This document shows, piece by piece, positions 1 through 43,809 of a stretch of 43,809 bases of DNA. Below the pieces are notes generated by a model. It had not been told where the DNA came from. It ran no database searches and was given only the letters and a program-made list of their open reading frames with translations. Made by a program: the position numbers and the translations under genes. The stretch's first letter is position 1. Every line of letters starts with the position of its first letter. Source of the stretch: Candidatus Iainarchaeum sp. (GTDB lineage: Archaea > Iainarchaeota > Iainarchaeia > JAGGVJ01); the NCBI GenBank assembly GCA_021158055.1, contig JAGGVJ010000038.1, positions 1-43,809 of the forward strand. Direction: 5' to 3'.

Positions 1-187
1 ATACAAAGGGGTTATATATAAATAATCTATTTATTGCCATTGAAGAAAAGAAGTATATTAAAACACCATTAAGACAAAGAAGTAATAAAAAATAAAAAAT
101 AATTATATCTAAAATTCTACCATATTTTTCAAATGGCATCTTAAAACTTGTTAAAACAACCTCTATTGCATTCATAATATCATCCAT
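1..187 (-). CDS. Partial hypothetical membrane protein, runs off left edge
   Basis: This open frame is absent from the ORF track because it has no stop inside the window. It starts at an ATG (MDDIMNAIEVVL) and stays open for 62 codons to base 1. Residues about 28-52 (ILDIIIFYFLLLLCLNGVLIYFF) form a strong membrane segment. A TATA-like stretch (TTGATATAATAG) lies about 30 bp upstream, which fits a leaderless archaeal gene. I recognise no family. The next gene on the same strand is also a membrane-anchored protein, and both are AT-rich. Confidence 0.55.
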   Translation of the reverse strand, partial: MDDIMNAIEVVLTSFKMPFEKYGRILDIIIFYFLLLLCLNGVLIYFFSSMAINRLFIYNPFV

Positions 188-268
188 TAATAATCTTTAG
201 TTTGACATGCAATACTATTATATCAACGCATTTAAAAACATAATCCCCTTGTTTCTAATCTAAACGAC

Positions 269-964
269 TTACAGCACTTCAATGGTTATCGAATCCTGTA
301 TTATCCAGCATTCGTAGGGGTAATGTGTTATTGTTGGCGCGTAAATTTCCCCTTTTATCTCCTTTGTTTTTCCCTGGTTTAAACTCAACTGAACTGCTTG
401 TGCTTTGTCCCAACCTGCTTTTGCGCTTTCAGAACTGTTTTGAGTTGAAAATATTATGTTGAGCTCAACAGCGGTTGAATTGTTGTTTTTAACCTTAAAT
501 GTCGGCGTGCAGGGGTGTGTTTCATCATTTTGTGTATCTGATTCAAATCCTGAAACAAGAATATTTTTTAGCTTTTCTTGTTTTTCATCCGTTATCGGCA
601 CAATTTCTCCTTCTATTGATGTGGTTGTGTCAGTTATTTCCGGTTTAATTTCCTGATCATTATCTAACGTTTTTTGTTCATTATCAGTTATTAAAGGCGC
701 CACCATCGAATTTGGTGGATTTACTGCTTGTGTTTCAGGAATTTTTGGCTCTTCGGGAGCATTAAGGCATTTGTGATACCCAAGACATTTTTGACCTGCA
801 CCACAATCACTATCTATATTGCATTTTCCCGGAGCAAGAAAACAAGTGCCTGTTGCATTATCATAAATTTCATATGTTTGACAGTGCCCAAAGAAAAATC
901 CCCACAGCATCCAAATCAAAACAAGCAAAAAGATCACAAATATTTTTGTAAGCGGGTGATCCAT
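269..964 (-). CDS. Membrane-anchored Cys-rich exported hypothetical protein
   Basis: I prefer the start at the 13th codon of the tracked ORF (MDHPLTKIFVIFLLVLIWMLWGFFFG), which places a clean signal anchor at the N-terminus; the longer form begins at 1000. After the anchor comes a short cysteine-rich module (CFLAPGKCNIDSDCGAGQKC), a low-complexity Pro/Thr/Glu linker, and a C-terminal region of about 85 residues that looks beta-rich. The Cys spacing suggests disulphides outside the membrane. I know no named family. It could be a cell-surface protein of an accessory region. Confidence 0.6.
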   Translation of the reverse strand: MDHPLTKIFVIFLLVLIWMLWGFFFGHCQTYEIYDNATGTCFLAPGKCNIDSDCGAGQKCLGYHKCLNAPEEPKIPETQAVNPPNSMVAPLITDNEQKTLDNDQEIKPEITDTTTSIEGEIVPITDEKQEKLKNILVSGFESDTQNDETHPCTPTFKVKNNNSTAVELNIIFSTQNSSESAKAGWDKAQAVQLSLNQGKTKEIKGEIYAPTITHYPYECWIIQDSITIEVL

Positions 965-1233
965 TAATTTATTTATATTACAATAATTGATCCAGATCAT
1001 AACCTAACAACTCAATAAACATTATTATGTTTTTCTAACTTAATTAAAGAAAAACTTTGTTTCTTTTAGAAATACTTTATTTCTATTAACCATTTTTGCA
1101 ATAAAAAAACCCAATATATTATAATCTAAAAAATCTTTATGTTAAAGTATATATAGTATACACCGTATATATCATATTTTTCTCAGGATTATTAAACTAA
1201 ACATAAGAATCCAGAACAATAAGAGGTGATTTG

Positions 1234-1482
1234 ATGGCGAAACCAATCAGGGCAACGCCTGTTTTGACTGGTGAGGCCGGAAACAGGTTTTTGGAGTCAA
1301 TGATTAAAAAACAGGATTCCAAGATAACAAAAAAGGAGATTGAGTTAAGTGAAAATGTTAAGAATTTTATTCAATTTTCAAGAGAAATAATGTCTTTTCA
1401 CAAACACCCTATTTTCAAAAATCTATTTAAGTTTTCCCTTTATATTAATAAATATGAAATCAAAAACCCTTGCAATACATAA
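1234..1482 (+). CDS. Small conserved protein preceding a STAS-like (DUF4325) gene
   Basis: The ATG at 1234 is favoured over the tracked TTG at 1231 because GAGGTGAT lies just upstream. The N-terminus MAKPIRATPVLTGEAGNRFLESM matches, from memory, a small prokaryotic family of the form AKPIxxTPxLxGxxAxxF that is often encoded next to DUF4325 STAS-like proteins. The last 30 residues (FSLYINKYEIKNPCNT) look unconstrained and the 3' end overlaps the start of the next gene by 29 nt in another frame. The partnership suggests a two-protein regulatory or toxin-antitoxin-like module; function is not established. Confidence 0.6.
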   Translation: MAKPIRATPVLTGEAGNRFLESMIKKQDSKITKKEIELSENVKNFIQFSREIMSFHKHPIFKNLFKFSLYINKYEIKNPCNT

Positions 1483-1782
1483 AAAATTCAATGTAGACAC
1501 ACTTAGAAACAGGTCTACGGCCAGAAGCATCGTGAAAGCATCGATAATTTGGATCAATCAGGTCCAATTGAACTTGATTTTAAAGGCATATCGTTTATTT
1601 CCCGTTCTTTTTGTCATGAATTATTAAGCAACATTAAAACCAAAAAAAACATTAAATTCAAAAACACCAATACAGAGATAGAAAACATGATTAACGCTGT
1701 GACTAATCAAAAAAATAAAGACAAAATCAAAATAAAACACATTAAAGAAGTTGATTTAAGCAAAGTTGTTTTGAAAGCCTAA
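1454..1782 (+). pseudogene. STAS-like DUF4325-type protein, frameshifted
   Basis: The track shows only the 3' part (1549-1782: IELDFKGISFISRSFCHELL), which fits the core of the DUF4325 STAS-like family (LDFxGVxFIxRSFxxEL). The family's usual N-terminal piece is present upstream in another frame: from ATG 1454, MKSKTLAIHKKFNVDTLRNRSTARSIVKAS. The two halves join if a single-base shift near 1535-1550 is corrected. No long homopolymer lies at the break. It is either a pseudogene or a local sequence error. The partner gene immediately upstream is intact. Confidence 0.6.
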
Positions 1783-1905
1783 TCAAGGGTATTTTGAAGG
1801 ACCTGTGTTTTTTAGTTCAAATCTCAATCCGATAAACAGAAAGTGTTAATCCTCTGATTATTTGAAAAAACTGCGTAAAAGAGATGCAGTACTTGGAAGT
1901 TACCT

Positions 1906-1922
1906 GGGGACAAATTGTCCCC
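1906..1922. repeat. 8-bp perfect inverted repeat GGGGACAA-A-TTGTCCCC
   Basis: GGGGACAA and TTGTCCCC flank a single A, with two further flanking C-G pairs after a mismatch. It is GC-rich in an AT-rich gap and could be an operator dyad or a transcript hairpin ending the DUF4325 unit. Confidence 0.6.
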
Positions 1923-2042
1923 TGGTGGAAATGCTGACTGAAACAAAGACAACGGGAACTGTTTTGCAGGGAATACAAATGGTGTTTTTCGGATTATTCA
2001 ATCAATTACAAATATTTATATAGTAATATCATTTTATATTAT

Positions 2043-2088
2043 AATATAAATAAGTATTATAATAACATTGTAATATAAATATGTATTA
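2043..2088 (+). promoter_or_regulatory. Duplicated 17-bp TATA-containing direct repeat
   Basis: AATATAAATAAGTATTA (from 2043) and AATATAAATATGTATTA (from 2072) differ at one base and are 29 bp apart, ending about 13 bp before the ATPase start codon. They may be a tandem promoter or paired operators for autoregulation by the winged-helix ATPase; this is inference. Confidence 0.45.
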
Positions 2089-2100
2089 ATAAGTGATTTT

Positions 2101-3417
2101 ATGGCAAATGATTTTGTTTCTGTTTGGGAGATATATGGCTTAAATTTGGATCCTTTTTCCACGGCTCCGATTCTTGTAAAGGGGAATTTAATTCCGCCTG
2201 AAGTTTTCACGGGCAGAATAAACGAATTAAAGCGCTTGGAGAAGCTTTTTGGGTCTTCTGGTGGTTCAAGGTCCATTGTGTTCGGAACGCAGGGTGTCGG
2301 GAAAACAACTCTTGTAAATATTGCCCGCATAAATGCATTGGAGCATAATTTTTTTACTCCTTATCAGGAGATAAAGGTTGACATAAATTGGAGTGTTGAT
2401 GATTTTATTGTCAACACTCTTTCCGCAATATATTCAACTTTAATAAAAAAGCCAAAGCAAAATGAAGAGTATTCAAAAATAATTAGCAAATTAAAGCTCT
2501 TGTTTGACTTATATGAAAAACGTGAACAAGGCGGTTCTTTTGAAGTCGGGGTCTTGGGCACTTCAATTGGCGCGGGGCTGACAAAAAATACCCTCATAAA
2601 TAAACCATTGATTAGCACCACGTATTTAGAGGAGTTGTTTAAAGAAACTGTGGATTCAATTCTTAACCTTGGTTTTAGGGAGATTATCATCCATTACAAC
2701 AATTTGGATAATTTTGATGAGGAAGAAGAGAAAATTAAAATTTTGTTTAACGGTGTCCGGGATTTTACTCAGACGCCTTTTGTTCATTTTGTTTTTATCG
2801 GAAGTCCGACCACTGCGTCAATAATAACTTCCATCCCGCGGGTTTCAAATATTTTCAATGACACGCCAATGCAACTTGAACCTCTTTCATTGCCTGAGAT
2901 AAAAAAAACTATTTGTTCAAGAGTAAAGGTTTCGGCAATTGAGGGCCTCAAATATTTCAATCCGGTAACAGATGAATCAATTGAAACACTGTACAGCTTG
3001 CATAATGGAAACATCCGCGCAATATTCAATGCTCTTTCAATTGCAATTAGAGAGGTTACGGAAGAAAAGCCGGTTTCGCTAACAAATGAATTGTTAAAAT
3101 CTGTTCTTTATAAGATTGCTAAAAAAAGATTTATTGATAAAACCACTCACACGTTAAAGGAAGTGTTGATAGAGATGCTCCATCAGGAAGAAAGTTCAAA
3201 CAAGACCATTTCAAGAAGTTTAGATAAGCAGCCTCAAAATGTTTCCAAGTATCTTAAAGATTTGAAGGAATTGCAGTGTATTTATTTAACAAGAATCGAA
3301 TCAAAAGAGAAATACTACGCTGTATCAGAAGGGGTTAAATGGTTATTATTAACTGACGGGGAAATCGACGAAGAACAAGATATTAATGCTAAACAGACCA
3401 CACTTAAACAACATTAA
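2101..3417 (+). CDS. AAA/STAND-like ATPase with C-terminal winged helix
   Basis: The 438-aa protein has a Walker A motif GTQGVGKTT at residues 62-70 inside an AAA-type P-loop domain preceded by an IPPEVFTGRINEL segment, as in Orc/Cdc6-related and archaeal STAND ATPases. The expected Walker B reads IIIHYNNLDN at about 195-204, with Asn where an Asp is usual. Residues about 355-425 (KTISRSLDKQPQNVSKYLKDLKEL) form a winged-helix DNA-binding domain. It is single and follows a duplicated TATA repeat. It could be a defence- or plasmid-derived regulator; the exact role is unknown. Confidence 0.7.
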   Translation: MANDFVSVWEIYGLNLDPFSTAPILVKGNLIPPEVFTGRINELKRLEKLFGSSGGSRSIVFGTQGVGKTTLVNIARINALEHNFFTPYQEIKVDINWSVDDFIVNTLSAIYSTLIKKPKQNEEYSKIISKLKLLFDLYEKREQGGSFEVGVLGTSIGAGLTKNTLINKPLISTTYLEELFKETVDSILNLGFREIIIHYNNLDNFDEEEEKIKILFNGVRDFTQTPFVHFVFIGSPTTASIITSIPRVSNIFNDTPMQLEPLSLPEIKKTICSRVKVSAIEGLKYFNPVTDESIETLYSLHNGNIRAIFNALSIAIREVTEEKPVSLTNELLKSVLYKIAKKRFIDKTTHTLKEVLIEMLHQEESSNKTISRSLDKQPQNVSKYLKDLKELQCIYLTRIESKEKYYAVSEGVKWLLLTDGEIDEEQDINAKQTTLKQH

Positions 3418-3422
3418 AATAA

Positions 3423-3469
3423 GAACGCTTTACCTTCTGTCATTAAACAACACAAGCCCAACCATGACC
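3423..3469. repeat. Diverged 47-bp repeat, copy 1
   Basis: GAACGCTTTACCTTCTG... aligns without gaps to 4741-4787 with about 34 of 47 identities, including CATxAxACAxCACAAGCCC. The two copies lie on either side of the broken asparaginase gene in the same orientation. Read on the minus strand both end in a similar peptide (VGLVL/VGLVV ... DRR/DGRK, stop), so they may be fossils of the same coding end. Confidence 0.45.
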
Positions 3470-3530
3470 CTTAAAACAATAAAGATATCACTCGATCTGA
3501 AAGTCTGGCTAAATCTTCAGGTCCTTTTCT

Positions 3531-4728
3531 TCATATCAATTCGTTTTCAATGTTGATTTCGCCGTGCAGGTCTTCCAGCATTTTGTTTTTTATCTGTTCG
3601 TAGCTGAAGTTTTGCGCGAGCAGCCAGGCAAGTTTTGTTGTTATTGATTCGATGCTCATGTCAAAGGCGGGAATGGCCAGGTCTTTGTCTTTTAGCATCT
3701 TGCCTGAGTCGTTTACCTGGAAACTGGCTATGCCGTTGGGGGCTTGGGTGGTGACGACAATCGGGATGTTGTTTTTTTTCAGGTATTCAAAACCTTCTAT
3801 TAAGTGCGTGCTTGCGTCTCCTGCGCCGAATGCCCTGAAGATGAATGCTTTTGTGTTGTTGTTTTCAACCAGTATCCGGAAGATATCCGCGGACATGCCT
3901 GGAAATTCCGTAAGGGATGCAATGCTTGCGGTATCAAAATCTTTTGACGCTGAGCACCCGGGACTGGATGGCGAGGGGCTTGACTTTCGAGAGGTAGGCT
4001 ATGTGTTTGTTCAATGCATCTTCGTCTATCCGGATGAACCGCCCGATCTGGCCCAGCGAGCCGGTGATGAAAGATTGGAAGGGGTCATAGTCAAAATCTG
4101 TGCCTTTTTTGATTCTTGCGCCTGATATGATCTTGCTTCCGAAAACACAGACGACTCCTTTGATTGGGTGATATCCCCAGACAGCAAGCCTCAATGAGTT
4201 TACCAGGTTGGTGACGGCGTCAGTCCCTAAGTATCCCGGGGGGACTTGCGCGCCTGTCAGAATAACCGGCTTGTTGATGTTTTCCAGGGCAAAAGAAAGC
4301 GCGGCTCCCGTGTACCCCATTGTGTTTGTTCCGTGCAGTATGATAAACGCATCAAATTTGTCATAGGATTCGGTTATTTTTTCTGCAAGAATCGCCCAAT
4401 TTTGCGGCAGCATGTCTGAGCTGTCAACGTCAAAAAGTTCTTCGACCACGGGCTCGATTTCAATCCCCCAGTTTTTTTTCACGATGTTCACTGAATCATT
4501 GACTATCGGCATAAAGCTGCTGGAGTCGGAATCAATGCATTCCGAGACATCGTTTTTAGCGACTTTTCCGGCGATTGTTCCGCCTGTCAGAAGAAGCAAT
4601 ACCCGTTTTTTTTTTGCATAGGTGTCCGTACTATTTACTGACAAGGATAATTTATAAATAATACTATTTCGCGCCTGTGTCGACGGGTTAAAGAAGTCTG
4701 GATGGGTAATAAATGCGACTTCACCCAC
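3531..4728 (-). pseudogene. Asparaginase (type I/GatD-like), frameshifted
   Basis: Two minus-strand ORFs in different frames are halves of one L-asparaginase-family enzyme. The 5' half (3934-4728) holds the catalytic Thr motif LLLTGGTIAGK and the second motif LHGTNTMGYTG; the 3' half (3531-3896) carries GAGDAS and PIVVTTQ. One extra or missing base near 3930-3945 (TTTTGATACC) joins them through FDTASIASLTEFPGMSADIF. A second shift is likely at the start: ATG at 4619 is followed by C and a run of ten A, and with eleven A it would read MQKKKRVLLLLTGG in frame. A TATA box (4651-4659) suits that ATG. Pseudogene, phase-variable gene or homopolymer error are all possible. Confidence 0.75.
4651..4659 (-). 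promoter_or_regulatory. TATA box of the asparaginase gene
   Basis: ATTTATAAA on the minus strand lies about 36 bp before the ATG at 4619, so transcription would start about 10 nt before that ATG and downstream of the start implied by the tracked ORF (4728). This supports the shorter protein and a shift in the A10 run. Confidence 0.5.
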
Positions 4729-4740
4729 ACATCAAAAGAA

Positions 4741-4787
4741 TAACACTTTACTTCCTGCCATCAGACACCACAAGCCCGACGTTGGCT
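4741..4787. repeat. Diverged 47-bp repeat, copy 2, with longer GC-richer tail
   Basis: Partner of 3423-3469. Here the similarity continues (on the minus strand, up to about 4925) into a GC-richer segment that is open for about 65 codons without a start (CFGRGRRKGVRANLHPEKPCSLPEEGRCCHEGLAHPPINAF... read in pieces) and ends at TAA 4750-4748. It may be a gene fossil or a structured non-coding repeat. I cannot name it. Confidence 0.4.
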
Positions 4788-4920
4788 TCAAATGCATTGA
4801 TTGGCGGATGCGCTAATCCTTCGTGGCAGCACCTGCCTTCTTCAGGCAAAGAACAGGGTTTTTCAGGGTGCAAATTGGCCCGCACACCCTTCCTTCGTCC
4901 CCTGCCGAAGCATTCGCAAA

Positions 4921-4929
4921 CTTTATAAC
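4921..4929 (+). promoter_or_regulatory. TATA box of the methyltransferase gene
   Basis: CTTTATAAC lies about 30 bp before ATG 4952, spacing typical of a leaderless archaeal transcript. No ribosome-binding site is present before the ATG, which agrees. Confidence 0.5.
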
Positions 4930-4951
4930 TTTCCCGCCATTAATTTAAATC

Positions 4952-5575
4952 ATGGGAGAAGAGGATATAACCACAACCATAGACAGCTATGATAAAACAG
5001 TGGGTGATTACATAAAGAATGCTGATGGTTTGCATCCTGTTAAGGAGGCAAAAAGATTCCTTTCCTATTTAGATAAACACGCCTTGATTCTTGACTTGGG
5101 GTGCGGTCCGGGAAGGGATGCAATAATATTCACTCAAAAAGGGTTTCGGGTTGTCGGAATTGACCTTTCAAAGAAAATGATTGAAAGGGCAAAAACCAGG
5201 TTTAAGTCTGCTGAATTCAAGGTAATGGATGTCAGAAAACTGAAGTTCAGTGACGGGCATTTTGACGGTGTCTGGGCAAGCGCCATTTTTTTGCATGTCC
5301 CGAAAAAGGATGTTCCTGCGACGTTAAAGGAAGCGCATCGGGTCTTGAAAAAGAACGGGGTTTTTTATGTTTCTGCCAAGGAAGGCAGTGGCGAAATCCT
5401 GAAGCCTGACAAAAGGTATCCTGGAGATATCAAAAAGTTCTGGTCATTTTTTCAGGAAGAAGAACTGGTAAACGAATTGAAGAAAGCCGGTTTTGATGTT
5501 CTGGATTCATATACTGAAAAGCAGGACAATCCTTATGCAAAAACCCGTTTCATAAACATCCTTTGCAGAAAATAA
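4952..5575 (+). CDS. Class I SAM-dependent methyltransferase
   Basis: The 207-aa protein is a Rossmann-fold methyltransferase of the Methyltransf_11 kind. Motif I is ILDLGCGPGRDA (residues about 46-57), motif II VVGIDLS with an acidic residue that should bind the SAM ribose, then FKVMDVRKL, HFDGVWASAIFLHV and EAHRVLKKNG as the post-motif strands. It is soluble with no extra domain, so the substrate cannot be read off. The gene stands alone between the repeat segment and a convergent SPFH gene and appears leaderless. Confidence 0.8.
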   Translation: MGEEDITTTIDSYDKTVGDYIKNADGLHPVKEAKRFLSYLDKHALILDLGCGPGRDAIIFTQKGFRVVGIDLSKKMIERAKTRFKSAEFKVMDVRKLKFSDGHFDGVWASAIFLHVPKKDVPATLKEAHRVLKKNGVFYVSAKEGSGEILKPDKRYPGDIKKFWSFFQEEELVNELKKAGFDVLDSYTEKQDNPYAKTRFINILCRK

Positions 5576-5596
5576 CTTCAGACCTTATTACAAAAC

Positions 5597-6433
5597 TCAT
5601 TCAGTAAGCCGTGTGGCTTCCAGTATTGGGAGGTTTGCTTCGGTGGGCACGTATATCACTTCGGAGGTTTCGTTTTGCAGGCCCTGGACCCACAGGTACA
5701 GGATGTAATCTTTGTCTATTGAATCAGCGATTATTTTGTTTGCTTCTGCAACTCCTTTTGCCCTTTCGACTTCTATTTCCGCGTCTTTTGTGGCTGCAAG
5801 CAGTTCAAATTCTTTTCTTTGCGCTTCTTGTTCTTTCTGCAGTTTGAGTTCGATTGCGTCGGTTAATTTTTGCGGTAAAGTGATTCCGCGAAGCAGGATG
5901 TCTTCGATTATTATGCCTCTGCTTTGCAGTTTTTGAATCAGGTTGTCTTTTATTTTGTTTGAGATTTCTTTTCTTCCGGATTGGGAGTAAATTGTTTTTG
6001 CTTCGTAGCCGGAGATCGTGTCCCTGAATTCGTTTCGGATATACGGCACGATTAATGTGTCCTTAAAATTCGCATTGACGTTTTTTCGCAGTTCTGCAAC
6101 CATTGTTGGCTCAAGGTGATAGAGCACGCTTGCATCGAGTGTAATGATTAGCCCTTCTGATGACGGGACCGATGAACTTTCCCCTATTTCCTGTGTTTTT
6201 ACATCGTAGACTTCAATTGATTCTACAAACGGGATTATTATTGCAACCCCTGTTCCGATTTCCTCATCACTTATGTGCCCGAATGTTTTTTTCACTCCGA
6301 CTTGTCCGTCTTCAATAATGTAAATCATGATTGGGGCAAGCAATATGACAATGCCTACCAGAATAATCAGTGTAATTAAGACACCGGAAAAAGCTTTGTT
6401 TTCTTTAACAAATTTAATTGTAACATCTTCCAT
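5597..6433 (-). CDS. SPFH/prohibitin-like membrane protein
   Basis: A single N-terminal membrane helix (about residues 17-44, VLITLIILVGIVILLAPIMIYII) is followed by a band-7/SPFH domain (GQVGVKKTFG ... VYDVKTQEI ... LDASVLYHL) and a C-terminal helical coiled coil rich in Glu, Lys and Ala (LKLQKEQEAQRKEFELLAATKDAEIEVERAKGVAEANKI). This layout is that of prohibitins and stomatins, which form ring-like membrane scaffolds. I chose ATG 6433 because GTGAT lies 5 nt upstream; the track begins at a TTG at 6457. No protease partner (NfeD or FtsH) is next to it. Confidence 0.85.
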   Translation of the reverse strand: MEDVTIKFVKENKAFSGVLITLIILVGIVILLAPIMIYIIEDGQVGVKKTFGHISDEEIGTGVAIIIPFVESIEVYDVKTQEIGESSSVPSSEGLIITLDASVLYHLEPTMVAELRKNVNANFKDTLIVPYIRNEFRDTISGYEAKTIYSQSGRKEISNKIKDNLIQKLQSRGIIIEDILLRGITLPQKLTDAIELKLQKEQEAQRKEFELLAATKDAEIEVERAKGVAEANKIIADSIDKDYILYLWVQGLQNETSEVIYVPTEANLPILEATRLTE

Positions 6434-6554
6434 AATAATCACTTTTTTTCTGGACAAAAATACTTAATTGAAGACCATTATCCCAATAAATCTAAAAGGC
6501 TAATAAAACTGACGCGCTGTTTTTATTTAAACCTGTTGGCAGTGAACCTTCAAA

Positions 6555-6866
6555 TCACTTCTTTTTTTCTTTGAGCTTCCTGTGCATTTCAATTGCCACG
6601 ATTCCCAAAAGCAAAAGCAGGAACGGGATATAAAACACAGGGGAAAACATGAAGAACGATTCATGCACTTGCTTTTGCGTCTCTTCAAGGTAACCGGAAT
6701 CACTGAAACCGCTGCCGAAACCGTTTGACATCAGCTCAAGGTTTTTGTCTGCCGAGTCAAAGGCCAGCAGCAGGATGAATGCAACCATCACGGCAAGAAT
6801 CAGGCCCATCGAAAAACCTTTCCTGCTGGTGGAAAACAATTCCTTGTGCCTGTCAAAAAACCCCAT
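6555..6866 (-). CDS. Small membrane protein with two membrane segments
   Basis: The protein of about 103 aa has one helix near residues 20-40 (GLILAVMVAFILLLAF) and another near 75-95 (VFYIPFLLLLLGIVAI), then a basic tail EMHRKLKEKKK. I prefer ATG 6866 (MGFFDRHKE); a TATA-like CTTATTTTA lies about 25 bp upstream. It lies close upstream of the SPFH gene on the same strand, so a link is possible. No family recognised. Confidence 0.6.
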   Translation of the reverse strand: MGFFDRHKELFSTSRKGFSMGLILAVMVAFILLLAFDSADKNLELMSNGFGSGFSDSGYLEETQKQVHESFFMFSPVFYIPFLLLLLGIVAIEMHRKLKEKKK

Positions 6867-7055
6867 GGTAACAATTGAAACAAACACTAAAATAAGGTTT
6901 TTGGGTGCAGCAAGAACTATTAAGGAAAAACTTTATGTCTTAAGGAAGAAGATTATTTCTTAAAGAAAAAAACCCAGCAACCACCCCTCCTTTTTAGGTG
7001 GATTATTTTTTCCCTTTTATCAAGTCAAACCAAAAATAGATTTTTTCAATTAAAA

Positions 7056-7092
7056 TGTTGTGTTCACCGCATCAAAAACAGTGAACACAACA
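7056..7092. repeat. 12-bp perfect inverted repeat, 13-nt loop
   Basis: TGTTGTGTTCAC (7056-7067) and GTGAACACAACA (7081-7092) are perfect arms. The repeat lies about 40 bp before the tnpB remnant and shares GTTCAC with the remnant's right end (TGGTTCAC). It could be the left-end hairpin of a minimal IS605-type element or an unrelated terminator for facing genes. Confidence 0.6.
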
Positions 7093-7129
7093 ATCAATTA
7101 AGTCAGGGGTTTATCGGTTCTTCTATTTT

Positions 7130-7268
7130 TTCAGTGAATGTAATTAGGGCGGGAACTGTCCGAATCCAAGCCTGTTGGAGACAATGCCTTTACTGTTTGT
7201 TGTACAAGCAAACAGCAAGTGTTATCTATGAATCAGGAAGCCCCATCCGTGAGGGTGGGGTGGTTCAC
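7130..7268 (+). mobile_element. IS605/IS1341-type tnpB 3'-end remnant with right-end hairpin
   Basis: Read with small frame corrections this encodes the end of TnpB: VIRAGTVRIQAC followed by TSKQQVLSMNQEAPSVRVG. The terminal CCCCATCC-GTGA-GGGTGGGG hairpin and TGGTTCAC end match the copy at 34066-34136 closely. The rest of tnpB is gone. The segment that in such elements yields the 3' part of the omega/guide RNA is kept. Its 3' end overlaps, antisense, the C-terminus of the EF-Tu-domain-2-like gene at 7222-7572. Confidence 0.75.
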
Positions 7269-7572
7269 GCACTCTTTTGTATGGGTTGTCTGTGGTTTCA
7301 AAAAGTATTGTTTTTCCTGTTAAGTTTGAGGGAATGACTCTCCCGGCTTTTTTTACAGTGAAAAAAACGTGTTGAGATGTCTGTTTTTGTGTCTGTTTTT
7401 TGCTTTGTTTTGTTTTTGTTTCAAGGCGTTCCACGCGGTCGACTATCACTTGCGAGTCGTTTACTGTTGCGCGCATTCCTGATCCAAGGAAGCCGTTTTT
7501 TACTGTACCCACGAATACGAAGCCGATTCCCTGAATTTTTGAGCTTCCCTTGACGAGAACCATTGCACCCAT
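7222..7572 (-). CDS. Small beta-barrel protein (EF-Tu domain 2-like)
   Basis: I chose ATG 7572 (MGAMVLVKGSSKIQGIGFVFVGTV) because a TATA-like GATATTTAAAC lies about 28 bp upstream; the tracked start at 7641 is less likely. Residues 1-50 (GFVFVGTVKNGFLGSGMRATVNDSQVIVDRVERL) resemble the second beta-barrel domain of translational GTPases. A Lys/Gln-rich stretch (KTKQSKKQTQKQT) follows, then a further beta-like piece. The last 14 residues (EPPHPHGWGFLIHR) are encoded by the antisense of the IS605 right end, so the original C-terminus was replaced by insertion. Function unknown. Confidence 0.6.
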   Translation of the reverse strand: MGAMVLVKGSSKIQGIGFVFVGTVKNGFLGSGMRATVNDSQVIVDRVERLETKTKQSKKQTQKQTSQHVFFTVKKAGRVIPSNLTGKTILFETTDNPYKRVREPPHPHGWGFLIHR

Positions 7573-7644
7573 GAATTTATTTGATTTGGTGTTGTTTAAA
7601 TATCTTCTGAATTTTTTCAGATGCCACATGCTGTACTGCATGTT

Positions 7645-8433
7645 TCACATGTTTCCGAATACTATTTTTCCCACAAAAAGAACTGTCAAAAACGTTGCTG
7701 CTGCGAGTTCTTTTGTTCTCCAGGTCTTTTCTTTTTTGATGATTTTTGCAGCGGTTAAAAATATCCACAGCGCAAAGAGATATGCCGCCATGAGCGATGT
7801 TGAAAAGAATATCGGGTGACTCCAGGCCCCAATCATTTCCCCCGCAAGCTCATCAAACAAGGTCATGGCTCCTGTTGCAACTGCAAGGTGTCTTTCTTTT
7901 CCGCGTTGGAAAAGGGAAAATGCCGCCAGATATGAGGGGATCGCAATGAATATTGAAGGGGAGTTCAGCAGGTTGAGTACAAATAGATCAAAAGTAATAA
8001 GCACTGCGGTTCCGATGATGAATGTTTTTGAGAAAAGTTTTTCTTTCAGGTGGTGGTGTTCTTCAAAGTGCGTCCACAAGTTGTATGACGCCCAGAATAT
8101 CACCCCGTATCCGGGCATTATCCATGTTGGCGCTCCAAATGCCATTCCTGTAGTGTAAGTGAACCACCCGAGGTTTGCCCCGAGTATCTCGTGGAATATT
8201 CCGATAAGTGATGCACCGACAAGCATTGTTTTTTCTTCAGTTGTTGTTGAGTTTTTCCAAAATACAAACCAAAGCATCGAAAGATAAAAAACCGGCAATA
8301 GCTCGTCTTTTGTAAAGGAGTAGTAAACAAGTATTGCAACTATGTTTATAATGCAAAACACGGTGAATTGTTTTGTGTTGTTTAAAACGTTTTCTTCAAT
8401 TGTTTTCAGTTTGCCTGCCATATTCTGAAGCAT
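7645..8433 (-). CDS. Polytopic membrane protein of unknown function
   Basis: From ATG 8433 (MLQNMAGKLKTIEENV, AAGGG upstream) the protein is about 262 aa with roughly seven membrane segments. A polar motif in the middle, GIFHEILGANLGWFTYTTGMAFGAPTWIMPGYGVIFW, contains His, Glu and Trp residues that could be functional; its style recalls membrane enzymes acting on isoprenoids (the carotenoid-hydratase/DUF422 type), but the match is weak and I do not assert it. The tracked frame continues upstream to 8673 without good composition. A duplicated TATA repeat lies upstream. Confidence 0.6.
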   Translation of the reverse strand: MLQNMAGKLKTIEENVLNNTKQFTVFCIINIVAILVYYSFTKDELLPVFYLSMLWFVFWKNSTTTEEKTMLVGASLIGIFHEILGANLGWFTYTTGMAFGAPTWIMPGYGVIFWASYNLWTHFEEHHHLKEKLFSKTFIIGTAVLITFDLFVLNLLNSPSIFIAIPSYLAAFSLFQRGKERHLAVATGAMTLFDELAGEMIGAWSHPIFFSTSLMAAYLFALWIFLTAAKIIKKEKTWRTKELAAATFLTVLFVGKIVFGNM

Positions 8434-8570
8434 GTTTTTCCCTTGCGTTTTGTGTATTCTTTTTTTGTTTTGAAATTCTTGCCCTGCAACCTGTTGAAGT
8501 TGCCTGTTTAATTTTTCCTGTTTTGCTGAGAATAAGCTGTTGTTGCCTGTTATTATTTTCAGTTGGCAGT

Positions 8571-8606
8571 AATTTATAATTGTGTTGGAATTTATAATTG
8601 TGTTGG
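8571..8606 (-). repeat. Two perfect tandem copies of an 18-bp TATA-bearing unit
   Basis: AATTTATAATTGTGTTGG is repeated twice head to tail. On the minus strand each copy gives CCAACACAATTATAAATT, so the promoter of the membrane-protein gene holds two TATA boxes 18 bp apart. Confidence 0.7.
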
Positions 8607-8781
8607 ATTTGAGATTTGCATGTGTTTTGATGCGGACGCTAAAAGCTTGATTCCGGATATTGCGTGCAGGCAAAAAGAACCATTTTATATCCGAACAATC
8701 TTATCAATCTGATATACTTACCGTTTGATTTGCTGTTGGTTGTGCAGGTAATGTTTATTTTTTGTTGTGTGGTGGTCTGAG

Positions 8782-9336
8782 ATGAAGCCTGGGAGAAAAG
8801 GTCTTGATGACGTTGAAAGAAGAAAACTTGCTTCGTATGCTTCTTCTGGTGTAAAGTCGCAGGAGGCTTTGTTTTGGCCAAGTGTTGACAGGCTGGGCAA
8901 GCTTGGCATAACAAGTGACGCAAGGCTTGAAATGCGCGACATTGTCGGCTTGATTTTCCCTTCTGAAGTGTCTCCGAAATACAATGAGATTGCCGTTTCT
9001 TTCATGGATCTGGTCCTGAAGACCCCTTATAACCTGACCCACGATGACATGGGGCGGTGGCTAAGGGAAAACGGGTTTTCAGAGTCGACTTTTTACAATG
9101 TCGTAAGGTTGCGTTTGAGGCGCGCCGGTTTAATCAAAATTTCAAGGCTTGGCCAGACAGTGAAGACTTCCAAGACAAAATACAGTAAAAGCGTGGTAAG
9201 CTTGAGCGAGAGTTTCGGGCGCATTGCTGAGAGAGTCGGAAGCGAGTATACAAGCATCGTGGCAAAGGCCCGCAAGGACTACACAGGAAGAAACCCCAAG
9301 TTGTTTTCTGATGAAAACAAAGTGGAAGATAATTAA
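8782..9336 (+). CDS. Winged-helix DNA-binding-like protein
   Basis: I prefer ATG 8782 (MKPGRKGLDDVERRKLASY), which has GGTGGT upstream; the track begins at a TTG 15 bp earlier. The protein is about 184 aa and soluble. Residues about 85-125 (THDDMGRWLRENGFSESTFYNVVRLRLRRAGLI) form a helix-turn-helix followed by a short wing, in the style of archaeal regulators. The C-terminal third is Ser/Lys-rich. It diverges from the membrane-protein gene at 7645-8433. Target unknown. Confidence 0.6.
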   Translation: MKPGRKGLDDVERRKLASYASSGVKSQEALFWPSVDRLGKLGITSDARLEMRDIVGLIFPSEVSPKYNEIAVSFMDLVLKTPYNLTHDDMGRWLRENGFSESTFYNVVRLRLRRAGLIKISRLGQTVKTSKTKYSKSVVSLSESFGRIAERVGSEYTSIVAKARKDYTGRNPKLFSDENKVEDN

Positions 9337-9395
9337 AAAAGAGTTATAATTTATAATCTAAGGTTATACAAAGCGCAAAGGGAGAAATTGATGCA

Positions 9396-9740
9396 ATGGT
9401 GTTTGACAGCAAGGGTCTGAACCACATAAGAAAAAGGCGAAACGGTTACATAGATTACGAAAAGTACCCGCATCCTAACAAGTGGATGAAAATCATTGAC
9501 AAAATTGTGATTTTTAGTGGTTTTGCGGGTTTTTTGATTACCCTGCCGCAAATAACACGCATCTGGATTGACAATGTAACCGCGGGTGTGTCGCTTGTTT
9601 CCTGGATGGGTTATTTTGTGATTGCGGTTACCTGGATAATTTACGGGCTGGTGCACAAGGAAAAGTCAATTATAATCACAAATGTGTTGTGGGTTTTGGC
9701 CCACACCATGATAATTGTGGGACTTTTGATTTACGGGTAA
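9396..9740 (+). CDS. SemiSWEET-type sugar transporter
   Basis: The 114-aa protein has a basic cytosolic N-terminus of about 35 residues and then three membrane helices with the PQ-loop signature FLITLPQITRIW, followed by NVTAGVSLVSWMGYFVIAVTWIIYGLVHKEKSIIITNVLW. This is the layout of bacterial/archaeal SemiSWEETs, which work as dimers to move sugars by facilitated diffusion. The 3' end overlaps the 3' end of purFD by 65 bp in the opposite orientation. GGGAG upstream may be its ribosome-binding site. Confidence 0.8.
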   Translation: MVFDSKGLNHIRKRRNGYIDYEKYPHPNKWMKIIDKIVIFSGFAGFLITLPQITRIWIDNVTAGVSLVSWMGYFVIAVTWIIYGLVHKEKSIIITNVLWVLAHTMIIVGLLIYG

Positions 9741-12636
9741 GGTTGCAGGCGCCTATTTCTTTCATGTGCTCTATTCTTTTCTGCAGCAGCTTTGGTGTGC
9801 CGATGTCGCTTCTGTAACGCACGTTTCCCTTGACTTTCATGCATGCTTTTTCTGCTTTTTCCTGCGCCTCGTCTATGGTGTCTGCAACTGCGACGATTCC
9901 AAGCGCTCTTGAAGAGCTCATGAACAGTTTTCCCTGTTGTTGGTTTACTGACGCAAAGTAAATATTGACTCCTTCCTGCGCCTCGTCCTCTATGCTTCTT
10001 ATGTCAACTTCGTCACCGCTTGACGGGTTGTCCGGATATCCTTTCGGAACAAGGTATTTGCATACTGTTGCCTTGTCGGAGAATTTTACGTCAATGTCTT
10101 TCAGTTTTGTTGCGGTTATTGCGCGGCAGATTTCAACAAGGTCTGTTTCAAGCAGTGTTAGCGCGTTTATTGCTTCGGGGTCGCCGAGCCGCGCGTTGTA
10201 TTCAATGAGCTTGACTCCGTTTTTTGTTGCTATGAACCCGCCGTACATTATTCCTTTGTATTTTTGCTTTGTTTCAGCCAGTATTGCCTTGTTGACTTCA
10301 ATGGTGATGTCGTGTGCCTGCCTGATGTGGCTTTTGGTTATGAACGGAAGGCCTTTGCATGCTCCGTTGTATGACCCCATACCTCCGGTATTCGGTCCTG
10401 TGTCGTCTTCAAATGCTCTTTTGTGATCCTGTATTGGCGGCATGTCAATCACTGTTTCACCGTCAACAAAGGACTGCAGGCTGAATTCTTCCCCTGCAAG
10501 CTTTTCTTCAATTACTGCCTTGTTTCCCTGCGCAAATATTTCTTTGCAGTAATCAATCCCGTCCTGAACGGTCTGCAGGTGTTCTCCCTGCACTTTTACT
10601 CCTTTGCCTCCTGTAAGGCCGTCTGGCTTGACAACAAATCCTGTGTCCTGAAGTGATTCCAGGAATTCTTCAAGTCCTTGCGTTGAGGAGAATATTTCAA
10701 ATTTGGGGTTTCCGAAGATGTTGTGTTTTTTCAAAAGCAGTCTTGTAAACGATTTGCTTGTTTCAAGTTTTCCGAGTTCTTTTTTCGGCCCTACTGACGG
10801 GATCCCCATTTTTTCAAGCTCGTCTGCAACACCTGCTGAAATGGGCAGCTCTGGTCCGATGAACGCAAATTCGGGTTTTGTTTGTTTTGCAAATTCAACT
10901 ATCGCGGAAACGTCATCCAATGCGCCGATTTTTATCTGCTCGGACAATCCTGCAATTCCCGGGTTCATTGCGTTCATGAATGCGTAGATTTTGGGTTTTG
11001 ACACGCTTTTTTTCAGGGTTTCTGCTATGATGTGTTCTCTCGCGCTGTTTCCGATGACAAGGATTTTGGGGTGTTTTCCCGCATTTTGCGCTTGTGTCGC
11101 GTGGTCTGCAGCGGTTTCACCTTCAGTTGCGGTGGTTTTACCTTCAAGGCCTTCGGTTATTGCTGTGTGGGGGCTGTTGTTTGAGTTGATTTCTTCTGTT
11201 CTTTTTTTTGCTATCTCTTCAAGGGTTGTTTGTTTCATTTTTATCGGGTAGTTGCCGTCCAAACACGCGGTGCACAGGTTTTCACAGCCGATTGCTTTTT
11301 TCAGCCCCTCGATTGTCTGGTAGGTTACGGTGTCTGCACCGATTTCCTGTGCTATTTCGGCTTCGGTTTTGTTGTTTGCTATGAGCTCGTCTTTTGTGGG
11401 CATGTCTATCCCGTAAATGCACGGGTACATGATCTTGGGGCATGTTGAGATCATGTGAACGCTTTTCGCGTCGGATTTTTTGAGTTTTGCAATGAGTTTT
11501 GCGCTTGTTGTGCCGCGCACTATGCTGTCATCAATTATGGCTATTTTTTTCCCTGTCACTTCGTGTTTTAAGGTGTTTATCTTGAGGTTTGCCGCGTCTT
11601 CTCTTTCGCTTTGGGTGGGCATTATGAATGTTCTTCCGATATACCTGTTTTTTATTAATCCTTCCCTGTAAGGCACTTTTATCTTTTCCGAGAATGCAAG
11701 GGCTGCGGTCCGCGAGGTGTCCGGGGCGGCTATGACCACGTCAACTTCTATGTTTTTTTTGTCTTGTTTTTTTGCCCATTCATGCACAATTTCTTCACCG
11801 AGTCTTTGCCTTGTTTTGTAAACGCTTTTTCCGTTGAGGTCTGAGTCAGGGCGGGCAAAGTATACATATTCAAACATGCAGTGAGAGTAAGTGTCTTCAA
11901 CAAGTTTTTTTCTGCAGATCCCTGTCTCGCGGTCTATAATGACAATTTCTCCTGGCTGCACGTCATCAACAAGCTCAAAATCCAATGCATCGCAGGCAAC
12001 TGTTTCTGAGGCGATCAGATAACTTTTCCCTGTTGGCTCTTTTTTTTCTCCTATTACAAGGGGTTTGATTCCTTTGGGGTCGCGGAATGCAATGAGTCCT
12101 ATTCCTTTGATTATCCCCACTATTGAGTAACTTCCAATCGCTTTTTCCATGAATTTCCGGGTTGCGGCAATAACATCTTGTTTTGTGGGCTTTTCCCTGT
12201 TGTTGACATGCATCTCATGCTTTAAAAGGAGTGAAAAGACCTGCATCAGGCCTTCAAGGTCGCACTGTGAACTGAGTGAAATGTTTTTGTCCCACAGCCA
12301 TTTTTTAAGTTCTTCGTAGTTTATGGTGTTTCCGTTGCTTGCCATTGCAATTTCTATTGGAAGAGATGTAAAAAACGGTTGCGCGTTTTTGCGTGTGCAT
12401 GCCCCGGCTGTTGTGTATCTTACATGCCCTATGCCGATGTTGCCCTGAAGTTTCGAAAGATTGTGGTCTTTGAAAGTTTGGGTCACAAGACCTTTCTTTT
12501 TTCTTATTCTGATTTTCCCGTCAAAAAGAGTCGCGATCCCAACTGAATCCTGGCCGCGGTGCTGCAGAGAAAGCAGTGACTGATAAATTTTTTTAGATGT
12601 GTTTTCATTAGAAAGTATTCCAACTATCCCACACAT
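9676..12636 (-). CDS. purF-purD: PurF-PurD fusion: amidophosphoribosyltransferase + GAR synthetase
   Basis: One 986-aa frame joins the first two enzymes of purine synthesis. Residues 1-475 are PurF: N-terminal nucleophile Cys2 (MCGIVGILS), LSLQHRGQDSVG, the PRPP loop IAIIDDSIVRGTTS (about 365-378) and GIDMPTKDELIA. Likely iron-sulphur ligands are Cys253, Cys406, Cys455 and Cys458, as in Bacillus-type PurF. A linker of about 45 residues rich in Thr, Glu and Ala (478-520) leads to PurD: KILVIGNSAREHIIAETL, the ATP-grasp loop VVKPDGLTGGKGVKV, IQDHKRAFEDDTGPNTGGMGSY and YNARLGDPEA. The fusion would pass unstable phosphoribosylamine directly to the ligase. No other purine genes are nearby. Confidence 0.93.
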   Translation of the reverse strand: MCGIVGILSNENTSKKIYQSLLSLQHRGQDSVGIATLFDGKIRIRKKKGLVTQTFKDHNLSKLQGNIGIGHVRYTTAGACTRKNAQPFFTSLPIEIAMASNGNTINYEELKKWLWDKNISLSSQCDLEGLMQVFSLLLKHEMHVNNREKPTKQDVIAATRKFMEKAIGSYSIVGIIKGIGLIAFRDPKGIKPLVIGEKKEPTGKSYLIASETVACDALDFELVDDVQPGEIVIIDRETGICRKKLVEDTYSHCMFEYVYFARPDSDLNGKSVYKTRQRLGEEIVHEWAKKQDKKNIEVDVVIAAPDTSRTAALAFSEKIKVPYREGLIKNRYIGRTFIMPTQSEREDAANLKINTLKHEVTGKKIAIIDDSIVRGTTSAKLIAKLKKSDAKSVHMISTCPKIMYPCIYGIDMPTKDELIANNKTEAEIAQEIGADTVTYQTIEGLKKAIGCENLCTACLDGNYPIKMKQTTLEEIAKKRTEEINSNNSPHTAITEGLEGKTTATEGETAADHATQAQNAGKHPKILVIGNSAREHIIAETLKKSVSKPKIYAFMNAMNPGIAGLSEQIKIGALDDVSAIVEFAKQTKPEFAFIGPELPISAGVADELEKMGIPSVGPKKELGKLETSKSFTRLLLKKHNIFGNPKFEIFSSTQGLEEFLESLQDTGFVVKPDGLTGGKGVKVQGEHLQTVQDGIDYCKEIFAQGNKAVIEEKLAGEEFSLQSFVDGETVIDMPPIQDHKRAFEDDTGPNTGGMGSYNGACKGLPFITKSHIRQAHDITIEVNKAILAETKQKYKGIMYGGFIATKNGVKLIEYNARLGDPEAINALTLLETDLVEICRAITATKLKDIDVKFSDKATVCKYLVPKGYPDNPSSGDEVDIRSIEDEAQEGVNIYFASVNQQQGKLFMSSSRALGIVAVADTIDEAQEKAEKACMKVKGNVRYRSDIGTPKLLQKRIEHMKEIGACNLTRKSKVPQLSWCGPKPTTHL

Positions 12637-13144
12637 ACAAAACCCCCAAAAGCAATCTTACACGTTGTTGCCGCTGTTTTTTGGAACAGTAGCGTTTATT
12701 TTCAATTCAAATACTTCTTGTCTGTTCTTGATTATATTACTGGATTCCAGATTTATATTGGTTTGTTTATTGTGTCCAAACACTCAGACCCCCCGAACTT
12801 CCTGTATTCTCTGCTTGTTTTTTCACTGAATTTTGCAGCTTTTTCAATTCAAAGAACAACGTTTATTTAAAGGTTTTTCCTGTAAAAAACAAAAACCGCA
12901 AACCCAAAGTATGTGCAAAAAAGATGCAATATATGTATATATAAATATGTATAATAATATATATGTATAATAATATATATGTATAATAATATATATGTAT
13001 AATAATATATATGTATAATAATATAATAAATAAAGTATATATTTTATCATTTTGTATTGATGGCTGTGAAGGATTTTTGTGTTTGCGTGCTGGAATGGAT
13101 ATGGCTGCAAGTAGCTTGTTGATTGAAAAAAGCTTAAAAAGTAG
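12637..13144. other. 508-bp intergenic region upstream of purF-purD
   Basis: No gene is supported; the tracked minus ORF 12844-13110 is translation of a repeat. The part near purF contains CTGGATTCCAG (an 11-bp dyad near 12750) and an imperfect hairpin CGCTACTGTTC...AACAGCGG within the probable leader. The left part of the next gene's 3' side holds the 16-bp tandem array described separately. Purine-responsive control is possible but not shown. Confidence 0.4.
12945..13024. repeat. Five perfect copies of a 16-bp AT-only-rich repeat
   Basis: ATATGTATAATAATAT is repeated five times without change, with a partial variant before it (ATATATGTATATATAAAT). Each unit contains a TATA-like core on both strands and a single G. 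It lies between the PRC-barrel gene and purF-purD. It could be slippage-derived spacer, a DNA-unwinding or bending element, or an array of protein sites. Confidence 0.9.
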
Positions 13145-13456
13145 TTATTTGCCTATCCTGTGTCTTTTCGGTGGCAGATAAGGGTTTTTTTCTTTGGGCT
13201 TTTCGGCGGGTTCGTTGTTTCCTTTTTCCTGGACTATTATGATGTCTCCTGAGGAGATGACGTTATTGTATAAGATGCTTTTTTCCTTAAGCAGTTTTTC
13301 TGCGTGGGATTTGTTTGTTATCCTTAGCGGTTCAAGGGTTATTCTCTCGATTGTCCCTTCTTCCATGTTCATTATGATATCATGGACTTTGCCGAGGTAT
13401 TTTGCTTGGTCATTGTATATGTCAATGCCCCACAGTTGGGATAGCTTTATGCTCAT
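13145..13456 (-). CDS. PRC-barrel domain protein
   Basis: The 103-aa protein begins MSIKLSQLWGIDIYNDQAKYLGKVHDIIMNMEEGTIERITLEPL, the typical PRC-barrel pattern (a Gly-Lys-Val turn followed by a hydrophobic strand pair), as in small archaeal PRC-barrel proteins and CdvA N-termini. The tail (EPAEKPKEKNPYLPPKRHRIGK) is basic and disordered. PRC-barrels commonly bind partners in RNA processing or cell division; the partner here is unknown. TATA-like sequence (TTTATAGC) lies upstream near 13515. Confidence 0.75.
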   Translation of the reverse strand: MSIKLSQLWGIDIYNDQAKYLGKVHDIIMNMEEGTIERITLEPLRITNKSHAEKLLKEKSILYNNVISSGDIIIVQEKGNNEPAEKPKEKNPYLPPKRHRIGK

Positions 13457-13940
13457 TGTATCTTTTCCTTTTTGTTGTTTGTTGTATAATTGAATAATGT
13501 ATAAATCTTGTAATTTATGCTATAAATATCCTTTGTTTTTTGGGGCTCTGTAGAAATTCTTTTAAAACCCAAAATTGTGGGAGAAATGCTGGTTGGGAAG
13601 CTATCGTTTTTGGTTTTTTGAAACATGTTTTCTGTAGATAAAAAAACGCAAACCAGTGTCACTTTAATTTTCATTTATAAAGGATTTTTACAGAGCAGTT
13701 TTTTGGTGTTTATTAACAGTTGTGGGTTGTTTTATAAATTGTTATTGTTTTTATTTATTGGACTTGTTATATGTCTTACTGGTTTGTTTTTGTGCTTTTG
13801 TTGCAATCAGTTGTGATTAATCTGAAATATCTGAAATGGATTAGGGCCCGTGATCTAATAATAGGGGAAGTGAGGGGTGTTGGAGTGGGTGTTTTTAAAA
13901 GAGAATATTTTTTGAGGAATTTTTGAGGAGTGGGTGTTAG
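13457..13940. other. 484-bp gap between divergent genes
   Basis: No supported gene. It holds several TATA-like stretches facing both ways (TATAAATATCC near 13520, TTTATAAAGG near 13675, TTTTATAAATTG near 13730) and a short dyad ATTAG...CTAAT around GGGCCCGTGAT near 13840. The tracked 63-aa frame 13625-13816 is hydrophobic but has no ribosome-binding site or family, so I leave it out. A small non-coding RNA is possible. Confidence 0.35.
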
Positions 13941-14645
13941 ATGAAGGAAGTGTCTGTTTCATTGCCTGAGAAAAAAGTGATAATTGTGGGTACGGCGCAC
14001 GTTCTTCCCGAAAGCGTTGAGCTTGTGAAGAAAGTGATAAGGGAGGAAAAGCCGGATGTTGTTGCAGTGGAGCTTGACGAAGTAAGATATGCTTCGATGA
14101 TGTCTGAGAAAAAACCTAAGATTGACAAAAAGCAGCTTTTGAACCCGAAAAATTTTGTTTTTATTTCAGTGCAGTATTTGTTGTCTCTTGTTCAGAAAAA
14201 GCTTGGGGATTCTTTTGGGGTGGAGCCGGGAAGCGAGCTCAAGCAGGCAATAGAGGAAGCGAGGGGGGTTGGAGCAAGGGTGGAGCTGGTTGACCGCGAC
14301 ATCAGGATCACAATGTCAAGGATGATCCAAAAAATGAGCTTTCGTGAAAAGATGCGGTTTGTGTCACAGCTTTTTCTTGGGTTTTTCGGTGTAGGGGGGA
14401 AGGTTGATTTGACAAATCTTTCAGATGAAAAGATTGAGGATGAGCTAATGCCGATATTTAAGAATGATTTTCCAAGCGTTTACACTGTTTTGGTTGAGGA
14501 AAGGGATGAGTACATGGCGCAGGTGATTTTTTCCCTGCTTCCTTCCTGTGAAAAAATGGTTGTGGTTGTGGGGGCAGGGCACAAGAAAGGCCTTGCAAAA
14601 AAACTTTCAGGCCTTGCAGGGTCAGGCAATGCAATTGCAATGTAA
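13941..14645 (+). CDS. TraB/PrgY-family protein
   Basis: The 234-aa protein shows the TraB family signatures: VIIVGTAHVLPESVELV near the N-terminus, PDVVAVELDEVRYASM, ELVDRDIRITMSRM in the middle and VVVVGAGHKKGL near the C-terminus. Full-length TraB/PrgY proteins add C-terminal membrane helices; this one stops after the globular domain. The conserved Gly-His and Glu residues resemble those of the wider TIKI/EreA-like hydrolase fold, but the substrate is unknown in archaea. It is probably monocistronic. Confidence 0.85.
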   Translation: MKEVSVSLPEKKVIIVGTAHVLPESVELVKKVIREEKPDVVAVELDEVRYASMMSEKKPKIDKKQLLNPKNFVFISVQYLLSLVQKKLGDSFGVEPGSELKQAIEEARGVGARVELVDRDIRITMSRMIQKMSFREKMRFVSQLFLGFFGVGGKVDLTNLSDEKIEDELMPIFKNDFPSVYTVLVEERDEYMAQVIFSLLPSCEKMVVVVGAGHKKGLAKKLSGLAGSGNAIAM

Positions 14646-14794
14646 TACTTGCAATGCATTCTTGTGCGTTTGCGAACATTTTTTATTTGGGCTTTGATTT
14701 ATAAGTATATAGTAAGTTGTGTATGTAATAATTTGTATTGGCTGTTAACAGTGCCTTTGCAGCAGTTTGATAATGTTTATTGGGGGATATATTG

Positions 14795-15064
14795 ATGGGG
14801 GTTGAAGTGGTGGAGGTCCTGTTTAAAAAAAAACCGGCGATGTCGCTTATTTTTTTAAAGGATAAAAAGCAGGAGTGGTACGCTTCAAAACTTGCAAAGA
14901 GAGTTGACTGCACTTATCCCCACATGGTGAATGTGCTGAAAAGGTTTGAAAAGAGCGGTTTTGTTAATTTTAACCAGGACGGCCGAAAGAAGTTGATTGT
15001 CCTGACCGAGAAAGGCCATGAAATAGCTGGATTGCTGCAGCGTATCTCTGGAAAAATGAATTGA
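14795..15064 (+). CDS. MarR-like winged-helix regulator
   Basis: I choose ATG 14795 (MGVEVVEVLFKKKPAMSLIFL) rather than the tracked TTG; GGGGG lies upstream. The 89-aa protein has a helix-turn-helix (EWYASKLAKRVDCTYPHMVNVLKRFEKSGFV) and a wing (NFNQDGRKKLIVLTEKG), the pattern of MarR/ArsR-size archaeal regulators. It has no ligand domain. A promoter-like TTATAAGTATATAG lies near 14700. Target genes are unknown. Confidence 0.75.
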   Translation: MGVEVVEVLFKKKPAMSLIFLKDKKQEWYASKLAKRVDCTYPHMVNVLKRFEKSGFVNFNQDGRKKLIVLTEKGHEIAGLLQRISGKMN

Positions 15065-15116
15065 TTTCTGAAAAAACCGTTATCATGCATTTGGAAATAC
15101 TTTTTTTCTGCAAAGA

Positions 15117-15163
15117 AACTTATTTAAACTCCCCGTGACAATATTTCTTTGGGGAAATAAGTT
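15117..15163. promoter_or_regulatory. Inverted repeat over the TATA box of the zinc-ribbon operon
   Basis: AACTTATTT (15117-15125) and CCCC (15131-15134) pair with GGGG (15151-15154) and AAATAAGTT (15155-15163). The left arm contains the likely TATA/BRE (CTTATTTAAAC), and the right arm would lie at or just after the transcription start, about 20 bp before the gene. This suits a repressor dyad or a leader hairpin. Confidence 0.55.
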
Positions 15164-15185
15164 ATCAAATTCAGGGGGGAATCAA

Positions 15186-15362
15186 ATGTTGTTTTGTCCG
15201 CAGTGCGCAAGCAAGGCTATTAAAAAATCTTCGTATCCTTATCACAGGAATAGCAAAAGTGAAAGTCATTTTTATTGCAGCAAGTGCGGTTATTTTGGTT
15301 CTGTTGCTATTGAGAGCCACAAAACCGCGTTTCAGGCCAGGTGTGCGGGTGGGGGAATTTGA
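15186..15362 (+). CDS. Small zinc-ribbon protein
   Basis: I choose ATG 15186 because AGGGGGGA lies directly upstream. The 58-aa product starts MLFCPQCASKAIKKS and has a second knuckle FYCSKCGYFGS, giving CxxC...CxxC for one zinc ion. It ends in an Ala/Gly-rich tail. The stop codon overlaps the start of the next gene (TTGA), so the two should be translated together. RNA- or protein-binding is likely; no specific role is known. Confidence 0.75.
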   Translation: MLFCPQCASKAIKKSSYPYHRNSKSESHFYCSKCGYFGSVAIESHKTAFQARCAGGGI

Positions 15363-15589
15363 AGACTTACCTGATTGTCTGGTTCAGCAGCGAGGGCGTA
15401 ATCCCGTCAGAGGTTAATTCCCGTTTGCTTTCTATGGGGTTTGAGGCTGTCCGCGGGAATTATGATTTTGTCTATAATTGGGGGCGCCGTGCGGATTTGA
15501 ATCAGGTTTTGGCTATCGGAGACAAGGTCAACGCAACGTTGAAGGGCACCAAGGTGCTTTATAAGATTGAGACAATTCCCAGCGATTAG
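15359..15589 (+). CDS. Conserved hypothetical small alpha/beta protein
   Basis: The TTG at 15359 is preferred since GGTGGGGGA precedes it and it overlaps the upstream stop; the tracked GTG at 15341 lies inside the zinc-ribbon gene. The 76-aa protein (MKTYLIVWFSSEGVIPSEVNSRLLSMGFEAVRGNYDFVYNWG) has a strand-helix-strand pattern like a ferredoxin-like fold. I recall similar archaeal proteins without known function. It is probably co-expressed with the zinc-ribbon protein. Confidence 0.65.
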   Translation: MKTYLIVWFSSEGVIPSEVNSRLLSMGFEAVRGNYDFVYNWGRRADLNQVLAIGDKVNATLKGTKVLYKIETIPSD

Positions 15590-15654
15590 TTTTTGGATTG
15601 TGTTGATTGATTTTTTTAGTCAGGGCTTTTTTTGATATTTATTTGTCGCAGGTG

Positions 15655-16308
15655 ATGTGTTTGAAAAGATTTTTTTTTGCAATGGCAGCCGTTGTCTTTG
15701 TATTCTCTTTTGCGTTTTCAGCAGCAGAAATCTCAGATAAAAACGGTGACCTGATAAAAGGGGGGGACCTGAAGTCAAAAACCATTGAAGAGGTTGCAGA
15801 TATTTACGGAATTGATGCAGGGGGGTATTCTGACCAGTTATCCCGATATGTGGGACTTAGTCTGAACCCAAAGGATTCCTTTCAGCTTTTGCATGATAAT
15901 TACGGGCTGGAGCCAAGTGTTGCAAAAGATATTGCCTTGTCGCTCAAACTGGACAGTTCACTGATTTTGCCTGAAAGCAATGATGTTTCAAAAGGCAGGC
16001 CGTATTATCTTTTGCCTGTTTCGTTGTTTTTGGTTTTTTTGTATGCGGCAGGATATGCTCTTTCTAAAAAAGGAGTTATAAGTGTTGTTGCTCACCGAAA
16101 AGTGTGGAATTTTGTGTTGCTTGTCACGTTTTTGGTTTCCGGGGTGCTGGGGATTTTACTGATTTTAAGAATCAGTTTTGGTTTTGTCATTCCTTTGCCG
16201 TTTAATATTCTGTTTTGGCATGTGGAGGCAGGAATAGCAATGTTTGTGATTTCAGTGTTTCACGTGTTGTGGCATTTGAGTTATTTCAGGAACATGCTTA
16301 AGTTTTAG
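15655..16308 (+). CDS. Exported/membrane protein with cytochrome b-like (DUF4405-type) helices
   Basis: From ATG 15655 the protein is about 217 aa. A signal peptide (FFFAMAAVVFVFSFAFSAAE) leads to an exoplasmic domain of about 100 residues containing two helix-hairpin-like pieces (IEEVADIYGIDAGGYSDQLSRYVGL). Four membrane helices follow. His residues at AHRKVWN, FWHVEAGIAM and FHVLWHLSY sit as expected for b-type haem ligands in DUF4405/cytochrome b561-like bundles. It could pass electrons across the membrane; no redox partner is adjacent. Confidence 0.65.
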   Translation: MCLKRFFFAMAAVVFVFSFAFSAAEISDKNGDLIKGGDLKSKTIEEVADIYGIDAGGYSDQLSRYVGLSLNPKDSFQLLHDNYGLEPSVAKDIALSLKLDSSLILPESNDVSKGRPYYLLPVSLFLVFLYAAGYALSKKGVISVVAHRKVWNFVLLVTFLVSGVLGILLILRISFGFVIPLPFNILFWHVEAGIAMFVISVFHVLWHLSYFRNMLKF

Positions 16309-16340
16309 CAGATATAAGTTTGATCTTTTAGTCAGTAAAT

Positions 16341-16781
16341 TTAATATATGTAAAAATAGTATGATTCCTGGTCTGTTGCCACAAACAGCACATCTCTTGT
16401 TTTTAGTTTTCCGGTCCCCATGAAACTTGTTTCCTGGTTTTTCCTGAGTATGTTCAGTTCGGGTCCGCCGTTGATATTGTTTAACTGGACGATCTGGCCT
16501 GATTTTTTTGCCAGGAAGATCTTCAGGGCCGTGAGGTCAACCCTGCCTGTGTTTTCCACGGTTATTCTTACGTTGTCTCCTGATTCTACGTTTCCGCCGA
16601 ATTCGTCTGAGAGCTTCAGGTTTGCGTCGAGTTTTTCTTCAAGTTTTGTCATGCTTGTTTTGGTTTGTTCAAAGTCGGTTATTGTCTGGTTTACTGTGTA
16701 GTTTGTTATCATGGTGATCATCATTCCGAATATCATGACTGAGAATACGAGTGTGAACGCCTGATGTATCCCTCTTTTCAT
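16341..16781 (-). CDS. Pilin-like minor subunit E of surface operon
   Basis: The 146-aa protein has one N-terminal hydrophobic helix (AFTLVFSVMIFGMMITMITNYTV) after a short basic start MKRGIHQ, then a helical stretch and a beta-rich domain (NVRITVENTGRVDLTALKIFLA). This matches archaellum-associated FlaF/FlaG and archaeal type IV pilin-like accessory proteins. It overlaps the preceding gene by 4 bp (ATGA) and ends the five-gene minus-strand operon. Confidence 0.7.
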   Translation of the reverse strand: MKRGIHQAFTLVFSVMIFGMMITMITNYTVNQTITDFEQTKTSMTKLEEKLDANLKLSDEFGGNVESGDNVRITVENTGRVDLTALKIFLAKKSGQIVQLNNINGGPELNILRKNQETSFMGTGKLKTRDVLFVATDQESYYFYIY

Positions 16782-17209
16782 TGTGTCACCGTGGTTATGT
16801 ATAGTCCTTGCTTGCTGGTTATTATAATCTTGTCCCCTTCGTTTGTCGCTCCAAGGACCATTGTGGTGTTTTGGTCCGGGGGCAGGCTGGTTCTTTGAAG
16901 GGCCAGTTCTTCTATGGTGCCGTTTTCATCCATGTGGTGGGCGGTTATGTTTGTTGCGTCTTTTGATCCCTGGTTTGATATGAACGCGATTGAGTCGCCT
17001 TGATTTATTTCGCTTCCGTTTTCATCCATTACCGCGAGCATGGAGTCGTTTAACACATTTTTTCTTTCCAGATTTTTGATTGCTTCGTTTTCAAACCCGC
17101 TTATTGATTTTTTTTTGATCTGTGTCATGCTTGAGGCTGTGAACAGGAGAATTGACGTGATGCATATTATGAAGAGTATGTTTGAAAATCCTCTTGAGAT
17201 TTGTTTCAT
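16778..17209 (-). CDS. Pilin-like minor subunit D of surface operon
   Basis: I choose ATG 17209 (MKQISRGFSNILFIICITSILLFTASSM); a GTG at 17218 overlapping the upstream stop is the alternative. One N-terminal membrane helix is followed by a helix and a beta-rich domain (DSIAFISNQGSKDATNITAHHM) with the same order as the next gene. The two are likely distant paralogues acting together in a pilus or archaellum-like surface structure. Confidence 0.7.
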   Translation of the reverse strand: MKQISRGFSNILFIICITSILLFTASSMTQIKKKSISGFENEAIKNLERKNVLNDSMLAVMDENGSEINQGDSIAFISNQGSKDATNITAHHMDENGTIEELALQRTSLPPDQNTTMVLGATNEGDKIIITSKQGLYITTVTQ

Positions 17210-17214
17210 GTGGC

Positions 17215-20115
17215 TCACATTATTTTTTCAGTTGATATTTCGGCTGAAGTGATTTTTATCCTGTCTCCGGGCGATGCGCTTCCAATGTCTGCGATGCACA
17301 TTTCCCCGGGCGCGAGTCTGCTTAGTGTCTGGCTTGAGACGTCAAACCGCTGGTTTTCAATCACGTATACAATTGTCCATCTGTCAAGCATTGCTGTGCT
17401 GAACTGGTCAGTCGACTGCATGTTTGCCCTTAGTTTTATGACTGAGGCGTTTTGGTCAAGCAGCCCTCCGTTTGAAAGGTTTGTCTGAATCGGGTTTCCG
17501 GATTCGTTTAAGAGGTCCACGGTCAGCGTTGTGTTGTTTGAGTCCTGGGTTGCTGGCAGCCAGGAAACAGAGGTCCATGAGACAAGGTTATTTGGGGCAA
17601 TTGAAAAGGAGATGATTGTTCCGTTTGAGTCATATTTTTTCGTGTATTTGTATATGAGGTAGTCGTTTTCACATGAAATGTATACTGACGGGTGGTCGAC
17701 TGCAAGTGACCTTGTTTTGTTCCCAAGGCACACGTTCAGAACGTCAAACAGGTTGTAATCGTTTTTTGTGTAGATTTTTACTTGTCCTCCGCTGTTTCCC
17801 GCGTAGATGAAGTCGTCATCAACAGCCACGGGGTTGATGGTGGATGGCACCAGAGCAGTTTTGTTGAGGTCTACTGTGACCATGTCTGTGCCGGTGTTGT
17901 TGTCGCTGTTTGTGACGCTTACTACGATCGTGTTTAGGCCGGGATCCAAAAAGATTTGTTTTTGAAATACCCCGTAGGTGATCGGAAGGTAATAGTCGTC
18001 TCCGTTCAGTGTTAGTGTTCCGTTGGGTGTTGTGGTGTCGTCGACTAATCCGGTGACGGTTATTGTGTCGTCACCAACAACTGTTCCGTTTTTTGGGGAG
18101 ATGATGTTTACGAGTACACTGTTGGTGGTCAGGAATACGCTTATTTCTTTTGAGGAGGTTTTTCCCTGCGGGCTTGTTGCAGTGATTTTTATTGTGTTTC
18201 CACCTTCTTCGAGCGTGATGTTTTCAACGAAGACGCCGTTGGTTACAGGTATTGTGGTGTCTGTTCCGTTTAGAGTGAGGGTCACGTCAGTGATTCCGGT
18301 GTTGTTTACTGCACCTGCAAGGGTTTGCTGCGAGTTTGAGTAGGTTTCGCCATGAATCGGGGAGTTTATAGTTATTATGGGGATGCTTGCGTCGTACAGG
18401 ACGTTTATGAGTGCGCTTGAACCGGTGTTTGTTGCTTTGTCTGTTGCGCTTACGAAGATTAAATTGTTTCCTTCTTCAAGCACCGCGGAACCGCCGAAAG
18501 TCATGCTGCTTACTGAAATTTGTTTGGGGTTTCCGTTCAGTGTCAGTGTTGCCTGGCTCATTTCCTGATCTTCGTCTGAGATTGTCCCGGTCACTATCAG
18601 GGTCTGTTCTCCTGTGCTGTACCCGTCTGCGGGAAAGTTGATTGTTATGTCAGGGGGAGCCATGTCAACATAGACATTTATTATCGGGCTTGTTCCGGTT
18701 TTTCCGCTGAGGTTTGTGCCGACTGCTTTTATTTCGTTGTTTCCGAGAGAAAGCGTGAGGTCTTTTGTGAATACTCCTGAAGTTACATTGGCTGTTCCGG
18801 CGCTGATTTCGTTTATAAACAGGTCCACTGAGCTGACGTCTGTGTCATTGACTGTTCCGTTTATCGTCTGGCTGTTGTTGTTTGTCCAGGTGTTGTTTGG
18901 AGGAGAGGTGATGGTCAATTCAGGCAGTTCAGGGTCAAGTGTCACTGTGATTTCATCGAACCCGGTGTTGTTTGCCTTGTCTGTCAAGGACACTCTTATG
19001 GTGTTTGAACCGCTTTCAAGTGCAATGGGCTCGCTGAAGTTTCCGTTTGTTATAGGGATTGTGCTTTCTGAGCCGTTGATCAGCACTGTCGCCTCTGTGA
19101 TTGTCAGGTCGTCTGATGTTCCGGCAAGCGTCTGGTTTGGGTCCGGAACAATTGTCCCGTCAAGTGGGCTTGTTATGTTTACCGCGGGGTTTGTTATGTC
19201 AAGCACTATGGCGATTGTCTGGCTTGTCCCGGTGTTTCCAAAAGTGTCTGTTGCTGTGACTGAGATTGTGTTTGTGCCGACAAGAAGGGTTACCGGTTGG
19301 TTGAAGGCGAGGTTTGTCACGCTTATTTGAGTGGGAACCCCGTTTAACCTGAGGACTGCCTGCGATATTGTTGTGTCGGAATCGTCAATTGTCCCTGTTA
19401 CGTTTCTTGCGAAGTTGTTTGTGTAGGTTCCGTTTGTCGGATTTGTTATGGTGATTATCGGGGCGTCTGTGTCAGTGTAGTCTCCGGTCAGGGTCAGGTC
19501 GTCTATTGCAAAGCCGTTGTAGACTTTTTTGTTATCTGAACCCATATGGAATCTTATTTTTGTATTGCTTTGCCCGTTCAGTGCTGAGAGAAGGAATGTT
19601 TTTTGTTCCCATGCCGTGCTGTCGTCACACCATCCCTGGACATATCCAAGTGGGTTTGTGTCGCTTGTTATTGTTTCTGTGTAGCCTCCTTCAGGGAATA
19701 CTTGTGTCCATGTGCTTCCTCCGTTTACTGATATCTCAACTATCGCTCCGTCGTTGCAGTCTTTGAACTGGCGGTATTGCCAGTATGTCAAGACAATGTT
19801 GTTGTAGTTTTTCAGGTCAAGCGGGGGGGTTTCTGCCCAGGAGTTTTCATAGAAGTTGTATTCTCCGGTCGGGTTTGTCTGCATTACAAATGAGTCTGTG
19901 TGTGCGGCACCCGGTTCTATTGTGGGGGTCCCTCTTGCCCATGAGTTGTTTGGTCCCCCGACAGTCCACCCGCTTTCGAATTCAAAACCCTCCTGAAAGA
20001 TCACTGCTCCGGATCCGGTTTGGAGTTGAAGGATCGCGATAGTCAGGATTAGGGTCGCTAATGAAATGAGTTTGGTTTTTGCCTTGATTTTTTCTCTTTT
20101 GTTTGCGTGTTTCAT
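17215..20115 (-). CDS. Large Ig-repeat surface protein / adhesin
   Basis: The 966-aa protein has a basic start and signal helix (LISLATLILTIAILQLQTGSGA). Residues about 36-212 form a jellyroll domain of the MAM/choice-of-anchor type (GWTVGGPNNSWARG ... IRFHMGSDNKKVYNGFAIDDLTLTG). Six repeats of about 85-90 aa follow (about 218-745), each starting like PxITITNPTNGT and carrying LNG and GxNTIxVxATDxxGNTG, as in glucodextranase-B/Big-type Ig folds. The last 220 residues hold two beta-propeller-like repeats (DDDFIYAGNSGGQVKIYTK) and a final beta domain. It should sit outside the cell as the major adhesin of this operon. Confidence 0.85.
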   Translation of the reverse strand: MKHANKREKIKAKTKLISLATLILTIAILQLQTGSGAVIFQEGFEFESGWTVGGPNNSWARGTPTIEPGAAHTDSFVMQTNPTGEYNFYENSWAETPPLDLKNYNNIVLTYWQYRQFKDCNDGAIVEISVNGGSTWTQVFPEGGYTETITSDTNPLGYVQGWCDDSTAWEQKTFLLSALNGQSNTKIRFHMGSDNKKVYNGFAIDDLTLTGDYTDTDAPIITITNPTNGTYTNNFARNVTGTIDDSDTTISQAVLRLNGVPTQISVTNLAFNQPVTLLVGTNTISVTATDTFGNTGTSQTIAIVLDITNPAVNITSPLDGTIVPDPNQTLAGTSDDLTITEATVLINGSESTIPITNGNFSEPIALESGSNTIRVSLTDKANNTGFDEITVTLDPELPELTITSPPNNTWTNNNSQTINGTVNDTDVSSVDLFINEISAGTANVTSGVFTKDLTLSLGNNEIKAVGTNLSGKTGTSPIINVYVDMAPPDITINFPADGYSTGEQTLIVTGTISDEDQEMSQATLTLNGNPKQISVSSMTFGGSAVLEEGNNLIFVSATDKATNTGSSALINVLYDASIPIITINSPIHGETYSNSQQTLAGAVNNTGITDVTLTLNGTDTTIPVTNGVFVENITLEEGGNTIKITATSPQGKTSSKEISVFLTTNSVLVNIISPKNGTVVGDDTITVTGLVDDTTTPNGTLTLNGDDYYLPITYGVFQKQIFLDPGLNTIVVSVTNSDNNTGTDMVTVDLNKTALVPSTINPVAVDDDFIYAGNSGGQVKIYTKNDYNLFDVLNVCLGNKTRSLAVDHPSVYISCENDYLIYKYTKKYDSNGTIISFSIAPNNLVSWTSVSWLPATQDSNNTTLTVDLLNESGNPIQTNLSNGGLLDQNASVIKLRANMQSTDQFSTAMLDRWTIVYVIENQRFDVSSQTLSRLAPGEMCIADIGSASPGDRIKITSAEISTEKIM

Positions 20116-20167
20116 TTGATTCCCTTTGATTTTTTTGTCTGCCTGTATTTTTTATAAGATGTCAAGT

Positions 20168-21283
20168 TTATGAGTTATCCAGTGTGGCAAGCAGGTCCCA
20201 TGTGTCTTTTTCAAACACGTGTACCTTGTTGTCTTCGGTCGCCGCGTAGATTCTTGATACGTCGCTTTTTACTGAAGTCACTTGCGCTGTCCCGGTGATT
20301 ATTGAGGTTGTCTGTTCCCAGTTGCTTTTGCTTACCACTGCAATTGACCCGTCCTGGAGCCCTGCGTAAAGGTATTTTGTGTCAGCGTAAATGGAGTTTA
20401 TTCCTACTTCCCCTAGATCTATTTTCCTGACGCGGTTCCATTCCTTGTCTGTGAGCGTGATTATTGTGTATGCGTTGTCTCCCGCGTACACGAAGTTTAT
20501 GTCGGAAAAAACAGCATCAACAGTGTTTTCCGTTGGTTCGGTGGCGGTGAAGGTTGTTGTCAGGTTCAGGTCGATCTTGTCATACACGAGCACTTCATCG
20601 TCTTCTCCAACCACGTAAATGTAATTTTCATCCCCGTGGATTGATTTGAGCTGGTCTGTCGGCTCTGCCGCCGCATTCAGGATGTAAACTGCCCCTGCAG
20701 AAGGGTTTGATCTGTCGTAGATGTTGATTATTGATCCGTTTGCCGCACTGTATTCTACGGCGTATATTTTTTCATTGTCTGTGTAAACGGAGTTGATTTG
20801 GGCATTTATATTGTATGCGTCTGACAGTGGGTTTTCGGACTGGAAGTCTGGAGGATATGTCAGGTTCAGTGTAGCTTTTCCCCCGCCTATTGTTGTGTTT
20901 GTAAGTATTTCTTCTTTGGTCTGGTCATTGAAGTGGTCTTCCCAGGTAAGCGAAGCCAACTCGGTGTTTCCTTCAACAGAGTAGCACGGCACAAGATTAT
21001 TGTTTACATAGACAGCTATTTTTGTGATGTCCTGCAGGCCTTCGTTGAATACGATTGCTTTGTTGCCCTGCAGCCCAAGGGTGATGTTTATTCCGCTTTT
21101 TTCAATTTGGGTGTCCAGCCTGGTTTTCACTGAACCTGTAATCCTGTTTACTTCGTCCTGGCTCCACACCCACAACAGGATAAAGGTGGAGACGGATATC
21201 CCTACGAGAAGCACGCTTGCTATTGTGGAGCTCAATGCTTTTTTGTCTTTGAACCGGTTGAGTTTGAGTCTGCTAATAGTCAT
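20168..21283 (-). CDS. Pilin-type anchor fused to partial beta-propeller
   Basis: ATG 21283 overlaps the upstream stop and gives MTISRLKLNRFKDKKALSSTIASVLLVGISVSTFILLW, an archaeal class III signal peptide and pilin helix. After a pilin-like head (about 60-160) come five repeats of about 40 aa, for example YIYVVGEDDEVLVYDK, YLYAGLQDGSIAVVSK and RIYAATEDNKVHVFEK, each looking like a PQQ/WD-type propeller blade. Most propellers have six to eight blades. The next gene carries two more repeats of the same form. The product (371 aa) probably displays the propeller on a pilus. Confidence 0.8.
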   Translation of the reverse strand: MTISRLKLNRFKDKKALSSTIASVLLVGISVSTFILLWVWSQDEVNRITGSVKTRLDTQIEKSGINITLGLQGNKAIVFNEGLQDITKIAVYVNNNLVPCYSVEGNTELASLTWEDHFNDQTKEEILTNTTIGGGKATLNLTYPPDFQSENPLSDAYNINAQINSVYTDNEKIYAVEYSAANGSIINIYDRSNPSAGAVYILNAAAEPTDQLKSIHGDENYIYVVGEDDEVLVYDKIDLNLTTTFTATEPTENTVDAVFSDINFVYAGDNAYTIITLTDKEWNRVRKIDLGEVGINSIYADTKYLYAGLQDGSIAVVSKSNWEQTTSIITGTAQVTSVKSDVSRIYAATEDNKVHVFEKDTWDLLATLDNS

Positions 21284-21776
21284 ATTTTGCAGACCTCTCA
21301 AGGGTGCTGATGAATATTGTTTTCCCGTCAAGGGTTTCATTGTCTGTGGCTCCGTTGCAGTCTATGTTGAAGTAGCATGCGGTGCCTGATTCTATTGAGT
21401 TGCAGGCACTGCCGTCAAGTTCCATGATTGCGGTCGGCACTCCGGACCCGGGAGAGTATTGGGTGCCGTCAAAAAACGCCTTGGGTTCTGTTCCGGTTGC
21501 GGTCCCTGCATTGTATACAAATACGGGCGCGCTGTTTGCACTGCAGTCTATTGGTGGTGGTTTTATGTCAAGGTCTATTCGCAGTTTGCTTATCTGCGTG
21601 TTGAGGTTTAAGTCCATGTCTGACTGGAGTCCTGCAAGGGAAGCGTTTGCCCAGTAATAAGTGGTTACCATAAGTGATGCGGCAGCGCTTACCAGAAGAA
21701 CTGTTGATATTATTTGGTTTACTGCGCGCCTGTCGTTTTTTAGTCCTTTTTTGCGCGTTTGTTTTTGAAAAAGCAT
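21273..21776 (-). CDS. Archaeal type IV pilin-like protein, first gene of surface operon
   Basis: The 167-aa protein begins with a basic leader and RRAVNQIISTVLLVSAAASLMVTTYYWA, a class III prepilin signal and polymerisation helix. The head has four or more Cys (IDCSAN, GSACNSIESGTACYFNIDC) that could form disulphides. A strong GAGGTGA ribosome-binding site precedes ATG 21776. It heads a run of five tightly packed genes; no assembly ATPase or prepilin peptidase is in the window, so these must be encoded elsewhere. Confidence 0.8.
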   Translation of the reverse strand: MLFQKQTRKKGLKNDRRAVNQIISTVLLVSAAASLMVTTYYWANASLAGLQSDMDLNLNTQISKLRIDLDIKPPPIDCSANSAPVFVYNAGTATGTEPKAFFDGTQYSPGSGVPTAIMELDGSACNSIESGTACYFNIDCNGATDNETLDGKTIFISTLERSAKYDY

Positions 21777-21954
21777 GGTTTCACCTCATAAGGTAAGATT
21801 CAAGAAGTTCTTTTTGTTATTAATTACTTTCTTTTTTGCGAAACGATAGTGTAATTTTTTGGCTTTTATCACGCCAGGCGTTTTTCAGGATTTTTTGCAT
21901 TGGCTGGGCAATTTCCGAAGTGTTAAATACTTTTTAAGCCGTATTTATCAGTGT

Positions 21955-22899
21955 ATGGGGAATTCAGGTATTTTTTTCAAAGCGGTTGCACTGGTCGCAT
22001 TTTTTTTGTTGGTCATGTTTTTGTTGAATGTGCAGTTTTCTTTTCCTTCTCAGGAGGAAGACGGGATCTCAAAGGCTGAGGCGCTTGAAAGGGCAAGGGG
22101 TGTCTTGAGGGATTCTAATTTTTCAGGTGAGATAAAGGATTATATTGTGACTCCTGTCAAGGGCGGCTTTGACGCGCGGTTTTTTTTCTTCCCAAGAGAT
22201 TGGGTTGTGTTGCCGGGTTTTGTTGTGACCGGAAAGCAGGTGATTGTTTCTTCGCAGGGAACGGTTCTTGAGGTAAGGGATTTTGTTTCGGAAAACGATG
22301 TTGTCTTGGTTTCCAGTGTAAAAGGTGTTTTGGAGCATTCGGAGAGCAATTTGGAGCACTCGACCGGCAATGGCAATTTTCAGGAGAGTATTTTTTCAGA
22401 CAGGCGGGTTTCTTTTATCGGAAAGTTTGTTTCAGAAGACCTGTTTACTGATTTGACGTCTGAGATCAAGGTGATTGATTCAAAAGACTGTGTTTCAAAG
22501 GATGTCGGTTTTGAGCTGGGCAGGGTGTATCAGGTTTTTGGACGGGTTTCAGAAAATGTGTTTTTGCTTGAAAAGATTTCTCCATCTGTTTTTTCCATGC
22601 CTTCAGCCGTTGAGACTGAAAGGAGTTTTGATTTCAACACCACTGTTTTTGAAACCGGAAAAGTTTTTTCTTCCTTGCACCCGGGCAGGAAACCGGTGTG
22701 TGTCTTGGCTTACAGGAATGTGGGGGTGTGCCCGGCGGAAGTCCCGGACTGTGTTTTCACAGAAGAGCATCTTTATGAGTGGGTTGGCGTTGCAGAGTAT
22801 GTTGATTTGGATTCAGATTCATCCCGCCTGAGTGCAGTGGTGTTTTCCATTAACGGGACCCCGAGACAGACAGCTGATGTTAGCGGAAGTATCTGTTAG
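21955..22899 (+). CDS. Membrane-anchored exported hypothetical protein
   Basis: I choose ATG 21955 (MGNSGIFFKAVALVAFFLLVMFLLNVQF) since a TATA-like ACTTTTTAAG lies about 25 bp upstream; the track starts 32 codons earlier. One N-terminal anchor helix is followed by about 280 residues of mainly beta character with repeated phrases (RRVSFIGKFVSEDLFTD, GRVYQVFGRVSENVFLLEKI) that might be OB-like. Several Cys occur near the C-terminus (CVLAYRNVGVCPAEVPDC). It is divergent from the pilin operon and may be a surface or envelope component. No family recognised. Confidence 0.6.
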   Translation: MGNSGIFFKAVALVAFFLLVMFLLNVQFSFPSQEEDGISKAEALERARGVLRDSNFSGEIKDYIVTPVKGGFDARFFFFPRDWVVLPGFVVTGKQVIVSSQGTVLEVRDFVSENDVVLVSSVKGVLEHSESNLEHSTGNGNFQESIFSDRRVSFIGKFVSEDLFTDLTSEIKVIDSKDCVSKDVGFELGRVYQVFGRVSENVFLLEKISPSVFSMPSAVETERSFDFNTTVFETGKVFSSLHPGRKPVCVLAYRNVGVCPAEVPDCVFTEEHLYEWVGVAEYVDLDSDSSRLSAVVFSINGTPRQTADVSGSIC

Positions 22900-22988
22900 T
22901 ACTTGTTTTGTTGCAGCACCTCATCATTTTTGCAAAAAGCGGGAATGCAAGACAACGCTTTAATAAGAGATTGTTCTTTTTTTCTCTT

Positions 22989-23786
22989 ATGGCTGGTGTC
23001 AGGCAGGAAAAGTATCACGATGATTTTGTAAAATCCGGGATAGAGGGTTTTGATGACCTTTTTACCAGGAAAGGAATCCCTGTCGGGCTCCCAAGGGGTT
23101 CTGTTGTTCTTTTATCCGGTTCTTGCGGTGCTGGAAAAAGCATTTTTTCTGCGCAGTTTCTTTACAAGGGGATTATTAATTGCAGGGAGCCCGGGCTTTA
23201 TGTGTCAGTTGACGAGACCACTGACAACCTCTGGAAAGTCATCTATATGTTTAATTGGGCTAAAGAGCACCCTGATGCTCTTCGCAGGAAAGGGTTGCTT
23301 CACAATATGCAGATGATCGGATCCCGCACCCATTCAAGAAAAGACACTCAGGTCAATTATGAAACTTATCTTCGGAAGCTTGAGTTTGCAGAGTTTTTGA
23401 AGAAGCTGAAACAAATTGTTGCCACATATAAAATAAAACGCCTTGTGATTGATTCTTCTTCACAGCTTTCCATGCATTTTAAGACAGAGCTTGAGAGGAG
23501 GTCCGGCCTGATAAGGCTGATCAACCTGCTTAAAAGACTTGACTGCACGTCAATTTTTACTTCCGAAATTTTTGAGAGGGGGCCGATTACTTATTCCCGC
23601 CTTGGCATGGAAGAGTTTTTGGCTGACGGGGTTATTGTTTTGCGCCACACTGAAGCGAGAACAGGGCTTCGAAGGCACATCCTTGTCAAGAAAATGAGGG
23701 GCTTGCGTCACGATGAGGATTTTCACCCGTTTGTGATTGATGAAGAGGAAGGGGTCAGGATTTTCCCGCAGGAAAAGGTTTTCTGA
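22989..23786 (+). CDS. KaiC-like RecA-fold ATPase, intact P-loop
   Basis: ATG 22989 (MAGVRQEKYHDDF) is favoured by a TATA-like GCTTTAATAAG about 30 bp upstream. The 265-aa protein has the KaiC entry motif SGIEGFDDLFTRKGIPVGLPRGSVVLLSGSCGAGKS with a normal Walker A, a Walker B at KRLVIDSSSQL and the KaiC C-terminal strand pattern (ADGVIVLRHTE ... RHILVKKMRG). Archaeal single-domain KaiC/GvpD/FlaH-like ATPases often regulate transcription or motility. It faces the second KaiC-like gene with 1 bp between stops. Confidence 0.85.
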   Translation: MAGVRQEKYHDDFVKSGIEGFDDLFTRKGIPVGLPRGSVVLLSGSCGAGKSIFSAQFLYKGIINCREPGLYVSVDETTDNLWKVIYMFNWAKEHPDALRRKGLLHNMQMIGSRTHSRKDTQVNYETYLRKLEFAEFLKKLKQIVATYKIKRLVIDSSSQLSMHFKTELERRSGLIRLINLLKRLDCTSIFTSEIFERGPITYSRLGMEEFLADGVIVLRHTEARTGLRRHILVKKMRGLRHDEDFHPFVIDEEEGVRIFPQEKVF

Positions 23787-23787
23787 T

Positions 23788-24546
23788 TTAGGAAGGGATT
23801 TCTTTTTTTGGAGTTATTTCCTCAAAGTTTTTTTCAATGTATTTGAGTTTGAGGGCCAGGCCCGAGTCTATTAAGTCGAAGGGCAGCCATTCGTCTTCAA
23901 GCCTTACGGCGTGTCTTCTTACCCTGATGTAGTTTTTGGTTTCTTCTCTCCGGAATTCCAGTGTAAAGTCTGTCAGGTGTTCGGCTGTGATTTCTATGTT
24001 TTTGTCAAACATGTTTTTGCTGAGCAGCGCAAATAAAACCATGCTGTGTTTTTTTATCATGGCGCGCAGAGCGTGAATGAACCGGAATACTGCGTCTGGC
24101 GGGTTGTAGAGCAAAAGGGTTGAAAGCGAGTCAATTACTAGAAAGCAGGTGTTTTTTGTTGCCGCGAACTTTTCGCATTCTTCTTTTATTTTCACGCTAA
24201 GCATGTTCAGGTTTGATAGGTCTTCAGTGTTGTGTTTTTGTTCGAATGTCCATGAGTAGGCGTCTATTATTGAAGTTTTTTTTGGGTCCAGTTTCCACCC
24301 GAATCTTTTGATGGTTTTTTTTGTGGTTTCCAAAGAGTTGTCTGTTGTAATTATGATTGTGTTTGTTTTTTCGTTTTTGCCGTTGAAAAGAATTTGTTCC
24401 ACAAATATTTCTTTTTCTTTTCTTGGCGGCCCCAAGACAAGTATGGTTGACCCGGCAGTTATTCCTCCGTTTAGCAGCTCGTCAAATTCTTTTATCCCGG
24501 TTTTGATTTGCTTCCCGGAAGTTTCTTTGTTTGTTGCAGCGTTCAT
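23788..24546 (-). CDS. KaiC-like ATPase homologue with degenerate P-loop
   Basis: The 252-aa protein keeps the KaiC opening (TGIKEFDELLNGGITAGSTILVLGPP) but the Walker A, normally GxxGxGKT, reads GPPRKEKEIF and lacks the Gly-Lys-Thr core. A Walker B-like strand is kept (TCFLVIDSLSTLLL), as is the C-terminal FTLEFRREETKNYIRVRRHAV. This is a likely non-hydrolysing relative, comparable in idea to FlaH, which binds ATP without strong hydrolysis. Convergence with the intact KaiC-like gene suggests a functional pair. Confidence 0.8.
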   Translation of the reverse strand: MNAATNKETSGKQIKTGIKEFDELLNGGITAGSTILVLGPPRKEKEIFVEQILFNGKNEKTNTIIITTDNSLETTKKTIKRFGWKLDPKKTSIIDAYSWTFEQKHNTEDLSNLNMLSVKIKEECEKFAATKNTCFLVIDSLSTLLLYNPPDAVFRFIHALRAMIKKHSMVLFALLSKNMFDKNIEITAEHLTDFTLEFRREETKNYIRVRRHAVRLEDEWLPFDLIDSGLALKLKYIEKNFEEITPKKEIPS

Positions 24547-24716
24547 TAAATAGAATTAGCTGAAAGGGGTTTTTAATCGTTTTGAGGGGTTGACAGTTGC
24601 CGGAGTTATGTTGGCAATTTCAGGTGCTGAAAGATAAAAAGAGATTTGGCAGGTTTTGGAAATGTAATAACAATATAAATAAATAGATAGAGAGGTATAA
24701 AATATTAACTAAGAAT

Positions 24717-24758
24717 GCTTATAATATGGATTTTAACAAGCAATGACCACTTAAAGTG
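24717..24758 (+). promoter_or_regulatory. Promoter and dyad upstream of exporter operon
   Basis: TTATAATATGG near 24717-24728 is a good TATA candidate; about 25 bp downstream lies CACTTAAAGTG (24748-24758), an 11-bp dyad at the expected transcription start, inside a wider GACC...GGTC. It could be an operator. A second TATA-like site (GGTATAAAATA) lies near 24695. Confidence 0.4.
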
Positions 24759-24789
24759 TTGCGGTCTTGTTTTTGCAGGGGTGGGTTGA

Positions 24790-26076
24790 ATGAGTTTGTC
24801 AGGAAGGTTTTTTGGGTTGATTGCAATTGGTGTAATGTTGTTTGCGGTGTCGGGTGGGGTTTCAGCAGAGGCCTCAAGCGAGCCGAGTTCTGCGTTTATT
24901 GTGTTCCCGTTGAGCATGGAGGAAACAGCAGTATTTCCGGAAGTGATTGAGCCCGGGGAAAAAGGGGTGATTATAACTGCAAATATCCGGCACAATGACT
25001 TTAAGGACACTGTAGAAAACCTGAAGGGCATAATGCATTTTTCAAGCCCGTTGAAGTCGGTCGGTTTAAATACGGTGGAGGTTGGTGACCTCAAGCCCAA
25101 TGTCACAACCACGCTTGGTTTTGGCGCGGATGTGTCAGCGGTTGCAAAACGCGGCACTTACAAGCTTACTCTTGAACTGATTTACGATTACCTTGGCAAT
25201 GTCGGGATAAGCCAGAAGTTCCCGGTAACCGTTGTTGTTACGGGCTCGCCGGTACTTGATTTGACTGATATAAACATTTTCCCAAAGACCGCTAATCCCG
25301 GAGACTCTGTTAAGATAGAGGCGGTTGTCAGAAACACGGGAACGTATTCTTCAAAAAACACTTTTGTGTCGCTTGAACCCATAGAGCTCGCGTTTGGTTT
25401 AACTTCTGCTGCTGCAATGCCTGCGATGTCTTCGCAGGTGTTTATAATCCCGAGAAGCGAGCTTAAGGTGTTTGTGGGCAACTTGGGTGTCGGGGAGTCA
25501 AAGACTGTGTCGTTCATGCTTGATATTGACCCGTCAGCTGTTCCTTCAGTTTATCCCTTGAGTCTGAAGGTCGAGTCTGAAGGGATAAGTGAATTGGAGT
25601 TGATTGCGCTTGACGTGCAGGGCGAACCAGAGCTCACACTGGCAACCGCTGAAACAGATATTGACAAGATTGTTGCAGGGGGGGATTTTTCTCTTTCGAT
25701 ACAGCTTGACAACATCGGTTCGGACGGTGCGCTTGCAACAGAGGTTTCTGTGGAAAATGATGTCGGGTTCCTTGGACGGGCCACTGCGTATGTCGGAACA
25801 ATTGATGTGGATGACTCGGGTTCGGCAATATTTGATTTTTCAGTTCCAGTAGATATGGAAGCCGGCAAAAAGGTTTTGGAAGTAAAAGTGACTTACCTGG
25901 ATGAAAACAGGGAGCCGCATTCAATGATAAAACGGGTTGAGCTGTTTGTTTTTGAGGCTCCGCAGGCAGCGGACATGACTCCGATCCTGTTGGTCGTCGC
26001 GGCGCTTGTTGCGGGTTTTTTTGCTTTTAAGTTTCTGCAGAGAAGAAGAAAACTCAGGCAAATCGGGGTTAAGTGA
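24790..26076 (+). CDS. S-layer-like (COG1361-type) exoplasmic protein of ABC exporter
   Basis: The 428-aa protein has a signal peptide (FFGLIAIGVMLFAVSGGVSAEA), three CARDB/Ig-like beta domains (for example DLTDINIFPKTANPGDSVKIEAVVRNTGTYSSKNT) and a C-terminal membrane helix (MTPILLVVAALVAGFFAFKFL) followed by a basic tail RRRKLRQIG. This matches archaeal COG1361 proteins encoded with MacB-type exporters. It is the first gene of a four-gene operon and probably serves as the extracytoplasmic partner of the transporter. Confidence 0.85.
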   Translation: MSLSGRFFGLIAIGVMLFAVSGGVSAEASSEPSSAFIVFPLSMEETAVFPEVIEPGEKGVIITANIRHNDFKDTVENLKGIMHFSSPLKSVGLNTVEVGDLKPNVTTTLGFGADVSAVAKRGTYKLTLELIYDYLGNVGISQKFPVTVVVTGSPVLDLTDINIFPKTANPGDSVKIEAVVRNTGTYSSKNTFVSLEPIELAFGLTSAAAMPAMSSQVFIIPRSELKVFVGNLGVGESKTVSFMLDIDPSAVPSVYPLSLKVESEGISELELIALDVQGEPELTLATAETDIDKIVAGGDFSLSIQLDNIGSDGALATEVSVENDVGFLGRATAYVGTIDVDDSGSAIFDFSVPVDMEAGKKVLEVKVTYLDENREPHSMIKRVELFVFEAPQAADMTPILLVVAALVAGFFAFKFLQRRRKLRQIGVK

Positions 26077-26108
26077 TGGCCTGCTTTGCAGGTTGAGGGG
26101 GTTCTTCT

Positions 26109-27290
26109 GTGTTTAAAGAAGCCTTGTTGAATCTTTCCCGGCGCAAGAGCCGCACTGTTCTTGCGTTGGTAGGGATAATTCTCGGCGTTGCGGCAATCAT
26201 AACTTTGGTTTCCGTTGTTGACGGCGTTGCTTCAAATGCCGAGGATTATCTGAGCGAGTTCAAGGGAATCAGCGTCACGCAAAAAGACGTTGTAACTCCG
26301 TTGTATAGCAGCTTTGACAGTGAATTTTTGAACAAGGTAGAAAGTATTCCGGGAGTGAATATTGTTGTTTCTGCAGTTGTCGGCCTGTCAAACGTTACCG
26401 AGCAAAAGAGGGGCGTTCGTTTTTCAAAAGAGAGGACAATGATGCAAATGACCTCGGAGATTGTTTCTTTGCTTGGTGTTGATCTGAAGAATTATTCAAG
26501 GGTGCACGGAACCGTCACCCCGTTAATCGGTGAACTTGAGGAAGGGCGCAACCTTAAAATGGGGGATGTGGGAAAGACAGTTATCTCAAGGGAGTTGGCA
26601 GACAACTACCGCAAGAGAATTGGCAATTCAATTGAACTGGCTGATAAAAAGTTTGATATTGTGGGAATTTCCAAGTCCGGGGTTTCGTTTGGCGGAATGA
26701 TGTCTGGTACTGCCGTTGTTTCAATTGATGACGCACGGGAAATGCTTGATTTGGAAAAAGACAAGGTGGGGCTATTGTATGTTGAGCCCATTGATTTTTC
26801 TAACACGAAACAGGTTGCAAACAGGATTAATTTTGTGTACGGGGATGATCTGGAGGCAAATATCCAGGGTGATTTTTTAGGGCAGGCAATGGGTATTTTT
26901 TCAAGCCTTCGTTCCCTTGTGTATGTTGTCGGCGCGATTTCTGCAATAGTTGCGGGAATCGGCATCCTTAACGTGATGCTTATGAGTGTTCTTGAACGGA
27001 CCAGGGAGTTTGGCACTTTGAGGGCTGTCGGCTGGTTGAGTTCGGATGTCATGAAGATGGTTTTGTTTGAGTCGGTTCTGCTTGGGGTGATCGGGGGTTT
27101 GCTTGGGTTGCTTTTCGGGGTTTTTATCTCGTTCCAGATTACTGCGTTGAGCGGTCTGAATACATTGGTGTCTTTTGAAGTGTTGTTTTTCAGTTTTATG
27201 TTTGCGTTGGCGGTGTCTGTTTTGGCAGGGATTTACCCTGCTTTCAGGGCGTCTAAAATGAGTGTTATGGAGGCGCTTAGAAATGAATGA
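26109..27290 (+). CDS. MacB/FtsX-type ABC permease 1
   Basis: The GTG at 26109 follows GAGGGGGT. The 393-aa protein has a first membrane helix after RRKSRTVLALVGIILGVAAIITLVSVVDG, an exoplasmic MacB periplasmic-core domain (about 45-265) and three C-terminal helices in the FtsX pattern (GIGILNVMLMSVLERTREFGTLRAVGW ... VMKMVLFESVLLGVIGGLLG). This is half of a mechanotransmission-type exporter. It overlaps the ATPase gene by 8 bp and is a paralogue of the permease at 28024. Confidence 0.9.
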   Translation: MFKEALLNLSRRKSRTVLALVGIILGVAAIITLVSVVDGVASNAEDYLSEFKGISVTQKDVVTPLYSSFDSEFLNKVESIPGVNIVVSAVVGLSNVTEQKRGVRFSKERTMMQMTSEIVSLLGVDLKNYSRVHGTVTPLIGELEEGRNLKMGDVGKTVISRELADNYRKRIGNSIELADKKFDIVGISKSGVSFGGMMSGTAVVSIDDAREMLDLEKDKVGLLYVEPIDFSNTKQVANRINFVYGDDLEANIQGDFLGQAMGIFSSLRSLVYVVGAISAIVAGIGILNVMLMSVLERTREFGTLRAVGWLSSDVMKMVLFESVLLGVIGGLLGLLFGVFISFQITALSGLNTLVSFEVLFFSFMFALAVSVLAGIYPAFRASKMSVMEALRNE

Positions 27291-28023
27291 GAAGCCGGGT
27301 GAAAAGATTCTTGAAGCAGTGAATGTAACCAAGCATTACAGGATGGGGAATGTGACAGTCAAGGCTTTGGACGGCGTGTCTATCGAAATTAAGCACGGGG
27401 AGTTTTTGGTGATAATGGGTCCGAGCGGAAGCGGCAAGAGCACTTTGCTGCATCTTTTGGGGGCCCTTGATTTGCCCAGTTCAGGCACTTTGCTGATTAA
27501 CGGCAAGGACATTTCGCAGTTTGATGATTTTCAGCTTTCGATGTTCAGAAGGAATTACCTGGGATTTATTTTTCAGACGTTTAACCTTGTTCCCACTTTG
27601 AATTGCCTTGAAAACGTTTTGGTTTCCCTGCTTCCAAGCGGTGTGAAGTTTGAGGATGAAAAGCATGCGGTTGAGTTGCTGAAACTGGTGGAGCTTGGCC
27701 ACAGGATAAACCACCGCCCGAACATGCTTTCAGGGGGGGAAAGGCAGAGGGTTTCTATTGCACGCGCTTTGATGAACGACCCTCCTCTTTTGCTTGCCGA
27801 TGAGCCCACCGGAAACCTTGATTCTGTCAGCGGGGGAAAGATCATGTCTTTTTTGAAGGATTTGAATCGCAAGGAAGGAGTTACGATTTTGATTGTTACG
27901 CACGACAGGGACATGGCACTGTATGCTGACAAGATAATTAATATTCGCGACGGCAAGCTTTTGGATGTTGAGGTCTTAAAAGACAGGAAGATTCACAAGA
28001 AGCACAAGAAGGTGATGGTTTAA
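27283..28023 (+). CDS. ABC exporter ATP-binding subunit (MacB/LolD type)
   Basis: ATG 27283 (MNEKPGEKILEAVNVTKHYRMGNVTVKALDGV) overlaps the upstream stop. The protein of about 246 aa has Walker A GPSGSGKST, a Q-loop (FIFQTFNLVPTLN), signature LSGGERQRVSIARAL, Walker B LLLADEPTGNLDS and the switch His in IVTHD. It is the typical ATPase of MacB/LolCDE-type exporters and sits between its two permeases. The C-terminal tail KDRKIHKKHKKVMV is basic. Confidence 0.95.
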   Translation: MNEKPGEKILEAVNVTKHYRMGNVTVKALDGVSIEIKHGEFLVIMGPSGSGKSTLLHLLGALDLPSSGTLLINGKDISQFDDFQLSMFRRNYLGFIFQTFNLVPTLNCLENVLVSLLPSGVKFEDEKHAVELLKLVELGHRINHRPNMLSGGERQRVSIARALMNDPPLLLADEPTGNLDSVSGGKIMSFLKDLNRKEGVTILIVTHDRDMALYADKIINIRDGKLLDVEVLKDRKIHKKHKKVMV

Positions 28024-29181
28024 GTGCACAATGTTGCTTTGCGTAATCTTTTGCGCAGAAAGAGCAGGACTGTTCTTTCTCTTGCTGCACTGATGATTGG
28101 TGTGGCGGCGATAATTGTCCTGGTTTCGCTTGTTGAAGGGATAGAGGGGGATGCTCAAAATCTTTTCGGTTCCCTGAAAACCATTGATGTCATGGAGAAG
28201 GGTGCCGGGGACCAGACCCTTTCAAGGATTGATATTTCTTATGTGAACAAGCTGGAAAATGTTTCAGGAGTAAACGCTGTTGTTCCGGAAATCTATACTG
28301 TCGTGTTTTCCATTGACGGGAAAAGCATAATGGAATCAGGCAGCGGCATGCCGTTTCTTACAGTTCTTGGGGTGGATCTGCATAAGCGCGCTTTGATGAG
28401 GTCAGACAAACTTCCTTTTATTCCTGATGTTGAAAAAGGCCGTGATCTGCGTCCCGGCGACAAGTCAAAAATAATCATTACAGAAGAGATTGCCAAAACT
28501 TACAAGAAAGTTCTCGGAAGCAGGATAAAGCTGGGTGAAAAGGGTTTTGAGGTAGTGGGTGTTTTTGGCCCTTCTTCTTCAATGATGGCTCTTGCGGGCG
28601 GGATAGTCATGGTTCCGATTGATGACGCGCGGCAGTGCGCGGGCCTTCCCGCAGGCAAGGTCGGGATGTTTGTGATTGAGCCGAGCAATCCTGAAAAAAT
28701 TGACAAGTTGGCCACAGCGCTGAAATTTAAGTTTTCTGACGAGTTTGATTTTTTCATGGCTTCTGATTACACGTCAATGATGGGTGATATGCTTGGCGAG
28801 TTGAGGTTGCTGTTGTTTTTTGTCGGCGCGATTTCCGGGTTTATTGCAGGTGTGGGGATAATGAATACGATGCTGATGAGTGTGATGGAGAGGACAAAAG
28901 AAATCGGCGCGCTTCGTGCAATGGGCTGGACCGGCGGTGACGTTGTGAGGATGATTTTGTTTGAGTCTTTGTTTCTCGGAATTTTCGGCGGTATTTTCGG
29001 CGGTATTTTCGGCTGGTTAATTTCAAGCTTGATTGGAAGCAGTTTTGGGATACTCACCCGCGTTTCACCCGGCCTTTTTGCCTTGGGCTTTGTGTTTGCT
29101 GTGTTTGTCTCGGTTCTTGGGGGTCTTTACCCTGCTTTCAGGGCGTCCAGGATGAACCCGATTGAAGCGTTGAGAGAGTGA
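28024..29181 (+). CDS. MacB/FtsX-type ABC permease 2
   Basis: A GTG immediately follows the ATPase stop codon. The 385-aa protein repeats the layout of permease 1 (LRRKSRTVLSLAALMIGVAAIIVLVSLVEG, exoplasmic core, GVGIMNTMLMSVMERTKEIGALRAMGW, LYPAFRASRMNPIEALRE). The two are clearly paralogous and would give a heterodimeric exporter, as in LolCE. A perfect short tandem repeat (IFGGIFGGIFGW) lies in a C-terminal helix. Confidence 0.9.
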   Translation: MHNVALRNLLRRKSRTVLSLAALMIGVAAIIVLVSLVEGIEGDAQNLFGSLKTIDVMEKGAGDQTLSRIDISYVNKLENVSGVNAVVPEIYTVVFSIDGKSIMESGSGMPFLTVLGVDLHKRALMRSDKLPFIPDVEKGRDLRPGDKSKIIITEEIAKTYKKVLGSRIKLGEKGFEVVGVFGPSSSMMALAGGIVMVPIDDARQCAGLPAGKVGMFVIEPSNPEKIDKLATALKFKFSDEFDFFMASDYTSMMGDMLGELRLLLFFVGAISGFIAGVGIMNTMLMSVMERTKEIGALRAMGWTGGDVVRMILFESLFLGIFGGIFGGIFGWLISSLIGSSFGILTRVSPGLFALGFVFAVFVSVLGGLYPAFRASRMNPIEALRE

Positions 29182-29241
29182 AGCCGGTTGTGTGGAAGAA
29201 CAAGTAAGTTAAGCTGTTGAGGAAACAAAGCTAAAAACAGT

Positions 29242-29886
29242 TTATGCAAGTTTTGTACCTGTTTGCTTTTCTTTTTGTGTTATTATCGTTTCTTCGGAAT
29301 TTATTGGTTCTGCGGTTTCTGAGGGAACAGGAATTTTTTCTTCAGGTTTTAGGTGTTTGAATTTGGAGATTTCTTCTATTTGTTTTCTCGTGTCTTTTAT
29401 GGTGTTTTTAAGGTCTTTTATGAGTTGGGTGTTGTCTGTTGTCTGCATGTCTGAGTTGCATTCTGGGCATTTGAAGTTGTATTCGGAAGCTATTTCAAAA
29501 GGCATTCTTTCGCAGTTGTTCGGGCACTGGAAATAAATGTAGTTTTGTTCGTTTTCAAGTCTTTTTTCAAAATCTTCAATTGACTCGTTGTGTATTTGGG
29601 TGATCAGCTCAACGATTCTTTCCGGTTTTATGTTCCAGGTGTAAGTGTACCAGCCGGAGTTTTTGTCGCGGGTCCGCTCGTAAGTTGCTATCCCTTTGTA
29701 GTGGAGCTTGTTTAAAACAGACCTTATTTTTGTGAGTTTTGTGTCGTTTTCAAGAACGTTGAATATTTCTTCGTCTGTAAAAGACCCGTTACAAAGTGAA
29801 ATGAGTTTTGGGCATGTCTCGCCGCCAATTTCGATTAAAAAATTGTGGACAATTGGTATTTTTAATAAATTGGAAAGGTCTGCCAT
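29242..29886 (-). CDS. tfe: Transcription factor E alpha (TFE)
   Basis: The 214-aa protein has an extended winged helix at residues about 5-100 (CNGSFTDEEIFNVLENDTKLTKIRSVLNKLHYKGIATYERTRDKNSGWYTYTWNI) and a zinc ribbon at about 118-145 (YFQCPNNCERMPFEIASEYNFKCPECNSDM, with CxxxC and CxxC). This is the TFIIE-alpha/TFE arrangement, which helps RNA polymerase open the promoter. A charged tail of about 65 residues, rich in Lys, Glu and Thr, follows, longer than usual. A TATA-like site (CTTTGAATTAAA) is weak. Confidence 0.88.
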   Translation of the reverse strand: MADLSNLLKIPIVHNFLIEIGGETCPKLISLCNGSFTDEEIFNVLENDTKLTKIRSVLNKLHYKGIATYERTRDKNSGWYTYTWNIKPERIVELITQIHNESIEDFEKRLENEQNYIYFQCPNNCERMPFEIASEYNFKCPECNSDMQTTDNTQLIKDLKNTIKDTRKQIEEISKFKHLKPEEKIPVPSETAEPINSEETIITQKEKQTGTKLA

Positions 29887-29978
29887 TTAATTCAAAGTAT
29901 ATGTGTTGCTTGTTATTTATATGGTTGTTGTAAGGTATTTTTTTGTCATACTTTTTCTTATTTTTTGTTTCGGGAATT

Positions 29979-30593
29979 TTAACAGTTGTTTGTTTTTCTT
30001 TTCAGGGACTGTGTTCTCTTTTTTACTGTTTTTATGGCTTTTCCACGGGGATTCGGGCTTATTACTATTTTTGAGCCCTCAAATTTTCTTTTCAGCTCTT
30101 TTCCTTTGAAGTAGTCGTGGAGGAATATTGCAAGCGCGGATATTTCACTGTGCGGCTGGATTCCGATTGAAATGTTGTAGTCGCTTTCTTTGTATATTTC
30201 TATCGGTACTTTTTGCCCCCCGACAATTATCAGCAGATTGTTTTTTTTGTTTATTTTTTTTACGGCGCTGGAGTGGGCTTCGCCGTACATTGTCAAGTGC
30301 ACGGTTTTTCCTTTGTTTTTTTTGAATTCTTTTATTGTTTTCAGGGGATTTTCACAGTATTCTGCACTAAAGTTTCCTCCCCATGAGTCTGCGACTTTTT
30401 TTATGCTTGAAACAAGTTTTTCGTCTTTTTCCCCGCAGTAAAGTATTGCGTCTGCTCCGAATGCCCTTGCAACAAGCCCCAGGTGGGTGCTTACTCGTTT
30501 GTCGCGGGATGTTCTGTGCCCGAGCCGCAATATTGTGATGGTGGTCTCCTCCACCTCTTTCTCTTTTTCTTTTGTTTCTTTTTCATCTTTCAT
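29979..30593 (-). CDS. trm56: tRNA (cytidine-56-2'-O)-methyltransferase (aTrm56)
   Basis: The family signatures are present: ILRLGHRTSRDKRVSTHLGLVARAFGADAI (about 20-50), HLTMYGEAHSSAVKKI, LLIIVGGQKVPIEIYKESDYNISIGIQPHSEISALAIFLHDYFKG. The archaeal aTrm56 enzymes are SPOUT-class and methylate C56 in the T loop of tRNAs. The N-terminus adds about 17 Lys/Glu residues and the C-terminus ends in a basic tail. It lies 90 bp from tfe on the same strand, so the two may be co-transcribed. Confidence 0.92.
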   Translation of the reverse strand: MKDEKETKEKEKEVEETTITILRLGHRTSRDKRVSTHLGLVARAFGADAILYCGEKDEKLVSSIKKVADSWGGNFSAEYCENPLKTIKEFKKNKGKTVHLTMYGEAHSSAVKKINKKNNLLIIVGGQKVPIEIYKESDYNISIGIQPHSEISALAIFLHDYFKGKELKRKFEGSKIVISPNPRGKAIKTVKKRTQSLKRKTNNC

Positions 30594-30643
30594 TAAATCA
30601 CGTGTTTTTGTTTGTTGAGTTGTGTTTTGTATTATATGTCAGG

Positions 30644-31891
30644 TTATAATTTTTTTATTATAATCACTGCCATTAAGAATAATGCAGCGCATAATGCAAA
30701 GGGGGCGTTTAGGCCGGCGGATGTTTTGAAGGTGTCTGAGAGTATCCCGGCGGTTACTGGTCCTGCGAGTTTCCCGGCAGATTCAACTGAACTGTATATT
30801 CCTGTGATTTCCCCGTCTTTTCCTTTTCCAAAGTCTGTGATGTATGCTTCAAGTACGGGTGCCATCATTGCGATTCCAAGCGCGACAAACAATGAGAATA
30901 CAAACAGGTAAATTATGTTGCTGCTTAAAAACAGCATTGAAAAGAAAAATGCGGTTGTTATTGCGCCTGCGTAGAGCATTTTCTTTTTCCCTATGTGGTC
31001 TGCCAAGTCGCCGAAGATGAATTGCATTGTGAATGGTATGTGAAATACTGCGTATATTATTCCTATTTGCATGAATGATGCATTGTAGTTGCTGGCTGTC
31101 AGCGCGAGGTTCATCAGGAGCATACCTATTGAAAAGCTGAGGATGAAGCGAAGCGCAGTTATGTAAATTCCTTTCCTGCCTTCTGAAACGTAGTCAATTA
31201 TTTCTTTTTCAAACAGTTTGTCTTTTATTACCACTTCGTTTATTGCTGCTGAAAGCGGTTCTGTTTTTGTCTGTTTTTCAGGAATGTTTTTCAGCAGGAG
31301 TATTGTGATTACTGCGCCTATCGGGGGAAGGTAGAACAGGTAATTTATTGGGTTTTTTTCTGCAGGAAAGGCAATTATGATGAGTGTCAGCAGTCCTGCT
31401 CCAAGTATTGACCCGGCAATGGTTGAAAGCGCATTGGATGCGGAGAATAACCCCGTGGATTCTGCTTCAAGGTGTTTCGGGCTGTTTTCGCGCACGAATG
31501 CCCTTGCAGGTATCCAGACTCCGACCGATATTATCCCGTGATATGCCCTTGCAATTATCAGGGTCTGAACGGTGGTTGTCACAGCGTAAAATGGCCCTAT
31601 GATAAGGTAGTTTAAAAGAGAGAAGATCATCACTTTTTCTTTGCTTATCTTGTCTACCAGGTCACCGACCGGGATTTTCACAAGCAGGGTCATGAGTGGG
31701 ACTAACCCCACAAGGAACCCTATTTCGGTATAGCTGTTTGCGTGATTTTTTATAAACAATGGAAAGAACGGAGTTATCACCCCCCATGAGATGCTGTATA
31801 AAAAGAACGCCAGGGAAATTCTTTTCAGGGAACTTGGAAGGCTTGATAAGTCCCTGTGTATTTTTCTGAAAAAAGAAATGTGTGCCGGCAT
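30644..31891 (-). CDS. MFS transporter
   Basis: The 415-aa protein has twelve predicted membrane segments in two six-helix halves. The loop between helices 2 and 3 reads GDLVDKISKEKV, close to the MFS motif GxLaDrxGrkxx, and it recurs in the second half as GDLADHIGKKKM. A central loop (about residues 205-245) is Lys/Glu-rich. Drug-efflux-type permeases have this form, but the substrate cannot be inferred. It stands alone; a long T-rich region lies upstream. Confidence 0.88.
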   Translation of the reverse strand: MPAHISFFRKIHRDLSSLPSSLKRISLAFFLYSISWGVITPFFPLFIKNHANSYTEIGFLVGLVPLMTLLVKIPVGDLVDKISKEKVMIFSLLNYLIIGPFYAVTTTVQTLIIARAYHGIISVGVWIPARAFVRENSPKHLEAESTGLFSASNALSTIAGSILGAGLLTLIIIAFPAEKNPINYLFYLPPIGAVITILLLKNIPEKQTKTEPLSAAINEVVIKDKLFEKEIIDYVSEGRKGIYITALRFILSFSIGMLLMNLALTASNYNASFMQIGIIYAVFHIPFTMQFIFGDLADHIGKKKMLYAGAITTAFFFSMLFLSSNIIYLFVFSLFVALGIAMMAPVLEAYITDFGKGKDGEITGIYSSVESAGKLAGPVTAGILSDTFKTSAGLNAPFALCAALFLMAVIIIKKL

Positions 31892-32058
31892 TTTTCTCCC
31901 CGTTTGTTGCTTGTTTTGATTTTGTTTGATCCTGTTTATTTTTGATTTTTTAGCGGTTTTGCGGATTGGGTTTTTGTTATTTGTTGTATTTCGTTAATTA
32001 AAATGTGTGTGGGAGTTTAAAATATATAGTTGGAGTATAAGTTTTTATTGTTGTTTTG

Positions 32059-32076
32059 CTGACAATATATTGTCAG
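32059..32076. promoter_or_regulatory. 18-bp perfect palindrome before tRNA-Lys(CTT)
   Basis: CTGACAATA-TATTGTCAG is a perfect palindrome ending 32 bp before the mature tRNA. Its centre AATATATT could itself act as a TATA element. It may be an operator controlling the tRNA or simply part of its promoter. Confidence 0.55.
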
Positions 32077-32108
32077 AAGATCGTTCATTCTTTTTCTGTT
32101 ATTCGCGT

Positions 32109-32207
32109 GGGCCCGTAGCTCAGTCTGGCTAGAGGAATTTTTTTTCCGGCTAAAGCACCTGACTCTTAATCAGGGAGTCGCGGGTTCAAATCCCGTCGGG
32201 CCCGCCA
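32109..32207 (+). tRNA. tRNA-Lys(CTT) with 21-nt insertion in the D arm
   Basis: Acceptor GGGCCCG pairs with CGGGCCC, and GCCA is encoded at the 3' end. Anticodon stem CCTGA/TCAGG encloses CTCTTAA (anticodon CTT, 32165-32167). The T arm is GCGGG TTCAAAT CCCGT. Between D-stem GCTC...GAG and the closing C lies GAATTTTTTTTCCGGCTAAAG (32135-32155); removing it gives a normal D arm GCTC-AGTCTGGCTA-GAGC. The insertion can fold GGAA/TTCC around T4 and is flanked by GGCTAGAG/GGCTAAAG. No clean bulge-helix-bulge is seen, so splicing is not proven. A PH-like gene reads antisense into it. Confidence 0.9.
32135..32155 (+). other. Candidate D-arm intron in tRNA-Lys(CTT)
   Basis: Twenty-one nucleotides, placed with a one-base ambiguity, interrupt the D arm at its 3' strand. 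The same insertion, one T shorter, is in the tRNA-Lys(TTT) gene at 36477-36496. Conservation in two separate genes argues against a read error. Archaeal tRNA introns at non-canonical positions are known; one in the D arm this short would be unusual. Confidence 0.6.
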
Positions 32208-32658
32208 GTTTTTTCATTGCGCTAATCAGTTTTTTTGGGTTTTGGCAGTAAAAATTTGTGTTTTTGATTTGTCCGCAGTCAGTCTGCAATATTTTGATGT
32301 TTGGCTGTTTGTCAAAGCTGCTTATCAAAACCAGTTGTTCTTTTAGGGTGGGGTGATTTTTTCCAGGGAGTTCGTGCACTTCTGTTATGTCTTTTAGTTT
32401 TATTGCTGTTATAACCGGACCGCATTGGATTACAAGTTCGTCGCTTCGCAGTTTTATTTTTCTTGCAGTAAAAAATAGGACCACGGCAGCCGTTATGGTT
32501 GCCAGGAATGCAAACACGGTTGCCTTGAAATAAAAAAGTGTGCTTGTTGACTGGAATAATGTGATTGCCATTATTGCGGATGGAAAAATCAGGAGTGCTG
32601 TTGCGCCGACCCATATCAGATCTATTCTGCCTGTTTCTTCAAAAAGAATTTCTCTCAT
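32170..32658 (-). CDS. PH-domain-like membrane protein
   Basis: The 162-aa protein has two membrane helices (LIWVGATALLIFPSAIMAITLF and FKATVFAFLATITAAVVLFFTA) followed by a bacterial-PH-like domain (RSDELVIQCGPVITAIKLKDITEVHELPG ... NPKKLISAMKKL), as in the DUF304/bPH families. The frame has no stop before the tRNA-Lys gene and ends inside it, so the last 11 residues (AGPTGFEPATP) are antisense tRNA. This tail is a familiar tRNA read-through signature; the functional protein ends earlier in sequence terms. Confidence 0.6.
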   Translation of the reverse strand: MREILFEETGRIDLIWVGATALLIFPSAIMAITLFQSTSTLFYFKATVFAFLATITAAVVLFFTARKIKLRSDELVIQCGPVITAIKLKDITEVHELPGKNHPTLKEQLVLISSFDKQPNIKILQTDCGQIKNTNFYCQNPKKLISAMKKLAGPTGFEPATP

Positions 32659-32810
32659 GGTTGTTCCCTTTGTGTGAGCTGCGCAAATTTCAAATATGTT
32701 CTATTTTAGATGTATTCTATAATAATCTATATGATATATAATTTATATGACAGATTACTGTAAATTGTTTGCCTGCTATCTGCCCGGGGCAGGGGTTGTT
32801 TGGTGTTGAA

Positions 32811-33641
32811 ATGGTTTCTTTGAGTAATATTGTGGTTCCTTTGAAGGAGTCTTTTGAGTTCATGCGCAGTGAGCCGAAGGTTTTTTTGCCAAGGGTTTTT
32901 ACAACGGTTCTTTGGAGCTTTTTCATGCTTTATTATGTCAAGGTGCTGACAAGGTTTACTGTGGAGTTCATGGTTTCTCTTGACCCGCTGGCAATATTGA
33001 ATTACGCTCAGGATTTCCAGGTATTGCTTGTTTTGATTTTGCTTCTTGAATTGCTTGACGTGATTGTTTCGGGAATTTATCCTGCTTTGGTTGAACAGCT
33101 CAAGAGAAAAGAGCAGGTGAGTTTTTCAAGGGCTTTGAGTTCAATGAAAAACGCGATCCCGACGCTTTTGCTGGTCAGCGTGTTTATGATTGCCCTCTCG
33201 TTTTTGTTGATTTTTGCAGTGTTTGCATTGATTTTGTATTCGTTTTCATTTTCTGATCTTTTGTTTGGAATTTCACTGAGTTTTGCGGTGTTGCTGGCCG
33301 CAATGGTTTTGTTGGTTGTTCTTTACGTGATTTTTTATTTCAGTTTTCCGATAGCTGTTCTTGAAAGAAAAGGGTTTTTTTCAACTGTCGGGTCAAGCTG
33401 GTCTGTTGGAAAGCAAAATTTTGCACTGGTTCTTGCGATGTTTGCTGTTTCCATGGTTTCCGCGTCAATTGTTTCTTTTTCAGAGATTACTGTCCAGACA
33501 AACCCTGATGTCGCCGTGGCTGCGCAGGTAATTGGGGTAGTGGGGTTTTTGTTTTCAAGACTTGTAAATTTGCTTTCAGTCACTTACAATTCAGTGCTGA
33601 ATACAGACGTTTACCTGAATATTCCAGGTCCGTCAAGCTAA
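32811..33641 (+). CDS. Polytopic membrane protein, paralogue 1
   Basis: I choose ATG 32811 (MVSLSNIVVPLKESFEFMRSEPKVF). The protein of about 276 aa has roughly six membrane segments and a motif FPIAVLERKGFFSTVGSSWSVGKQNF before the fifth, which matches PVVVFEKKGVFESVKRSFSHGRKNYF in the gene at 34201. This motif is typical of archaeal and bacterial DUF4013/DUF7544-like and glycerophosphodiesterase membrane-domain proteins. Function unknown. The IS605-type element lies directly downstream. Confidence 0.7.
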   Translation: MVSLSNIVVPLKESFEFMRSEPKVFLPRVFTTVLWSFFMLYYVKVLTRFTVEFMVSLDPLAILNYAQDFQVLLVLILLLELLDVIVSGIYPALVEQLKRKEQVSFSRALSSMKNAIPTLLLVSVFMIALSFLLIFAVFALILYSFSFSDLLFGISLSFAVLLAAMVLLVVLYVIFYFSFPIAVLERKGFFSTVGSSWSVGKQNFALVLAMFAVSMVSASIVSFSEITVQTNPDVAVAAQVIGVVGFLFSRLVNLLSVTYNSVLNTDVYLNIPGPSS

Positions 33642-33743
33642 CTGTTTGTTGTTTGTGAAATATATTAAAAAGGCAGTGAATATGTATTAACCTTTCCGTA
33701 AGTCCCATTCCGGAAGGGAGGAGGTAAAGCAAAAGCATATAAG

Positions 33744-33762
33744 TTACTTTGCTTATAAGTAA
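33744..33762. promoter_or_regulatory. Dyad before the RHH gene
   Basis: TTACTT (33744-33749) and AAGTAA (33757-33762) form a perfect 6-bp inverted repeat with 7-nt spacer ending 3 bp before the RHH start codon. RHH proteins commonly bind such short dyads to control their own promoter. Confidence 0.45.
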
Positions 33763-33765
33763 TGT

Positions 33766-33897
33766 ATGGTTGATGTAAAGAATGTAAAAATTGACAAAGA
33801 GGTATGGAAAAAACTATACCTCCTGCGGATACAAAATAACAAGAAAAGCATAAGTGAAATGATAAAGGAAATTGTTGAAAAATATGAAAGCATATAA
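33766..33897 (+). CDS. Small ribbon-helix-helix (RHH) protein
   Basis: This 43-aa gene is too short for the track. It reads MVDVKNVKIDKEVWKKLYLLRIQNNKKSISEMIKEIVEKYESI: a short strand (NVKID), helix 1 (EVWKKLYLLRIQ) and helix 2 (SISEMIKEIVEKY), the RHH/CopG/Arc pattern. Its end overlaps the tnpB start (ATGAAAGCATATAAG). Archaeal IS605-type elements often carry such a gene ahead of tnpB. It probably regulates the element. Confidence 0.75.
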   Translation: MVDVKNVKIDKEVWKKLYLLRIQNNKKSISEMIKEIVEKYESI

Positions 33898-34099
33898 GTA
33901 TAGGGTTTATCCTTCAAAGGCACAAGCCATAGAAATTGACAATCAGATTGAGTTTTGCAGGAAAACTTTCAATGAATTGCTTTCGCTGAAAAAACTCGCC
34001 TACAATCAATATAGGGCAAGTCTTGGAAGAAAACACCTGTATTCAGAAGTAAAAGGCACTAAAGAAGTTGTACAAGCAAACAGCAAGCATTGTCAATGA
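33884..34099 (+). pseudogene. tnpB: tnpB remnant with internal deletion
   Basis: From ATG 33884: MKAYKYRVYPSKAQAIEIDNQIEFCRKTFNELLSLKKLAYNQYRA is the N-terminal helix-turn-helix part of TnpB/OrfB. After KHLYSEVKG the frame jumps into the gene's last nucleotides; in the original frame that end reads TSKQQALSMNQEAPPVRVE, but here it is out of frame (KEVVQANSKHCQ). About 300 residues with the nuclease core are missing. The track start (TTG 33872) is too early. Confidence 0.8.
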
Positions 34100-34200
34100 A
34101 TCAGGAAGCCCCACCCGTCAGGGTGGAGTAGTTCACATAAGAATTATGCATTATTATTATTATCCGGAGACAGTTGTTTGTTATTGCAAGGGGTGGGTTT

Positions 34201-35124
34201 TTGAAGTCGTTTGATTCAGCAGTAAGGTTGTTTAAGATCCCGACAAGGTTTGCGGATGCTTATTACCCGTACATTGTTCATGTTGCGGTGTCGTCAATAC
34301 TGTTTATGTTTTTGGTGAATGTTTTTTTTCTGTCTTTTAGCAGTTTAATGACCGGCTTGTTCGCAAACCCGGCGTTGATTTCAGCACTGGAAGAAAGTTC
34401 TTCGCCGGAACAAGTGTTTGAATCAATGCTGTTTTTTCTTTCAACAATAATCCCAAACCTGATAACTGTTTTCATTTTGTTTGTTGTTGCGGTGTTTGTG
34501 GCTTATTCCTGGATTGATGCCATGTATGTGTATTTTGTCAGCGGTGTTTATTCAAAGAAAAAAAGTTTAATAGAAGATTCGGCAAGAAAAGCGGCTTCAG
34601 CGGCGCCCACGGTGTTTTTTGCAAATATGGTTGTTACCGGGTTGGTTTTTTTGATTACTTTGTTTTTGACGCTTTTGTTTTTCTTCCATCTTTTTTTGAA
34701 TCCGATCGGTTTTGCGGGCTATCTTTCAACTGCCCCGGGAGTTGTTTCTATGGCGGTTAGTCTGCTGGCGTGGATATTCACCCTGGCAGTTGTCTTGTTT
34801 TTGATGTCGCCGTTTTTTATGCTTGTTGTGCCGGTGGTTGTTTTTGAGAAAAAAGGTGTTTTTGAATCCGTTAAAAGGTCGTTTTCTCACGGCCGCAAAA
34901 ACTATTTTTCTTTTCTTGCATTCAATGTGATTTACATGCTGGCAGTGATGCTTGTCGGGATAGCGATGTCTGTTTTGTATTATATTATCCTTATTCCCTT
35001 GGTTGGCCCTATTTTGTTTGCTGTTTTCACGATAGTTTTTGAAGCGTATTTGTTTGCAGTTGCAGGCTCAATGCCAACAGTGCTATACCTGGATTACGTT
35101 AAAAGATCAAAGCCTCCGCTTTGA
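34201..35124 (+). CDS. Polytopic membrane protein, paralogue 2
   Basis: TTG 34201 (MKSFDSAVRLFKIPTRFADAYYPYIVHVAVSS) follows a strong AAGGGGTGGG, so it is preferred over the tracked start at 34174. The product of about 307 aa has six or seven membrane segments and shares the VPVVVFEKKGVFESVKRSFSHGRKNYF motif with the gene at 32811. The two paralogues were probably adjacent before the IS605-type element landed between them. Function unknown. Confidence 0.7.
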   Translation: MKSFDSAVRLFKIPTRFADAYYPYIVHVAVSSILFMFLVNVFFLSFSSLMTGLFANPALISALEESSSPEQVFESMLFFLSTIIPNLITVFILFVVAVFVAYSWIDAMYVYFVSGVYSKKKSLIEDSARKAASAAPTVFFANMVVTGLVFLITLFLTLLFFFHLFLNPIGFAGYLSTAPGVVSMAVSLLAWIFTLAVVLFLMSPFFMLVVPVVVFEKKGVFESVKRSFSHGRKNYFSFLAFNVIYMLAVMLVGIAMSVLYYIILIPLVGPILFAVFTIVFEAYLFAVAGSMPTVLYLDYVKRSKPPL

Positions 35125-35361
35125 TTTTGGTAGCCACTGCGTTTATTTCAGCAGTGGTTTGCAGACGGATGAAGCGGGGTTTTAAAGTAAAAAAGGATTG
35201 CATGCAAACAAAAACTTATGCACGCATAGAATAGTTTATATAATCAGAAAAAGATATATTGAAATATGTATTTTAAATGATATATTTTTAAGAATATGCT
35301 ATCTATTTTATATTATTTTTTAGGTGTTTAGTTTATATCTGACAATTCACTTAAATCTATT

Positions 35362-36303
35362 ATGGAATCCGAAGTTGGATTTGACCCTAAATTGCTTGTG
35401 TTTGGAAGCACTTCTTTTGACAATCTCACCACTCCGATGGACAGGCAGCAGGTGGCTGGAGGGGCGGGGTATTATTCGGCTTGCGCGGCATCTTTTTTTA
35501 CTAAAGTGAAATTTCTTTCAAATATCGGACTTGATTTTCCTTCGCAGTATGTCGGTCTGATTGAGCGCCTGGGTGTTGATGTCAGCGATGTTTCGTTTGG
35601 AGGCAATTGCGCGCGTTTTCACATAACTTATGAGGATTTTCAGGATGCTAATTATGACTTTATAGATTTTGGGGTGTGCAAGGAACCGGTTGTTATCCCG
35701 GAGTCTGCAAAACAGATAAAAAATGTTCATTTTGCAACTTTGAACAGTGACATTTTGCTTGATTCGATTGATGTTCTCGGAAAAAGAAAGATTTATTCAA
35801 TGGATTCTCATTCAAGTGTTTTTAAACTGTTTCCTGACCAGTTTGTAGAAAGTATTTCCCGCGTTAAGGTCTTGTTTCTGAATCACGAGGAGGCAAGGAT
35901 GATTTCCTGCAGGAACAATGTGTCGGACACGATTGATGAGCTCCTTTCAGTCGGTCCGGAAATTGTTGTAATAAAGCAGGGAAAACACGGGGCTGTTGTC
36001 GGTTCAAAGAAGTTCAGCTTCAAGGTGCCGACTCTAAACGCATTGCAGGTTGTTGATCCGACGGGTGCGGGGGACTGTTTCAGTGCTTCTTTTGCAGGTT
36101 ATCTTGCGCAGTCAAAAAAGCGCATGACTTTGAATTCTGTGTTTGAGGGATTAATGCATGCAAGCGCGGTTTCTGCATTGGTTATTCAGGATTTCGGCCC
36201 GAATAAGTTGTTTTCGGTAAGCCGCAAGGACATATCCAATGTCATGGATACTGCAAGCTGCGGCGTGGACCTGGATCTGGAAAAGGCGGTTGCAAATTAT
36301 TGA
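35362..36303 (+). CDS. PfkB/ribokinase-family carbohydrate kinase
   Basis: The 313-aa protein has the PfkB N-terminal Gly pattern VAGGAGYYSACAASFF and the C-terminal signature VVDPTGAGDCFSASFAGYL with the anion hole and catalytic Asp. Between them are NHEEARMIS and VVIKQGKHGAVVG as in ribokinase-type enzymes. Candidate substrates are a sugar, nucleoside or sugar phosphate; Cys-rich spots (CGVDLDLEKA at the end) are unremarkable. It is followed by tRNA-Lys(TTT). Confidence 0.88.
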   Translation: MESEVGFDPKLLVFGSTSFDNLTTPMDRQQVAGGAGYYSACAASFFTKVKFLSNIGLDFPSQYVGLIERLGVDVSDVSFGGNCARFHITYEDFQDANYDFIDFGVCKEPVVIPESAKQIKNVHFATLNSDILLDSIDVLGKRKIYSMDSHSSVFKLFPDQFVESISRVKVLFLNHEEARMISCRNNVSDTIDELLSVGPEIVVIKQGKHGAVVGSKKFSFKVPTLNALQVVDPTGAGDCFSASFAGYLAQSKKRMTLNSVFEGLMHASAVSALVIQDFGPNKLFSVSRKDISNVMDTASCGVDLDLEKAVANY

Positions 36304-36450
36304 ATTTAATCAATTGCAGGTATTTTTCCAAAGGCCAATAAAAAGATAATCAAATACTAATAAAAACAGTTTCATACATAATATATTATACTTTTTTGCC
36401 AAAAAACATATTTTTAGTAAATTTAACTCATGCAGCTGATTTTTATTTGC

Positions 36451-36548
36451 GGGCCCGTAGCTCAGTCTGGCTAGAGGAATTTTTTTCCGGCTAAAGCACC
36501 TGGCTTTTAACCAGGGAGTCGCGGGTTCAAATCCCGTCGGGCCCGCCA
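36451..36548 (+). tRNA. tRNA-Lys(TTT) with 20-nt insertion in the D arm
   Basis: Acceptor, D, T and variable arms equal those of the tRNA-Lys(CTT) gene. The anticodon stem is CCTGG/CCAGG around CTTTTAA, giving anticodon TTT (36506-36508). CCA is encoded. The D arm carries the insertion GAATTTTTTTCCGGCTAAAG (36477-36496), one T shorter than in the other copy. Removal restores GCTC-AGTCTGGCTA-GAGC. The tracked minus ORF 36310-36588 is only antisense translation of this tRNA. Confidence 0.9.
36477..36496 (+). other. Candidate D-arm intron in tRNA-Lys(TTT)
   Basis: Twenty nucleotides at the same place as in the CTT isoacceptor. The only difference is T7 instead of T8 in the loop of the GGAA/TTCC mini-hairpin, as expected if the loop is under little constraint. 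Confidence 0.6.
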
Positions 36549-36652
36549 TAACTGGTTTTTTGTTTGTTAAACACTGATTGTTCGTCAATTATCGAAGTGA
36601 ACATATTTATTTGTGGAAAGTCTTAATTTTGTTGAGTTTTATGGGTGAAAAT

Positions 36653-37651
36653 ATGTATGATGACCTTTTTTCGATTTTAAAACAAAACTCTTCCTTGATA
36701 GAAGAAGAGTTTTTGAAGTTTTTTAGTGCGGGTTTTAAACCAAAGCTTTTGTACAAGCCAATCAGGGAGTTTCTGGTTGACGGCGGCAAGAAAGCAAGGC
36801 CAACAATGTGTATGCTTGCCTGTGAGGGATTCTGCAGTCCGCCGAAGGATCTGGTTAAGATTGCATCGGCAGTTGAATTGTTGCATAATTTTACCCTTGT
36901 TCACGATGACATCATTGATAATTCTGATGTGAGGCGAACCAACCCGACCATGCACAAGAAGTATGGTGTTCCGATTGCGATTCTTTCAGGGGACGTGATG
37001 TTTGCCTATGTTTTCAAGATAATTTCAGGCACAAGCTTTTCAGATGGGATTAAAGTTCGTCTTGTGAAGCTTTTTTCCGAAAAAAGTATTGAGCTTGGCC
37101 AGGGGGAAGTGCATCAGATTGAAGCAGTTCATTCAAACACTCTTGACGAGAATGTTTATGCAAGGGTCGCTCAAAAAAAGACTTCCGCTCTTTTTGATGT
37201 CGCCATGCTCAGCGGGGCAATAGTCGGCGGGGCAACAGATGATGCTCTTGAAAAACTTCTTATTTATTCAAACAAGCTTGGGTTGGCTTTTCAGGTCCGC
37301 GATGACATCCTTGACCTGACCGGAGAAGAAAATATCATCGGAAAGAAAAGCGGGAACGACATAAAGGAAGGCAAAAGAACCCTTATTACAATTCACGCGC
37401 TGAATCATCTGCCAAGAGACAAAAGCAGGGTGCTTAGTGGCATTTTAAACATTCCGGCCAGGCGCACGACAGACAATGACGTGCGGGATGCAATGGCGTT
37501 GATTCACGAGGCTGATTCCATTAAGTTTGCACAGGAGTTTGCCGAGAACCTTGGAAAGGAAGGTATTGGGGCGTTGGGTGTTATTCCAAACGAGCGGGTC
37601 AGGACCGTGTTTGTGGATTTGATGAATTTTGCAATTCAAAGGGATAATTGA
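36653..37651 (+). CDS. Short-chain polyprenyl diphosphate synthase (GGPP-type)
   Basis: ATG 36653 (MYDDLFSILKQ) has GGTGA five bases upstream. The protein of about 332 aa has both aspartate-rich motifs: LVHDDIIDNSDVRR and FQVRDDILDLTG, plus GGKKARP near the N-terminus and GNDIKEGKRTL. The residue five before the first motif is Phe, which in archaeal type I enzymes limits product length to C15-C20. It should make geranylgeranyl diphosphate for membrane lipids. It is followed closely by a second synthase. Confidence 0.9.
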   Translation: MYDDLFSILKQNSSLIEEEFLKFFSAGFKPKLLYKPIREFLVDGGKKARPTMCMLACEGFCSPPKDLVKIASAVELLHNFTLVHDDIIDNSDVRRTNPTMHKKYGVPIAILSGDVMFAYVFKIISGTSFSDGIKVRLVKLFSEKSIELGQGEVHQIEAVHSNTLDENVYARVAQKKTSALFDVAMLSGAIVGGATDDALEKLLIYSNKLGLAFQVRDDILDLTGEENIIGKKSGNDIKEGKRTLITIHALNHLPRDKSRVLSGILNIPARRTTDNDVRDAMALIHEADSIKFAQEFAENLGKEGIGALGVIPNERVRTVFVDLMNFAIQRDN

Positions 37652-37719
37652 TTGTTGGTTGTTTTGAGTTGGTAAGTAATTTCAGAGGTCTTTTACTGGA
37701 TTTATTGGGGGTTGGTAGT

Positions 37720-38799
37720 GTGGAGGAAATAAAAGCGTATCTGAAGGAAAAAAAGCCGTTTATTGATTCAAAGATAGAAAAGTATATTCCAAGGGAATAT
37801 ACTCAGGAGAGCCTTGATTTTTCACTTGGTCCTGCCCGTTACAGTTATGATCTTGAGGCTCCGAACGAAGCGCTCGCAAAAGTCATCTGGGAGTTTTTGG
37901 ACAGGGGCGGGAAGCGCTGGAGGCCGGCTATGTTTTTGCTTTTGGCAGATGCCTTGGGCGGAGATGTTGATGAGTTGGGTGATTTTGTACTGGTACCTGA
38001 AGTTGTTCACAATGGTACTCTTTTGGTGGATGATATTGAAGACAGGGGTGAGTTGAGAAGAGGCAAACCTTGCAGTCACTTGGTTTTTGGGGTGGATGTT
38101 GCGGTGAATGCGGGAAACGCGATGTATTTCCTGCCTATTTTGGCGTTTATGAAAAACCGCGGCAGGTTTCCTGCTGAAACAATGCTTGATGCGTATGAGA
38201 TTTATTCGCAGGAAATGGTCAATCTTCACTTTGGCCAGGCAATGGATATCTGGTGGCACGGTGGCAAGGGTTCTTCTGATTTGATAGCTGAAAATGAATA
38301 CCTTCAGATGTGCGCTTACAAGACCGGGACTTTGGCGAGGATGAGTGCCAAGCTTGCGGGTGTTTTTGCCGGCGCTTCAAAGGAAGTGATTGAGTCTCTC
38401 GGAAAGTTCGCTGAGTCAGTTGGCGTGGCTTTTCAGATACAGGATGACCTGCTGGACATTTCCCTTAAGGAAAGCGAACGCGGTGAGTTTGGAAAAACTT
38501 TCGGAAATGACATAAAGGAAGGCAAACGCACTTTGATGATCATTCACACCCTGAAAAACGCGTCGCAGGAAGACAGGAAAAGGCTTATTGAAATACTGCG
38601 CGCCCATACAAGTGATAAAGACCTTTTCTGTGAGGCTTTGGCATTGCTTGAAAAGTATGGCTCTGCAGGGTATGCAAGGGAAAAGGCAAAAAGCCTTGTG
38701 AAGGAATCCTGGGCAGAAGTGGAAAAAGTGCTTGAGCCGGGCGAAGCAAAAGAAAAACTGCAGAGTTTTGTTGAATTTTTGATAAACAGGAAAATTTAG
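37720..38799 (+). CDS. Second polyprenyl diphosphate synthase
   Basis: GTG 37720 (MEEIKAYLKEKKPFIDSKIEKYIPR) follows GGGGGTTGG; the tracked TTG 37648 gives an odd hydrophobic extension. The protein of about 359 aa has GGKRWRPAM, LLVDDIEDRGELRRGKP and FQIQDDLLDI. The first motif with Val before DD and the Leu-Arg-Arg-Gly ending resembles eukaryotic GGPS1. The residue five before it is Gly, so a longer product than that of its neighbour is possible. Identity between the two synthases is low, so this is no recent duplication. Confidence 0.85.
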   Translation: MEEIKAYLKEKKPFIDSKIEKYIPREYTQESLDFSLGPARYSYDLEAPNEALAKVIWEFLDRGGKRWRPAMFLLLADALGGDVDELGDFVLVPEVVHNGTLLVDDIEDRGELRRGKPCSHLVFGVDVAVNAGNAMYFLPILAFMKNRGRFPAETMLDAYEIYSQEMVNLHFGQAMDIWWHGGKGSSDLIAENEYLQMCAYKTGTLARMSAKLAGVFAGASKEVIESLGKFAESVGVAFQIQDDLLDISLKESERGEFGKTFGNDIKEGKRTLMIIHTLKNASQEDRKRLIEILRAHTSDKDLFCEALALLEKYGSAGYAREKAKSLVKESWAEVEKVLEPGEAKEKLQSFVEFLINRKI

Positions 38800-38826
38800 G
38801 CTGGTTCGGCAAGCCACCTGCAAAAA

Positions 38827-38836
38827 CTTTTTATCT
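38827..38836 (+). promoter_or_regulatory. TATA box of the GGR-like gene
   Basis: CTTTTTATCT lies about 30 bp before ATG 38858 with no ribosome-binding site, so the gene appears leaderless and transcribed separately from the synthases. Confidence 0.45.
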
Positions 38837-38857
38837 TACCGGGCGCTTTTTCTCTTC

Positions 38858-40036
38858 ATGGAAAAATACGATGTTATTGTAGTGGGTGCGGGTCCGGCCG
38901 GTTCTACTTGTGCTTCAGTCACTGCGATTGGTGGTTTAAGTACTCTGGTGCTTGAAAGAGACAGTTATCCTGGGGAAAACAAAGTGTGCGGGGGTGGTCT
39001 TCGCGCAGGCCTTTTGGATGCTTTTTTTGTGGATAAGTGTGTCATTGAACATGAAGTAAGACACATTACTTTTTTTGGCTCTGACGGGGATTATGCAAAA
39101 ATTGATTTGCTTACTTCTCTTGGAGCAACTGTTGACAGGAAAAAGTTTGATAACTGGCTTGCCGAACGCGCTGTCAAGGAAGGGGCAGAGCTTCGCACAA
39201 AAACTCAGGTTGAATCCATTATAATGGAGGGTGGTAAAGCCAGAGGTGTTGTTGCAAAAGACCTTTCAACCGGAAAGGTTTACAAGGCTTTTGGGGATGT
39301 TATTGTCGGTGCAGATGGCATTGGTTCTTTGGTTTCCGGTCAGGCAGGGTTTAACCACACGTTAAATGAAAAAAATACTGCTCTTTGTTTTGAACGCGAT
39401 TTTGTTCTGCCTTCTTCTGATATAAATTTGCTTGTCGGGGATTCTTTTGAAATGTATTTTGACGCATCGCGCGTTCCTGAAGGCTTTGGCTGGGTTTTCC
39501 CTAAAAAGAACGTGCTTACTGTTGGAGTGGGCTCTTTGATGTCAAAAATGAACCTGAACATCAAAGATCATTTTAATCTTTTTTTGCAGGATGAAAGGGT
39601 AAAGAAAAAAATTGCGGGAGCCAAACCTCTTGAGCCAAAGTCTCACACCATTTATTTTGGAAAGCCTTTTGACAGGATTGTAAAAAATAACATTATTTTA
39701 ACCGGTTCTGCGGCAGGTCTGGTCGGGCCGTTTTTAGGGGAAGGGATTTATTATGCAATGAGGTCCGGCGAGCTTGCCGGAAAACAGATAGTTGAAGCAA
39801 ATTTTTCCGATACGACTTTAAGGCCGTATGAGGAAAAAATAAAAAATGAATTTTACCCTTTTTTGAACTATGCTTTGACTTTGAGAAAACTTCTTTTCAA
39901 AAACGAGAATTACAACAAATTTATCAAGGTTTTGAACATGTCTGGCACAGTCAGAAAAAGTTTCATATCACACATATTAAAAACATCCACTCCGAATCTT
40001 TTTGAGAGGCTGATTTTGAGAATTTGGCTTATTTGA
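38858..40036 (+). CDS. Geranylgeranyl reductase family flavoprotein
   Basis: The 392-aa protein has an FAD-binding start VIVVGAGPAGSTCA, the substrate-loop region KVCGGGLRAGLLDAF, GDVIVGADGIGSLV and ILTGSAAGLVGPFLGEGIYYAMRSGELAGKQI. These match the GGR family, which saturates geranylgeranyl chains of archaeal lipids. The PGENKVCGGG segment carries the active-site Cys pattern. Its place right after two prenyl synthases fits digeranylgeranylglycerophospholipid reductase. Confidence 0.9.
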   Translation: MEKYDVIVVGAGPAGSTCASVTAIGGLSTLVLERDSYPGENKVCGGGLRAGLLDAFFVDKCVIEHEVRHITFFGSDGDYAKIDLLTSLGATVDRKKFDNWLAERAVKEGAELRTKTQVESIIMEGGKARGVVAKDLSTGKVYKAFGDVIVGADGIGSLVSGQAGFNHTLNEKNTALCFERDFVLPSSDINLLVGDSFEMYFDASRVPEGFGWVFPKKNVLTVGVGSLMSKMNLNIKDHFNLFLQDERVKKKIAGAKPLEPKSHTIYFGKPFDRIVKNNIILTGSAAGLVGPFLGEGIYYAMRSGELAGKQIVEANFSDTTLRPYEEKIKNEFYPFLNYALTLRKLLFKNENYNKFIKVLNMSGTVRKSFISHILKTSTPNLFERLILRIWLI

Positions 40037-40125
40037 CTTGTTGATATGTTGATAATTACTTGATTTTTTTGAAGTTTCCAAAAAATAAATTAGTTTACAA
40101 ATAGTTTTAAAAAAGAGCTTTCACT

Positions 40126-40503
40126 ATGGTTTTTAAAAGCCCTGTATCTTATATTTGGTTGTTAGTTATTGTAAAATTTACTGGATTAAAACAAGGTATC
40201 GGTGATTCTTTTTTGGAAATGTCCAAAATGTTTAATACTGGTGACAAAAAGTTGTCGAAAAAAACTTCGGAAGTTTATTCAATAATTGCTTCCGAGTGGC
40301 CTGTTAATCCGTGTTTTGTAGCTAAAAAACTGGGGGAACACGTTTCCGAAAAAACACGAAAAAGAATATCTTCAAAGTACCTTTATCACTTTAAAAAACT
40401 TTACGATCAAGGACACATAATGATGAAAACAGTAGGAAATACAAAAATAGCCTGGGCAATGCAAGTTGAAAAATACAGGGTTATTGATGAGTTATTAGGG
40501 TGA
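40126..40503 (+). CDS. Winged-helix-like DNA-binding protein
   Basis: The 125-aa protein has a hydrophobic N-terminal part (SPVSYIWLLVIVKFTGL) then a winged-helix-like domain (TSEVYSIIASEWPVNPCFVAKKLGEHVSEKTRKRISSKYLYHFKKLYDQGHIMMKTVGNTKIAWAM). A TATA-like AGTTTTAAAA precedes ATG 40126; an internal start at 40219 would remove the hydrophobic part. It directly precedes the V4R gene with its stop overlapping the latter's ribosome-binding site, so the two are likely one operon. Confidence 0.6.
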   Translation: MVFKSPVSYIWLLVIVKFTGLKQGIGDSFLEMSKMFNTGDKKLSKKTSEVYSIIASEWPVNPCFVAKKLGEHVSEKTRKRISSKYLYHFKKLYDQGHIMMKTVGNTKIAWAMQVEKYRVIDELLG

Positions 40504-40509
40504 TTGCGG

Positions 40510-41088
40510 TTGTTTGACCTATTTAAGAAATTGATGGTTGCCAGACAGATTCGTTTTGATGAGGGGTGTTTAGTTTTGCTGGGTCAAGCAGTAGTGATGA
40601 CTCCAAATTCTACTCTTGTTAAAATACAAGAATCTCTTTCAAAATATGGTTTAGAAAATATTATTTATTATTCTGCTAAAGAAACTGGTTTAGACTGGTT
40701 TATAAAAATGAATCAGTCATATGGAATTAGTATTAAAAATATGCCTAAGTGGGGTATTGATACTGTTTCTTTGGCGGGGTTTGGTAGACCAAAGGTTTTA
40801 AAATTAGATATTAAAAATAAACAGTCAATTATTAATTTAGAAAATTCTATAATGAGTGAGTATATTGGCAGGAATGATAAATATGTTGATCATCTTTTTA
40901 GGGGTTTTATTGCTGGTACAGCAACAATGATATTTGGTGAACCATCTGATGCAATAGAAGTGAAGTGTAAATCTAAAGGTGATGCTTATTGTCAATTTGT
41001 TCTTAAACCAACTAATCAATTTGACTTAAGAAATAAAGAAGTTAAAGAACAATTATCTTTGCCGCAAGGTAATAAAAAAGGTGTTTGA
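40510..41088 (+). CDS. V4R-domain protein
   Basis: TTG 40510 (MFDLFKKLMVARQIRFDEGC) has GGTGA upstream; the track starts two codons earlier. In the 192-aa protein, residues about 125-165 (DHLFRGFIAGTATMIFGEPSDAIEVKCKSKGDAYCQFVLKP) match the V4R (4-vinyl reductase) domain, whose conserved GDxxCxF ending is clear. V4R domains bind small hydrophobic ligands in BchJ and in aromatic sensors. Here the neighbours are a GGR-like flavoprotein and a prenyltransferase, so an isoprenoid-linked ligand is plausible. The stop overlaps the next gene. Confidence 0.78.
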   Translation: MFDLFKKLMVARQIRFDEGCLVLLGQAVVMTPNSTLVKIQESLSKYGLENIIYYSAKETGLDWFIKMNQSYGISIKNMPKWGIDTVSLAGFGRPKVLKLDIKNKQSIINLENSIMSEYIGRNDKYVDHLFRGFIAGTATMIFGEPSDAIEVKCKSKGDAYCQFVLKPTNQFDLRNKEVKEQLSLPQGNKKGV

Positions 41089-42166
41089 AGTAGAGATTAA
41101 TATTCAAGGAGCGGGTTTAGCCGGATTGTCTTCAGCGATTTTTCTTTCTAATGTTGGTATAAATGTCTCTGTTGCAGAAAAATATAGTCACATTGGCATT
41201 GCACATAATGAAAATACGCAAGCTATGCGAAATTATGGCCAAGGGGAAGATTTGTTAAGTGAATTTAAAAATATGGGTTTAAAACTAAAAAATTTAAAAC
41301 CGATTTATAGAATAAATAAATATGCTCCTTCTCTTAGGAAATCAATAATATATTCAAAAGATAAACCATTATTTTATGTTTTTAAAAGAGGACCAAGAGA
41401 AGATTCCATAGATCATCAATTATATGATCAAGCAATTTCTAACGGCACAAATTTTAATTTTTCTTATTCGTTTAAAAATTCTGAAATAGATGTTGTGGCT
41501 AGAGGGTCAACTTATAATACTGGATTTGGTTATGGTAAGGTATTTCAAGATGTTGACATCGATGATGATTTGATTCATTTTTTGTTAGATAATAAGTATG
41601 CACCTGACGGTTATATTTATGCATTACCCTTTGGTAAACATGAAATAACAATTGCCAGTACTTCGTTTAGAAAGAATGTTTTTGAATTGAAAAAGCTTTT
41701 TGATAAATTTATGGTAGAAAACAAAGTATTTAGTGAATTGGTTGAGGGGGGCAGTATTAAACATGATTTTAGTGGCACTGGATTTTATTCACTGCCAAAA
41801 ACAGCGGTTATTGGAAGAAAATATTATGTTGGGGGTGCTGCAGGATTTGTTGAAGCTTCACGTGGTTTTGGTGATTATTATGCTGTAAAATCTGGTTTTC
41901 ATGTTTCTCGGGCTATTAACGAAAAGTTGGATTATGATAAATTATGGAGAGATGATTTTGGAAAGGAGTTATTTGAAGGATTTTCTAAAAGGATGTTCTT
42001 ACGGGGACTGGACAATTCAGGTTATGAAAAATTAATACCTAAAAAGGAAAAGGTAGAGATTAGTGAGTATGCAAAATTATCAAAAAGAATTTTAAAATTT
42101 TTTTTAGAGTTGTATTCTGTTAAAAAGTTGAATAATTGGAGGCAAGAGTATCCGTTGATACCTTAA
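41081..42166 (+). CDS. Second GGR-like FAD-dependent oxidoreductase
   Basis: The GTG at 41081 overlaps the V4R gene by 8 bp. The 361-aa protein starts NIQGAGLAGLSSAIFLSNVGINVSVAEK (FAD-binding GxGxxG, here GAGLAG) and has VGGAAGFVEASRGFGDYYAVKSGFHVSRAI, the second flavin motif of the GGR/PHBH fold. The substrate domain is shorter and unlike that of the gene at 38858, and AT-rich. It is likely to reduce or desaturate a prenyl or related group; the substrate is unknown. Confidence 0.8.
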   Translation: MFEVEINIQGAGLAGLSSAIFLSNVGINVSVAEKYSHIGIAHNENTQAMRNYGQGEDLLSEFKNMGLKLKNLKPIYRINKYAPSLRKSIIYSKDKPLFYVFKRGPREDSIDHQLYDQAISNGTNFNFSYSFKNSEIDVVARGSTYNTGFGYGKVFQDVDIDDDLIHFLLDNKYAPDGYIYALPFGKHEITIASTSFRKNVFELKKLFDKFMVENKVFSELVEGGSIKHDFSGTGFYSLPKTAVIGRKYYVGGAAGFVEASRGFGDYYAVKSGFHVSRAINEKLDYDKLWRDDFGKELFEGFSKRMFLRGLDNSGYEKLIPKKEKVEISEYAKLSKRILKFFLELYSVKKLNNWRQEYPLIP

Positions 42167-43041
42167 ATTAGTAAAGTTGCTATTCCAAAGAGCAGTTCTA
42201 TTATTAATATTAAACCCATTCCAAAGTTGACAATTGGTGCTTGAGTTTTAACATTTTCAAAATTAGTTATATTGTAATTTTTTGAAAGTTTATAAGCTAT
42301 TAATGAAATAAAAATTGCCAAGGTTGATGGGAATATAAATTTATTATCAACTAAATTGATTAAAGAAGAAATTGCAATAATTAAAAGTGTTATTATTAGA
42401 ATGAAGAATATTAACTTTACGGAATTTTCATTTCCAATTAAAACAGGGATTGTTTTTATATTCATTTGTTTTTCAGTTTCCATATCTTCTAAATCTTTTA
42501 TAGTTGCGATATTTATTGCTAATACATAAAAGAAAAGGAAAAATAAAATTGGGAAATGGTCAACTGGGCTAATTAACCAAACACAAATGAAAGGAATTGC
42601 ACCATATAAAGTTCCACCAACTAAATTAGATAATCCCAGTTTTGTTTTTAATCTGATTGGAGGTAAAGAATATACAATTGAAATTAGAATAAATAACAGC
42701 ATTAAGCTGGTTGTTAGGATATTCGTGGGTAAGGTAAATATTATTGAGATTATAAAGAACAGAATACTTATGTAAAACGCTGTTTCTTTTTTTATTTTGC
42801 TGCTTGGTATTGGTCTGTTTGGTTTACTAATTTTGTCAATATTAATATCATAAACTTGATTAAAGGCATTTAACCCAAGTATAGCTAGTGAAAGAGAGAG
42901 TATAACTAATAACAAATTTGTATTGACATTTAAGTTTTGATTTATAATAATCCAAAACAAAATTGAATTGAATATAGTTATTGCAACATATTGAGGAACT
43001 GTTAAGTCAATAAATATTTTTATTTTTTTTATTAAGTTCAT
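42163..43041 (-). CDS. UbiA-family prenyltransferase
   Basis: The 292-aa protein has eight or nine membrane segments and the two aspartate-rich loops of UbiA enzymes: NQVYDINIDKISKPNRPIPS and IKDLEDMETEKQMNIKTIPV. It could be the archaeal digeranylgeranylglyceryl phosphate synthase, which the nearby GGPP synthase and GGR would suit, or a chlorophyll-synthase/MenA-like enzyme for a different acceptor. It converges on the flavoprotein with a 4-bp overlap and shares its low GC. The start ATG 43041 lacks a clear ribosome-binding site. Confidence 0.85.
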   Translation of the reverse strand: MNLIKKIKIFIDLTVPQYVAITIFNSILFWIIINQNLNVNTNLLLVILSLSLAILGLNAFNQVYDINIDKISKPNRPIPSSKIKKETAFYISILFFIISIIFTLPTNILTTSLMLLFILISIVYSLPPIRLKTKLGLSNLVGGTLYGAIPFICVWLISPVDHFPILFFLFFYVLAINIATIKDLEDMETEKQMNIKTIPVLIGNENSVKLIFFILIITLLIIAISSLINLVDNKFIFPSTLAIFISLIAYKLSKNYNITNFENVKTQAPIVNFGMGLILIIELLFGIATLLI

Positions 43042-43050
43042 ATTATCGCT

Positions 43051-43809
43051 TTATTTTTTTAACAATGAATAAAAGTTGATTTTTCTTGAGTTTTCCCATA
43101 CTTCATTAAAGTCATTTTCTAATTTTTGAGCAAATTCACATTTTTTTCCAGAAGGTGAAAAAATGTGGATGATTATATCTGGGCGGGTATTGTTTAACAT
43201 ATCAAATATTGTTATTATGGCTTCTTTTTTTGATCTGATAAATGTATTGATATGTGCTTCTTTTTCCCGTAATTCAAACTGATTTTTAGCGAGATAAGTC
43301 ACTGTTTCGTTTACCCGATTTAATTCAAAAATATTCTCGATTAATTTAGGTAATAAAAAATGAAGTTTTCCTACTATTTTGATGGTGTTTCCTCTTTTTA
43401 GACAGTCTAAAAACACTTCTTCTGTTTTTTTATCAGAGAAATATTTTGTTTCAACCCCCCCACAGGCTAAAATAGTGTCTGATTCTGCTCTCTCTAACAT
43501 TTTTAAGTAATAATCAGTTAATTGTTCAACGGAATTTATTTTAATCAATTTAAAAATATCTTTTACTTCGTTGTCTTGGTGTTGTTCATGTATGCTGATT
43601 TTTTCAAGTAGTTCGTTTTTTGTGTTGTTGATTTCTTTTTGTTTTGTTTGGAATGCTTTTTCTATGTTTTTGTTTGTGTTTATTATGAAGAATTGTTTTG
43701 GGTTGCTTTCTTGTGATTCAATTAGTTTTTTTCGTTCGAGTTCGGTTAGTGTGTCGTATATTCTTCCTCTTGGAACCCCTGATTCCTTGCTTATTTCAAA
43801 GGCGCTCAT
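43051..43809 (-). CDS. TrmB-family transcriptional regulator, partial
   Basis: The frame is open at the right edge, and the Met at 43809 is probably internal: the sequence begins SAFEISKESGVPRGRIYDTLTELERKKLIE, the second half of the TrmB winged helix. A coiled coil (IEKAFQTKQKEINNTKNELLEKI) and a phospholipase-D-like effector domain (AESDTILACGGVETKYF ... EVFLDCLKRGNTIKIVGKL) follow, as in TrmB-type sensors of sugars or redox. It lies 10 bp upstream of the UbiA gene on the same strand and probably regulates it or is co-transcribed. Confidence 0.85.
   Translation of the reverse strand: MSAFEISKESGVPRGRIYDTLTELERKKLIESQESNPKQFFIINTNKNIEKAFQTKQKEINNTKNELLEKISIHEQHQDNEVKDIFKLIKINSVEQLTDYYLKMLERAESDTILACGGVETKYFSDKKTEEVFLDCLKRGNTIKIVGKLHFLLPKLIENIFELNRVNETVTYLAKNQFELREKEAHINTFIRSKKEAIITIFDMLNNTRPDIIIHIFSPSGKKCEFAQKLENDFNEVWENSRKINFYSLLKK

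Follow-up and report, generated by a model that had tools for sequence, protein, structure and literature searches.

Predicted very short bulge-helix-bulge introns in the D arm of both tRNA-Lys genes of a Candidatus Iainarchaeum genome

Both tRNA-Lys genes of this Candidatus Iainarchaeum sp. genome, located in the window (the whole stretch of 43,809 nucleotides analysed here), bear a short insertion in the D arm. As judged from their sequence, the two insertions are very probably archaeal tRNA introns of a very short bulge-helix-bulge (BHB) type, spliced out at position 22/23. Cleavage and ligation of the two precursors are presumed, while the features observed comprise the BHB motif, the cloverleaf restored upon excision, introns found in other genomes at this very site, further D-arm introns in this genome, and genes for EndA and RtcB. 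The initial annotation is supported where it proposed a very short non-canonical intron.

Interrupted genes, splice motif and spliced products

Both genes lie on the forward strand. The tRNA-Lys(CTT) gene, including its insertion, spans positions 32109-32207 and is composed of a 5' exon corresponding to tRNA positions 1-22 (32109..32132), a putative 21-nt intron at 22/23 (aggaattttttttccggctaa, 32133..32153), and a 3' exon extending from position 23 to the encoded CCA (32154..32207). Likewise, the tRNA-Lys(TTT) gene, which spans positions 36451-36548 with its insertion, comprises a 5' exon (36451..36474), a putative 20-nt intron at 22/23 (aggaatttttttccggctaa, 36475..36494), and a 3' exon that also ends with the encoded CCA (36495..36548). 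The coordinates and the common site initially given for the insertions were confirmed, with a run of eight T in the CTT gene (21 nt) and of seven in the TTT gene (20 nt). This T7/T8 difference, which could be partly due to homopolymer sequencing error, is the sole indel between the two copies and falls in the predicted loop of the intron, while the 78-nt exons present three differences, at the 31-39 pair and at anticodon base 34. A shared intron fits such near-identical bodies, which may have arisen by intragenomic duplication or gene conversion. No other tRNA-Lys genes were found in the genome, a draft of 1.15 Mb in 45 contigs with 95% completeness, the tRNA complement of which was compiled from Rfam hits and from scripted and manual splicing.

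The hallmark of archaeal tRNA introns is a BHB: bases of the 5' exon and the 3' end of the intron pair over 4 bp, and each strand has a 3-nt bulge that contains the cut site. The initial annotation had seen no clear motif of this type, but a 3-4-3 BHB sits at 22/23, where a GGCU/GGCU helix of 4 bp is bordered by the bulges AG^A and AA^A, one on each strand. In tRNA-Lys(CTT), the first strand of the central helix (GGCU, 32127..32130) is predicted to pair with the second one (GGCU, 32148..32151); the 5' bulge AG^A (32131..32133) would be cut after 32132 and the 3' bulge AA^A (32152..32154) after 32153, while the inner helix would be formed by GGAA (32134..32137) and UUCC (32144-32147). In tRNA-Lys(TTT), the corresponding strands are GGCU at 36469..36472 and at 36489..36492 for the central helix, and GGAA (36476..36479) and UUCC (36485-36488) for the inner one, all on the forward strand as in the CTT gene. 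The 4-bp GGAA/TTCC stem initially described corresponds to the inner helix of the intron, and the near-repeats reported around the insertion are present, their nature being that of the two GGCU strands of the splice motif plus the bulges.

When all the possible cuts were tried, 22/23 was the one register combining a full BHB with a restored D stem. With the letters of the insertion shuffled, an equally good motif was obtained in approximately 1 out of 800 cases (~0.12%); to be counted, a shuffled insertion had to offer a central helix of 4 bp and an inner one of 4 bp or more, in a register leading to an identical product. Two features of the motif count against an intron: the central helix pairs as G.U, G-C, C-G, and U.G, the two G.U pairs weakening it, and only one outer pair occurs beyond the bulges, with no outer helix besides the D stem, in departure from the strict hBHBh' form. 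The motif is of the relaxed HBh' form, which is likewise accepted, with the D stem possibly taking the place of the outer helix h.

In the proposed mechanism, the GGCU of the D loop in the 5' exon would pair with the GGCU near the 3' end of the intron, forming the 4-bp central helix, while GGAA and UUCC would close the intron into a hairpin with a loop of U. EndA, the splicing endonuclease, would cut each bulge between the second and the third base, and the exons would then be joined, probably by RtcB, yielding an ordinary tRNA-Lys with the normal D stem GCUC/GAGC.

As the initial annotation had anticipated, removal of the insertions gives a normal D arm: in silico excision generated a perfect GCUC/GAGC D stem and clean lysine cloverleaves, and in the fold of the spliced CTT form the acceptor, D, and T stems were all correct. 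ARAGORN recognised the spliced sequences as tRNA-Lys(ctt) and tRNA-Lys(ttt), with scores of 122.4 and 123.1, whereas the unspliced genes were miscalled as Gly(TCC) and Arg(CCG), with scores of 109.2 and 112.6. The latter identities were rejected as artefacts of the insertion hairpin, which was taken as the anticodon arm, the true anticodon arm being taken in turn as a long variable arm. The introns would thus explain the Gly/Arg mislabels by a standard tool; in general, genes concealed by introns can make the tRNA complement of such genomes seem incomplete.

Introns in other tRNA genes and in other genomes

The search for similar insertions in the other tRNA genes of the genome (G000), which the initial annotation had suggested, revealed D-arm introns beyond lysine, in Arg(TCT), Arg(GCG), Arg(CCT), Gln(TTG), and Leu(GAG), at sites other than that of the lysine genes. 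Three of these loci lie in G000:C16:81300-85200, one on contig C36, and one on C23, and several of the five genes score below the Rfam cut-off in a whole-genome search. The introns of the three Arg genes are located immediately 3' of the D-loop GG, and that of Gln(TTG) forms a GUGG/CCAC helix. Further interruptions, with positions assigned by hand, occur in Thr(TGT) at 30/31 and in Asp at 29/30 and 37/38, and canonical 37/38 introns were found in many other tRNA genes. In addition, a probable elongator tRNA-Met (G000:C36:21340-21620) has a very long anticodon intron containing a C-box-like GTGATGA, which may host a C/D guide RNA.

The presence of similar D-arm introns in Arg, Gln, and Leu genes indicates that the lysine insertion is an ordinary kind of intron and refutes its restriction to the two lysine isoacceptors, which had initially been considered. 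Since the lysyl-tRNA synthetase is an ordinary class I enzyme and other isotypes are interrupted as well, co-evolution with this synthetase is not needed as an explanation, and a lysine-specific D-arm insertion tied to it was rejected.

Relatives belonging to the same class were compared with this genome. The D arm of tRNA-Lys was uninterrupted in 92 out of 95 genes read, so the normal tRNA does not include the insertion; five of these 92 genes presented introns on the anticodon-stem side. The three interrupted D arms were those of the two genes described here and of tRNA-Lys(CTT) of G046, a relative with a stretch identical to the Diapherotrites record JAFCCK010000075. At the identical site, the G046 gene bears a 44-nt intron with the same bulges AG^A/AA^A, a UGGU/GCCA central helix, and a GAAAAG/CUUUUC inner helix, hence with letters changed and pairing kept. 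Outside the class, tRNA-Lys of bin1329 (CP070804), attributed to another phylum, the Aenigmatarchaeota, has an insertion at the same site, with a GGCU/GGCC helix, read by hand, and the same bulges. A pattern scan of all GTDB species genomes yielded two further cases only, which is an undercount due to the narrow pattern, as this requires the present type of D arm together with an AAA bulge and possibly omits the genome of the window itself. A like pattern gave three matches in the 156 genomes of the class of bin1329, corresponding to bin1329 and to two fortuitous matches in D arms without introns. A looser motif was observed in tRNA-Ala(GGC) of G039, identified by hand and bearing G3-U70, which has two introns, one of them at 22/23.

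These observations bear on the alternative, also raised in the initial annotation, that the insertion is retained and that the D arm of mature lysine tRNAs is enlarged by an additional hairpin. The full-length genes still match the tRNA family in Rfam (57.2 and 58.2 bits, with a D loop of 27-28 nt), the full-length sequence folds well, and the enlarged loop could be closed by a D stem of 3 bp (GCU/AGC). However, such an arm would be neither limited to lysine, given the D-arm introns in five more tRNA genes, nor conserved in relatives, where nearly all tRNA-Lys D arms are uninterrupted; moreover, the same-site insertion of G046 has complementary helices in spite of its different length, and removal of the insertion raises the ARAGORN score and turns the call to Lys. 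We therefore regard a retained insertion as very unlikely.

A second alternative maintains that the introns are excised in another register (GGCU^A ... GGCU^A), based on a CUGG/CCGG helix. The central helix of this competing register (C-G, U.G, G-C, G-C) is the stronger of the two, which weighs against splicing at 22/23, and is likewise flanked by 3-nt bulges. Nonetheless, its product contains a C13-A22 mismatch in the D stem and obtains lower ARAGORN scores (119.8-120.5 vs 122.4-123.1), and the precursor folds worse (-32.7 kcal/mol, compared to -35.7 kcal/mol with GGCU/GGCU). On account of the mismatch, the score, and the fold, this register was disfavoured; it is also unavailable in G046 and leaves a broken D arm in bin1329, making it hardly credible. 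Lastly, disrupted pseudogenes or an assembly artefact, which the 45-contig draft and the error-prone T7/T8 runs might suggest, can be virtually dismissed, as the exons are intact, the same insertion occurs at two separate loci, and no further tRNA-Lys genes were found in the genome.

Introns at 22/23 of the BHB type are therefore the preferred reading, and both their kind and their site are already known. Non-canonical intron sites at 20/21, 22/23, and 25/26 have been described in Crenarchaeota/Thermoproteales and in Nanoarchaeota (PMC4090602), and the introns reported here share with them the position 22/23, the BHB logic, the occurrence in several isotypes of a single genome, and the existence of genes with multiple introns. 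They differ in belonging to a Diapherotrites class with a single EndA of the homotetramer type, in being 20-21 nt long, and in the lack of an outer helix. In the split tRNA-Lys(CUU) of Nanoarchaeum and Staphylothermus (PMC3218864), tRNA-Lys is also broken at a non-canonical BHB site, but this site is 30/31, whereas the present genes are continuous and interrupted at 22/23. An incomplete literature search retrieved no published description of tRNA introns in Diapherotrites/Iainarchaeota. The lysine introns would thus add a DPANN lineage to those with this known phenomenon; the more novel question is that of the enzyme.

The splicing endonuclease

The most fruitful suggestion of the initial annotation, to classify the splicing endonuclease, led to a single EndA of the homotetramer type. 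The gene (locus at G000:C16:6574-6828) encodes a protein of approximately 170 aa with both Pfam domains, which aligns from end to end with 1A79, the homotetrameric enzyme of M. jannaschii, with no insertion relative to it, and lacks the third catalytic residue, Lys156. A gene encoding RtcB is present as well. Within the class, exactly one EndA gene was found in 73 out of 87 genomes, and two in none of the 87. With the sites of the crenarchaeal CSL and of the ARMAN ASL loops placed in the alignment by our own reading, a CSL/ASL-like insertion was absent in 29 of 30 class EndAs, the remaining one having four extra residues there. According to M. jannaschii numbering, Tyr115 and His125 are conserved in all 30 sequences, while Lys156 is replaced by Thr in 29 and by Ile in one. 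A loop RGKK/RGAK, lying between these residues, is typical of the class and carries lysines.

Relaxed BHB introns (hBH, HBh', and BHL) are associated with the broad-specificity (alpha-beta)2 and epsilon2 EndAs (PMC6379350; PMC12397907), a review indicating these as the only types cutting relaxed BHB efficiently (PMC6379350) and a structural study of 2025 tying EndA loops to intron variety (PMC12397907). The lysine introns resemble those of such systems, with one flanking helix weak or absent, but no second EndA gene occurs in this class and the CSL/ASL-like insertion is nearly always missing. According to the rule stated in the review, introns ordinary in kind are thus found beside an unexpected type of enzyme; that the EndA of the class is single-subunit, a type said to be inefficient on relaxed motifs, and devoid of the catalytic lysine is a point against the intron reading. 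The EndA may be an active homotetramer. A second EndA subunit is possibly encoded in the missing 5% of the genome, though no member of the class shows one.

We consider it evenly balanced that relaxed BHB introns located in the D arm and the anticodon stem of many tRNAs in this Diapherotrites class are excised by an alpha4 EndA with a Tyr-His-Thr site and devoid of CSL/ASL. If true, this enzyme would break the rule limiting such activity to (alpha-beta)2 and epsilon2 forms and would imply a different catalytic solution; the coexistence of many D-arm introns with a single loop-less EndA without the catalytic lysine makes this lineage a direct test of the rule of endonuclease-intron co-evolution. 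As for the aenigmatarchaeotal bin1329 (CP070804), two EndA genes were observed, encoding a 399-aa three-unit, epsilon-like protein and a 204-aa single one, in which the position of Lys156 reads Ala.

Other features of the window include an IS605-type OrfB/TnpB remnant between the two tRNA-Lys genes (33766-34120), with the HTH_OrfB_IS605 domain only and located behind a 43-aa ORF. On the reverse strand, positions 9679-12636 encode a protein of 986 aa, in which an amidophosphoribosyltransferase-like part, comprising glutamine amidotransferase and phosphoribosyltransferase domains, is fused to phosphoribosylglycinamide synthetase (PurD).
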